A stretch of 64,000 bases of DNA from Isoetes taiwanensis (taxonomy: Eukaryota; Streptophyta; Lycopodiopsida; Isoetales; Isoetaceae). Of this stretch, positions 1-64,000 are shown piece after piece. How positions within the stretch are numbered: position 1 is the first letter of the stretch; every line of letters begins with the position of its first letter. Below the pieces are notes generated by a model. The model was not told where the DNA came from and ran no database searches. It was given only the letters and a program-made list of their open reading frames with translations. The stretch is from NCBI GenBank assembly GCA_021234155.1, contig JAJEKV010000053.1, positions 7,083,424 to 7,147,423 on the forward strand, written 5' to 3'. Both the position numbers and the translations under genes were made by a program.

Positions 1-3000
1 AAACAATTCTATGAGGCATACAACTAGCTAGAATACCACCTACAAAAACTCATAAGAAAATAAAAAGTGTCGTAACTCTGACTATACCTCAAAGGGCGGA
101 ACTACAAGCTAGACAAATATTGTGAAATTCTAAAGTTCCAAACTAAAAAACCGACAAAAGATATTGAAGGTGTACCAACATTCACATAACAAAATCGATG
201 GTATGACTCTCACAACTCTAAACTAACACAAATGATTCTGAAAAAGACTAGGGTCTTTCTAAAGACGCATTTGAAAGGCCTCATAAAAGAGAGAAGGCAT
301 ACCCATATGACCTACAAGCTAACAATTCAAGCATTGTAACAACTCGAAAGAAACAATTGACAACATAGATGCCAAGGAGCAAAGAACTCTCAAGACGTAC
401 TTATCATGAAAGCAGATAGCTTCAAGGGCCTCTTAGATACCCCCACATGCCAGAATGATTAAAACGATGAGCCAATCTGGAAATACTTGAAAATACATGT
501 TCATGGACCTCCAAGGCTTGCTAAAACAAATAACCCAGAACAGCATTGGGCCAAAAATTGTAGTAAACCAGCAAGGTAGACAAAAGATAATCTCACTAAA
601 TAGACTTAAATGGGCACAAGTTGAAGTAAACGAATAAGGTTCCACCCAATAACTAATAAGGTTCCACCAACATAACAGAAAATGAGAACTGCAGGCACAA
701 GGTGGAAATCCAAAGAAACTCAAATAGCACCTCCTCTATGCCTTAAACTCAAGCAACCAGAATCTCCTACTACTCAACGATACCACACCTTCTTCAAGCC
801 TGCACCACAAACTAAACTTACAGCACTCAAAAGTTTCCAATTATCCACTTCCAAAATGAACAGCATTATACAACAGGTTCTAGCAGGCTATATCAAGATT
901 AAAAAGAGCCAACATGTGAATGCAGCATGGGTTTGTGCCACTAGTAGTAGAAAGAGCAAGAGGGAATGACTGCAAGAATCAAAAGAAACGAACAAGAAAA
1001 TTAACAATGGCAGCCAGCTCCATTGCTATAAATACAACACCATCCGAAGGCCACCGACTACCGTTGCTCTAAGCACAGGTAAATGAGTCAAACCATCAAC
1101 TGTTAGAAACTCCTTAGTTGCGTAAACAGATGAAGTCCGAGGGCTAGACCAAAGCTACGTATAAAAAAAAACCATCTCATACGTACCAACAGACGTAGCT
1201 CTAACAGCGATCACACCGTTTTGTATGCTGCATATCCTGCCATGAAGTCTGAGGTTCAAAGAACAATTGCATTGAGCTCATGGTGCATAAGATAGCCCGA
1301 TCGGTCCAAGTTGCTGCTGCTATACAATTCAGAGAAACCGCTGCAAATGCAAATCTTATGAAAGGTAAATAGACTTATACTTTGACACATTGTGGATCAG
1401 GTATAGAGACCCAAACGTCATGTTAGCAGATCGACCAGATAAAAGGACCTCAATAGAAATTTAAACTGTAGGATCCAGCTCAGCCACAACCGCAACAGCA
1501 AAACAAAGGAGAACATATCTATGAGCTACTTACTAAAAGTAAAAGAAGCAAACATGCCTAAGTCTTGCTCCAAAGCTGACCCATAAGATAAGTGCAACTC
1601 AAGCATATGCTCACTATTCTGTAAGATCTGCAATGACCCGCATCATTGGATCACAAATATAGAACTCAAATGCTATGCAAGCTTCTGCAAGAAGTGCAGC
1701 AACCGAAGAGGCCAAAAATTAAGTACATGAGGCAACTATAACACTAGGAACTAAACCAACATAAGGTGCACAAGGCGACAGCGGTATGAGCGCCAATGGA
1801 ATCTAGAGCCTTAATCAACATCGAAAACTGAAGTTCATATAGACATGAAAGACTAGCAAGGCTATGATCAGGCACAAGAAGGGAAACCTACAAGGAGGGA
1901 ACCCTGCCAAACAACAAATGTAGCTAAGACAACTGGTCAACCAAAAGAACAAGGGCAGGCCTGAGGACTTCAAGGCAATGCAATATACAGCGCTAACATG
2001 CTTCATTCCAGCAAGGCAATTGCTAACCAATGCAACACAGTGAATTCGCCCCAGGGGAAATAACCGTTGATTGAAATTCCAAATGACTCCAGCACAACAA
2101 AACGTACCTTGCAAAGACTGGCGCACTTCTCCGCAGTGCATACAACATAGCTCTGCTGAATGAAATTTAAGCTACACCAACAGGAAAAGGCTGGAACAAT
2201 CCACAACAAGCAAGATGATCATAAACCCTGTCGAACACGACAATCCAGGAGGCTAGCCATGCACAAGGCTGCCGGGTTCAAAAAATATGGGACCGTGAAC
2301 TCCGTGCACAATCCAGGAAGTTGAAGATGCAAGCCAACATAATAGAGTTACAGGGATCGACCAGGACTCCTGTGACATGCAAAGCTGCAGTAGAACATAA
2401 CCAAATGCACAAAAACATGACCACCATCCATATCCATCTTAGTTAACCGAGAAGGTAACCAGGAAAGAATGATGAATGAACAAGACCGAGTACTGCACAG
2501 CTAGTTCGACCAGGGCAACAGAATGCAAGAGATCAAGACGCAAGATCATTTGCCCATGAAGCGACCACTACAAAGACTCAAACGCTCTCCCGATTACTAA
2601 AAAGGACTCACGATTAGAGGCAACAGGCAGAGTTAGAGAAGAAAGAGCAACTCCGAGGCACAAGACCAGGAGCACCGACTAAGAATAGGAAACAAAACGA
2701 ACAGGAAGAGGAAAATACATGCACATACTCCAGGAAAACCCTAAACCACAACGTAGCGAACAATATGAAAACATCCAGACTGACCAGCATAACCTGACCC
2801 TTGCAAGACAGCTTCATAGAGCGCCAGACTATGGCAACGACCTAAACCACGAGCAGCGACCCTACTCAAGCCAAAACATCCACATGCCAATTAGAAAACA
2901 ACTACAACGGCAACTAGACACCAACATGCCCACGACGTCGGCATAACACGAACCGCCAGAAACACTAGCGCGAGAGGCCTGGCCGCCATAAGAAAGGCAA

Positions 3001-3160
3001 AATCTTCCAACGACAAGCCGGGGCGCCCAAGAATGAAAGCAAAACTGTAACGGTAATGCTCACACGCACATGCTTCACGAACTGGAACAAATGACACCGG
3101 TGAGGCATGCGACTACAAAGGGGGAGGCTCAGAGACGGCTGATGAAGATGGGAGGAGTGC
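1..3160. other. A/C-rich non-coding region, no supportable gene
   Basis: No reading frame here looks like a protein I recognise, and codon-like composition is absent. The + strand is rich in A and C, so the complementary strand is T/G-rich, which is how plant introns and UTRs look on their sense strand. That is weak support for transcription on the minus strand or for an old decayed repeat. I see no tRNA, TIR or LTR. Confidence 0.5.
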
Positions 3161-3167
3161 AACAAGT

Positions 3168-3177
3168 CTATAAATAC
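3168..3177 (+). promoter_or_regulatory. TATA box of the 3255-4469 gene
   Basis: The sequence CTATAAATAC fits the plant TATA consensus closely. A start site about 30 bp downstream would fall near 3200. That gives a leader of roughly 50 nt before the first ATG at 3255. Confidence 0.55.
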
Positions 3178-3210
3178 TCCAAGGGGGACACCCTCAACTA
3201 GCCTCAAGAA

Positions 3211-3249
3211 GCGGATTTATCTGCTAATCTCAAAACGCAGATAAATCGC
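3211..3249 (+). promoter_or_regulatory. inverted repeat in the predicted 5' leader
   Basis: GCGGATTTATCTGC at 3211-3224 pairs with GCAGATAAATCGC at 3237-3249, with one unpaired base and a 12-nt loop. The stem ends six bases before the ATG at 3255, where it could affect translation initiation. It could also be the remnant of a small palindromic insertion. Confidence 0.45.
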
Positions 3250-3254
3250 ACTTC

Positions 3255-4469
3255 ATGGAATTTCGCAAAGAAGTGACATGCAGATCACAAGAACATCATT
3301 GCGGATCTCAATACACGTCAGTTGGAGGTAATAAAAAATGCTTTGCATAGGGGGGAAGCTCTAGTGGAGCAGGGCCTAGCATGCCCCACTTTTCTTTGGA
3401 GAATCACATGAACACATCAATCTTTGTTGAACCCATACCCATAGAGGCCGTGGATGTGATACGCCTTATTGAAGAGAAACCAACTCAACGCACGTATCAA
3501 ATCAAGATCAACGAAACACAACACTTCCAAGATGATGAGCTATACAGTGGATGGGTTTTCAAGGGCGAAGATAGGGCCATGACATATGAGATGGCTCAAA
3601 GATACATACGCTTCAAGAGCCCGCATCCTGCTTTGGCTACATGCATTGGACTTGTGTATGAAGTTGCTAGCTCTAGTTGGGATAACATAGGGCCAATAGT
3701 GATTCTACCATTCATGAATGGAGAGACATTTGCACACTTAACCTCTCACGTTTTAGGAGATGGTCAAATGCAACTGGTAGAGTGCCAAGAAGAACTGACA
3801 AACACATAGGCGTTGAAGTTAGGGGTAAAATGAGAGTTGTATATCAGTATGTTCTTGCCCTAGCAGAAGGTGTCGTTGAGATAAAGGCCACCACTCACAC
3901 AAAGCTCAATTGCAAGAGAGTCAAATTATATTTTGATGACGAGTACCAAAATGTGTGGGTGGCCAATGGCCATTGGTGATTGGGACAATGCAATATATTT
4001 TTATGCCAAAGAGCGTCGTCCCTTGTTGAAGTGCCGGTACTTACTCTCGGATGGACAAGCAAAATATCCATGGTTAAAGGAAAGTGTATTCGAGAAATCA
4101 AAGGATGATGATCATGTATGGGGACACAAAATTCATGATGCCTATGCATTGGGATATATTTATGAGATGCTTCTTGATTTCGTTCAAGCTATGCGACGAA
4201 TGGAGTGGTTTAATAATAGCAACAATGCCCAATGGATTAATCCAACCCATAAGTACCAACGACGTATTGACAAGTTGGAGGAGCAGAAAACGAGAATGAT
4301 GTGCCCACATGAAGACGTACTCTCAAAACGGCCCAAAGCTTCTGAAGTTGTTGAAGCTTTACAAAGTGTTGGAATATCTTCCACCATGGTTGTGAGACAA
4401 AGACGACACATGACGTGCATGGATGCCTTGGAGATGTCAAAACTATTGTTGGCACAACTCAAAGAATGA
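3255..4469 (+). pseudogene. unknown intronless gene, decayed (one stop, two frameshifts)
   Basis: I do not recognise the family. Reading starts at ATG 3255 (MEFRKEVTC), meets an in-frame TAG at about 3343 and reopens in the same frame (MPHFSLENH) to about 3780. It then continues one frame over to about 3960 (VRGKMRVVYQYVLALAEGV) and returns to the first frame up to the stop at 4467 (DNAIYFYAKERRPLLKC through MSKLLLAQLKE). The three pieces join into about 400 residues with coherent, soluble, non-repetitive composition, so they look like one damaged gene and not chance ORFs. The last 60 residues are lysine/glutamate-rich and helical-looking. There are no introns, but a TATA box stands at the expected distance, so an in-place gene is as likely as a retrocopy. 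Sequencing errors could explain the frame changes. Confidence 0.6.
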
Positions 4470-4675
4470 ATGAAACATTGTATATCTTGCCAAGTTTAAG
4501 TATAATAATTTTTCTTAAATGTCGACCAAATATGTAAAGACACTTTTAACTAGAGAAATTCCAGTATCTTGAAACTTTTATTTTGTCATAAGTTTGTGAA
4601 ATGTGTAATGAACTTCCCATGTTGCTAACATTTCTTGCTTTTCTAATATGTCATTCATCACACTTCATCATGACA

Positions 4676-4683
4676 TATATAAG
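4676..4683 (+). promoter_or_regulatory. candidate TATA box
   Basis: TATATAAG stands 150 bp upstream of the ATG at 4833. It would place a start site near 4710 and leave a leader of about 120 nt for the GC-rich exon that follows. Confidence 0.4.
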
Positions 4684-4832
4684 CCAGCTTCATTTTTTGT
4701 TTGAGAAAATAAGTTTCTAATATTTCCGTCGTGAGAAGTCCTCTCCAGTTGACACGTTGGGTTTTAAGCTATTTTCTTTGTCCTACACGTGGTATCCCTG
4801 TTCTTTAAGCCGCATCCCTCTAGCTTCTGGCT

Positions 4833-4994
4833 ATGGCGGAACAGGGGCCAAATCCATACATGCCGGCCGCTCCCGGCGGTGCCTCCAGGGCCAGTTTTCC
4901 CCGGAAACCCCCTACCCTCGGAAGCTTCCCCTTCCAAAATGCCGTTTCTTTGCTGGAGCAAAGTCTAGGTACTCCAGTGGCATCTTCTGCATGA
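4833..4994 (+). CDS. GC-rich candidate first exon, product unknown
   Basis: An island of clearly higher GC than the surrounding T-rich DNA encodes 53 codons beginning MAEQGPNPYMPAAPGGASRA and continuing with a Pro/Ser/Phe-rich stretch (PRKPPTLGSFPF, NAVSLLEQSLG). A possible splice donor, CTAG|GTACTC, lies inside at about 4966, so the exon may end there and not at the TGA. GC-rich first exons behind a TATA box followed by T-rich introns are common in plants. I cannot name the product. Possible downstream exons with good splice borders lie near 5386-5430, 5653-5742 and 5920-6007, but they do not join into a protein I recognise. Confidence 0.35.
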   Translation: MAEQGPNPYMPAAPGGASRASFPRKPPTLGSFPFQNAVSLLEQSLGTPVASSA

Positions 4995-7000
4995 TTTTTA
5001 CAGAATAACAGACCGATAGACTAACTTTACATCCTTTCTATTGTATATCGATCTTGAACAGAAGTAAGAAGTCCAGTACATGGGTTAAAGCTGCCTCGAG
5101 TTTGGAACTCTGGCTATGTAGATTTTAAGAAAGCAGGGCTTTTTAGACCCACTCCCAAGCACGAGCATGTCGCTGCTTCCACATGGGTAGTGTAAGATAG
5201 CAGAGATCAAGTGAGTTAGCTGAGGCCCTAAAGAAAAATAGTAGATGGAAAGTGCCAGAAGAAATTGAAGAAATAATAAGAGCCTTTGGCCGAATCTTAT
5301 AAGGCCTGTGCATTTGAATCAGATGTAATATAAGCCTTTGGCCGAATCTCATAAGGCCTGTGCATTTGAATGCGCACAGCATGGTAGATAATCTGCAGCA
5401 AGCTCTTGCTGGATGCGCTCCACAACACAGTGAGTTATGCATTTCCTATTTTGGTCATTTAACATTCCATGCATATCCATTATTAAAGTTTATCAGTGTT
5501 TTGTGCTCTTTACCAAGTTTTTCTCTGTTTTCTCCGTCGCCTTTAACATGATCTTTCTTCTATGCCAATTCATTTTTGCACTTTCTATGAAGCAACAGGA
5601 TCTTTTCATGTGGTCGATTTTGGTTGGATCAATTAACTTGTGCTTCTGTAGGAGAACTTCTTGAGTACTTGCATAAGGGGGCTTTCGGAGAGTGTTCCTA
5701 TGTTCAAAATATCTTTTGGGATTGTTATACAGAACATAGAGTGAGTTGTTTTCATTATTTAATGTCTTCTATAAGGCTCCAGTCCAATTGCCGCCATGAT
5801 GCCATTTCAGGGTGTTCGTGGGAACAAAGTGTCAGAGTAGTTTAGTTCCTTCAGAATTTTTAATAGAAAAGGTCCAGAGGTCAGAATTAGCAATATGATG
5901 TCTTTTGTTCTTTGAAAGGTGGGCATTTGCAGAATGCTTACCCATGGTATGGTACTGAATCAGGAAAAGCAGCAGCACAATGGAATCACAGGGGACAATG
6001 AAGGCAAGTAAGTTTTCATTGAAAGTGTTATGTGGTGAATTTACCTACCTGGCTAGTTGGAAAATAGAAATGTGTTGCGCATAAAAGAGTTCAAACCATG
6101 GGGAATTTCTTGGAGTTGTATCTGAAGAAGTCATGACTTTATGAGAGACAATACATAATTTGCACACAAGTTTGTCTTTCCAGGCCAGACTGCATTGCCT
6201 GCATGCTCTTGCAAAAAATAGAAAGAACATGACTCTAATATCAAATCCAGTTATGCCACCAGCAATGCTTTTTAGTTCTTTAACAGCTTATTTTTGTTCT
6301 CAAAAGTATGTGAACAATTTGATTTATACCCTGCATCTTCATGGCCCTGAATTTTGGCTATGATATCCCTAGCATCATAAGTTTTTCTTAGTAAATCCTG
6401 CATTGTCTTTGACAAGATACATATATCAATCATCAATCTTGTTAATTTGGGATTTTCAGGTCTGGCTGAAAACATTTTTGGAATTTTTTTTAACTCAATT
6501 TCCTAAGATTGTAAGGGGTTTGTCTGCCGGAAAAACTTTCAGACTCTCCAAAAATCGGGAAGGAGTTTTTTTCGTATGATTTCATTGGCAAATTTTTCCC
6601 TTTGTGCATGTCCGCATGCCACGATTCTCGAAGACCTCATAACTCAGCGATGTCCGAAGACCTCATTCACTCATCCCTAAATTGGAAGATGCATAGATCT
6701 GATGATTCTGTTCGGATGCAAAAAAATGTCGGCCAGTTTTCAGTGCAGAAGGCAGAAAATGGAGGTCCAGGTTTGGAGAAAGTGAGGTGCAGATTCTTAC
6801 ACAGGTAGAAGATGGAAGGATTATTGGATTGGATGGGTCGAAGGGTATTCTGTCGTGCAACACATCGATTCTAGAATGGGAAGGAGCAAGCCGTTATCAG
6901 GTATCAACGGGCTTCATGCAAAACATGAGACTTATTTTCATTTTCTGTATTTGCTGGACATATTTTTTCTTGTGCTAACTTGACCGTCAGTGGAAACTTT
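4995..7000 (+). other. T-rich, intron-like stretch
   Basis: The composition is strongly T-rich on the + strand and there are several donor/acceptor-like borders, for example an exon-like block 5653-5742 bounded by CTGTAG and GTGAGT, and another near 5920-6007 bounded by GAAAG and GTAAGT. The encoded pieces are short and unrecognised. A gene transcribed rightward from about 4.7 kb, or its remnant, would explain this. Confidence 0.35.
5281..5371 (+). repeat. two-copy tandem repeat, period 52 bp
   Basis: A 39-bp block (5281-5319) beginning AGCCTTTGGCCGAATCT recurs at 5333-5371 with one substitution. The two copies are separated by 13 bp. Such near-identity points to a recent slippage or template-switch duplication. 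Confidence 0.8.
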
Positions 7001-7615
7001 CTAACAGCTGGTGAGAGCTTTCTTCTTTCGAACTCCTCTGGTGAAATGACTATGGTTTGAGCTATGCATATGTACTGTATCATTCAGAAGGAGTAGACAG
7101 AGTTCAGGAGTTGAACACGGAGTTTTTTTCTCTGATGGGCAGACGTCAGCACCTGAGCTAGAAACCCCATTACCATTTGCACACCTCTGATTCTGCTGCT
7201 TATGAACAGAACCCATGTCCCCAAACATAGATATGAGCTGATCATCATCTAGGCGGTCAAACTCCATGCCTTCTGCATGTTGGGACATAGCCTTGCAATT
7301 AGAACCTTGGCCTGCTGGTTCAAGAAATGCTACAGAATCACTGGCTGCACGGCGATGGTGGATGGATTTTTTTGCCGGAGTTTCGGCCATATCATGATCT
7401 AACCATGGTGCCTGCATATGAGCAAAGCTTGCTGATGTTGTACGTTGATGCTGCTGTTTGTTATATGCGCTCCCTTGTGTAGGGAAGCCTCCCCAGCTTC
7501 CGTTGTTAGTTGAATCATATGGAATAGATGTAAGAGTTGGGCTCTTAGGTGGAAGATGTGTTGAATTTGATGAATGCGACCAGTTTATAGTGTTCCCGTC
7601 GCTCTGATTCGCCAT
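7001..7615 (-). CDS. bZIP transcription factor first exon, bZIP34/61-like (partial)
   Basis: The 204-codon ORF starts MANQSDGNTINW and carries the N-terminal landmarks of plant group-E bZIP proteins (Arabidopsis bZIP34/bZIP61): a PPKSP motif near residue 23, an APWLD motif near residue 69, the HHRRAASDSVAFLE motif near 86-99 and an EFDRLDDDQLISMFGDMG motif near 119-136. The HRR-S-SD segment is the 14-3-3-type phosphosite region in this family. The basic region and zipper are absent. A donor at about 7152 (CTCAG|GTGCTG on the minus strand) could end the exon, and residues after it look non-coding. I could not find the bZIP exon at lower coordinates. It is therefore a real first exon whose remaining exons lie outside the window, or an orphan exon carried in by a rearrangement. 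The flanking DNA has intron-like T-richness on the opposite strand, which favours the second option slightly. Confidence 0.7.
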   Translation of the reverse strand: MANQSDGNTINWSHSSNSTHLPPKSPTLTSIPYDSTNNGSWGGFPTQGSAYNKQQHQRTTSASFAHMQAPWLDHDMAETPAKKSIHHRRAASDSVAFLEPAGQGSNCKAMSQHAEGMEFDRLDDDQLISMFGDMGSVHKQQNQRCANGNGVSSSGADVCPSEKKTPCSTPELCLLLLNDTVHMHSSNHSHFTRGVRKKKALTSC

Positions 7616-8640
7616 ATTTTCAAAGCTTTGCAGATCATAATACCCTCCCCTGGCTCTGCGTATTCAGTAAACAAAAGGGCAATCTTCAGAAACAAGCTTA
7701 TTGTACAGTTGGACAAGATGTTATATAGCGTTCTTTACCTCTACAGATCACAGATATGCATCTCCGGCATCCTTATCTTATCAACCCATATTTGGTATGT
7801 TGTTTGTTATGGCTTGCCTATACAATTTTTACATGTACAAGTAAGAGCATTTAGTTTGGTTTTGGAAAATGCTATCCCTGTTCATAACATGATGCTTCGT
7901 GTGCAACGTTTCTCGAGTAGGGGAGCAGGTGGCTTAGGGGTCTTCTGTTGTCCGATCCATATAACACCTAATCACAGCATGATTTTCTACTTTTGTAGTC
8001 TTTGTGAAATACTTACTTATATGCTTTCTGGATGCAGGGCGCCACTATCTTGATGCTGATGCTTCAGATAACCTTCAAAGTGGGAAGAAATTTGGATGAA
8101 TTCTTTGCCAAATTTTCTGTTTCAAGTAGATGAGATTGTCTGGACACTGCCATGATTTATCCTAGGTGAGTCTTTCTCCAGTTTCTTTGTTTTGCCTACG
8201 TTTTATAAAAATAGGTCTCTTCCGATGTTAATCAGTTTCCTCATCTTTGAACTACTTCTTGACTTTGAAAAAGCATTTTTATGAGCGGACTAACTTCCTC
8301 TCAAAACGTTTTGAGAAAATATCTGTTATGGCATATTAGATTCTTGCAAAATTGTCACGAAAATGTCGTAGCTTGCTTCAAAAGATTAATCACTCTTTTC
8401 CAACAATATTTTCCTGCTGGGAGGTCAGCAATTTGTTGCAAACTTCTATCTATTTTAATTTCCCCTGTTAGAATGGCTGTTTACTCGATTATGTACCACT
8501 TGGATGTAACCCTTTTGTGACAGCAGGGCAATATACATAATATGCCTACATGCAACCTCTGTTATTTTATATGAGGGCTGAATAGCCATCCAAATGCATA
8601 GTTTGCCTCAGCCATGGGATCACAATGGAAGGGTCTGCAA
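7616..8640. other. no supportable gene
   Basis: T-rich DNA upstream of the bZIP exon. The one longer frame here (7574-8053) overlaps the bZIP exon antisense and has no recognisable domain. Nothing else stands out. Confidence 0.4.
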
Positions 8641-8870
8641 CTTCTTCTCTATGTCTGGCGTTTCCAACCCTTTCTCATTACGTAAATACAATAATGTAGA
8701 TCCACCTTGATTGCTGATACTCAGTAAATATTGGCAAAGCATAAGTATGTGTCATCCTGGATATGAGGATGATGATGTTATTTCCTTTTCTCTACTTTTG
8801 GCTTTTCCAGCCCCTTTTTATTATGTAAATACAGTAATATAGATCCAACTTGATTGTTGATACTCAGTAA
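8641..8870 (+). repeat. imperfect direct repeat, period 142 bp
   Basis: The block 8641-8728 recurs at 8783-8870. Both contain TCTCTA, a TTTCCA(A/G)CCC run, GTAAATACA(A/G)TAAT and GATACTCAGTAA at their ends. Divergence of roughly one base in eight suggests an old duplication. The second copy ends about 100 bp before the retrotransposon insertion. Confidence 0.75.
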
Positions 8871-8973
8871 TGGAGGATGGACAATGCCTCTTTTCCAACA
8901 GCAGTGGGCTTCATGGCAATGCGTGTGCAAGTTGTCTAAGCATTTGCAATTATGAGCATCTATTTCTAGCCAT

Positions 8974-9543
8974 TGTTAGTCCTGTGCCTCCTGGTACAGG
9001 ACTATTCATGCATACGACGGACCAGGTCAGGTCCAAGGATCCACAGTCAGGCACGGGTCAGTCGTCAAAGGTCCAGCAGCAGACCACGCAGTCAAAGCCT
9101 GGGTTCGCTACCAAGAGGCGGCGCTCAGACAAGTGATAGCCCGTCACCGCCAGCCGCGGTCGCGTGATTCGTGCACTTCAAGAGGCACCGCCAAGATTCC
9201 TCAAATGGGCCTCCTTCCAGGAGTCGGCACCGAGATCAGTCAGAGTGTCTATATTGGGCCAAAGGCCATTGTACTATATATATGAGTAGAGCTAGCACAT
9301 GAGTTTTTAGATGAGTTTTGAGCCTTGTCTCACTTCAGTTTCTCTCAGTTGCGAGAGCTCATGTATCATCATCATTGATATCAAGGAAGCTTATCATTGT
9401 TGTCTCATTGTTCTCTTGTTTTCTTTCCCTTTTCTTTGTTTTCTTGCAAATCCCGCGTGACATAGTCCCCGGATTCTCCTGTTAGATCCACGGGTCCTCA
9501 CAGAGGGTCGTCTTTGCGAGAGTTCGAACCCGGACCCCAAATT
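8974..9543 (+). repeat. 5' LTR
   Basis: Matches the copy at 19403-19983. The last 330 bp or so (from about 9163) are nearly identical, including the run of TTTCTTTCCC and the ACATAGTCCCCGGATTCTCC segment. The first 190 bp differ by many substitutions and indels. The final bases read CCAAATT here and CCAAACA in the 3' copy. Confidence 0.92.
9274..9286 (+). promoter_or_regulatory. LTR TATA box
   Basis: CTATATATATGAG in the 5' LTR is the likely core promoter of the retrotransposon RNA. The same element appears as CTATATATACG near 19718 in the 3' LTR. Confidence 0.6.
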
Positions 9544-9686
9544 GCCGCGGCTGCCGGTGCGATTCGATTTTCCTTTCTTACAGCCGCCATGTCTCGCGCT
9601 CAAACTTCACGCCCGGAAGAACTCCTTTCCCAGACGACGTCTCGCTTGGGCGCCATCATCGAAGGGAAGCTGTTCATGCGACATGT

Positions 9687-11082
9687 ATGGATACGCTTAT
9701 GACATTGAGGGAGGCCACATTCGGTCTAGGGCTCAGTCGGCGCCACCCACCCCTCGTGTCATGCCTCGTCCCAGTTCCCCGCCTCAAGCGTGCAAACATT
9801 GCTCATAGCCTCAGTCACCTCATCACTATCAGGAGCCCTATCCGGCTCAACCTTCTCAACCTTACTTTCAGACCCCCGAACATGCCTACATCCATCATTC
9901 TTCGGCCGGGGCGCCTACCGCCTTCACAACCATCATCTCCTACGGGTGGGACGGGGATATCCACAAGTCTCTTTTGCTCCTCCCCAGGAATTTCCATTCC
10001 CTACATTTCCCACCGCTCTTCCTGTTTACAACCTTACAGACCTCAAAACCAATGCTCAGGCACCTCCAGTTCCTCCACCTCAGCAACCCCTTCATCAGGG
10101 TCTTTCCGGCACTATGCCACCTCCAACTCCACCTCAATATAATCCCTATCCCGTTCTTGTCCAGCCAAGCACTTTCACCTCTACCTTTTCGGACCCTTTT
10201 GTCGACTTATACAACCTTTGGCAACACCTAAAGGCAAACCTTTAGACCAAAGTGCTCAGGCCCACATGGAAGAATTTGAGGCTCGCTGCCCTAAATGGTC
10301 ATGCACAACCTCAACTAAAATTCCATATCTTTTTCCACCACATGCGTGGTTCTCCTCACCAATGGCTTATGTCCAACAAAAGCCACTTTGAAACAAGATT
10401 GGTCAGAAATGAAAACTGCTTTTCTTTCTCACTATGGAACCACGGATGATGATCAACTTCATCTCAAGCAACTCAATGACCTTCAACAGGAGCCCACGGA
10501 GTCCGCCAGGGATTTTGCAGATCGACTTCACATCCTGCTCAGCAAACTCAAGGAGTACCCGACCCAGAGCCAGATCTTGATCTGGTTTCTCCAAGGACTT
10601 CCTCCAGCTTTCTCATGACTGAATACCTGCGCCCGAAGACTTTGGAGCAGGCTATTGACCTTGTCAATCTTTCACCAATGTTTTCTCCCGTGGCGTGGCT
10701 CTTCAGAGCTCCCTTTCATTCCACCAGTCCATGGTTCCACTGACTTTTTGTCCAACCTCAACACGCCACTTTCAAGCCGGGCGGACGGTGCCATATCTGT
10801 AAACATCAAGGCCACTTGGCAAATGAGTGCAACTCCACCAATGGCCCGCCTCATTGTAAAAGATGCAACATGTGCAATCATGCCACGGAAGAGTGCACTC
10901 GCACTCATCCTACACCGTTCCGCAACAAACTGGTTTATCAAGTGCAAACAACACCTCAGCAACACTCGCAATATCAGCCGCAACCCCTGCACGCTCAACC
11001 CAATCAACTCTATCAGCAACAGGAGCAACAACGGGGACCCAACACACGCCCCCTTTTGATCCTTCTAAAGCGATGTTATCAC
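9687..11082 (+). pseudogene. gag: gag of the Ty3/gypsy element, frame-broken
   Basis: A Pro/Gln-rich N-terminal part (about 9690-10245) is followed by a gag-like helical part around 10350-10615 (LKQDWSEMKTAFLSHYGTTD, then ESARDFADRLHILLSKLKEY). A nucleocapsid part follows with two CCHC knuckles near 10790-10905: CHICKHQGHLANEC and CKRCNMCNHATEEC, both C-X2-C-X4-H-X4-C. The pieces lie in different frames, with breaks near 10245, 10345, 10617 and 10750. Capsid and nucleocapsid functions are known for the family, but this copy cannot make a full-length product. Confidence 0.85.
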
Positions 11083-11089
11083 ATCACGA

Positions 11090-12916
11090 ATGGGGTCATA
11101 CCACCACGGCATGTCCTCAACTTCCACAAGTTCAGGTGCAACTTCCTGGCACCAATCAGACCACCTCGGTCCGCCTCACGGCTTACCAACTTTGGATTGC
11201 CAATGGCAAACAAGGCCCAAGGCCCCGTTCTTGGAAGCCACCTTGCGCCTCAAGAATCACGCTTATCACCCAGCTCCCGCCAATCAACCTCAGATGGATC
11301 AACAAGCACAGGAAGAAATTTTTCAGGCTCTTAATCCTCCAGTCCAGCCGTCAAATTGGGTTGGTTTGGTTTCACGCCAGACTACCACGCAACCTGCCTT
11401 TGCAGTCGACACAATCCCTCATGAAGAGGAAAAAAAGGTTCACTTTGCACCGGACTTGGAAAAACTCATGCCTCATGTCATGCCTAAAGTACGCCAAAGC
11501 ATTCTGAACCTCATGCAAGCTGCTGAAGGCCGCACGTTGGCTAATGTTCATGCCACCACCAGAGCTCAGCAAAGACAAGATGCACCTTCCACATCTCAAC
11601 CTCCACGCTCTCAGACATATCCGAATATTGCTGCAGAGGTCGACCTACTAAAAGAAGTTGCTGCTTCATTACCACGCACTCCAGCACCCGTGGATCCAGC
11701 AGATCCTTTTTCTCATGTGCCTCTGGAACTCCAAGAGGAGCTGGCAAAAATCAAAATTCCCTTAAGTCTGGCAACAATTTTGAAACTATGTCCTGCTCTC
11801 AAGGACCAGTTACCACTCCCGACCGTTTTGGTTGGGGCTGTCGCTACCTCTACACCCACGGTACATGCCACGGTGGGCAATCAACAAGTCAATCATGTTC
11901 AAATTGACGGAGGTAGCGCTGTCAATCTCATCACGGATAAACTCCGCAAACAAATGGGCATCAAACAACTCTATCGTGCCCCATATGACATCAAATTGGC
12001 TAATGGACATATCACGAGACCTCAAGGCGTCACACCTCTTCTTCACATCAACATTGGTGATCTCCGATTCCCCTTAGAATTTGGTGTTTGGAAGGCTGGA
12101 GAAGATCCAGGTGATTATGAAATGTTGGTTGGCAGACCTTTTCTCCGCCAGGCCAAGAGTATCCATTATTGGGCCACGGATCAGTTAGTCATCACAGATG
12201 GTCACCTCAATGCTACTATAGACTTGGAACTGGGTAAAATCATTTCTTCGACAATGCTGAACCCTCTCTCCGACACCGATTTCGAGGACGCCCGAATATC
12301 TATCAAGTTCGTGCTCGACTGCGAGTCCGCATCGTCATCCTACCCCGAATATGCTGATCCTTGGGGAGAAATGACTCTTGATCAGGACCAGGCTGTGGCT
12401 GCCTTGCTTGACCCCTACCTGGCTCCTTGCAATCGCATCCAACGTGTTGATCACTTTTCAGATGCCGAACTTCCTCCTGCTCCTGTTGATGTACACGCTG
12501 TCATGAAGCAACCTTTGCTTGATGAAAATCAGCAACCTCTTTTTTTCACCACGCAGAGCGCCACTCATCCTGTCATGCTTCAACCTCCTGCTCATATTGT
12601 CAAAGACACGGAAGTTATCCCACATATTCAGACTCCTGAAGTCGAGATTGTGGACGTGGGCAACAATCAGCCTGTCCGCATTGCTGCCAATCTTCCGACA
12701 CCCTATCGTCACAGGGCCGTCACACTCTTCAAAAAGTTCAAACATATTTTCGCACGAGCTACGAGAGACCTTCGGGGATCAACAAAACCTTGGGGAACTC
12801 ACCATTCCTACCAAACTGATGCCCGCCCAAAGATAGCAACGGCAAGCACCGGCTCAACCCCAATTACCGTGATCGCGTCAAGGCAGAAATTGACAAACTC
12901 CTTGCTGCAGGTTTGA
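11090..12916 (+). pseudogene. pol 5' part: protease region of the Ty3/gypsy element
   Basis: An open frame of 608 codons begins in gag-linker sequence. The retropepsin-like segment is near 11870-12160: VNHVQIDGGSAVNLITDKL holds the catalytic Asp in a DGGSA context, and MLVGRPFLRQA is the typical C-terminal protease motif. After about 12780 the frame leaves the conserved sequence; the connection to reverse transcriptase continues in another frame. A linker rich in acidic and aromatic residues separates the protease from RT. Confidence 0.85.
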
Positions 12917-13671
12917 TCTATGAGGTCAAACATTCTGAATGGGTGAGCCCCATTGTCATTGCACTCAAACACAATGGAAAGATCCGCGTTTGCGTGGACT
13001 ACCGGAAACTAAATCAGGCCACGGAGCGTGATCATTTTCCACTTCCCTTCACAGACCAGGTTCTGGAAGAGGTCGCTGGACATGAGATGTACTCCTTCAT
13101 GGATGGTTTTTCTGGCTACAATCAGATCTCAATCAAAGAATCTGATCAACTCAAGACTACTTTCACCACCCCGTGGGGCACTTTTGCCTACAAGGTGGTT
13201 CCTTTTGGATTATCAAACTCTCCATCAACGTTTCAACGCATAATGCTCTCAGTTTTTCATGATTTTATGAAGGAAAATCCCTTCTTGCAAATTTTTCAAG
13301 ATGACTTCTCTGCCTACAGTTCCATGGCTGACCATTTGGATAAATTGGAACTCGTCTTTCAGAAATGTGATGAGTCCGGCATTAGTCTCAATCCCGAGAA
13401 ATGCACCTTTTGTGTCACTTCAGGTGTTCTGTTAGGACACGTTGTCAGCAAAGCAGGTATCACCACGGATCCTGCCAAAATCAGTTGTGTACTCCAGGCT
13501 CACGCACCAGCCAATATCAAGGAGACACGCTCTTTCCTGGGTAAGGTAAATTATTACTCCACCTTCATTCCTGGACTTGCAGCCTTTGCAGATCCCATTC
13601 ATAAACTCACGGGTGATGAATCCACCTGGGCTTGGAATTCCTGTGCGGATCTTCGCTTTCCAACAGCTTGA
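12855..13671 (+). pseudogene. reverse transcriptase domain of the Ty3/gypsy element
   Basis: The conserved fingers and palm are clear: AAGLIYEVKHSEWVSP, IRVCVDYRKLNQATERDHFP, then YSFMDGFSGYNQI with the first catalytic Asp, VVPFGLSNSPSTFQR, and LQIFQDDFSAYS at the position of the usual Y-x-D-D box. Both box aspartates remain, but the first residue is Phe and the second Gln, which is unusual. The thumb motif FLGKVNYYSTFIPG follows. The frame opens near 12845, breaks from the protease frame and runs to a stop at 13671. Confidence 0.9.
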
Positions 13672-14064
13672 AGCTTTTGCTTACTCAGCCCCGGTTCTTG
13701 TTCCTCCTCAATGGGACAAGCCCTTTCATGTCCATGTAGATGTCTCTTGCTGCTCGCTATTGAGCCGTTCTTTCTCAAGAATATGATGCGCATTAATCGA
13801 CAAACCAAACAGATATGCCGCCAGAAAACTCAACCTGGCTGGCGCAACTACTCGCCACAGAGGCGTGAAGCCTTGGGTTTAATTTTTCGTGGTCCAACGC
13901 CTCCGTCACTATCTTTTAGGCAGTCGATATCAACAAATCCACCCCATCGGGCGAATTGCTCGTTGGGTCCTCCTTCGCAAGAATTTGCACCTTTTGAAAT
14001 TGTTCACAAGGCGTGCAAATCTCATGTTGTCCCGGATTATCTTTCACGATCCATCCACGGATGA
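13640..14064 (+). pseudogene. RNase H region of the Ty3/gypsy element, frame-broken
   Basis: FQQLEAFAYSAPVLVPPQWD and FHVHVDVS match the start of a Ty3/gypsy RNase H, the Asp of the latter being catalytic. The reading frame then changes (FFLKNMMRINRQTKQI, NYSPQRREALGLIF) and changes again before VVPDYLSR, the usual C-terminal motif of the domain. At least two frame changes make it inactive. Confidence 0.8.
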
Positions 14065-14067
14065 CCC

Positions 14068-15474
14068 CTCCACGGGAGTCTCAGACGCCTTTCCTGACGC
14101 TCAACTCTTTCTGGTCACGGCAACGCCACATTGGTTCCACAACTTTCAGCAGTATCTCCTCACAGGCGCTCTTCCACCCGAGGACGCCACGCTCTCTCCA
14201 GCCCAACGCCAATCCGTGGCCGACACCAATTTCTCCGCGAGGTCCGTGGACTACACCATGGTTGCAGGCCGCCTTTATAAAAGGGCAAGGATACCGCCCT
14301 TCGACGCCGTGTTCTCCCTCATGAGGTCCCGTGATATTGTCCGAGAAGCCCATGAAGGGCGCCTTGGTGGTCATTTTCATGGTGACACCACGGCACGCAA
14401 AAATCCTTCTTGCGGGTTATTTTTGGCCCACGCTCTTCAAAGACGCCACGCCCACGCACGCCGCGCGTGTGATGCTTGTCAGCGTGTGGGAAGGCCCACG
14501 GCCCGTGACGCTCTTCCATTGACGCCGGTCGCCACGCCACTTCCTTTTAGCAAATGGGGGATGGATTTTGTGGGACCCATTGATCCTCCTGCGCGGCACA
14601 CCCGTGCCCGCTACATTTTGGTTCTCACTGACTACGCTACCAAATGGGCGGAAGCTTGCCCCCCCGCACAACTTCGCGGCAAGCACGCCCAAGGTCATCT
14701 ATCAAAGAAATCATCACGCGCGTTTTGGCTGCCCCACCTGAGTCTGGTCAGTGATCGAGGTGTCCATTTTATAAATCATACCATCAAGGAGCTGACGGAT
14801 TATCTACTGATCCATCATCACAAGAGCACACCTTACTATCCTCAAGGGAACGGTTTGGGTTTGGCTGAAAGCACCAACAAAACTCTGGTTACAATTCTCA
14901 AGAAAATTTGTGACGCTTCTCGCACTGACTGGCAAAACAAGCTTCCTACTGTTTTTTGGGCTTACAATACTTGTTTCAAAATAGCTACTGGTCACACTCC
15001 TTTCAAATTGGTTTATGGTCAAGAAGCTCTCATGCCTTTTGAATACATTCTTCCAACTCTCCGTTTTTCAATCGGCTCCCCCATAATCCGCTTTGACTCA
15101 AAGAAAGGGTTTATCAATTGGAACAGTTGGATGAACTTAGGCGTGATGCTTACATTCGTGTTCTTCATGGACAACAGTTGCAAAAATCTTTACATGACAA
15201 ACGTATTAAGACAAAAACATTCTAAGAAGGAGATTTGGTTCTTCTTTATGATTCTCGTTACAAAAACTTTCCGGGAAAGTTAAAGTTTCGATGGCTTGGC
15301 CCTTATCAAATTGTTCAAGTGGTGCAACCCAGTGTTTTCAAGCTAGCTGAATTAGATGGAACTCCATTACCTACACTAGTTAATGGCTTTCGCCTCAAAC
15401 AATTTCATACCACAGAAAGTGACAATCATACCACAGATGCTGTTCCAGACAAAGACACAACAGATAGTGACTAA
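14068..15474 (+). pseudogene. integrase of the Ty3/gypsy element
   Basis: The HHCC zinc-binding part is visible (AHEGRLGGHFHGD, then CDACQRVG). The catalytic core has its acidic residues: WGMDFVGPID, LVSDRGVHFINHTIKEL and the Glu in LGLAESTNKTL. The C-terminal strand motif FRWLGPYQIVQV is in a second frame at 15285-15320, so a frameshift near 15235 separates core and C-terminus. No chromodomain follows; the frame ends at 15474. Confidence 0.9.
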
Positions 15475-15609
15475 CTGGCGGCATATTTATATAGGTGGAA
15501 TTTTTTTACAAAATGTGGGCAGAGTCCATCTCTTTCCGCTATGGGCAGCGCCCTATTTACAAAAACGGGCTCAGAGCCCTATCCACTAAGTCCTAAGGAG
15601 AAAACTCCT

Positions 15610-15876
15610 CTACTCCGGGTTGGGAGCAGAGGTGATACGCAGGATGTGGTAGTAATTCTGCTCCGGATCCCAGCGCAGGTGAATCACCACCTCCATCCCG
15701 TTGGTAAGGGGATCGGGATGCTCAGCCATCCCGGCACACCACCCGTCCATGGCAATGCCACGATTGTGGCACCGCCAGAGGTCAAGGCAGTCCATCTTGC
15801 AAGTAATCCACTTCAGGCAGTTAGACGACATAGTGCATTTGTCATGCAGTCCAGCAGCAGACATACTGAGCGCCAT
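15610..15876 (-). CDS. antisense ORF inside the retrotransposon, unknown product
   Basis: An 88-codon frame on the strand opposite gag-pol begins MALSMSAAGLHDKC. It holds seven cysteines, mostly in the first half (KCTMSSNC, ITCKMDC, RCHNRG, DGWCAGM), then VIHLRWDPEQNYYHIL. I do not recognise a domain. A TATA-like element on the same strand stands about 30 bp upstream of the ATG. Antisense ORFs between integrase and the 3' LTR are known in Tat-lineage elements such as Grande, so the position is meaningful, but homology to those is not shown. It may be a captured host fragment. Confidence 0.4.
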   Translation of the reverse strand: MALSMSAAGLHDKCTMSSNCLKWITCKMDCLDLWRCHNRGIAMDGWCAGMAEHPDPLTNGMEVVIHLRWDPEQNYYHILRITSAPNPE

Positions 15877-15904
15877 CGGGTGTCTCCACTTCCACCACTG
15901 TTCG

Positions 15905-15915
15905 TCTTATATAGC
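15905..15915 (-). promoter_or_regulatory. TATA box on the minus strand for the antisense ORF
   Basis: Read on the minus strand this is GGCTATATAAG, a strong TATA consensus. The ATG at 15876 is about 32-37 bp downstream, so any leader would be very short or translation would use the second Met (15864). Confidence 0.45.
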
Positions 15916-16272
15916 CAACCGAGGACCTCCCTGTCGACGTGGACCAATCAGCAATTTCGCCAACGTGTTTGCAATGCAAGGCTGTTTCTAAATGGGGAAT
16001 CTTTTCTCCCGCCGCATATCTAGCCATGGTACCTTCTGACACCTTCGTTTTAATGATATCCCACTTCGAGTTGCCAGCACTAAATGACATTCTTTCTTTT
16101 CACGCCCGTCGAACATTAATGTGCGTTCTTTCGCCAGCTGTCACATCCGATCATTCTCTCACGTCTCATCTCCACCGTTCCTTGTTTCTCCCTTTACCGT
16201 TTGGGGACTTAGCCAAAATTTTGCCTTTCCATTGCCTCCTGCGCATCTATCGCCACCTGGCATCATCTACGG

Positions 16273-16899
16273 TTGCTGTTTCGCCCTCATCATGCCCCTT
16301 CGCCTACACTTGCGCGCCCTAAACCTTTTCGTCTATCTGCGCCTTCGTCTTCTGTTCTCCGCTCTCCGCCTTTGCATCACCGTTCTTTTCCGACGCTCTT
16401 CGCCATGGCTGCACCCAAATTTCCTACACTTCAAGCTACTGCTCCACGGGATCCGGCTCTTTTCGAGTCTGTATCTTTCTTGACGCCCACCTTTCGTGAA
16501 GCCCTCGTTGGCCCAAGTCGTGACGTCGCGGAACGCCAGAAGCTTTATGAATTCTCGCAAATGGACCTCCCGGCCCCAAATCCAGAACAATTGAAGCAGT
16601 TCATTGCTAACATCGTCAACAGCCCGAATGGATATGCTACTGTGGTCGATGGCACCACCATTTTGCTTACCCAGCCCCTGATTTCTGAGGTATTCCGTAT
16701 TCCTTTGCAAACACCTTGTTTATCTTGGGCTGCCTTACAGGATATAGATGTCACTGAGTTCGGCGCTCCTGTTTATCAAGCAAACATGCATCGCCTGACC
16801 AATATTGCCAAGTCCCATGACACTTTTGTTAAGTTTTTGTGGCGAAAGTTACTTGGGTATTCTATCAAGAACACCCACATCAATAAAGGCGTTCTATAA
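16273..16899 (+). pseudogene. extra 3' ORF of the retrotransposon, plant-transposon-protein-like
   Basis: 208 open codons lie after integrase. The second half (from about residue 75: LVGPSRDVAERQKLYEFSQM, then NPEQLKQFIANIV, GYATVVDGTTILLTQP and ISEVFRIPLQ) resembles the conserved N-terminal domain found in ORFs of Athila/Tat-like elements and in many plant transposon proteins. Function is unknown. The first 60 residues are low-complexity and may be untranslated. The frame ends at 16899 and similar matter continues out of frame. Confidence 0.5.
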
Positions 16900-19402
16900 T
16901 CGGTGATCACAAAGAATCCGCTCCAACCACCACGTGGATTGGCCCTAGCCGTTGTTCTACGCGCCTTCTTCAAGAAGTAGATCGTATTCGGGCTACCCCC
17001 TCCTCTATCACTGAAGTTTCAGTGGGTGGCCATCTTCAAGCCATCATCCGTCGTTACCTTCCTCCATCACCTTCTGTTTCTCCTGCTTCCCTCGGTGGTC
17101 CCTTCATTCCTTCCTCAAAATCAACCCGGTTGGCACTTCACGCCCTTCTTCTTACGGTCATGTCCGGCCATAACACCACGCATATCCTTTGTCTCCTCTT
17201 CCTCTACTGAAGCGAGGCCCTCCAGTTCTCATCATGTCTCACAAGCGTCACAAAACGGCAGCCAGCAGGCTCCTCCACCTCGCATCCTCGCCCGACTTAC
17301 GTATCAATACCCGGCGGGATGTTCAAGCTGCTGCTCTCAAGTCACAAGAATCCCAGGACGCTCTCATGAATGGGTTCAAGCGTCCCTGGAGGCCTCCGAG
17401 GCGGTTCACCGAGACCTTCACGCTGCTACCACGCAAGTTCACACTCACGGAGACCCGGCTTCAAGCAAAGCCGAGGCTCTTTTTACGGGCCCGTGAGGAT
17501 CTAAAAGGCTGCCCAAGATCGGCATAGTGCGCTTGCTGATCGCGGCCACCATTCGAGAATTGTTGGAGCAGGTCAAGGCCAGGGAGACTCTCTTGGTTGA
17601 CAAGGATAAGGACATTGCCAAGCTGGACACGCTGTATACAGAGCTCTCTCGGCATTACAACACTCAAGCCCAAGACCTTACGGTAGCGTGGGCTCAAATT
17701 TCCTCTTTAGAAGCTTTCGCCTTTCCACGGCCGACCTCTAAGCTCACGCCTCTCCAAGATCAAATTTTACGGAGGCTCGTAAACGTAAAACTATTGATGG
17801 CGGGGAGATTGCCACGCCGACTCAATATTCTGGGATATTCTGGGCAATCTTCTTCACATGCCACGCCTTCGTAAACGGGTCCGATCGATCCACGCCTTCA
17901 CGTTAGAAAAGGAGAACGGATCCGTGACCTTGAACAACTGACTCACAAAGAAGCTATTCGGTCTGGCGATGAGGCCTGCACCAAACAAGAAGGCTACGTT
18001 ACCATTGCCCTCAACATATCTCGTTGACTTCCCTATTCCTTCAAGTTATCTCGATTATGTGGTTGCGCCGCCACCCTTTCTTTCTTGAAGTGGTATGCGG
18101 TGATGGTCCGATTGATGTCCACCACAAGACCGAGGATTTTCTTCGGATATGGCCCGACCTCTCAATTGAAGACAAAGGTTTACTCTGCGCCCTTTTTAGT
18201 CTTTGACCTCATTCCTTTGTGAAGATGGGATATGATCACCTTCCACATTGTTCAAATGGATGGTAGTACATTTTCCATGATTTCTATCCGGCTGATACAC
18301 AGGATAAATTTCGTGATGGGCCACATCAGAACTTTCAGGGTGACTCAACAGTTCAATGGTTGCTTTTGGATAGCAACCCCTATTTGTCTGATCATGATCG
18401 GACACACGCTCTTCATCAAGAGTACATGCCTGAGCTTGCTCATCATTTACCTCTATGGCAAGCTGAAGCGCTGCAGCAGATAAGGAAGAATCTTGGACAT
18501 CCTGAGGATCTTCCCTTTGCCCAAGTTTATATGCAAAGACTTGGCGGGGTTACAATCAAGCTGCGTGCTCTTCTGGATAGCAAGACAGTTCCCACGGGTT
18601 GGGATAGCCTTCCTGTATACTCTCAGCTCCCTGCGTCTGCTTGGGACCATTGGTGCAAAGCTCTTGATCCCGACCTTGTCCGGTGACTTGGGGGGCGGGC
18701 TCGGCGGCCCGCCACGGGCATGGCCCCTCTCCATATGCTTCCCTGGGTGTCCCTCCACGCCCTCGGTTCCTCACCTCGATTGGCGTCTCCCTTTTGGACC
18801 AAGGTCATGGATGGCCACATTTGGATCGACTCATACTCAGATCTCGGCCGGATCTCCGGTGGGATCCCGATTTGTCGAGCCTTTCAGATTGGGAGGATAA
18901 TGCCACCTTGGACACTACCGAAACTTGGATCTATATTGCAAATGGCGTGGTTGGCAATGACCGTGATGCTATTCATGGCCTCGACACCTTCTTGCGCGAA
19001 TGCCGCCACCTCACCGGACCCTTGATTGCCGTCGGGCTGGTTTTACGTGTTTGCTCTCAATGCATCCCGGTCGGCTCCTTAAATCGGCGGCGTCCCATCT
19101 TTTCGCGAACCGAATGCCGTGTCGGTGCCTTGGTCTCTCGGACCTGCCTACTCATGGAGTGCGGTTTTGTTTCTTCTGAAGCCCATGCGCCCTTGAAGAC
19201 ATGGTGCGCTCTCATTTCCTCCTTGATCTTTGATCCGCCCTTGGGTTCAACACTCTGGCCGCTCTTCAAATACGTCGGGATCTCATTGGCACTTACCATA
19301 ATGGTGCCGTCCTCATTCCGTGAGGATCACTTCCAGATCTAGCTGGTTTCCGCCCTCGGAAACACTTCCTCCTTTCGTCGGTAAGTGTCGTTTGGTGGGG
19401 AG
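16900..19402 (+). pseudogene. remainder of the retrotransposon 3' ORF region, fragmented
   Basis: Short open pieces in changing frames run to the 3' LTR. One piece near 17527-17735 is heptad-like and charged (ARETLLVDKDKDIAKLD, LYTELSRHYNTQ), suggesting a coiled coil. Another near 18360-18686 is soluble and Leu/His-rich (EYMPELAHHLPLWQAEAL). They probably derive from one long ORF now broken by many indels. No catalytic motif is visible. Confidence 0.5.
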
Positions 19403-19983
19403 TGTTAGTCACGTGCCTCCTAGTACGGGGACTATTCATGCATCTGACGGACGGTCAGGTCCAAGGATCCTGATCGAGCCGCAGTCGATCGTCAAAGGCC
19501 CGGAGAAGACCAAGCGGCCGAACACCTTGATCAAAGCACGGGTCGCTACCAAGAGGCTAAGGCTTCAGACAAGTGATAGCCCGTCCCGCTGCGTCGGCGT
19601 CGGCGTGATTCGTGCACTTCAAGAGGCACCGCCAGCATTCCTCCAAATCAGGCCTCCTTCCAGGAGTCGGCACCGAGATCAGTCAGAGTGTCTATATTGG
19701 GCCAAAGGCCATTGTACTATATATACGAGGCTAGCACATGAGTTTTTAGATGAGTTTTGAGTCTTGTCTCACTTCAGTTTCTCTCGGTTGCGAGAGCTCA
19801 TGTATCACCATCATTGATATCAAGGAAGCTTATCATTGTTGTCTCATTGTTCTCTTGTTTTCTTTCCCTTTTCTTTGTTTTCTTGCAAATCCCGCGTGAC
19901 ATAGTCCCCGGATTCTCCTGTTAGATCCACGGGTCCTCACAGAGGGCTGTCTTGCAGGAGTTCCCGAACCCAGACCCCAAACA
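19403..19983 (+). repeat. 3' LTR
   Basis: Begins TGTTAGTC just after the purine tract and ends CCAAACA before the GCCAT target duplication at 19984-19988. It pairs with 8974-9543, nearly identically over the 3' 330 bp and poorly over the first 190 bp. Confidence 0.93.
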
Positions 19984-19988
19984 GCCAT

Positions 19989-22900
19989 TATACATGTTGA
20001 CCATTTTTCAAATCCAGTAGAGCAGCAGCTCCACCTCATTGTGTTCTGTTCCTTCGTTATTTGTCATTAGCTAGAAACTCCTTTGATAGGCAACAAAGCA
20101 GCAAAGTTTGAGACCCCTATAAGGAGTTTGAAAAGTTGAATACAGAGGTGCTAGGAATAGTGCAGTAAGCTATTGAGGGACTTACTTTATCTGCTTGGAT
20201 GGTTATTTATTAAAAGGTGCAGTTTTCTCATCTTGCATGGATACACACAAAGAGGTATTAGAAAATACAACTTGGAGTGCAAAAACAAGCCACTTATAGA
20301 ATTCTGACAACTCAAGCTTTGAACTCTGCCTTGCTGCCCCGCTCCTGTTGTTCCAAGTCGCATCGACAGTATCCTAATTCTGTGATAATGTTTTAGGACC
20401 ACCATCGTCTGCTAATTATGTGTTTGAAATTTAGGTTCATCTCCACTTTGGAGTTCAGAAATCCTATGAATTGGATATCTTTGCATTTTGAATCTTCAGC
20501 CCTTTCCTAGGATCTTTAGCTTCAATTTGTTTGCTTTAATTCTCGAAGGCATTCACATGGTTGCTTTAACATTTTTTGCATGGTAATTACAAGCTATTTG
20601 ATATACGTCCTTTCATTTCTTATGGACATGTTTTATCTTCCTGCAAGTGGAACCTTGGTTACAATATAAAAAAGTATTCAAAGCACCCCTTATGGTCATG
20701 CAGACGTGCAGATATGTTATAGTATGTTCTGAAAAGTATGCAAGCCTTGCTTTGACTCTCTAAATGTTTATTTTTCACAGATATATGTTCCACATCTTCC
20801 TGGAACATGTGCTCAAGTTGGCGAGATTTTATGGCCAAGATGGTAAGAAAATGTGGAAGCTATACTATGTAGGCCAGATTGCAAAAGGAGGTTTTAAAGC
20901 CTTTCAAATCCCAGCCTTTGCTGCTTAGACTATTTGTATGCTATCAATCTCTAGAGTCTTTGAATTATTATATTCATTACATTGTCGTCCCTATAAGAGG
21001 GAGCAGAAAAGATGTCCCCATATTGCTGTTATAGTTTCAGTGTTATCAATTTCAGATTTAATACTTGCGACTATCTATCAACTAATGCCACTTCATGCAG
21101 GGCACAAGGACTTGAGACTTCATGCAAGCTGTTGTTTTTTATGTGAATGTATAAGCATTAAAGAGGCCCTTTTCTGCTGCATGCTTTTGACACTAAACAA
21201 GCTGTACTATTAGGTTCTTCTCTGAGTTTCATTGTATTTAACTTCTTATTGCTGGTGGTTGTAGATTATTAACACTTCATTGGCATCCTAGCTTCAAATG
21301 TGTCCATATCTATTTCATACTTTACGATATTGCTGAAACGCATGGGCCATAAGTATGAAGCATGACAGAAGCAAGCCAATAATATTTTTGGAGCTCAAAA
21401 TTATGGCATAATTGGGGAGATAGATAGTTACAGGTCTCTCAACAGTTGCAATAAATATTGAATTCTAGATTTTCTTGATATGGAAGTTTGTAGCTTAAAC
21501 TTTATAATTCATGAGCTTTCATTGTGTATATAATAGTCAACTTTATATATTGTGGCGAGGTTTGCTCATGCCACAGCAGGGTCAGGCATACTAGAGCTCA
21601 AGGGTCTGGGTCAACCAGAATACCATCAGTGATTATTATTTTGAGCAGGTGCTAATACTCTGAAGGTACAAAAACTCAATTCCATTATCTCTTTGAAAGA
21701 TCTAACAAATGCATTGTTGGTGCTTATTGTATCTCTCATTGGTCATGTACACATCCATATTTGAGGAGAATGAATTGAGTTTTGTGAATAGTGGTAGTTA
21801 ACCTGGCTTAACTCGCCAATTTAGCCGATTCACAAGTTAAGCATTTAACAATAAGATCCTAGAGATGTGTGTTAATTTCCATTATTTTCTCCTATCTCAA
21901 TTGATGCATAAGAACTATGTGTAGAATCTTATCGGAGGTGTTTTTTGTGGTTATCATCCAACATTCATTACGTGGAATCTTATCATAGGTGTTTTTTGTA
22001 GTTATCAGATGTTCTTCTATTGCTGCAAAGTGTACATGGATGGTCCTTTATGCTTACGCTGTCTGTGCATAGCTCTATATTTGGACATGCAAAGAAAGAG
22101 TAGAATGTCATGTTGACGTCACATGGAACGTCCATATGGTGTTACACCGTACATTTCAATCCAAATATAGCTTAAAAGAGGATGTTGAAGCATAAGCAGT
22201 ATTTGCAATACTAAGTTTGAGGCATTTAGGCTAGATGTGAGCTTAGGTGGCACAATCTATTAGCATTTATATGTTGGCATAGGTAGACATGTTAGGTTAT
22301 ATGGCAGAATCGGTTTGCACACACAATGGCGGCATAGGTAGACGCTAATTTTGTTATATTTAGTGGGTTATATAACGTGTGTTGTGCTTACTTGCCAAAC
22401 CAATTTCATGCTTGCTCCATGCTTTTTAAATTGTTGTATGATGTTATAATTGCATATATATAGTGTAATTGTTGAACGAGACAATAGACAACACAACATA
22501 TAAGGTACATGGGACATTGAAGAATTTCCATTAGCTAAGCCTCTAACACTTGACCTCCTGGCATAGGATCACTTGCATGCAATATTTTGCTTGCTTAAAT
22601 GCCATAATACAGACGAACCTAACTAGCACTACAATCCTCAAGTCCCAAATAGTATGGCATTCAAGACGATAGCTAAAAATCTATGCCGACGACAGGCACT
22701 AAAAGTCGTATGGCAAACGGGAATCATTCGACACCTTGCAATTTGCAATCGTGGAGCAGGGAGAATAGGATTGCCTTCATCGATATAACACCAAAAAATT
22801 GGTCTCGGCTTTTGGAATCACAGAAATATTTTTCGGCCACCAAACCACCAACAATCTTAGAAAATCACCGTAAAAGAAAAGCCAAAAACCTTACCAAACT

Positions 22901-23430
22901 GGAAAATTCCAAATAAAAAAGCCTCCAGCTGCCATCTAAAGCAGTTATTACAGCCCGATAATGCCAGCTAGGCATATTCTTATCATGTCTTTAGAATCCA
23001 TTTCTTTCTAGCAAGGATGTATCATTAGAACGTGTTTTAAATTATGCAAGTTTTAAGTTGATTCACGCATTGACATTTTCTCTGTATGGTTTTGTGTTCT
23101 TGGATTTCCACCATTATTCTAAGCCTCATCTCAAGCCATTCCTAGCTAATAATAATAATCTAGCACATCTCTACAAATATGGTATTTTGAAAAGCTGAAT
23201 ACCTCAAATTGTGATTGTAATTTATTCATGCCGAGTGAGACCCTCAGGTCCATGGGCGAAACCACTGTACATTGAGAGCTTCATTGTTGATAAGCTAATA
23301 CAAAAATACGTGCATGTACTCACAAATCAAAAGATGGGGTGTGCTAGGAGTGTCTTCTTGACATTTCTATTTATTTTATACCACTATTTCACTATGTAGC
23401 TAGAGGTCATTTCTTTGGCATTTGTATTAC
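19989..23430. other. no supportable gene; T-rich with isolated exon-like pieces
   Basis: Mostly T-rich, low-coding DNA. One block at 20781-20839 has intron-exon borders (TTTCACAG before, GTAAG after) and reads IYVPHLPGTCAQVGEILWP, but no continuation can be supported. A two-copy tandem repeat lies at 21921-22007 (separate entry). Confidence 0.4.
21921..22007 (+). repeat. two-copy direct repeat, period 51 bp
   Basis: GAATCTTATC(G/A)(G/T)AGGTG followed by TTTTTTGT and GTTATCA occurs at 21921-21956 and again at 21972-22007 with few differences. Confidence 0.7.
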
Positions 23431-23565
23431 ATAACAAAACACACAATGATGCCCCTCACACCCCTACCCACACTCACATTCACAAAAATTGCCACATTCT
23501 TTATTCTAGCCAACAATCAAACACAAATTGAAGCAAAGCCCGGCAACGCCGGGCACCATAACTAG
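23430..23565 (+). mobile_element. Helitron 3' end (5' end not located)
   Basis: A GC hairpin GCCCGGC-AA-CGCCGGGC (about 23538-23554) is followed by ACCATAACTAG and then T. A hairpin about 10 bp before a terminal CTRR inserted 5' to T is the 3' signature of plant Helitrons, and the C/A-rich stretch before it (CACACCCCTACCCACACTC) is also typical. The CTAG is at 23562-23565. I could not fix the 5' TC terminus, so the element length is unknown; the start given is only the region that looks Helitron-like. Confidence 0.6.
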
Positions 23566-23566
23566 T

Positions 23567-24920
23567 GAGCATTGTTTCTTAATCGCAAATGCCGAGGTAA
23601 CAACCAAAGTATAAGAAATTTTGCCACGTGGCAATTACACCTCTCTTTCTTTTTGTATCAATCTCTTATTTCTGTAACAATTGGACTTGTGGATTTTAAA
23701 GTTGTTTATTGTATTGTTGTTTTGGAACCCTCGAAGGGCCAACATATCTTTAGAAAAAAGATGCTTGGCCAACTTTTAATTGTTACTTTCTTTCATAATT
23801 TGAACATTTATAAGGATGTCGTCAATAGTGATACATCTGCACATCTATAAATTTGCTTTGGATTTAGCATCGTTTGATAAGCAAAAATAAACAAATGATT
23901 CCAAGTTGTTTTTAAAACCATGATTCCAATCATTTAAAAAATGATTCCGATGTTCTTAAAACCATGTCCTTATTTGCGGAAACAATACATCATGTTATTT
24001 CTAAAACCACGTCGTTCATTGAAAAAATAACACCTGAAAACATTCTGGAAACATCTTTTCTTAGAAAACTACATGTGGTTTTTATGTAAAACTATCTTAA
24101 CGTATATAAGTATTATAGGATGATTCTTTTGGAATATTACTGATTGATGCTTTATTAAAAAATTGACACCTATGCGTTTTTTGTGCTCAACACTTCTATT
24201 CGAAGTTTTATGACACGTATCGGATTAAGATAAGGTTTAAGTCTTCTAGTTTGCGAGGCGTGGATATGGCATTACCGATAATCCAACAAGAAATGCTCCA
24301 GCCAGTTCTCAACAAGAGCAATCCATCCGATTAGGTCCACCAATCCATTTAGCATGCTACTACATACCTCTGCAGCATAGGACATTGGTCAACATGCCTC
24401 TGTAAGGACATTGGTCGACGGTTCTCTTATTATTGAAATGTGCAAAATTTGAGGAGGCTACGAATGCTTCCATAAATATGGACAGTGAGCAACCATGGTG
24501 GTATACTTATATCTATATACCATTGGTCGAATATGACTACATCCCTATTAGTAAAAAGTTTTGCAGTTGAACCAAGGACCATCAGTGAAATATAAAAGGA
24601 AAACAAGCGTGAAATGTGCAGGGTGCTAAGAATGTATTTGTGTTCATAAGTGAAGATGTCTATAGGTTTGTTTCTCATCAACTGCAATGGCCTATTTGAG
24701 GAGATCATGCTCAAAGCAAACCCATGTCCTCATGGGCACAAAAACATGAGGCAACAGCATAGGTGCAGGTCCTCTAGTTCTCAAATTCATACCCATATAA
24801 GTTCGACGCACAAATCCAAAGGAACGTTCTCACACAAATTCTTCCCTGTTAAGTCATGCATTTCAAGAACATCTTTCACACCATTCCAAAGGTATACAAA
24901 CCACCATTGCAAGAGTAACT
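23567..24920. other. no supportable gene
   Basis: AT-rich DNA with short reiterations of AATGATTCC and AAAACCATG near 23890-24010. No frame here has recognisable protein features. Confidence 0.4.
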
Positions 24921-24925
24921 CAGGG

Positions 24926-24960
24926 AAGAGAAATGTTCGCGGCGGCCTTGGCCGCCGCGA
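24926..24960. repeat. perfect GC hairpin within a 26-bp block repeated at 37313-37338
   Basis: CGCGGCGGCC-TT-GGCCGCCGCG (24939-24960) is a perfect 10-bp stem with a two-base loop. The 26 bases 24926-24951, which run from AAGAGAAATG through the left arm to the loop, occur identically at 37313-37338, where the right arm is replaced by AT-rich DNA. It may be the end of a dispersed element. Confidence 0.7.
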
Positions 24961-24971
24961 TAAATTTCTTG

Positions 24972-24979
24972 TATAAATA
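24972..24979 (+). promoter_or_regulatory. TATA box upstream of a micro-ORF
   Basis: TATAAATA stands 31 bp before the ATG at 25011 and just after the GC hairpin. A canonical start site would lie within a few bases of the ATG. Confidence 0.4.
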
Positions 24980-25010
24980 ACTTAGAAGTTTTTGCACATA
25001 TCCAGCAATC

Positions 25011-25157
25011 ATGGACTACGGCGCGATGGCCTATGTTGGGTTGCTAATCCTGTTTCTTTGGTGGATTGGCAGCCTTATGGACGGCCCTAAACCCGCGAAA
25101 GCCCCTAAGAGGCGAGATTGGTTCGGGTATAGCTCCCTGTTTCCTGTCAAATTGTGA
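25011..25157 (+). CDS. 48-aa predicted membrane microprotein
   Basis: ATG at 25011 opens 48 codons: MDYGAMAYVGLLILFLWWIG forms one hydrophobic helix (about residues 5-23), followed by SLMDGPKPAKAPKRRDWFGY and an SSLFPVKL tail. The pattern is a short N-terminal segment, one membrane span and a basic, proline-containing cytosolic-type tail. Local GC content and codon use (GCG, CCC, GGC) differ from the AT-rich surroundings, which suggests real or recently acquired coding sequence. A TATA box is in the expected place. I do not recognise the family, and it may be the first exon of a longer gene. Confidence 0.4.
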   Translation: MDYGAMAYVGLLILFLWWIGSLMDGPKPAKAPKRRDWFGYSSLFPVKL

Positions 25158-25646
25158 AATTTCCCCTTTGAACAGATTTGTTCAAGCAGACGTGGCTGCA
25201 TACCTCTAGCTTCATCTGGACACCTCTAGCTTTTGCAATTCAATGAGCTAAAAGCAAAGATGTAAGACGACATTAGTGTAACGACAGAATATCAAGGTAT
25301 GGTAGGTTTGGATATTGAATTAGAGGCAACTACAAAATTTGGAAACTGGTCTTGTAATCTGCAACAAAGGCAAATGCTCAATTTTTAATCAGATAAAGAA
25401 TTGGGTTATATTTACCTGCCTGCAGCCACGTGATGCAACATGGATACAGGCATCCCTAGCAGCATACCAGCAAGAAACGTCCTTGCAGTAGCAATCCAAA
25501 ACAGGTAACTGAGCTTCTAACTTAATAGTGCCTGTCTGAACCATCTTCATTCATGTACAGAAGAAATCCCACATCATTGTTTCTGGCTTGTACCAGCTCC
25601 GCTTGTAACAAATCCAGGCTGCTTAATAGAACCATATAGACACAAG

Positions 25647-25715
25647 CACAAAACTTCAGATGCTATCACCACAAAACTTCAGATGCTGCCACCACGAAAT
25701 TGTAGATGCTGCCGC
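25647..25715 (+). repeat. three-copy tandem repeat, 23-bp unit
   Basis: Units start CACAAAACTTCAGATGCT at 25647 and 25670 and CACGAAATTGTAGATGCT at 25693. Each is 23 bp; the third has diverged most. Confidence 0.75.
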
Positions 25716-26092
25716 TAATCAGAATCGGCTCTGCCTCAGTGCAAGTGAATTTGACATACAACCATAGTTTACCACAGTATCCGAAAACCAGACATGTTAT
25801 ATTTGCATGAAAGAAATCTGTTGTGACCAAAATTCTTCAGAAAAGGAACTGTTATCTACTTGAAAAAAGCAGGAGAAGAAATTAGGGCTTGTCAAGACCT
25901 GTAAATTCCTGGAAGAATCGAAATTATTGTCCGCGTAGTACTCCAATCGGGAACAGAGTTAACAGCTTCTTGAATAGTGGTATAATCTCCAGTACCATCC
26001 TTTCCAACAACGATAAATCTTATTCCCGGAATAAGATTGCAGTCTGTTGGCAATCCGAAATATTTCAGCTAATGCTGATTGATCGGATTTGG

Positions 26093-26477
26093 GCCAGAGA
26101 ACTAATTTTTGAGGAAATAGGAACCCTAAAATGAGCTGCTAAAAAAATCTTCTCTTTGCAGTTCAGGAATCCCTCGGTTAAGGGCATCTGCCAAAGCATG
26201 ATCCAACTTCATCAGCAAAAAAGATGAGTATTACCTGGTCTGCACAAAAGGTTGCAAACAACAAATCCATTCCGGCAGCTTTTCTGTGACGGCAAATGTA
26301 TGCAAATCCATTCCGGCAGTTTTTCCTGTGATGGCAAATGTATGTTTCAACGGGTTAATCAGAGAAGCCGATTGATTTTCGAAATGCTTCTGGAATCAAC
26401 AATCGAGATCCCTTACAACAGAAACCATAAGCCAGAGAACTAATGTTAGAGGAAATAGGAACCCTAAAATGAGTTGC
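26093..26477 (+). repeat. direct duplication with an internal 41-bp tandem repeat
   Basis: A 47-48-bp block (GCCAGAGAACTAAT ... ACCCTAAAATGAG) occurs at 26093-26140 and 26431-26477. Between them, CAAATCCATTCCGGCAG followed by TTTTC and GGCAAATGTATG occurs at 26262-26301 and 26303-26344. Together they indicate repeated local duplication. Confidence 0.7.
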
Positions 26478-26991
26478 TCGAGCTTTGCATGTCGAGCAAA
26501 ATAAAATGTAATAGGAAAAAATAGAACATAATAGAAAAATATATCGTATATGGGTCTAGACTATTGAAAATAGGCATCAAAATTAATTCAAGCGTATGGA
26601 AATATAATGCGCACTCTAGATGTACTAATTAGTATGCCTCGTGCAATACGCCCATGAAATCATATGAAAACCATGCCAAACAGCGTATAAAATCACAAAG
26701 AAAACCCCTGTTATAATGCTAGATATTTAACAAAAACAGTCAGAAGCAAGAAACTAAGACAGAGTTTCACACAAAGGTCCCCTCAGACAGTCAAAATTAC
26801 TCTAGAAGTATCTTCAATCATCCCCTCCAAGCAGTGCCAAGCAGCGCCCTCAAGCAGACCGCAGGAGAAGACAAAATGCAAGCGCCATTGCCGGAGGCGC
26901 AGGAAAAAGGAAACACAAAATGTCTCTTTGTGTCTTTTATAGTGTGACATAGTTACTAACGTGGCAGAAAGCCAGCTAATCAATCTTTACG

Positions 26992-27092
26992 TAAGGGCAA
27001 AGGCCCCTTGGGCCACTTTCTGGCCTGTGAAGGTGGCCTCCGCGGAGGCCACCTTGACAGGCCAGAAAGTGGCCCAAGGGACCTTTCCCTTA
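26992..27092. repeat. 100-bp near-perfect palindrome (foldback/MITE-like)
   Basis: The arms meet at CCGCGG (27040-27045) with no loop. They extend through GGCCTC, AAGGTGG, GGCCTGT, GGCCACTTTC and CCCTTGGG to AAGGG at the outer ends, with about three mismatches and one indel. The ends are flanked by TA/TTA-like bases, compatible with a Mariner- or Harbinger-type MITE. The arm base composition (GC-rich) is unlike the flanks. Confidence 0.75.
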
Positions 27093-27824
27093 TACTTAAA
27101 AACTGGTAAACCAAATCAATCTTCTTTTCCACTAATATCAATGGCCTGGTATGATCTTGCAGACAAGTAGTCTTATTTCTCTTACTTAGTTTGTTTTTCG
27201 TTTAAACAGCTACCTACAATGGACCCCTAGTCAGGTTGTAAGCACTTGCAAATTCAGGTGTGGGGCTTCTTTACGTACCAATGCTCTTCATTCTATCCAT
27301 GATTTTGACTCAATTTTGGAAGATGATGTATTTTAGCATTTCTTAGCTTATATATATTTACGTCAACGTATCCATCCAATTTTGATTTGTTTCAAGGAAT
27401 AACTTCTTCTAACGGCGACCTTGGTTTTGTCACAATAGGTATTTCAATTGTCGGACTTAACATGAATCATGTGCACAGAAGAGCCACATTGCTCATGTCG
27501 ATAGCCGCTTCTGAATCAAAGACCCCATCTAGTCTCTCATCAATCAGATCTAGAAGGTTGCAAGGTTGCGCATAAGCCAACTCTTGTGCTTGCCAAACGG
27601 ACAATTTAGTTGAGTCATCGACATTGCGACTTTTTGCAGTTGGCCATGTAGGATGTTTGCCACTAAGTAGCCATAACAACACTACTCCAAAGCTGTACAC
27701 GTCCACTTTCTCTGACAACTCATTCCAGTAAATCTATTCTGCAGCAAAAAATATATAGATGAGAATTTTTATTCCAGTAGACCACTAAATAAGAACTTCT
27801 CAATTTTGGGGGCAAAGCTACTTA

Positions 27825-28211
27825 GGGTGAGATTCCATTACGGTGAACATTCTTTAATGACGTGGCATTAAAGTTCCTTAATTTAAGTAGCAATTTCTAC
27901 GGGGTGATTCCACATATGAAACATAAAAAATCCACGTAGGACACATTAAAGGATCAAGAAAGAAAAATAGAACAAAAAAACAAAATAGAGATCCACGTGG
28001 CAATATTTGAGCAAGGGACCCATATATTATTTTTAGGGCCAGCCAATATTGGCTGTCCTTTAAAAAAAACTCATGGCAACGCCACATAAGTATTTTTAAT
28101 TAACTTCCACTCAAGTGGAATAAATCACAACAACGACTTTTTGACATGGCATAATTATATTGGGCAATTAATTAAAATTAAACATTTTAAAGTCCTAGTC
28201 GAATCTCACCC
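27825..28211. mobile_element. 387-bp Tourist-like (PIF/Harbinger) MITE
   Basis: Terminal inverted repeats GGGTGAGATTC at the left and GAATCTCACCC at the right are flanked by the 3-bp duplication TTA (27822-27824 and 28212-28214). TTA duplication and G-rich termini are diagnostic of PIF/Harbinger MITEs. It carries no coding frame. It sits in the intron of the kinase pseudogene, and the empty site is still readable from the adjacent duplicated segment. Confidence 0.85.
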
Positions 28212-28213
28212 TT

Positions 28214-28370
28214 AGAAGAACCATAAATATTGCTACTTAGAAGAACCATAAATATTACCTGGTGCCATGTGGCCCGAAGTTCCCAACTCTAAGAACCATA
28301 AGCATTACCTGGTGCCATGTGGTCCCAACTCTTAGTGCCATGTGGCCAAAAGTCCCAACTATGTCTCCAG
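28214..28370. repeat. cluster of short tandem duplications beside the MITE
   Basis: AGAAGAACCATAAATATT occurs twice and CCTGGTGCCATGTGG occurs in several partial copies. The equivalent stretch of the intact gene (29737-29790) has one of each. They look like slippage or repair scars near the MITE insertion. Confidence 0.7.
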
Positions 28371-29267
28371 CAGTTTGAGAAATTCATTCCTCTAAAAATG
28401 TAGCCAACCCAAAATCTGCTACACATGCATTCATGTCGTTGTCTAGCCAAAAATTTGCAGACTTCATATCACACTGTAGCCATGATACTTTGATTCTTCA
28501 TGCAAGTATTGCAGCCCACATGCAGTTCCGATAGCTACTTTTCTCCTAGTTGCCCAATTCAGGCCAGAGCCATGGAAAAGAGCCTTTTCTAGACTCCCAT
28601 TCTCCATGTAATCACAAACTAGAATATGAGCTTTAGACTCTCAACATTAAACCTTTAATACCCAGCAGATTTCTGTGTTGAAGCATGCAAAGGATGCAAT
28701 TTCATCCTTGACGTTTTGGCCATTCTTCCTGCTTATTTGGAGTGCCATCAGGAAGAATGCTTCTATACTGCTCCGTAAACTGCCATATCCAACAACATAA
28801 AGAGTACCAATCTCCAACAAATTCACTAGTGACAACAATGTTCTCCTTTTATTCATCATATCTATCTGTGAAAACAGAGGTTTTGGATCCTCATTAGTCA
28901 TTATTGCTAACCATCAGACTGGCATGGCAATTGTGTCAAATTCTGTACTTAACTGCCATAACTTTTAATCTTCTCCCATGCCTTTAATGAACCTCTTAGA
29001 AAAGAGGATGCTCCAGGATAAGGCGTCAAACTAAAAAGCAGAGCCCATGGAATTTCTGCTGCATAGAAGCCTTGCCACATGGAATGCAATGCATCAGTGG
29101 TTGATGTACTAATTGCATACCAGGAGAGTTAATTCTTCCACTCAGCAATTGCCAGATTTTGATTCAGGAGATTTTATTTTTAGCATTTGTTGGCTTATAT
29201 ATATTTACATCAATAAATCCATTTTGAGATGTTCTTTTCAGTTTTGAGGGATCGTTTTCCTGATTTA

Positions 29268-32085
29268 CTAACTTCTTCTAGCAGTGGCCTTTGGATTTGT
29301 CACAGTAGGTATTTCAATTGTCTGACTCAACATGAGCCAAACATCTCGCATTCTTGGACGAGCATTCGCAGACTCTTGTGTGCACAGAAGAGCCACATTG
29401 CTCATGTCGATAGCCTCTTCTGGATCGAAGAGCCCGTCTAGTCTCTCATCAATCAGATCTAGAAGCTTGCAAGGTTGCGCATAAGCCAACTCTTGTGCTT
29501 GCCGAACAAACGATTTAGTTGAGTCATTGACATTGTGACTTTTTGCAGTTGGCCATGTAGGATGTTTGCCACTAAGTAGCCCTAACAACACTACTCCAAA
29601 GCTGTACACGTCCACTTTCTCTGACAACTCATTCCAGTAAATATATTCTGCAGCAAAAAATATATAGATGAGAGCTTATTCCAGTAAACCACTATATAAG
29701 AACTTCTCAACTTTGGGGCCAAAGCTAGACTTAAGAATTTGAAATATTACCTGGTGCCATGTAACCAAAAGTCCCAACTCTGTTTTCAACAGTTTGAGAA
29801 ATTCGTTCCTTTAAAAATGTAGCCAACCCAAAATCTGCTACACATGCGTTCATGTCCTTGTCTAGCAAAATATTTGCAGGCTTCACATCACAATGTATCA
29901 CATGATACTTTGATTCCTCATGCAAGTATTGCAGCCCACACGCAGTTCCAATAGCTACTTTTCTCCTGGTTGCCCAATTCAGGCCAGGGCCATGGAAGAG
30001 AGCCTTTTCTAGACTTCCATTCTCCATATAATCACAAACTAAAAGATAAGCTTTAGACTCTAAACAATAACCTTTGATACCCAGCAGATTTCTGTGTTGA
30101 AGCATGCTAAGGATTGCAATTTCATTCTTGAAATTCTGGCCATTCTTCCTGCTTATTTGAGAGAGTTGTTTGACTGCTACAACAGTGCCATCAGGAAGAA
30201 TGCCTTTGTATACTGCTCCAAACCCTCCCTTTCCAAGCATCATTTCCTGGTCAAAACCATTTGTAGCTTTCCACATCTCTTGATAAGTAAATATCGTTGG
30301 TCCAATACCTGATATCTTGTCCACAGTTTTTTGATCATCCGTTAGAAGTTCCATACCAGACTCTGTTGCAAGCTTCACATGAAAGTTATCCGATGATCTA
30401 TGACAGACTACAAGCATGTAAACTGCCATAGCCAACGACATAAAGAGTATTAGAGAGAAACCTATTTTCATTCCATTAAGAGAAATTGTTCCTTCAGATA
30501 TTTGGAGGGGGCTCACAGAAATAGCAGATATGATTGGACCAGAGCCCTGAGGGTACCAGAAGTTATAATGCTTCCCTTCCAATTCAATGGACAATGTTCC
30601 ATTTGTTACTGAAGCATTTACCATAAATTGGAAAGGAGAAGTGCCCACTTGAGCCCTTAAATCCAAATCTTTGAGCACCAATTTGCCTTGAACAATCACA
30701 TCAAAAACTCTCTGGCCTACACGTACTGGCAACATCTCTGTAAAATACAGAGTAATATTATAGTCTCCATTCGTCAATTTGGTACCATGATAAGCAAGGT
30801 AACTGGGAGACCACCTGGCACTTCCATACATCCCATTTTGAAAATCTGCAGTTATGAGACCTCTTTCTGAGATGGACTTGTCTTTAAAACCAGACAACTC
30901 TAATAACCAGGATGAGTCCCCAATCTGATGCAGCCCCATTGATATTTCTGCTCTATCTTCTTTGAAAGTCATGCCATTCACTATAATTTCCTCTCCCCCT
31001 GCATTAATACCAAAACCACCTTCTGAGCCTATTATGGATGGAAAACAGGGGTCTTGTCTACCAAAAGATGCATTACAGTTTAGATCTAGAAAACCATTTT
31101 GATCCTCAAAATAGTTGAAAGAGAAATCCTTTTCTTTAATAGAAGCCAAGTGTCTGGTGGAGCCTGTTAACGAGTTATGAGACAGGTCTAGTCTAAGAAG
31201 GGTTGGCAAGTTTCCAAAGGCCAAAGGAAGTGAGCCTTCAAGATGGTTATGCCCTAAAAGCAGGCTTTGTAGAGAAGACACTGCAAGAACCTCTGGAATA
31301 GTTCCATTAAACTGGTTAAAGCCCAAATCGCATTCATAAAGATAGGCAAGGGAAACATTTGGAATTTGGCCATTGAAACTATTTCCGTTAAGCCACAGAC
31401 GCCGCAATGGCATGCCTTCTATAAACGAAATATTTCCTGTGAATAAATTGTAAGACAGCGTAAGGTCGGACATGCTTCTTAGCTTTGCAAAGGATTGAGG
31501 CACTTCACCGCTGAGTTTGTTAGCATGAAGCCACAGTTTAGTCAGATGTTTTAATCTTCCAAGCTCCGCTGGAATGGTTCCTGTTAGAGAATTTGTAGCT
31601 AAAAGAAGGTCTCGCAAGCGGGTCAAATTTGCGATGGAAGATGGAATTGAACCAGAAAAATTGTTATTATCCAAATGCAAACTCAATAAGCTGCTCATGC
31701 TCCCAATCTCAGCAGGAATGCTTCCATAAAGCAGGTTAGTGCCAAGGCCTAAATTTTGGAGGGATTTGAGCTGGCCAATACAGGCAGGTATATTACCCAT
31801 CAAATTGTTCTTGTAAAGCTGGAGATTGGTAAGGGCTGAGAGATTGCAAATTGAAGAAGGGATGAATCCTTCATACCCTCTGCCAGACAACCTAATTTCA
31901 GCAATGTTGCTACGATTGGAGTTGCAAGATATACCATCCCAGTTACATGGGTCAGGTTGAGTGCTTAAATCCCAGTTGGAAATCCCAAGGGCCCTTGCAA
32001 AATCTTGCAGGGCATTCAACTCTGGTGTAGTAAGAGATTGTGCTGTCAAACCCATGCTCCATAACCATATCAACAATACAAACAT
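29268..32085 (-). CDS. malectin-like LRR receptor kinase, two exons, 904 aa
   Basis: Exon 1 is 29751-32085 and exon 2 is 29268-29647, joined by a 103-bp GT-AG intron. Total coding length is 2715 nt, in frame, with the split Glu codon completing the MAPE motif. Order: signal peptide (1-17), LRR N-terminal cap with PDPCNWDGISC (45-54), about ten LRRs (60-330), malectin-like domain (about 353-525), membrane helix (about 539-562), kinase (about 615-880). The kinase has GKGGFGAVYKG (618-628), the VAVK lysine (639), the helix-C Glu in NFKNEI (655), HCDVKPANILLD (731-742), DFG (751-753), then APE. The HRD arginine is Cys, a non-RD type often seen in receptors tied to immunity. All catalytic residues remain, so it should be active at the plasma membrane. 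The ligand is unknown. Lower-coordinate DNA holds a broken tandem copy. Confidence 0.93.
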
Positions 32086-33090
32086 GCCTGCTATGCATCC
32101 TATTCACACTTCCAAGCCTTATGAACGGAACATTCAACACACTTTTGACCAAATACATTTCAAAAAGCAAGTTGGGCACCAGATTTACTTGGCTCGCACA
32201 GTCAACTTCAATAGCACAAATCCGTCCTTCGAATCCTCTTTTTCTTCCAGGATTCCAACCTCCTAGACATTCCAGATTGCTAAACCGAAAATGCACATGA
32301 ACTTTCCTTAACCTTAGGTGGATCCGACAAAAGCTTTTGAACTTTTGTAATTTCAAATTGTCAATGTTTCAACCCAAACGTCAGCATCACAGCATTTTCT
32401 TTAGGTCGGTGGCAACAAAATGCCAGTGTTACTTGTTGTCGGTTTTTCCCTCAATGGTTTGAACGTTCTTTGTGTCTTGTCTAACATATATAACTCTCCT
32501 ACAAATATTCCTTTAGGATATTCTGTTAAGATGCTTTTTTCTGAAGACGCCACGTACAAAAAAATAAAATAAAAAAAAAGAGGGAAAAAAAGGGGCAGGA
32601 AGGCCCTGTTCTCGCCGGACTTGAGGAAGAGCCCACAGCTCCTCCTTAGAGTATGTCGGCAATGCTCTGATGGAGGCCGTGGATAGTAGGCAGTAGCCAA
32701 GTTATGCTTCGCAAATTCCGCTTTTTGATTGCCATGGGTCAGCCATAGGTCGCCGCCATAGCTTCTGGCCAGGGATTTGCCAATATGTTCTTTTTGGTTG
32801 CAAGGGCAGAGAAGGTCGGCAGAATGGATTTTTATATTCTTAGGGTATCGAAGCAGGGCTATGGCCGGATTTTTGGGCGCAGACTTGGCTTCCTTTAAGT
32901 CCTCCAACAGCGTCATGGCTTGCTACAGATAGCATAATAGTGGGCCATGAGCAGTAATAACAGTATTTAGGTTTCAATCATCATTTTTTTATTATGAGAT
33001 CTCGGCTATGGCAGTGGATCTTCCGAAGAAACCTGGGGGTTTTACTCACACTTGATGATCGTTTTCAGTTCATGAACTATGATAAGCATA
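32086..33090. other. upstream region of the receptor kinase, no supportable gene
   Basis: Contains the presumed promoter of the minus-strand kinase. A 171-codon minus-strand frame (32401-32916) has no recognisable motif and includes a low-complexity phenylalanine run; I treat it as chance. I see no clear TATA. Confidence 0.4.
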
Positions 33091-33109
33091 TTCTTTTACT
33101 GCTCTTTGA

Positions 33110-33350
33110 TCCATTCCTGAACAGGGGAGCTGCATACAACAGAGGATTTAGAGCATGCATTTGGATTTGCAGACCTTATTGACACAATGCTATTTCAGCC
33201 AGGTGCCATGTCTGGACACCATTTTTAGGAGCATGTAAGATCCATACTGACATACAGCTTGCAGAAGAGTCAATAGCGGAAATCTTGCGGTTGGACCCAT
33301 TGAATGCTGGTGCATAAATTTCTTATCAAATATGTATGCAGAAGGTATGA
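33110..33350 (+). pseudogene. PPR protein C-terminal (E-motif) fragment
   Basis: The reading LIDTMLFQP followed, one frame over, by CHVWTPFLGACKIHTDIQLA and EESIAEILRLDPLNAGA matches the end of the last PPR and the E motif of plant PLS-class RNA-editing proteins. The typical LSNMYA-like segment follows after an in-frame TAA (ISYQICMQK). A frameshift and a stop make it non-functional. In plants these proteins act in chloroplasts or mitochondria. Confidence 0.8.
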
Positions 33351-34300
33351 ACTCAGAAATTAAAATTTAATACCGGATTGTAGAACTCTGTTTTAAGCTC
33401 AGTTATGTGCTAGTTATTGTGAATCACATATTTTGATAAACATTTATTGATTTCAGAAAGCATATTATCATCTTCTGGCATGTTGGAAGATCACTAGGTT
33501 GGAGACTTCTGTTGTTCTTCATTGAGTGTCTCCATTGCTATCAAGCTTTTGTATATATTATCATGGCAATCGTAAAGCAAAAGAAGACGTTTATTATGTA
33601 AACAACAAGAAGCAATACGGCAACAAATGGGTTATTGTTGCATTACTGCCAAGTGAAAGGTCGATAATTAAGAGGAAACTTTCTTTTGTCTCTCTTTTGT
33701 TATTTTTTTTTGTAAAGTCTGACATGTATGTTCTTTATTGAGATCTCATTATGGACAATTTCAATACATGTATGTTCTTTATTGAGATCTCATTATGGAC
33801 AATTTCAATACCATAGGACAAGGAGGTGATGAATAGAGTGCGAAGATGTACTTTTGTCTGGTAAAAAAAATAACTAAGATAACTGTTCGTCCTAAGCCCG
33901 ATCCATGGGAAAGGATAAGTTTGTTGCGTTGCCATTGTTGTGATGGGACAAGGTTCTTAAAGATTTGATAAATTTGTTTTTTGATGTGAGTTCTTCACTT
34001 AACTGCGTAACTCTTAAACTGAGTATGCAAATATTAAAGCACTCCAAGTTATCACGTTAGTTCAGTGGCTGGCTAAGGGCTCTATGGTAGAACTTTGAAC
34101 CATTTGGTGATTATTTGCTTAGATCAAGTTTCCGCAGAACGTTGTGCCACTATTCCTGATGTGTATTGCTTCACATTAAGGACAAATGGCATTGACTTTT
34201 CAAGGGATAAATTCTTCATGTTTGAGGATTATCTTAAGATGATGTCCTAACCATTAGTCAATCTTGAACCTTAATTTAAGTTAAACCAAGTTTAGACTAT
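33351..34300. other. no supportable gene
   Basis: AT-rich DNA between the PPR remnant and the LINE. It contains a perfect 44-bp tandem duplication (listed separately). Confidence 0.4.
33724..33811 (+). repeat. perfect two-copy tandem repeat, 44-bp unit
   Basis: The unit starts ATGTATGTTCTTTATTGAGA and ends CAATTTCAATAC. Copies 33724-33767 and 33768-33811 are identical, which indicates a recent duplication. Confidence 0.9.
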
Positions 34301-34307
34301 GTTATGG

Positions 34308-34767
34308 TGATCCAGTATTTTTTTTTTTTTTTTTTTTTTTTGAAGGACAACAAGCTTTATTCACCAACTAAAAATCAGAGCAACATAAAATGCAAAGACA
34401 GGATTATAACCCCAGTGGACAAACCGATCCAGCTGAGCACAACCACCTGCCTATGCAAAAGAATGAATCTGAAGGTAAGTATGCCAGATCAGTACTTTCT
34501 TCTCTTGATCAAGAGAAGAACAATTGTAAGCCATAACAATTTTATTTTGCGCCCACTGAAGAACAATCTCATCTGCAGTATCTACGCCCTTAGAGATAAA
34601 CAACCTCCTTCTCTTCCAGATTGACCATAAAAGCCAGCCACATGCGAGATGAAAAGCTCGTTTCCGTAGTTTGGGCCAAGCATCAGGATAGATAGCAAGC
34701 AAAATTTGCTGGCTAGATTGAGACGTGCCAAAAAGGGTCAACAACCAAGACCATGCTGATCCAGTAT
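34308..34767 (-). mobile_element. 5'-truncated LINE with 11-bp target duplication
   Basis: The insertion (34319-34756) is flanked by TGATCCAGTAT at 34308-34318 and 34757-34767. On the minus strand it ends in a poly-A tail, seen on + as about 22 T's from 34319. It encodes the C-terminal LINE segment (FHLACGWLLWSIWKRRRLFI), which matches the larger LINE at 61.3-63.3 kb (LIWKRRRLWIF). Only the last 440 bp were copied, as is usual for target-primed reverse transcription. The clean duplication suggests a young insertion. Confidence 0.9.
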
Positions 34768-34924
34768 GTTCCTGTGGCATTTGATACTAACATCTTATCT
34801 TGAATGAATAGGGTCAATAATGTTATTTAGTTGATATCATGCCAAGAAAGGAGTAGCTTTTATTTTATTACATGCAGAAGGGGGTGGATCTAACATTCAT
34901 TTAACCAATGATGTTTTGCGCAGG

Positions 34925-35340
34925 ATGCAGACGTGTTATAGTTTCGCAATCCATTTCCATATGTCAAATGATGCAGATATTGAAATTGCATGTGACAGAT
35001 ATTATGGAGACCTTATGCTTTGTATAATTATCCTAATGGAGGCTATGTTCATGTCAACTCTAGGAGTAATACCGTTCAACTTTATAAGTTTTGGTACAAG
35101 GCAGGGGATTGGTGTCCTGGGAAACATGACCAAGATGTCTTGAATAAGATAAAAGGCATGCCTAGTTTTAGGGACATTGGTGTGAAAATAAGGTTCCTTA
35201 CCACAGCAATATTTGGTGGATTCTGTCAAGCAAGCAAGAACTTTGATAGAGTTGCTACAATGCATGCAAATTCCTGCACATGACTTGCAAGAAAGGTGAA
35301 CGATCTGAAGCTTACTCTTGAAGATTGGAAAATATACAAA
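34925..35340 (+). pseudogene. GT77-type nucleotide-sugar transferase exon, decayed
   Basis: After an acceptor (TTTTGCGCAG) the reading gives DADVL-stop-FRNPFPYV, where the DxD-containing motif of DUF271/GT77 glycosyltransferases is expected; a Trp codon has become TAG. A second stop and a local frame change follow around DADIEIACDRYYGD. The rest is well kept: YPNGGYVHVNSRSNTVQLYK, FWYKAGDWCPGKHDQDVLNK, IRFLTTAIFGGFCQASKNF and TMHANSCT, then a stop and LTLEDWKIYKSLT. Known relatives add xylose or arabinose to cell-wall or secreted glycans in the Golgi. Upstream exons are not visible, and a LINE lies 160 bp upstream. Confidence 0.85.
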
Positions 35341-35679
35341 TCATTGACTATAAAGGAAAGACAGACTAAAGAAATGTTGTAGAGGGCTCAAAAGGAATGC
35401 AAAAATTCCTTTAACAGGTACAGAAGACTGAAAATAAGTCATAGAGGAAAATGATGGCCGCTTTTCAACATAGATATGCGGATTGGTATGGGAATGAATG
35501 TTCCAAGATAAATTTAGTTAAGATAGAACTAGTTTACGACAAGAATATATGAACAGATGGATACGGAAAGGAAGCAATGATTGTCCTGTTAGCATGTGGA
35601 CAAGTCCTCTCTGACAAAGGCATCTGGACATGTATGAAGATGTCATGTGATGGGGGGAAATTGAACAATGCATTAGCAA

Positions 35680-36320
35680 GATTGGCTTTATTGCACTAGC
35701 AAGATCCAAAGCTCTTTCCTGACGCATGTTGCCAGCTCATGCAAGCATGCACTAACATGAAAGACTCGGTAAGGGGAAGACAAGTTCATGCTCATATTAT
35801 CACAATTGGATTTGTCCCAGGCATTTTATTAAATAGTCTCATCAATATCAATATGTACATTAAGTGCGGTAGTTATGATTAATGCACATCAAATGGGGCT
35901 TTTAAAAAAGATGTATTTACATGGACTACAATGATTGCAAGGCTATGCTCGCCACTAGGAAACCAAATAGGGAATCAATTTATTTAGGAAAATGCTAAAA
36001 TATGGACTAATGCCCAACAATGTCACTTATGTCAGTTTTTTAAGTGCATGCACCAATGTGTTAACTCTAACATGGTGCCAAGCTCACGAAAGCTAAAGTA
36101 ATCTCCGATATTTGCATTGGGAACTCCCTCATTGGCATGTATGGAAAGTACGGGAACATTAGGGATGCTTGCTGGCCAAGTATTTGAGAGTATGCATGCC
36201 CATGGCATCACCTCATGGAATGCTATGATCCACTGTTGGTCACAACTTCGCGAAGTAAATGAGGTCTTTAGTATGTTCAAACAAATGTTGCAACATGGTG
36301 AGAAGGCAATGGATTTCTAG
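35680..36320 (+). pseudogene. PLS-class PPR gene fragment, decayed
   Basis: Frames shift repeatedly but PPR consensus is plain: QLMQACTNMKDS, GRQVHAHIITIGFVPGILLN, NMYIKCGS, MPNNVTYV with FLSACTN in an overlapping frame, IGNSLIGMYGKYGNI, VFESMHAHGITSWNAMI, VFSMFKQML. The order (L, S, P repeats) fits plant organellar PPR editing factors. At least five frame changes or stops are present. The repeats are N-terminal in type, whereas the 33.1-kb fragment is the C-terminal end, so both could derive from one gene split and rearranged. Confidence 0.85.
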
Positions 36321-37650
36321 CCATATAACTTAGGCCATCACAGATTCGGCCATATCGATTAAGCAGAAGGCAAAAAAAATTACATTTTTTCCGCATGCAG
36401 CTATTTAAGTGCCAAAATCCAACTTAGCATCCAAAATCGGCCACTAATCAGCATCATCAGTGATCTAACCTTCCTTTTTAATCCATGTTGTGTTATATAC
36501 AGATCAAATCCATTGATATACAGCCTCTCCTCTGAGGGAAAACTTTCCAACTTTTCAAAGGCATAACTGTGCTATAGACTGCCGGTCCTAAACCATTTTG
36601 CACAATATGCACGAAAATCTAAACTTTTGCCTTAGTATTTTGATGCTTAGTAAAATAAAATTATATGGACCTGTTGATATAATCAATCCACCATTAGAAA
36701 TTTAACCTCTAGAAATTCGGTGCCACACCTAAACAACCTTTAGAATCATCATAAACATAATAAAATAGGGACTTATTAATAAAAACAAGCTTCAATTTTA
36801 TTCATATGTAAGTTGACTAATAAGGACGACAAACACAACATGGTGATCATTAAGCTATCCAACTCTTAGTACTTTCTCAAATGAATATTTAGGAAATTCA
36901 AATCACTGTCATCTGTATGTTAACATGCAACACATACCAAATATTTTTTGTCGTTTGTATGTTAGCATCTAGCATATACCAAATATTCTCCATTCATACT
37001 TGGGACGTATAGTAGCAAATAAAATTTGGCAAACATTTGACATTTAACAAGTCAATAACTGATTCTATTACCAATTATGTAAAATGAGGGTTCGTATTGA
37101 ATAAGATAAGAAAGGATGTAATTGTAGTATAAATAAGGTAGAATATGAAGTAGGTTTGGCATGAAAAATCGCATGGCCAATCACTCTCATTCACAAACCA
37201 CATTCCTCATAGTCAAAGAATCCTAGAACATGAGGGAATTTTGGGGAGGTTTTTTTTACTTCTTTACACCATTTTTGAATTAACACAAAAATTCCTTATG
37301 ATGATTTTGGAAAAGAGAAATGTTCGCGGCGGCCTTGGTTTATTATAATAAATTTATTGTGGCTTTTTCGTTCGGATGTGTGTTTGTAACGGTGATTAAA
37401 TATGAGACACCCCGGTGTGGGGGCATTTGTATTAAATTGGAAAAGACTGTCTGTTTTAATATGTGAGAAGTAGATTGGGCTAGTTTGTATTATCCCCCTA
37501 GAAGAATTCGGCTCCTCCTTTTGAAGAATCCGTGCATAGTGTGAGCAGATCATAATTTTGGTGTGGATAAAACAAAACTTCTTAGTGTGAGCGACAAAAC
37601 AAAATAAAATCGATCTTGGATGCAAAAAGCACGAGAGGGGGTCAAATTCT
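36321..37650. other. no supportable gene
   Basis: AT-rich non-coding DNA. It includes the second copy of the 26-bp block (37313-37338). The minus-strand frame 37296-37754 covers a G-run and has no recognisable domain. Confidence 0.4.
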
Positions 37651-37653
37651 TTT

Positions 37654-37673
37654 GGGAGGGAGGGGAGGGAGGG
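37654..37673 (+). other. G-quadruplex motif
   Basis: GGGAGGGAGGGGAGGGAGGG has five G-runs with single-base loops, which fits a very stable parallel G-quadruplex consensus. Confidence 0.7.
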
Positions 37674-37830
37674 CGGATAATTCAGCCCTCCCGTAGATTG
37701 TACTTCAAAACTTGCAAATTTAAACAAATGGATGTGTGTTTTTGACGTGCTCACTCTTTATTGCTTACTTTGGATCATTGGATCCTATGCCACATGAAAG
37801 GTGGAGGAATATATGCCTCAAACCCCTGTA

Positions 37831-38010
37831 GTTTTTTTTTTAGGACGTCAGACTTTATTAATCACACTCAAAATTAATACATAAAACAATGCAGAGACAA
37901 GAATAAAAAACCCAATGGATAATTAGATCCAACTGAGCAGAGCCACCCATCTAAGCATGTCAATATAACACAAGCCAAACTAACTTTTTTCTCTTACAAA
38001 GAAAAAATAA
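37831..38010 (-). mobile_element. LINE 3' tail, severely truncated
   Basis: A run of T's at 37831 followed by AGGACGTCAGACTTTATTAA aligns with the 3' end of the LINE at 34319-34756 through the CTGAGCA-AGCCACC region. It keeps only about 180 bp of the 3' UTR. The right boundary is approximate and I could not confirm a target duplication. Confidence 0.65.
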
Positions 38011-38023
38011 AACATATATATCT

Positions 38024-38608
38024 TCAAAAGAGATAAGTTTGACCAGGCCGAAGTTCTACATCCGTAGAATCATTAACATCAACTTGATTTGCTCCCTGGT
38101 GTCTCAATGCCACTGAACTAGGAACATCCACTATAAAAATCGTAGCAGGAAGTGGAGCTACAAAGTGAATTAGGGCAGCTTGAGGAATTGAGCTATTCTT
38201 GCAATATACAGCCTTCCTCATGCCCGGAGTAGACAATTCTTCTTCCAATAATTTTTGCTTGTGAGCAATATCCTGAGGATAAGAATGTTGATCCTCAGAG
38301 TCTGGTGACATAGACTTTGAGAGAGATGAACTAGAGTAAGGTGATGCTGCAAAAACAGCTTGAGAAGAAGGCACAAGTGCTGGTAATACTGGAAGCTTAA
38401 TTAGTGCAGAGGCAGACGAGGAAGAAGATGATACAAAATGATATTGAATTGAAGTAAGACCATATGTGACATGGGATAGAAGCAATTGAAGAGGTAGAGA
38501 CAAAAGTATGCCGACTAGTAAGTGGCATAGCTTCAACATTGAAAAACATCTTAGCAAGCTCAGATCTATTAAGCAGACATAGTTTATACTTGAAAAAAAG
38601 GGAGCCAC
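38024..38608 (-). other. 194-codon open frame, unrecognised
   Basis: Read from MAPFFSSINYVCL, it has a hydrophobic N-terminus, a serine-rich stretch (FVSSSSSSASAL) and a C-terminal part with APLPATIFIVDVPSS and DSTDVELRPGQTYLF. The ending is faintly like the C-terminus of PADRE/DUF4228-type plant proteins, but I would not assign it. Upstream frames on the same strand (to about 38841) overlap with stops. It could be an exon of an unknown gene or chance. Confidence 0.25.
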
Positions 38609-38849
38609 TTTTGATCACCACTGACTGAGGAATAGAAATACAAGTAGGAAAAGAAACTATCCACTGAAATGGCAAACAACTGCATGAGAGACAAGGTTCT
38701 GAACACACTGTAAATGAACATTATGATCAATTTCAACAACTGGCAGACCAGCCTGTGTAAGCATTTGGATACTGTTGTGCCCCATTGAATACAACCCTCA
38801 GGAAAAGTTGTATCTTGTGTTGCTAATCTATACCTGCCCATCCAACGGT

Positions 38850-39657
38850 CCTAAGTAGACTGCTTCGTGATCATCTTGTACTTGTAACTCATTTAGATAT
38901 CTTTCTTATAGCCAGTTTGTAATCAATACTTGCACTGTCCATATTAAATATATGATGTTGTCTAAGTTGTCCTTTCATAAAATGTTATGATGTTATTGTT
39001 CCATCAAACCTACAAAATATGTTTGCAGTGACTGAAAAATAATTTGTATAGCTTATGGACATCTTTTGACTATTTTAAAAATAAAGAAATAGGAATACCA
39101 TAAAAGAAATGATCAATATGAAGCAATTCCAATGTGCAATTTACCAAAGAAGAAAAAAAGAGAGGGAGGGGGAAGGGAGGGGAGGGGATTGCCTATGAAA
39201 TATGTAATGAATGGTGTCACATACTAAGCGGTATAAATAGTCATAAAAATTCCTGTGCAGGTACAGAAGTCTAGTTTGGTTGAAATAAAAGCATTGGTTA
39301 GGATCTAGTTTGGTTGGAATAAGAGCACTGGCTAACCCAACATTTTCGAGGATCAATGTCCATGTTCTCTTCTCTAGCTTATCATTATTAATATATTAGG
39401 CAGTGCTGCAAAAGAACATCAAATAATGAAGCATGTGAATTAGTTAATAATTAAGCCATATTTATATACCACTCCCACACATAATTAACTGTATGGTGGA
39501 TGTCAAGAATAAAAGAGCTGCAGAGAAACTCAAGGGTGTTACTTTCTACACTAGAATACTATTTATAACTCTAAAAAACTACATTCATTGCAAATTAGAA
39601 GCTGGAAAGAAGTATCAAATGGTATGTGCTCGAGATGTATTACATGAATACGATGAT
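38850..39657. other. no supportable gene; includes a G-rich run
   Basis: AT-rich DNA. The run GGGAGGGGGAAGGGAGGGG (from 39164, continuing to 39187) is a second G-quadruplex candidate. The minus frame 39141-39356 spans it and is not convincing. Confidence 0.4.
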
Positions 39658-40389
39658 TCTTGAAGCAGGGATAGGTTCAATACTGTATACGTTTTATACG
39701 CAATACGTATTTTTCGTTTGATACGGCACAAATTTGACGTTTAATACGTCAAAAATACGGCTAAAAAAATTTCCGGCGTCGAAAACTTTCGCGTAAGCGA
39801 AAACAACTGTTTCGCTTACGCGAAGTCTGGTTCGCGTAAGCGAAACAGTATTTTTCGCTTACGCGAACCAGAAATAGTTTCGCGTAAGCGAAATGAACTG
39901 TTTCGCTTACGCGAAAACATCTTCGCGTAAGCGAAACAGTCAAGTTCGCTTACGCGAAACTATTTCTGGTTCGCGCCTCGAAATATATATAGAAAACTTC
40001 GCGTAAGCGAAAACTTCTGCTTCGCTTACGCGAACCGCCCTTCGCGTAAGCGAAACGCAAAGAATGCTTACGCGAACAAAAAAAAGTTTCGCGTAAGCGA
40101 ACCTTTATACTTCGCTTACGCGAAAAGAGTTTCGCGTAAGCGAACATTAAGGCTTCGCTTACGCGAAAGCCGGCGAGGGGATTCGCGTAAGCGAAAACTT
40201 AGACTTCGCTTACGCGAAAGAAAGTTCGCGTAAGCGAAACAGAAGGTTTCGCTTACGCGAAACTTTTTTTTTCCGGCCGGCGAGTATTAAATACAAAAAA
40301 TACGTATTTTTCCCAAAAATACGTATTTTTGCACTTTATACGTCTGAAAAAATAGTTTCATACGTACAGAACCTATCCCTGTCTTGAAG
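39658..40389. mobile_element. 716-bp hAT-type MITE with 8-bp target duplication
   Basis: The element 39666-40381 begins CAGGGATAGGTTC and ends GAACCTATCCCTG, perfect 13-bp inverted repeats, and is flanked by TCTTGAAG at 39658-39665 and 40382-40389. CAGGG termini with an 8-bp duplication mark the hAT superfamily. TACGTATTTTT motifs recur at both subterminal regions (near 39709, 40300 and 40320), like hAT transposase-binding repeats. There is no transposase frame. The core is an array of alternating inverted 14-mers (separate entry). The intact duplication implies a recent insertion. Confidence 0.9.
39788..40261. repeat. array of about 21 alternately inverted 14-mers
   Basis: TTCGCGTAAGCGAA (F) and its complement TTCGCTTACGCGAA (R) alternate strictly. 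F sites start at 39788, 39831, 39879, 39922, 39998, 40041, 40088, 40131, 40182 and 40225. R sites start at 39811, 39854, 39902, 39945, 40021, 40111, 40154, 40205 and 40248. Two degenerate units lie at 39970 and 40063. Spacing between neighbours is 20-27 bp. Each unit has 5-bp palindromic arms, and each F/R pair forms a stem of 14 bp or more, longer where flanks also pair (CTGG at 39827 with CCAG at 39868). Confidence 0.95.
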
Positions 40390-40960
40390 TAAGCTTTATT
40401 AATTTTTGGGTTGCCCCTAGGGGGGCAAACCCTTGTTTATGTGGGTTTGTGGGATATCCTGAGTATATGTTGGCATATACCCACAATATGCTAGTGATTG
40501 CTCCAAACTCATTGTCCCCTGTAAACTCTCGGTCACCTGTGTTTTGGATTGCGGATGTTCCAACCGGTTAACCGGTTAACTAGGATGGCAGATCTAAGCT
40601 CAAATTTGATGAATATGGCAGCGTATTCTCCTCTGCCTTCTATCATTACTGAAAATAAATCGATGGAGTGTAAATCTTAAGCACAAATTGCAAGAGCGGT
40701 CTTCTGAGCTGAGCAAGGTTACGATTTTTTTTCTCTAACAGAGCAGTAGCTGAAGCAGGCAGTGTAATCCTCAACCCTTTTTCAGAAGCTTCAAGAACAT
40801 TTCTTTTCTTTTAAATAGGGGGTCGCGAAAGCAAGATATTTCTCACTGTGATGTGGAAGCAAGATTTCCATGCATTTTCATTCTTCCTACACTAGGGTTT
40901 AAGCCCTAGCGGAGATGGCCGAAACAAGAAAGAAACAGTGAATTCTCCTGGCTAACACTA

Positions 40961-43559
40961 ATGGGGAAAGAAATGAGTGCAAAAGAACCCCTGCATGGGT
41001 TTACAGCGGATGACAAATGGGTATGATAACATGTTTTATTCACCCTGCTATTCTGCTAGGCTGTATCTAAGATGCTACGTTTTCAATCGTAATCTGGTAT
41101 ATTAGGTACTAGTTAAGATCGTGAAAGCAAAGATGATTGTGGGCATAAAAGGGTCGAAAGGCACATGGAAGGAGTTCCTAGGTGATGATATCTTTCTCGA
41201 TCCAGCTCTACAAATGGGATGTTTTGGCTTCATTCATGCGGACATTTCGCATCTAAGATGATATTCGTGTAAGGGAAGTTATGTTGATTATACCCACTTT
41301 TAATGTGCATGTAAGAATTTCATACAGGAATTCCATCTTTGAAACATCAAATACGACAACAATAACATTGCCTTCGTAATTCCTTTTCCTTTCTTTGAAG
41401 TTGCAAGGTCACCATGTGATTTGTACGGAGACCCAAAATAATCAGGTGAACTAAAAAAAATCTTTGTGACTTGGCCTTTTATTAATCAAGGGTCCATCAG
41501 GCATCAAATCTTGAAATCCAGAATGTATTTCCCGCAAACAAAGAAGTTGATCGCATGCATTACCAAAACATGTAACAAATACATCTTTTCAATTTGAATG
41601 GTAACATGAAAGAATGAATTGTTTTATCATCTGAACATGTGTTCTGTCACAATGGCCTTTGCAACAAGAGATCAATATGTTTCGATACATTTGCAAGTTT
41701 TTGGGCATTCATCCAACTCTATGCTAGTCGTTACTTGTGGACGAACTTGAAAGGGAGTCCTTGTTTTTCATCCCCATTTATGTCCCATCAGCATTTTATC
41801 ATTACTGCGGGGAAAAAATCTTTGTTGTCTTCTGAGTCCTTGTGTTTACAGTAGTGTAATCCCCCATCTCCCCTCTCTTCCAACCAAAAAAAAAAACCCC
41901 AATCACCCAAAAGAAGAAAAAAGTGCGAAAGTGAACGTGGACCTAAGTAAACCGTAATGTAAATTATTATTTGTTTGTTCTCAGAGGATATAATGTGCTT
42001 AAGGGATAGAACCTTGTGGCATGTGGGAACCTTGAATGACTTATCCGCTTTTCGTTTCTACTATGTTTTCAGATGGTGAAAAGGTTCGGGGCATGGAAGA
42101 AGTGGATCGCAATGCATAAACTACTTGATGAAACTGATCCATGGCCTAAGTCACCGAAAGCGGGTGAACTGTGAAGCTAGCTTATGATGTATGTTTGATT
42201 GTCGACTGCTTTTTTTTACTTACTTCATTCTCAAGGGGCTCGGATGAAGATGAGGAACTGTTAATTTGTGAGGATCTTTTTTTCTTTAGCTATATTTCAC
42301 ATGAGAGGGGTTCCAAAGTAAATATATTGGAAATGTAGGTTCTAGTGCCGTTGGTTCCACCAACTAAGGCCCCCGTAAAGGTATTTGTCGATTTGCTATG
42401 TCGATAGAATAATGGCTGTTTTAAAATGAAGAAACAACCTATTTATGGTTTTATAGTAATGGTTATTTTTCTTATTAGATTATACTTTTATCGTTATTAT
42501 TCTGAGGTGCTGCATTTAATCTTTATTCTGCAATTTAACTTTAAACTGCAGTAATGGCATTGCAGTGCTTGGTGAGCCTGACATCACAGCATCCTCGTTT
42601 TGGAAGTGCATATAGCTTTTCTTCATATGGCAAGGTTAGTGCTAAAACATGTTTTATAATGTTCTTCATCTGGTAGAAACTGATAGATCAATCTTCAGCA
42701 ATGCATTTAAGGCCTACATATTAAAGGAAAAGCAACAAGTATGATAATTGCTATTAGGAAAGTTCCCTTTGGTCTTCTGCAGTTATGAAACAATTTTGAG
42801 CATAGAAGAAACTGCCAAATTGGATGACAAAAAGCCAGTCCATTTTAATTCTTTGATGAATGATTTTCACATGCCATTCCCTAATCACACAATTTTCCTA
42901 TTTAAAGGAATGGGTTCGGACAAAGCGTGGAGCTTCATCCCAGGCAAAGACACCAGAAAGGACGCTTTTCCTTGATTGTGAAATGGTGGATTGTGAGAAT
43001 GGTGAAAAGCAGGTGGTGCAAGTATGCATTGTAGATCGTGACTGCAAGGTATAGTTATCTACATCGATGTGTTATAACTTTTGAATTTCTTGAATTTACG
43101 TGTGAATGCTTTTTGTTGTGTAGACACTTGTAAATACCCTTGTAAAACCATCTAAACGAGTAGTTAATTATTTAACACCAATTCATGGCATTTCGGCTGC
43201 AGATTTGGAGAAAACAACCTGTACTCAGGAGGAAATTCAGGTAGTTTAGATCACTTTTTATACAAATTCGTTCTGTAGTTGCCAAATTATTTTTGGTGTT
43301 TCTTGAGCAGAGAAAGATAAAAAACTTACTGAAACCTGGAACCATTTTGATTGGTCACAGTCTCAATTATGATTTGCAAGGTAAATATTATTTCTGAAAT
43401 TATTGGATCTAACATACTGTTGGTTGTTATAAGGGTAATGTTGTGGATCTGCAGAGCTCAAGATTGACTATAGAAGGATTATTGATACTGCATTGATTTT
43501 TAAGCATCATGATAAGGCAGACGCTTTTTTCTCTCCTGGACATAATGACTTATGCAAGG
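40961..43559 (+). CDS. small-RNA-degrading nuclease (SDN-like) gene, 3' end not seen
   Basis: Spliced exons with GT-AG borders: 40961-41020 (MGKEMSAKEPLHGFTADDKW); from 41106 (VLVKIVKAKMIVGIKGSKGT WKEFL, as in the SDN N-terminus); about 42556-42634 (CLVSLTSQHPRFGSAYSF); 42910-43048 (TLFLDCEMVDCENGEKQVVQ); 43124-43240 (TLVKPSKRVVNYLTPIHGIS); 43312-43380 (LLKPGTILIGHSLNYDLQ); 43455-43558 (RRIIDTALIFKHHDK). This is a DEDDh 3'-5' exonuclease domain: LDCEM gives the first Asp and Glu, and GHSLNYDL the next Asp. The exon with the final His and Asp is not found before 45.5 kb. An extra exon-like piece, MVKRFGAWKKWIAMHK at 42073, is of uncertain membership. Family members trim 3' ends of plant miRNAs. 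The gene is partial or 3'-truncated. Confidence 0.75.
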
Positions 43560-45541
43560 TAGTATTTTAATCATAGTAGTCTGTTCATGTATGTTTCATT
43601 TAAGCGGATATCTGGAGCAACATGTATGTGCCACTTCCAGTTTTTGTGAAGGCTTTTACAAAGCGATGCTCAGACTTTAGAGCCGTCATCTTTGAAGGTG
43701 TTAGAGGAACCAACTAACATAGAACCGTGACTGCCTTCTTGCACATGGCTATTTTTTATTACCTTTGATATTATCTGTGGCTGACTTCTCCAGCATATAT
43801 ATAAGGTATTTAATGTGTTATTTCATTTATTTAGAGACTACTAAAGGGTTCTTAATCATCCTTTGCTTACAGCAAAAGACAACTACATTTTGCAGGTTAT
43901 TCTTCCTTCCAATTATGGAGAATCGTCTGGAGTCTCTTTTCCCTTTTTCCTTTCTTCCTCTAAGGTAAGAAATAGAAGGGCTTTGGCTTTTACAGGAGAA
44001 GAGCGAATTTAAGCTTGGATTTGTGCTTGCAGAAGAAGGTTTTGTGCAGATTGTTGACAGTCTTTGCGGATTGTGGTAAAGAGGAGATTGAATCACTGTG
44101 CAAACTAGAGGAGCACATTTACTTATAACTTACAGGAGCACATTTACAGTGATGTTAGGAATCAGGCTTAAAGAGGCGCACATTTACTAGACTATGGTAA
44201 ATAGGAGGCAAGTCTTTTGCATTGAAGGAGGAGATTGAAATTCAATGTGTCATTGTTTCAAACTTTTCTCTGATATATTTCTGCTACTATGGATGATAAT
44301 ATCTCTTGAATATAGTTAAGTTGGGTCTATGCTAATGATCCTCCTCCGCCTCAATCACAGTAGGGAGTAGTAGGCTCATCCAGCAGCATTAGGTTTTTCC
44401 TCATTTTTTTGCAGATTTCTCAGCATCTTTTCTCTTCTACTGTTTTCTCACAGCATGGATTAGCCAGTTAGTTGTCCTAAAGCGTACTGAAGAGCTGGGG
44501 TAAATGTACGTTCGAGCTCAACCACGGACTCCAAATCATTGCCTTCGATAGGACCTAGGCTCACAACACGACCCATAACTATTGAGCAACAAAAGACATG
44601 CCTTCGCATTTCTAAGCAGCTTTACTTTGCTTGCAACTTCCATGTATTTCATGCTATTAAATTCTTAGCAACCTTCCTCAATTTAAAATATCGAGTTCTT
44701 CCTTTGTACCCTCAACAAAATTGACATACAAAACAATTCATAGTTCCTAAGTTCTTTTTGCCCCCCCCCTTCTTATTTCTCTATTTGGATTCTTCATACA
44801 TTATTTCGTATGTTATCAAGTATCAAAAACTCTATGCTATTAATAAAGTCATGGTATCAAGTACTCTATTGTCTAAGTAGCAATTTGAATCGATTGTCAA
44901 AACATGACTTTGAACTATGATTTAAGTCACATCACAAAACATGTATTTCCATTCTCTCCTCTATTAGACTTCTCTTTATGCTTCTGCCATCCTTGTTCCA
45001 TACCGAGCACCACAGACCAATACGTTACACTCAAAACCCAAAGTCCATGTGTCCAGTTGGATCCTAGTCCAAGAGGAGCTCAACATCTAAGGAGGAGTTA
45101 GTGATGCAAATGGGTACCACCACCTTCACAAAACGTCAATGTTTTAAAATAGCAATTTCGATTGATTGTAAAAACATAACTTTCAAGTATGATCTAAGGC
45201 ACCTCAACCTCCGACCATGAAGGGCAACCCTCCGTGCGTAGCACCTTGTTTTCTTTTTATATTTATAATTTGTATAGAGGAAAATTATCATGTAATTGCT
45301 GATTAACCCACCAGCAAAGAAAAAGGTCTAATATTGGATCTGATATTGGATGGCAGTCGATCCGATGGTCACAGATTTGGTTATCATTGATGAGGATGAC
45401 GATTGTGATCTGGCTCTCTTCTAGTACTTACAGAAGGTTGGACACAGTTTGGGAGAGGCCATGAAATTGATATAAGCGGCCCTTTGTTCTGGTATACAGT
45501 ACGTTTTTGCAGTGTTATGGCACCGTGATTTTCAAAGGCCT
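43560..45541. other. no supportable gene
   Basis: Follows the last visible SDN exon. No HDC/HD-containing exon was found on the + strand. There are scattered T-rich intron-like pieces and a C-run near 44761. The boundary with the mobile-gene copy to the right is not marked by a repeat I could see. Confidence 0.4.
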
Positions 45542-48022
45542 TTATACAGAGTCACATTTTTGCAGTTCAATGGTACCGGCATAGCCTTCATATCTCAAAA
45601 ATACTTTGCCTTCGAGAATTTCATCCATCAGTTGGCTGACCTCGGTATTATTCATTCCTCGAAGGTATCTTAGGAAAGTCTTGTTGAAGAACTCTTTAGA
45701 AGGCTTATCTGGCAGTTCCCCATGGTCATCAGCCAGCTTCCGCGTTGCCCACTTGTTAACAACAGCAACTAGCTTAGACCATGATTCTTCTTGCATGAAA
45801 AGGAATTGCTTTTCATCCTTGAATTCTTTAACCTTCAAGATCATTGTAGCTACGTCAAAGAAATCCTGTAATTAAAAGCTGGTCAGGATCGCGACGACGA
45901 TCTTCTATAGCTGAAAATAAGAACCTACCTTCCAAGCGGATGATACTGCAGTGCTTGTTGGGCCTTGTGGAGGGCATCCATAAGCCTTGTGCTGATTCCT
46001 TAATTGCTGGAGCTTTTCGATTAGTGGCTCCTTATATACTGTATCCGCTATAATGTCATTGCACTGTATGGATAACTGAATATACTCTTTATTGGAGAGA
46101 TTTCCATTTAGCACCCGGCTTCTTCGCTTTGCATAGCTTTAGCAAATTCCAGTCGTTGCTCGACATTTCCCATCATAGAACAAAGAATTTGTGCAGCAAA
46201 AATACTGTGATTACCAGAAATAATATAAACTTTCTTGTTCAAGAGCTCCTCAGGGCGGGACCAAGTGATCAACTTCCTGCATTGATGTCCCATCAATTAA
46301 TAGGCATTATAAACAGGCGGTCTAATGGAGAGAAATATGCAATAAAACTTACCTTGTCACTGGGTCAAATGGGATGACATCGGCAGGCGTGAGAACCTCC
46401 GTTGGGCACCTTTTGCAGCTCTTGATTACTGTGTGTGCATGATCATTAGATCGAACCCTATGAGTTAGATTTGCTGGGGCTGTCTTACAATAAAAAATGT
46501 TGATCTTCTGAAACCAATTCACTCCCATAGGATAAAATCTTTTAAATTCTTCTAGCTTGGAGGCGGTCTGTTCAGTAAGCTTCTTTTCTTCATCTGGATT
46601 GAATTTTAATTCATCGGGCATACGTGAAGCAGATGACAAAGTCAACATGGAAGTCGTAGCTATAGAGTTGGTGGACGAGGTGGGAGTAGACGAAGTAGAG
46701 GGCTGCCCAGTCTCTTCAGTATTTAAGTTTCGAAGCTTAACCTTGAAGGTACTTATCTTTCTTAGAAGAGGTGCTTCATGTGTATCCGAGTCTTTCATTG
46801 GAAGAGGCATAAGCATATTTTGACCTGAGGGATCAACAATGGCAGATCCGCCTGGATTTGTATTCTGTACAGGCTGAGACACTAAGGATTCTTTTGGAGT
46901 TGATGGTTCACCTACAACAGCTAATGGGACTACAGTTTTTTCTTGGCAACTACCCGCAACCAGTTCGTGTCCATCCGAAAAGGCATTTTGTTGTCATTTG
47001 TAGCCTTCAACGCAATGGAAGGAGGTTTCTTATCAGCGGAAAGGCCCTTCCTGCACATGTTGAAGCCAACAGTATATCCCTATTGCACTTTATCCCAGAC
47101 AAGCTCAACGAATCATAAGATGGCAGGTTCCAACCATATCCTTTAGCACTAGTGGGTACCTCCTTGCCACTAGCAGGCTTATTCGCCTTGCTTGCAGTCA
47201 TGATAGACGGATCATAGTTTTGCTAGCGCAAAACATACTCCACAAATTGTAGCTGCGGTGTATCCTCCACGTTGCATATGATTGCATCTTGGATATTATT
47301 TTTGGTGCCCTCCCACATAGTGACTATTATGCCCATCTGTTTAAAATCTTCTGGGCCCTTTCTGTTCCTCAAGAAGAGACACAAGTCCTTCCGGCGTTCT
47401 CCTGCCACATGAGGTTTGGCCTGAGCTATTTCCATGCACCATTTCCGACTTCTATCAGGAGTTACAATGCGCATGGATTCCACGTTGGGGCCGCGGAAAA
47501 GCTCCAATGCTGCAAGTAGAATATGAAACTGATAAGTGACACCACTCACTACTCAAAGACATGGCAAAGTGCACACAAGGAACGCGGCCGCGATCTTTAC
47601 AAGTAGACAGACAAAAATATTATTAACAAGAATATATTTGCAAGGATCGCGCCCGGATCTTTGTGAGCAAATTACAGATATGATATACGCACTAATGCTA
47701 AGTATCGCGGCCGCGATCTGTATAACAAGTAGAGATATAAGTATTATCTAGTGTTTAGGTTAATGTGCTCTAAAGGATCGCGCCCGCGATAGTTGTGAGC
47801 AATATCTTAAAACTACACTGTATTTATTGGTGAAAAGAATCACGATCGCGATTCTCACAAGCATGAATACTGTAAAAATACAGAAATACTGCTCGTGAAC
47901 ATCGCGGCCGCGATCCTATCGAGCATATAGCATGCTAAAAACAGGACAACTAATGCTAAAACGACAGCAGTGATCGTGAAAAGCGCGAAAATGCCTTTTT
48001 TTAAGGCGGCTGAGCAAGACAT
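45542..48022 (-). pseudogene. ParB/Srx-like mobile-element protein gene, decayed (copy 1)
   Basis: Exon 1 is 47995-48022 (ATG, 28 nt, MSCSAALKK), with a GC donor where copy 2 has GT. Exon 2 starts at 47509 and joins in frame (ALELFRGPNVESMRIVTP, then RSRKWCMEIAQAKP, MWEGTKNNIQDAI). A TAG near 47234 replaces a Trp kept in copy 2. KGYGWNLPSYDSLSLSG, a Ser/Thr-rich linker, FKRFYPMGVNWFQKINIF and VLTPADVIPFDPVTR follow to 46353. Exon 45929-46276 has ELLNKKVYIISGNHSIFAAQ, whose I-x-G-x-H/R-x3-A pattern resembles ParB/sulfiredoxin folds. After a one-base frameshift it continues with RRSRVLNGNLSNKEYIQLSI. The last exon, 45542-45865, ends IELQKCDSV. Stop and frameshift make it non-functional. The ParB link is my visual inference. 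Confidence 0.65.
47583..47916. repeat. intronic array of GATCGCGGCCGCGATC-like palindromes (copy 1)
   Basis: Six sites start near 47583, 47645, 47704, 47776, 47839 and 47901, about every 60-70 bp. Typical cores are ATCGCGGCCGCGATCT, GATCGCGCCCGCGAT and CACGATCGCGATT, embedded in AT-rich spacers with recurring GTGAGCA. They lie between exons 1 and 2 of the minus-strand gene. Confidence 0.85.
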
Positions 48023-48105
48023 GGCGGCGGTCGAAGGCGCTCGAAAAATTCTGTAGGCGCTCGTGAATTGGATCGCGAAGGAGCCGAGATCTGTGATTTT
48101 CGTGA

Positions 48106-48112
48106 ATTTATA
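48106..48112 (-). promoter_or_regulatory. TATA box of copy 1 minus-strand gene
   Basis: Minus-strand reading TTCTATAAATTC matches TTCTATAAATTG upstream of copy 2 (56521). The ATG at 48022 is 84 bp downstream. Confidence 0.5.
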
Positions 48113-48132
48113 GAATAGGGGTCATTAATGAC

Positions 48133-48219
48133 CCGTCATAATGACGGCCAGAAAATTAATTTCCGGCGGGTGCAATAAATTCCGCGGGCGCAATAAATAC
48201 CGAGGGCGCAATAAATTCC
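48133..48219. repeat. GC palindrome plus three 18-19-bp tandem units
   Basis: CCGTCATAATGACGG (48133-48147) is a perfect palindrome around one base. It is followed by three units of GGGCGCAATAAATTCC type at 48165, 48184 and 48202. They lie between the divergent genes and may belong to their shared promoter region. Confidence 0.7.
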
Positions 48220-48942
48220 GGCGGCGGATCCAGAATATTCTTAAAAACGCCGGAATCGACGTTTTTATTCTCTGCACGGACGCCACCACTAAGTTCAAAA
48301 TTCTATACCATGGGACCCGGGGAAGGAGAACAAAATAGTCACAGCATGCGAGTTTAAATGAGACAATGACACTCGCAATACAGCATGGGACGGGTTGCAG
48401 GATAACATATTACTCACGGCACGCGAGTTTAAATGAGACAGTGACAGTCACAATATGGCATGGAAAAGCCCCTCTAGAATTACCTGAATTTGAAATTCAA
48501 ACTCAATTCACCCAGCTACACGGCCACACCAGCCATTCGTTCAAATTGGACTCGGGGAGGAGGCTTCTAAGGCGCTGAATAGGTCTTCGAAGGCGATCGT
48601 CTAAATTGGAGGCATTTGAGACGCTCATCTGGAAATGGAAGGCGATCTTGAATATTTGAAGACATTTTTCTGGTATTTCGACTCCTGCATGCTCTGAAGA
48701 GTGGAATCAGACAAGATTTACTATTAAAACTTTGTTTTAATTAAATTATAGGACATCTATACCATTTTAACTTCTGTTATATCAAATGAACGAGTTAGAC
48801 AGCAGAAGAGGCCCAGATTTGTATGTTATATTCTATGTAAAGTAATGTCTTGTCTGAAATGAATTTCACAACATAGTTATCACCCTGGCAAACTTATCGC
48901 AGCTTCAAACCCTGGCCAACTTCAAATCACTGACCGCATTCC

Positions 48943-49326
48943 GAACGCGACAGCGATCTTCGTCTCAGCAGTCAAGAAGTATAAATAGTTAATGTTAGAG
49001 CAAACTGATAAAATGTTGGAGCAAAGTGATTTAATGATGAAGCAAATGGATACTAATTTAATGTCTATTGCTTGATCAGGGCTGCTCGTGTCCTCAGCTA
49101 GATCGCGACAGCAATCTTCATCAGCTTTCAACAAGTATATCTTAGTATTGCAGAAAACATGTCTTAGCATTGGAGCAAACGTGTCTTATCACTGGAGCAA
49201 ACTTGTACAAGCCTCTCAGTCCTCAGCTAGATCGTGGCGACGATCTTGAGCAGCACTAGCTTTTCCTGCCGTTCAACTTTTTCCTCAAACAAGCATTTAG
49301 TGCTTCGTATCATCGCCACCGCGATT
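48943..49326. repeat. second array of degenerate GATCGCG-x-CGATC motifs
   Basis: Sites read AACGCGACAGCGATCTT (48944), GATCGCGACAGCAATCTT (49101), GATCGTGGCGACGATCTT (49230) and ATCGCCACCGCGATTT (49312). The spacers repeat GGAGCAAA. The array ends just before the first long exon of the plus-strand gene, mirroring the arrangement on the other side. Confidence 0.7.
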
Positions 49327-49361
49327 TCTAATAGCACTATCGGCCTTGTCTAATTCAAGGT

Positions 49362-50712
49362 GGTTGAATCAAGGTCCATACTATTCAATGGTGTCAAAGT
49401 CAGGGAGGGCAAAGTATATGGTTTCAACAAACATCACAACTTGCCCTTGCCCGTGGGCACCGTGGTAGTGTCTATGGATAAGACTTTGGACGGAAGCATA
49501 CCTTTGCCATATCCAGAAGCCGAGATTTCAACACTCAGAGAGTCGCTGGGGAGTTTCATTTTGTGGCCTGTACGTTGTATAGCGTCGCTTGCGCCCGAAG
49601 GTGACATATCGACTCCGCCAGCGCAGTTAAAAAAATTTAACTGGTAGGTAGTCGAAGACGAGGAAGGTCCATTCAAGCAAACCTGTGGTGATAAAGGCAT
49701 TTCAAGAGATGAGCTGATGGAGAGGAATTGCATGCTGATGCATGACTGCTGCTATATGCACAGGGGGTGATCATCTTCACTGATCCTAATCAGGTAGTTG
49801 GTGACATAAGGTTAGGGGAAGACTTCCTGGCTGCCACCGTGAGTGAAGATATGTCCTATGCCAGAGAAGCCGTCTATGAGATGCCAAGCTTGTGCTGAAA
49901 TGCCGCAACTACACGACTTGGTCAGGTGGTCCAATGCCTTGGTGTTAGTAGACAATATCACAATATCGACTCTCATAGAGGTTGTGAAAGAACAGAACAT
50001 CGAGACAGAACCCTGTGCAATCCAAGTGGAAGTTGCTAAGACTCAAAAGAGGTCTTATAGAATGGTGAATCGAACACCTGCTACTCCATGTAAGATTGAT
50101 AAGAAGATCACTACAGCTTCTATTCTAGACTTCAAATCCATGATTTGGTGCATTCGCAGATGTTGTGCCACTTTCTCCACCTGCGAGATCAAGTCCATGC
50201 GAAGTTTCTTTTGGAATATAAGTGCTGCGGACAGGACCACCTTTGCTTACAACATGCTTGACCTTTGCTCAGAAAATGGGCAGGTCCGGAAGGTGATGCT
50301 AAATAACAAGCAAGTCTGCTTGAAAGCATGGCACAAAGCTTACGACATTCCAATGTCAACTTTCTATAAGTGGCGTGAACTTTTCCTTGCTGGTCATTAG
50401 ACTTGTTGAACATGATAATACGGGCTCAAAGAAACCAAGGTCGCCCAACCTGTGCTAGCTACAAAAACTCCATCTGGCAATCCAATGCAAATCTGTAGCA
50501 GGCTGATAAATTCAGCCTATGCTATCTTCAACCACAAAAAATTCAAGCAAGTGCACAAAGATTTTAATAAGGAAAAGGCCTTCAGATTATTAGCAAAGAA
50601 AACAATTAAAAAAATTATATCCCCGTGCTTTCAGGTACAGCTACCTGAACTACCACAAACCCTTCGCTCCAGAACCAAAATAAAAACAGATGCTGCTGCT
50701 ACGACCTCCTAA
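49362..50712 (+). pseudogene. plant-transposon-type gene with DUF8039-like and HTH-like parts, decayed
   Basis: After a TTCAAG acceptor, NGVKVREGKVYGFNKHHNLP, VGTVVVSMDKTLDGSIPLPY and LRESLGSFILWPVRCI match the pattern of the DUF8039 domain found in CACTA-type plant transposon proteins. The frame ends at 49647. Around 49990-50400 another frame reads CKIDKKITTASILDFK, CIRRCCATFSTCEIKSMRSF, AYNMLDLCSENGQV and VCLKAWHKAYDIPMSTFYKW. That pattern (Cys-rich segment, FW, then VC-x2-A and a helix-turn-helix) is seen N-terminal to several eukaryotic transposase domains. A third piece lies at 50452-50712. No DDE catalytic core is visible. It may be the transposase partner of the minus-strand gene. Confidence 0.45.
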
Positions 50713-53360
50713 AATTTTGGCCATAGAACACAGGTATGAAGCTGAGAATGCAGTTCTGATCAAGAAAGCCACTAGAGAAGAACCTTGGGCAAAAAAACTA
50801 GCTATTCAATGGCCTCAGCATCTCTAGCAAGAAAAAAATGAACAAAGCCGTCATGATTAGTATTGGGAAGCCTACTCACTGTTAATACATTTGGTATTTG
50901 TTTGGGCTTTGGACAATGTTATCTCATAGCAAAATGTAAAATAACGGCACACCCTAAGGGAGGTATAACCGCATTCAGATGACCTAACCCTAAAGCGAAT
51001 TTCTACTGTGGTCGCTTCTAATAGCCCGATGCCTCCAATGGATGGCCACTTCTTGTTTCTTGCAGCGGGCCTAGGCTTCAATCATCGATTCTTTGTGCTC
51101 TTCCACTTTCGAGATGAGATATGGTGGAATCCAGCAGAGTCAACTGCCTACGGAACTCTGTCTCCTCATGGTATGGTATGAGCAATTTGCAATAGATTTC
51201 GATTTTCTATCAGGATGCTCTGCTCGAAAATTGCATGTAGCTCTGATCTTTGCCACAATCGTTCCAAGATCTGATGGGATAGACAAAATACGAAGTGCTA
51301 TTTTCTTCCAATATTGAATCACTTAATTATTCTCGTGCATAAGATAAGATAAGATAAGATGAATTTTTACGTCCACTGGAAGACTAGGTAAATTTATGTT
51401 GTTTGATTAGATTGCATACGATGAAGGAGTTTTAACAGTCACGATTCCATTCGGAAACAGGGCTGCTCACGGTTGCACTTAACTCCTGCATACAAACATA
51501 ATCTGGATAAGTACAACGAAGGGAATCAAAGTATTTGGGTTGCTATTCATAGGTACAGAAGCTTTTGCGTTGCATATTAGACATGGCCTCTTACTTTTGT
51601 CCGTTTGACTTACAAAATGCAAAGCAGTTTCTTATTGATGTGTATGTTTGTGCACAGCTTGGCGAATAAAACAGGTATTGCTGTTGACCATGTAGTTTCT
51701 TCTGAAGAAATAGATGGCGTACTTACTGCAGGGTCAACATAAGTGCAGGTAAACAGCCTGCAATTTTAAGTCATATTCCTCTAATAAGCATCTCATGTGC
51801 AGTTGCATTTTGTTGTTAGCATCTAGAAAGGATCATGTGAATGTCTCAAGGTCATCCTCACCCATAGAAAATCATTCAACAAGAAACCTGTTTGGTATGT
51901 TTCTAAAGAGGGGAGAGTTTATATGGACATGGAACATGCATATAATGGGATTGGTTGCATTGCATGTTAGACATCCCAATAACATGTTTTGGGTTACTTA
52001 CTACAAATAACAAGGCGGGCAGAAGAGGAGATGTTTTTACAGAAGATTTTGAAAGAGCAGCAGGTGAGTGCACTCTTATGGATTCTTCTTTATGTAACAT
52101 ATTACATGGTATTTTCCTTGGCTGGTTTTTGAAAGCAGGAGCCCGTACAAGCACATTCTGTTATACAGCTTGTTTGTAGCATAATGAGTCCAAATTCTGC
52201 ATTAGTTTATCTGTTTCTAATATCTTAAACTCTGATTTTTGTGATTCTAGCATTTTGGACTCTGATTTCTGTGTTTCTGTTAGAAATATGTCATGAACAT
52301 GTGCTGAGGAGAATTGATTTGCAGCTGCAGAGATAAGTAAAGAAGCTTAAATGCACTTTCAGCTATTTGTTCAAAGCAAAGCGATATTTTTCTCGAGGCT
52401 TTTGGTCTTGTGGGTTCAAATCCCAAAGCTTTCTCTCAACTGCATTGCTCCGGCAGTTCCGTTCGTCTAACTTTTCTGTACACCTCGTATGTGGTTTCTT
52501 TCAGGGTGGTTTTTCTCCGGATTTGGTTTAATTCCGTTTCTTATGGTGGGCAGAGTAGACCATTGAGTTTCCATTTTTTAGGTCTCAAGTGGAACAAGAT
52601 TTCAAGGGATCTCCCTAATCAAACGGCCAGGAATATACTATGACAAAAGAAGTGAATTCTTATCATTAAACTTCACACACAAAGCAATATTAAATATCAT
52701 ATATTAGAAAATTAGGGATATTCACAACCTTGAAAAATTGTAATCGTTTTACTGTTTGAAATCATAGAAAGAAAAATTGTATTAGCAGATTTAACCACGT
52801 CAATTTGCCGCGTTGTATGTTTTCGTTTAACTACTAGAAAATATCATATATTTTAATTTAGAAAAGCCAATCATGTTTTATTATCATGCAGAATGATATG
52901 GTAAAAGAATTCATATTAGTCTATCACGTTGTGTATTGATAATTAGTCAGTGTAAAGCATCATAAAAATATGGTAAAACAAGTCATATTAGTATATTTAA
53001 ACCAAGTATATTTATTAGGTTGTGTATTGATAAATAATTAGTATAAAGCATCATGATAATTATGCACTTAAAATTATCATGTCAATATATTGGTTAAGAT
53101 AGACGGGTACAAATACCAGCCCCCTAAATTTGACATACTAAACATTCATCCATATCATATATTCTAGTTGGTTATAAAGACCACTTAAAATTACGATGTT
53201 TTAATACCATGTAACAAAACAATGTTGGTTTATCACCTTAGAAAAATATATTGATTAACCACACTATATAACTAGACATGGTTTGTAAACTTTTGAACCC
53301 ACAAACATGTACTGATTTATGGATTCGACTTTCACCAACAAATCATTAAAATAAAATCAT
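50713..53360. other. no supportable gene
   Basis: AT-rich to T-rich DNA. It includes (AAGAT)x4 at 51341-51360 and a few exon-like pieces, for example LANKTGIAVDHVVSSEEIDG near 51660-51720 after a TGCACAG acceptor, none of which I can assign. 52650-53350 is very AT-rich. Confidence 0.4.
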
Positions 53361-53361
53361 A

Positions 53362-54605
53362 TTGATTCAGTTTTGGGGGCCTTGTGAAAGTAATGAGCAA
53401 CTGGCTGCTAAACTCGCTGCTCAAAATACTGTGATAATGCAAAATATGGGGGATATCCTTGCCTCCCTTGCGGGTGATGCAACCAACAATGCAATAGATT
53501 CACAGGTTAACTGGGATTTAATTGAATTGATAAGGCACCTGAGAGAGAAGGGGCCATTAATAACCCAAGCGACTCTAGTGATTTCGAGGTTTGCCAAATC
53601 AATACTAAAATTATGTCAGTTGTGAAGGACGTAAAGGAACTAATAGAAAATACAAAGATATAACAATTCTAACAGTCAGAAGAGCACAGAGATTAAGGGT
53701 GGCGAAGGGGAGAATGATGCTAACGACGACAGCGAAACTGAAGATGATAGATATGGCCTTGCAGATGAAATCGTGCCACGCGTGATTTAATTTATCTTTA
53801 GTTTGAATTAAATCGCACCAAGCATGTTTTGTTTACATTTCATTGTCAGATTAAATCATGTCGAGCGCGATTTGGTTAAGCCTAACTCAAATCACGCCTG
53901 ACGCATTTGTATTGTTGCAATGTATAATATAAGGGTGTGCATGATCATATCTTGCTGACCAGATACATGTTTGATGTTTCAGCTTCTCTCCGGTTTCTAA
54001 GAAGGTTTGGTGTTCGATCTAAACGGAGTTATTTGTAAGACTTTTCCGAAAAATAAAGTGGCTAGAGATCAGTTTCACCAGACACCAGTAGAATCAAATT
54101 TCAAGTGGAACTATTCGCGGCCGCACTTGAAAAAGATGCTAGATGAGGCATTTAGGTTATTTCGAGTTGGTATTTGGTCATCGATGGAACTAAGGAACAT
54201 CAAAGATACTGTGGAGGCATTGGGGGAAATGGGTAGACATTGGTTGACCTTTTGGGATCAACACAAATGTGTGAAGTTCACTAATTCCAAGGATCCAACA
54301 GGCAAGCCTATCTTCATCAAACATAGGACGAACTTGGTATCGAGAATAAGGATGATATAATCATAGTGGATGATGATGCTCTCAAATGCTTCTACAATCA
54401 AACGCAGGCCCTGAATCCACTATCTTATGATCCAAAAAATTTTGTGACAGATGATTTTCTGGTGAAGTTTATGTCTATTATAAATAATTTGGTTATAGGG
54501 ATGACAGTGCGTGAAGTGTTAGATTCACACCCAGAACTAGATAGAACAGTTGACATGGAACCACACCTTGTTAAATTCCTGGAAAAACATGGATTGATCC
54601 CTTAA
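53362..54605 (+). pseudogene. FCP1/NIF-type phosphatase-like gene, frame-broken
   Basis: The core 54001-54605 carries the HAD-type FCP1 homology pattern: LVFDLNGVICKTFP, HLKKMLDEAF, GIWSSMELRNIKDTVEAL, HWLTFWDQHKCVKFT, DPTGKPIFIKH, then IIIVDDDALKCFYN and YDPKNFVTDDFL. The catalytic box is DLN where DLD is usual; a DLNG variant is common in plant FCP1-like proteins, but the second Asp normally acts as acid/base. A one-base frameshift near 54335 separates the halves. An upstream piece (53362-53625, LAAKLAAQNTVIMQNMG, LIELIRHLREKG) may be an N-terminal exon. Functional relatives dephosphorylate proteins such as the RNA polymerase II tail. This copy is probably dead. Confidence 0.7.
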
Positions 54606-54712
54606 TATTTTATTGAAATATATGATATTTTTGTATGATATTTGTGTCATGTATCCATAAATTCGGGTCTCCAATTGCCTCGCAAATAATGTAATCTGTT
54701 ATTATCCAACCG

Positions 54713-56134
54713 AATATTTTCAAGGGACCAGTGGTCTCGTTTGTTGCAGGATTTGGCCTTGGTTGAGGTCCCTGGGGACTTGTCTTTCACCTATTGTAAT
54801 AGGCAGATTGGTGCGGGCCGGGCGTATGCTAGGCATGACCGGTGTTATGCTTCCCCATGCGCACTGGATGGTATGCCCTCTTTGTGCCGGAGTAACATTC
54901 TGTCTACCTCCATTTCTGATCATTACCCTCAAGTTTCGTCCAGTCAGGGTGCAGTTGCCTCTCGGCCCTCTAGGACGGTGTTCCGTTTGAACACCCGGCT
55001 TCTGGCTGATGCGGATTTCTCGGCCCAGTGCCAGGAGTTGTGGCTTGATACCTTTTCATCTCTGAAGGGTATGTCTGGTATGGTGACTGCCTTGCCCAGG
55101 GTGAAGCGTTTTGCCAAGGTCTTTGGTAGGCAGCGTGTGCAGTAGGAGCGGCAGGAGTTGCATGGTCTCTATCAGGAGTTGGAGAGGATTCGGGCGCAGC
55201 CTTCTGATGCCATCAGGGAGAATGCAGTGTTGCAGCGTATTGTTGCTCTGGAGCAGGTTAAAGTCGCGGGAGGCATGTGAAGGCGGCCCTTACCGGGTTG
55301 AAGGAGGGGACACAAGTTCGTTTGTTCTTGAGCAGACTAGGGCGGCGATATCAAAGATCTATGGCGCCCCTTGCTTTGCCTCGATGGCCGGAATTTGGAG
55401 GATCCCGCTGATTTGCAGAGGTATGTGCATGCCCATTTCTTAGGGTTTTTCGCGACCGCGACTCTTCCCTATGAGCGAGGAGATGCGGGGAGCTTGTCTT
55501 GGGGGTCGTTAAGTCATTGATTCGCGCCTCACCAAACAAGTGAGAGCTTGGAGGCGGAGCTCTCCAGAGAGGATTTAGTCTGCAGCATGTATGTGCATGG
55601 CCAAGGATAAATGTCCCGGGCTGGATGGCATCCCCTGTGGAGTTCTTTTCGGACTTATTGGGAGTGGGCTGGTGAGTGATTGTACCGTGTGTATCTTGAG
55701 TTGCCGCAGTCTTCTCAAATGTTTAGGATATTGAATACCGCATGCATTTCCTTGATTCCTAAGGTTAAGCAGCCTTCTACTATTAATGATTGGAGGCCTA
55801 TCTCCTTGTTGTCCTCTGTGTATAAGATTATTGCGAAAGCCCTGGCAGAGAAGTTGAAGCCGGTGTTGACTTCTTCCATTAGTAAGGTGCGTACTGGTTT
55901 GTCCCCGGCGGGAACATTTTGACTAATGTTGCCGCAGCCTTATGAGGGCCTTTATTGGGCCAGAAGAACAGGTCAAGGCATTGCCTATCTTAAGCTTGAC
56001 TTTGCCAAAGCTTACGATAGTGTCCGTTGGGAGTTTTTGTCTGCCATGATGTTAGCACTGGGCTGTGGTCCACGCTTTAGAGAGACAGTCATGAAGTTGC
56101 ATAGGTCAGCACGGGCTACGGTCAGCACGGGCTC
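54713..56134 (+). mobile_element. LINE, 5' part (endonuclease end and RT start), split by an insertion
   Basis: Reads, with several stops and frame changes, from the C-terminus of an AP endonuclease (DLSFTYCNRQIGAGRAYARH, STSISDHYP with the catalytic DH) through a linker to RT: ACISLIPKVKQPSTINDWRP, ISLLSSVYKIIAKALAEKL, then [20 protein letters not shown] with the motif A Asp. The RT breaks off after [10 protein letters not shown] at about 56128 and resumes at about 61303. The 5' end of the LINE is truncated in the endonuclease. Confidence 0.85.
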
Positions 56135-56523
56135 CAGCGCCTCGAAGATCTTGCAAAACAATGAAATTTGAATTGGCTTTTCCCGCTTTCTCGAATTGGT
56201 TTGTTCTCGATTTCAAATTCTCTGATCCATCTGTCCGTCCAGAACCGGATTTTTTGGGGCATTTATAGTCGTGATAATGTGTCAGTCCGAAATTACGCCC
56301 GAATTTGAACGCGGACGCCCAAGTGGATAAGGACCTTTCCTACGGATTACTTGCCTTTTTCGGACGGGGTATATTCAGATTTAATCGCATTTATGTCGGG
56401 GAATAAATACGTACGGCCGGGCCGGTAATTATTATCGCCGTGCACGACGCCATTATGGCCGCACGCTTTTTCACGCAGCAAGCAATTATGAGGGGCGGAC
56501 AATTAATTTCAGCGGCAGCGTTC

Positions 56524-56530
56524 TATAAAT
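56524..56530 (+). promoter_or_regulatory. TATA box of copy 2
   Basis: TATAAAT in the context TTCTATAAATTG, conserved with copy 1. The ATG at 56656 lies 126 bp downstream. Confidence 0.5.
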
Positions 56531-56655
56531 TGAAACTTCAAACCTTTAAAACAAATTTCGACTACGATTTGATTCAGCGCCCTAGCCTTCACCCTCCGAA
56601 ATTTTCTCGAGCCACTCCAAAAGACTCAGATTAACGAACTCGGCCCAGCGATCCC

Positions 56656-59600
56656 ATGGCACCTAAGGACTCCCTCAAAGAAGGTATTTTCTAACATTTC
56701 ATTCAGCAAGATGGCGGCCGCGATCTTGCCTACTCGAAGCTTCTATTGTTTTCATAAGTGTAGCTGCCGGCAAGATCGCGGCCGCGGTCTTGCTTGATAG
56801 GTTTTGTAATTTCTAGACAGCGTTCTTCATAAGTGTAGCTGCTCAACAAGATCGCGGCCCCGGTCTTGCTTGATAGGTTTTGTAATTTCTAGACAAATGG
56901 TCTTCATAAGTGTAGCTGCTCAACAAGATCGCGCCACGGCCCGGCCGAAAGTATAGATTTTCTTTCTTTTATATGTTTCATGAGTACTAGTGTAGTATCG
57001 CCATTAGGTTCGCGGACCGCGATGTTTTCTTGTCGTGCTTAAGTGCTACACAACGTCGCGGCCGCGATAGTGTGGAGTTCTATTTTAGCTGCTCGGCATG
57101 ATCGCGGTCGCGTTTCTCTACAGTAGTTTCTACCTTTTCCTTGCACCACATTATGCGCACCTACCGTGCACTCACCACGGGCTTTTGTTTACAAAGACTT
57201 GCTCTCTCCGAGGACCGGATGTCGAAGCTAGTCCAGATTATAACCCCTTCCAATGAAAGGAAATGGTGTATTGAGATTGCACAGGCTATACCGCGACATT
57301 AAGGGTGACCGCAGAAAGGACCTGCAGGCTCGCTTTGCGGACCGGAAAAAGCCGAGGACGCGTTGAACAAGTTGGCATAGTGGTGGCAATGTGGGAAGGC
57401 ACGAAGAACAATGTGCAAGATGCTATCGTATGCAAAGATTGAGGACACACAAGCATTGCAGTTTTCGGAGTACATTTTGAAATGGCGCAATTATGACCCG
57501 CCTATGATGATGACCAAAATGAACAAGCCAAAATTACGTGGAAAAAACGCCCCCACGCCGCCTAAGGGTTATGGCTGGTTGTTGCCATCCTATGAATCTC
57601 TCTCTTTGTCGTATAAAGGGAAACAGAGACATATTGCTCGGGTTCTTGGCATGCGTAAATGGTTTGTCTACTGACAAGAAGCCTCCGAAGCCGTGCCTTG
57701 AAAGCGGGCTCGACGAAGATGCCCTCCGTGATGGACACTAATTGACTAAGAGCCGTGGCCAAGAAAAAAGTGTGAAGCCTATTGCTGCTTTGGGAGAGAC
57801 ATCAGCACCAAAAAAGAAATTGCTCAAGAACCACAATCCACGATAAACCCCTCCGGTATTGTTAACCCTACTCTTCCTATTGCTATGAAGGCCCCGAGAT
57901 AGCACTACATCCGGGTGGATTTATTCCAAAAAGTTCCCTCCTTTCGAATTAGCCTCGTGAATCGGACACCCATCAAGATAGCCCTTGATCCGGCCAGTTC
58001 ACAAACCCCCGCGATTCACGGATGCTTCCTCTAAACTAGCATTGCCATGGCACCACGACCGCCATTCGGTCGAGTTGAAGTTCAACCCAAGAGGAACGAA
58101 GATGGCAGAGCAAACCACTCAAGCTTGAACAAATTAAAAGGTTCTACCCCTTAGGGGTTAATTGGTTTACAAAGATTTCTATTTTTGATTGTGAACCCGC
58201 ACTCAAAGCAAACTTGACACACGAACGCGGTCAAATGACCATGTTCAAACTCTGGTTAAAAGCTTCAAGACATACCCGACAGAGGTCCTCACCCCCCGGG
58301 TGACGCCGTTCCGCTTGACCCTATTACCGTGTAACTAATTCTTTATCTTTTGGACACTCGTTATGTAGATTTGACCTCGACGGTTGTCTATCTTTCGTGA
58401 AGAGGGTGACATGGAGCAATCAGTAAGATTTGAAGGGCAAGAAATTTTATATTATTTCGGCAACCACAAAGATTTTGGCGCCAGACAACTCCTTTGTTCT
58501 GGTTGTCGGCGAAGTTCGAAAGCAAAAGAACGAGAATTTGCCAAAGTATATGCTAGAAGACGATCGAGGGTGCTCAACGGAAATCTTACGCACAAGGAAT
58601 ATATAGAGTTGAGTATTCAATGCAACGGTAATTGCAAACACCGCGGTCTGAGAGCCACCGATTGAAAAACCGCAACAACTTCGCCATCAAGACAAGGCTT
58701 ATGGTTGCCCTCCACAAGGACCTATAGGGACAAAGCTAAAACTTCAGCTTGGAAGGTATTTATTTGTTTTCTACTCGCCAAGTTCGCTAATCACGATCTT
58801 GAAGACCTTGAAATTGCTTCGCAGGATTTCCATGAAATTGCAACGACCACCTTGAAAGTGCAGGAGCTTAAGGATGAAAAACAATTCATTTTATGGATGA
58901 AAAGGTTTTCAAGAAGTTAATGGAAGTTGCCGGCCGTGGGTGAGTCGTGAAACTTCTGATGGCGACCATGGTGAGTTTCCGGACAAGCCATCCAAAGACT
59001 TCTTTAACAAGACCGGCCGGTTGTTACGAGGTATGTCGAATGCGTAGGTGTCACAAATTGCCGATGAGATTATAGAAGGCAAGACGATTTAAAGGTGCAA
59101 TCAAAGTTATAGCGGAGATTTGATTGCAAACAACGGGCAACCGACATCGTAGAACCCTCACTTTATGAGGCGAGAAATTTTTCTTATGCCACAAATTTAT
59201 CGCAAAAGGATTTCGATAGTGGGAGGAATTGCTTCGTGCTTTTCCCCGATTTGATCGAACAGAGAATACCGGATATATCGATACCGATACAGAGTAACGC
59301 CAAGGCTAATTATAACAAGGATCATACACTAGGTAACCCACCAGAGCTTTTCCGAGCCAATCGGGAATATTCTAAAAGCCGTAAGAGGCTAGAAAAAGAA
59401 AGGAAAAGAAAAATATTGTCATAGCAAAGTTGACAAAGGATGGCATCCCTACTTCCTCCCAAGTGTCGAGAATGCGACATTGATATTTATTGACATCCGA
59501 GGGATGAACAAGGTATGGGATTGCAAGAAATACACAGATCTATTTACAAGGATAGCTACCATGACGATTGCCAAAGTTTATCACTTGGTTATTATCATGC

Positions 59601-60823
59601 GCCGCTGAATTTGCCAAATTGCTTTGTACAAATAAGCAAATTCAGCATGGTGGCTACCTATCTTTAGGTTCCTATGAAGAAAGCGGGATGGGAGAGCAAA
59701 CGAAGGGTGAAAGAACATCAAGATTTTATTAGTCATATGTGCATTAACAGGGTGATGTTGTTGTGTAACACCGCGGCAACCAGAGTTGAGCTTCACCTAT
59801 CTCCACACGGCAAGGCTCCTAAGTCAACACCATTGCCTCCAATGCCGCTAACGGGTAATGAGGATGCCGACGAGAAGATAAAAAGAAATATCGACTCTTT
59901 TTACGTGCAAACCAAGATTCAAATGGGCTGCAATGGAAGGAGATCTTGTATTGAAATGCCACTGAAAACCTCCTATGCCTACCATATTGTTGAACAATTT
60001 GGTGCCGACCGATGGTTGTGTTCGGATTTTTTTCTACGGACGACTTCTCGTGTTGCTCTTATGCAAGGCAAAAAGAGCGTGGCTTTCGAAAGTTCAGGTA
60101 AAGTGTGCCGTTTCCTGAGGGCGTTCTTTGAAACGCTTGATAAAATGGCCAATCCAAGTGCCGATGGGTTTGAGGAAGAGCCGAAAGCAGAGAGGGTTGA
60201 GCCTGATCCAGCTCAACCCGACATCAGTATCACCCAAAACACAGATCTATCAAAGTTGGATTCCATTTTGGAAAACCTCGATGCTAAGTCCTACGAAGAG
60301 AGAATGCAAGAAACAAAGCGTTTGCTTGAAGAGACGGAAAAAGGTATAGAAGCCCTAGAGCCCACTTTTCAAAAATTGAGTGCACTTAATGAGAAGCTTG
60401 ATGGGTACATGCCTTTCTTGACAAAGCTTAACATCGGTTTGAATACGCGTCTTGGCGAGAACACATGGAAGCAGACCAAGAAGACATGGAGATTGACCAA
60501 GATGAGGTTCTTGGGTCACAGGAGCATCAGGTACACAGCAAGAAGCAGAAGCTCTCTCATCCACAGCAGAATGCTACTGCTGATCGGAGCTACTGCAAAA
60601 CGAACTTATAGGCGGGAGCAGTGCAATGGACAGTGAAGAATGGGAGCCTGATTCACATCTGCAGCGCATCGCAAAGGCCATGGGTGTTGTAGTTCCAGAG
60701 ATCACAGGTTATTCAGAGATGGACACAACACAAGCTATGGAATTGGGTAGAGAGCATGTCAATCGCATGGCCAATGAAATGGGTGTGATACCTGATGAAG
60801 TATCTGAAACACAATCAGAATAA
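56656..60823 (+). pseudogene. ParB/Srx-like plus DNA-methyltransferase-like mobile gene, decayed (copy 2)
   Basis: Exon 1 (56656-56683, MAPKDSLKE) is 28 nt as in copy 1. Exon 2 (from about 57211) has RKWCIEIAQAIPR, MWEGTKNNVQDAI and SEYILKWRNYDPP. Then come FYPLGVNWFTKISIF (58140) and YARRRSRVLNGNLTHKEYIE (58545-58610). From 59200 it diverges from what copy 1 keeps: TLIFID-IRG-MNKVWDCKKYT (59480-59545) sits where a DPPY catalytic motif is expected, VYHLVII follows, and EMPLKTSYAYHIVEQFGADR with WLCSDFFLRTTSRVALMQGK (59955-60075) fits the AdoMet-binding segment of beta-class N4/N6 methyltransferases. A coiled coil (60290-60420) and an acidic end (to 60823) close it. Many stops and frame changes. 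The domain names are inference from motifs. Confidence 0.6.
56708..57114. repeat. intronic array of GATCGCGGCCGCGATC-like palindromes (copy 2)
   Basis: Seven sites at about 56708, 56771, 56848, 56924, 57009, 57053 and 57100. The best are CAAGATCGCGGCCGCGGTCT and AAGATGGCGGCCGCGATCTT. Spacers repeat CTTCATAAGTGTAGCTGCTC and TGATAGGTTTTGTAATTTCT, so the array grew by unit duplication of 63-77 bp. It fills intron 1, as in copy 1. Confidence 0.85.
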
Positions 60824-61302
60824 TTATCTCCTTCAATCAGTAATTATGTTGTATATTACTTCCTTCAATGGAAATTTTTGTTTCGGGAACTTTGGTTTTG
60901 TCTTTACCCATCCTCTGTAGCAATTATATGGCTTTAAATACTGAATTTTGTGTGATATCCTTGCTCCTCGGTACCTTCTTTTAACACAATGCTCTCATAT
61001 GGTTTTAATAAAAGGCACATTATTTTGTCTCCTTTCAGGTGCTAAACATCGCTTCAAGGCTTCTTGAGAAGTTTTAACACTCCCTCCTACTACGTTATAC
61101 TCATGCGGTGAACCTTTGCATTAGCGGTAAAACTATATTTTCGAATAAGACCGAAAGTTTTTGAGAATTTGTGCAAAAAACGCCAACTTTTACTCAATTG
61201 GTAGTAGTTTTTGCACTATATGGCTATCCGCTAACCTATTTCATGCTAAACGAGAATTCCAAATTTCTCTAATTAATGAATTCATGCTTTGGTGTGCCAG
61301 GG

Positions 61303-63327
61303 TGAACCCTCCGCCTTTTTCTCCTTAGGGCGTAGGGGTGCGTCGAGGGGTGCCCTTTTGGCGCTTTTTGTTTACGATTGTGGCGGAGGCAATCGTCCTC
61401 GCTTGTTTTTGGCTGCAAGTGGAGGAGGGAGTGGTGGATGGTCTTCGGATGCGGGATGGTAGCCGCCAGATTATTAACCGGTTCTTGTCGATGACACTTT
61501 CCTCTTCTTGGTGGTGGCGAAGAGGAATTTGAGGAATGTGAAGGGTTTGTTGGATACTTTCTCCTTGGCCTCGGGCATTCTTCCGAAATGGGGTAAGTGC
61601 TCGCGATTATGGGCCCGGTGACTCGCCTCCCCTTGTTTGGCTCTATTCCCTTGGAAGGTGCTTCGGGTAATGTGTGTACTAAGTTGGGTATTCCCTTTGG
61701 AGGGATGTTTCTATGGGGAGGGTGTGGGATGAGATTTTTGCGGGGGTGCGCAGAAACACCTCAATTGGTGGAAGGGTAGCAAGTTGTCCATGGCGAGGTA
61801 GGATCACTATTGCCAAGTCATTACTTTGTAGCACTCATGTGTATACAACATCGTGATGCTAGCTCCTCGAGGGTAAGATATCTGAGGCTTTGGATAAGAT
61901 TGTTCAAATTTTGTGTGGGAGGGGATGATGAAGGGGCGGTTGTTAAAGTGGCTTGGTGGAAGTGTCTCCGCCCCAGGGAGGATGGGGGCTTGGCCATTTC
62001 GGATTGGTATTTTGCATAGTAAGGTGTTGGTCTCCAAGTTTGTTTGGAGCATTCCGCAGGATGGAGCATCTTCTCTGGTCTTGGCCGTTGTTGTTGCGAT
62101 CTCTTAGCCATTGTGTGGCGTTTGGGAAGCCGTCTGTGCATGTGGAGTTGCCCCCGGCCTTTGTTGTATGGTCTCCGCCTTTCCCACATGCATCCCCTTT
62201 TCTCACGGGAGTGTTGCGGGCTTGAGATCATGTGCGTGTGCTCTTTCAGCTAGATTATGCCTCGATTTATCACCACTCTTCTCCTTTCTTGTGGGTTCCT
62301 CTACCCCCTCAAGCGCACTTGCCCTTTGGTCGCCGTGCATGCTCTGACGCTAGACCGTTGGCGGCGAGCTCTAGGCGTGCTCACCTGGAGGATTGGTATT
62401 GGGGTGGTCGGCTAGCTTCGTGGGAGTTCTTCGAGCTCGCCGCCGAGGGCTGATGGCCCGGGCTATCTCGGGAGCACGTGGCGGGGAGTATTCCGCTACA
62501 CATACCTATAGTCCCTCGGGATGATGTGGTGGTGCGAGGTTTGGAAGGTTCATCCAGGATGTTGTATCTTCTTGCTTTGTGCGGTCTTCTTTACCGGAAA
62601 GGCCGGGCTATTCATGACACCCCCCCGGGCAAGTGGTCTCGCAGCCTTCCGGGTTCTCGATGGCTTCGGTTTGGGCGTGGACATGGAGCTCACTTCCCCA
62701 CCGAAGGTTAGGGTGCTTCGTGGCGGTGGTGCAATTTGTATCGTGGTGAATGCCCTTGTGAGTCGGTTTAATTTTGGGTGTGAGCCCTCTACGCCCTTGT
62801 TGTGGCCTTCATCGTGAGACCGTGGAGCATTATGCGGTTTTATGCCCTCACTTGCGGCTGCCTGGGATTGAGTTAGGGCTTTGTTTCGGTGAGATTGACT
62901 AGCCGCCATTTGCCGCTTCATGTGTATCTCGGTGCTTGGCCGCTCTTTGCGGCAACAAGCCTTGCATCCGTCGTGGCTTGGTTGGTGTGTGGTTGATTTG
63001 GAAGCGGCGGCGATTGTGGATCTTCGGGGGATTCAAAGCTGACTGCAGCCTCTCGATTCCTCGACTTCGGTACAAGCTATTTCAAAGCTTTTCGTGTTTC
63101 GGGAGTAGTAGAGCGGAAGTTTGCCATATGGCGGGACTTCTTGGGTGTTATAGATGGTGATGGTCAGTTTGTACAGCAGTAGAGTTGCAGTTTTTCTGTG
63201 AGTTTGTTGTGGAGTGTCGAGGTATCGCTGTCTCTTTGGGGCAGTTCTCCTTCCTCCTCACTTGCTTTGTAACATTACCATTCTTTTAATATATTGATGA
63301 CACAGTTCTTCAAAAAAAAAAAAAAAA
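61303..63327 (+). mobile_element. LINE, 3' part with poly-A tail
   Basis: Resumes in RT motif B (GVRRGVPFWRFLFTIVAEAI), then LVDDTFLFLVVAKRN at the position of the usual F-A-D-D box (61490-61530; both Asp kept, read across a frame change), and FSLASGILPKWG. The far C-terminus LIWKRRRLWIFGG (62990-63030) matches the truncated LINE at 34.3 kb. A poly-A tail is at 63312-63327. Numerous frame changes make it inactive. With 54713-56134 it forms one element of about 3.4 kb. Confidence 0.85.
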
Positions 63328-64000
63328 ATTTCATCACAATGCTCTTCAATTTTGATCTCATCTATCTTAGCAACTTGCCCGTCATTTTTGTATATTTCAA
63401 TTCGTATATGAACAACACATGGGAATTACAACCTTATGTTATTTACTGAGTCCAAGAAAAAAAATTAAAAGAAACAAAAACCCCTTAGAAGACAACAGTA
63501 GGTTGGCGTGATTTTGGAGTTAACATAATCTCAATTTAATTGGATGATGGTTACTCAAGCATCATATCTTCCAAATAATATCTTTGATGAATTCTCTTGC
63601 CTCATGATGCCATAGACCTCATGGTCTCCATGGACATTTGAAGTTAATTCAATTCAATTAATTCTTAAGGATATGCACTACCCATATTAGTAGATGCACA
63701 GCCTAGGATTAAACATATCAGAATAAGTCATTTAATCTTTCTTCAACGTCCATATATAGAGCATCCTGCTCCTTTAACATTGACGCATATATTCATTTCC
63801 TAAAAGTAAGAAAACCGAATAATTTCATTTCTAAGTTAGAAATCAGCTGCTGTTTGAGAAGGAAAGACAACTCCATCTTGTTCTTCTATGGAAATACTGA
63901 ATTATTTCCACCATTTGGCATAAGGCCAGGCCACATACACAATTCCTATACACCTTCCTTGGCATTCATTAAACCAGACATTGACAAGGTACTTGCGTCT
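63328..64000. other. no supportable gene
   Basis: AT-rich DNA after the LINE poly-A tail, without recognisable coding or repeat structure. I could not find a target duplication matching the LINE's 5' junction. Confidence 0.4.

What the first reader, a model, noticed from the sequence alone, without database searches (positions are those of the whole stretch)
56135..61302. Undescribed-looking plant mobile gene joining a ParB/sulfiredoxin-like segment to a DNA amino-methyltransferase-like segment
Seen: two homologous spliced copies (45.5-48.0 kb and 56.7-60.8 kb) share exon 1 length, splice sites and motif order (RKWC-EIAQA, MWEGTKNN-QDAI, KGYGW-LPSY, FYP-GVNWF-KI-IF, SRVLNGNL-KEYI-LSIQCN). Copy 1 has VYIISGNHSIFAAQILC, the shape of the ParB/Srx G-x-H/R-x-A-A motif. 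Copy 2 adds a region with a degraded catalytic motif (DIRG where DPPY would stand, followed by MNKVWD) and an E-x-P-L ... SDFFLRTTS ... GKKSVAFE segment like the AdoMet site of beta-class methyltransferases. Known: ParB-N plus N4/N6-methylase pairs are typical of phages and bacterial mobile elements; a plant transposon carrying one would be unusual. Inferred: the domain identities and the mobile nature.
Basis: partly seen in the sequence, partly recalled or inferred. Interest (0 to 1): 0.9.

Follow-up and report, generated by a model that had tools for sequence, protein, structure and literature searches.

The report
Plant transposon's ParB/methylase-like accessory gene
Two decayed pieces of a roughly 10-kb plant jumping gene carry an accessory gene whose protein looks partly like a bacterial DNA-methylating enzyme but lacks the usual catalytic motif; a similar kind of accessory gene is already described in algal transposons.

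Summary
The observation largely holds: two related, decayed, spliced gene copies lie at 45.6-47.5 kb (minus) and 57.2-60.8 kb (plus). Genomic relatives show their source: a DNA transposon of about 10.2 kb with terminal inverted repeats (AAGCATGATTTC...) and 4-bp target duplications (4 of 4 elements followed to both ends). Palindromes, ATCGC-N4-GCGAT, cluster before both genes, in an intron and near the right end. The methyltransferase likeness is supported for the AdoMet-binding motif (profile score above 100 shuffles), but none of 24 readable copies (27 examined) has the catalytic DPPY, so its absence is a family trait here. The ParB likeness rests on motifs; its profile test failed. Substitution patterns indicate purifying selection. 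ParB/methyltransferase accessory genes opposite the transposase are already reported in a brown-algal Sola-1 transposon and, per that paper, in green and red algal ones. So this is a new variant of a known kind, apparently in a land plant; its most likely role, inferred, is binding its own palindromes for transposition or against silencing.

The parts
56131..61290 (+). Copy 2: left-truncated transposon fragment (part of the region before the accessory gene, accessory gene, right end). Left limit 56131 or 56161 depending on the relative.
   Evidence: blastn extents against L025 and L024
61271..61289 (-). Right terminal inverted repeat AAGCATGAATTCATTAATT
   Evidence: 1 match, expected 0.04; same ends in four full elements
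57231..58331 (+). Copy 2 accessory gene, exon 1 region (approximate ends; frameshifts and stops)
   Evidence: motifs RKWCIEIAQA 57258-57287 and FYPLGVNWFTKISIF 58142-58186
58390..58758 (+). Copy 2 exon 2 region (approximate ends), with the ParB/Srx-like motif in decayed form (YYFGNHKDFGARQLLC 58450-58497) and SRVLNGNL..QCN 58564-58626
58838..60823 (+). Copy 2 exon 3 region: methyltransferase-like domain and C-terminal part (approximate ends, several frames)
59486..59521 (+). Motif IV position: FIDIRGMNKVWD (no DPPY)
   Evidence: D-[MI]-R-[SG] in most relatives
60022..60090 (+). AdoMet-binding motif I region, SDFFLRTTSRVALMQGKKSVAFE (decayed form of DFFSxGTASRVAL)
45595..50447 (-). Copy 1: internal transposon fragment holding the start of the DUF7869 gene, the region between the genes, and the accessory gene up to early exon 3
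   Evidence: blastn against L009 (84.9%)
45595..47474 (-). Copy 1 accessory gene (exons 1, 2, start of 3); GNHSIFAAQ motif at 46180-46230, SRVLNGNL..QCN at 46058-46120
49361..50440 (+). Copy 1: N-terminal part of the divergent gene whose product in the relative E11 carries DUF7869
   Evidence: homology to E16/E11; PF25273 E=2.1e-42 in the E11 product
47581..47914 (.). Cluster of 5 palindromes ATCGC-N4-GCGAT, at most 1 mismatch (47581, 47704, 47777, 47839, 47901), before the accessory gene of copy 1
48944..49325 (.). Second cluster (48944, 49102, 49312; 49231 with 2 mismatches) before the DUF7869 gene of copy 1
56711..57114 (.). Palindromes before the accessory gene of copy 2 (56711, 56775, 57055, 57101; 56851 with 2 mismatches)
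45888..45901 (.). Palindrome (1 mismatch) in the intron 2 region of copy 1; intron 2 of L011 also holds one

Best explanation
The two copies are fragments of a high-copy DNA transposon with a DUF7869 gene (inferred to be the transposase) and a divergent accessory gene. The accessory protein (about 1140 residues) has a ParB/Srx-like segment (weakly supported), a beta-class amino-methyltransferase-like domain that keeps the AdoMet-site motif but, in the copies read, not the catalytic DPPY, and a C-terminal part. Most likely it binds the transposon's own palindromes, which cluster before both genes and near the right end, and thereby helps assemble the ends or keeps the element from being silenced. 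Shown: element structure, palindrome arrays, conservation and selection. Inferred: DNA binding, AdoMet binding, anti-silencing or end-assembly role, loss or change of methyl transfer.
For: Elements E11, E15, E16, E20 are 10,246, 10,140, 10,141 and 10,183 bp with matching TIRs and 4-bp direct repeats AATT, TTAG, TATA, TTTT. The right TIR is found in 16 of 20 loci. PF25273 E=2.1e-42 in the E11 product. Palindromes with at most 1 mismatch: 9-11 per element, 0 in about 9.6 kb of flank of each, shuffle means 0.03-0.23; in the window 14 of 14 such sites fall inside the two copies, one of them in coding sequence. Open 1142-codon gene in L011. Between subfamilies dS is saturated while dN is 0.15-0.40; the 6 pairs with countable dS have dN/dS 0.14-0.46. 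AdoMet-motif profile match: score 43.4, E 2.2e-5 for one comparison, probability 76%, against a maximum of 23.2 in 100 column shuffles. DPPY in 0 of 24 readable copies, 27 examined. Same architecture in print for an algal Sola-1 element.
Against: ParB likeness fails the profile test (probability 0.8%, 16 of 100 shuffles score as high). Pfam, NCBIfam, PHROGs and sequence searches of the PDB give no credible hit. The methyltransferase profile match covers only 46 columns and not motif IV. Both AlphaFold models are poor (pLDDT 36 and 43). No binding or expression data. The palindromes could instead be bound by the DUF7869 protein or be promoter elements. A different catalytic motif could still transfer methyl groups.
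Confidence: 0.6

Rival explanations
1. The protein is an active amino-methyltransferase that writes 4mC or 6mA on its own transposon, as suggested for the algal relatives, using an unusual motif IV.
For: AdoMet motif conserved and the gene under purifying selection; the Ectocarpus authors suggest own-element modification for such proteins.
Against: The P-P-[YFW] that holds the target amino group (recalled) is missing in 24 of 24 readable copies of 27 examined; the position reads D-[MI]-R-[SG] in 20 of them.
Confidence: 0.15
2. The protein is a structural partner of the transposase (end-binding, like TnpA of En/Spm, recalled) without an epigenetic role; the methyltransferase-like domain is a relic scaffold.
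For: Palindromes near the right end and before both genes; divergent two-gene layout.
Against: The AdoMet motif would not need to stay so conserved.
Confidence: 0.25
3. The resemblance to ParB and methyltransferases is chance; an unrelated plant-specific protein.
For: No family hit at usual cut-offs; ParB profile test failed; no Foldseek match at E 0.001.
Against: AdoMet-motif profile match far above shuffles; best Foldseek match and, by my count, 17 of the 50 rows listed (459 in all) are DNA/RNA amino-methyltransferases; a published algal protein of similar length and the same layout.
Confidence: 0.12

Closest known systems
Sola1-1_Ec32 accessory protein, Ectocarpus (PMC12477816; passages and part of the reference list seen)
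   Same: Accessory gene on the strand opposite the transposase in a large DNA transposon; 1104 aa versus 1142 here; ParB-like plus amino-methyltransferase domain.
   Different: Element 21.5 kb versus about 10.2 kb here; brown alga versus probable land plant; whether its DPPY is intact was not seen; direct sequence homology not tested (no sequence held).
Green- and red-algal transposon proteins cited there (Iyer et al. 2011; Petroll et al. 2025; neither read, the second not held)
   Same: Stated in the Ectocarpus paper to be similar proteins in transposons.
   Different: Details not seen.
Bacterial and phage ParB-methylases, e.g. L029-L031
   Same: Order ParB-like segment then beta-class methyltransferase; alignable AdoMet motif.
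   Different: About 400-430 aa, DPPY present, GHGR or GHQR rather than GNHS, no large N-terminal region.
VANC proteins of Arabidopsis VANDAL transposons (PMC10398659, abstract seen)
   Same: Transposon-coded protein with repeated target regions in noncoding sequence (analogy for function only).
   Different: No homology claimed or tested; VANC-induced loss of silent marks is reported there as shown earlier.
4mC methyltransferases of bdelloid rotifers and Marchantia (PMC8885841, passages seen)
   Same: Bacterial-type amino-methyltransferases in eukaryotes.
   Different: Host genes, not transposon genes; the Marchantia enzyme is described as having no extra N- or C-terminal domains.

Membership tests
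Transposon ParB/methyltransferase accessory proteins (algal Sola-1 type) | Coded in a TIR transposon on the strand opposite the transposase | tested here: met
   E11 layout, taking the DUF7869 gene as transposase (inference)
Transposon ParB/methyltransferase accessory proteins (algal Sola-1 type) | ParB-like domain | tested here: inconclusive
   motif order only; profile test not above shuffles
Transposon ParB/methyltransferase accessory proteins (algal Sola-1 type) | Sequence homology to the published algal proteins | not tested
Beta-class N4/N6 amino-methyltransferase | AdoMet-binding motif I (D-x-F-x-G-x-G-T) after motif IV | tested here: met
   order
Beta-class N4/N6 amino-methyltransferase | Catalytic motif IV [DSN]PP[YFW] | tested here: not met
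   0 of 24 readable loci (27 examined) have it
Beta-class N4/N6 amino-methyltransferase | Rossmann methyltransferase fold | tested here: inconclusive
   models of pLDDT 36 and 43; best PDB match M.MboIIA, E 0.15
ParB/sulfiredoxin superfamily | Profile-level similarity including G-x-H-R motif | tested here: not met
   GNHS instead of GxHR; score 15.7, 16 of 100 shuffles as high
Sola superfamily of DNA transposons | 4-bp target site duplication (recalled) | tested here: met
   4 of 4 elements
Sola superfamily of DNA transposons | Sola transposase homology | not tested
   only DUF7869 found; no Sola reference held

The most novel reading that the evidence does not exclude
A plant transposon lineage keeps, under selection and in high copy number, a protein that has turned a captured DNA methylase into a sensor: it holds AdoMet but no longer methylates, binds parS-like palindromes spread over its own element, and so protects the element from silencing or brings its ends together.
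Probability: 0.3. Interest if true: 0.75.

Novelty: new variant of a known kind. Interest (0 to 1): 0.5.

Why it matters
It would extend a recently noticed class of transposon accessory proteins from algae to what looks like a land plant, in a genome with 150 scored exon-1 matches among 1786 candidates, with the methylase catalytic motif replaced in the copies read. This makes a question testable: do such proteins modify their own DNA, or only bind it to counter silencing? The palindrome arrays give a ready-made binding target.

Tried and rejected
Rejected: retroelement or virus-like origin (both ends of four elements are short TIRs with 4-bp repeats; no direct repeat of LTR type was reported between the copy ends). 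Rejected: a copy 2 left end at 56163 with a GAAATTTG inverted repeat; true ends read AAGCATG. Rejected: DPPY loss as decay of one copy.

No use: Pfam, NCBIfam, PHROGs; PDB by sequence (the one row below 0.001 is a cytochrome matched outside the domain of interest); phage tblastn (three weak rows in 31, E 2-6); viral contig scans; protein database (no hit at E 0.01 among 3765 candidates, nor at E 1 among a capped 7990); first fold. A genome-wide count of DPPY versus DMR/DIR copies did not complete.
Full report
What is there. The window is a 64-kb piece of a 1.66-Gb genome in 1110 contigs. A gene that reads as an LRR receptor kinase (29.7-32.1 kb, read by eye) and the transposons around it suggest a plant; the species was not identified. 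Two decayed gene copies lie at 45.6-47.5 kb (minus) and 57.2-60.8 kb (plus).

Relatives. A search of the own genome with the first-exon product gave 150 scored matches out of 1786 candidates, identity 65-100%, many with long open frames; the methyltransferase-like exon gave 124 scored out of 2428 candidates. I fetched 20 loci of 9.9 kb from the first list, picked for long open frames and spread of identity. One, L011, has an open gene of 1142 codons after removing two GT-AG introns of 64 and 65 bases; the splice sites were picked by a script that sought the longest product, the start codon is assumed, and a further upstream exon is possible.

The element. Alignments within subfamilies ended at about 7.1-7.25 kb on the right, and many ran off the left edge. 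With upstream stretches for 4 of the 20 loci both ends were found: TIRs starting AAGCATGATTTC and 4-bp direct repeats AATT, TTAG, TATA, TTTT (read by eye), lengths 10,140-10,246 bp. The right TIR is recognisable (at most 3 mismatches in 19) in 16 of the 20 loci; L010, L026, L027 and L028 lack it. On the opposite strand, upstream, lies a gene whose product in E11 matches Pfam PF25273, DUF7869 (E=2.1e-42). Pfam gives it no function; I infer transposase from its place. DUF7869 gave 150 scored of 9903 candidates in this genome, so it is not confined to this element. Window copy 1 is an internal fragment (45595-50447) that includes part of this gene at 49361-50440; window copy 2 is left-truncated (56131-61290) and lies in a LINE-like sequence (read by eye).

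Palindromes. ATCGC-N4-GCGAT with at most one mismatch occurs 11, 10, 10 and 9 times in E11, E16, E20, E15, and not in their flanks (about 9.6 kb each), against shuffle means of 0.03-0.23 (30 shuffles each). They cluster before the DUF7869 gene, before the accessory gene, in the second intron and in the last 0.75 kb. In the window, all 14 such sites lie in the two copies, one of them (60668) in coding sequence. The window total of 54 at two mismatches (expected 15.3) is inflated by an unrelated array at 39.8-40.3 kb (19 sites).

Domains. Library searches gave nothing credible. A profile of 15 rows of the plant domain against 18 phage methyltransferases (some partial) aligned the AdoMet-binding region (46 columns; score 43.4, E 2.2e-5 for one comparison, probability 76%); 100 column-shuffled controls reached at most 23.2 and the reversed profile 17.5. 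With the first 9 phage rows the score was 38.8, probability 62%. Column shuffling is a lenient control, and motif IV did not align. The same test for the ParB segment (5 plant rows against 13 phage and bacterial rows) failed: score 15.7, 16 of 100 shuffles as high, although GNHS..AAQ and a following VLNGNLSNREYIQLSIQCND stand where ParB domains have GHxR..AA and their next strand and helix (recalled pattern). AlphaFold models were poor: pLDDT 36 for exon 3, 43 with pTM 0.44 for the 262-residue core. Foldseek with the latter ranked the methylase M.MboIIA first (E 0.15, probability 0.57); none of 459 matches reached 0.001; by my count 17 of the 50 rows listed are amino-methyltransferases, and most of the others are unrelated. 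This is a hint, not proof.

Catalytic motif. Motif IV could be read in 24 of 27 own-genome loci (L009-L028, L057-L063): DMRS 10, DIRG 10, and DMRR, DMCS, DMRC, DMLA once each; DPPY none. These loci were chosen by similarity to the window copies, so more distant versions with DPPY are not excluded; the genome-wide count did not complete.

Selection. Between subfamilies synonymous changes are saturated while dN is 0.15-0.40; the 6 pairs with countable dS give dN/dS 0.14-0.46 (Nei-Gojobori script, selected loci). This speaks for a protein kept functional in active lineages.

Known work. The Ectocarpus transposon paper (PMC12477816; [quoted passage not shown] The finding belongs beside these by architecture; homology could not be tested. 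Paper searches listed no title or abstract start that reports it in land plants, but I saw only the 12-20 rows listed of each (of 24, 25, 429, 20 and 172 papers), and the library lacks most subscription journals; one search found no paper naming DUF7869. The anti-silencing idea leans on VANC proteins (PMC10398659, abstract) and is an analogy only. Nicking by the ParB domain of a bacterial ParB-methylase is noted in PMC5512222 (passages).

Verdict. Real, mobile, conserved; methyltransferase-like but without the standard catalytic motif in the copies read; ParB unproven; a new variant of a known kind.

Noticed in passing
39782-40270: Tandem/inverted array of TTCGCGTAAGCGAA palindromes (19 sites), unrelated to the transposon palindromes.
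   Followed up: no
11069-13668: LTR-retrotransposon-like remains: a reverse transcriptase frame (RVT_1, E=2e-27, 12820-13668) after a frame with a weak, below cut-off aspartyl protease match.
   Followed up: no
54001-54357: Fragment matching NLI-interacting-factor-like phosphatase (PF03031, E=9e-6); the overlapping next frame 54327-54602 matched nothing.
   Followed up: no
G000, whole genome: DUF7869 gives 9903 first-look candidates (150 scored, all over the cut-off), many with long open frames, so other transposon families probably share this domain.
   Followed up: partly
L010:3797-7848: One copy of the gene is split by about 4 kb between exon-1 pieces, as if by a later insertion.
   Followed up: no
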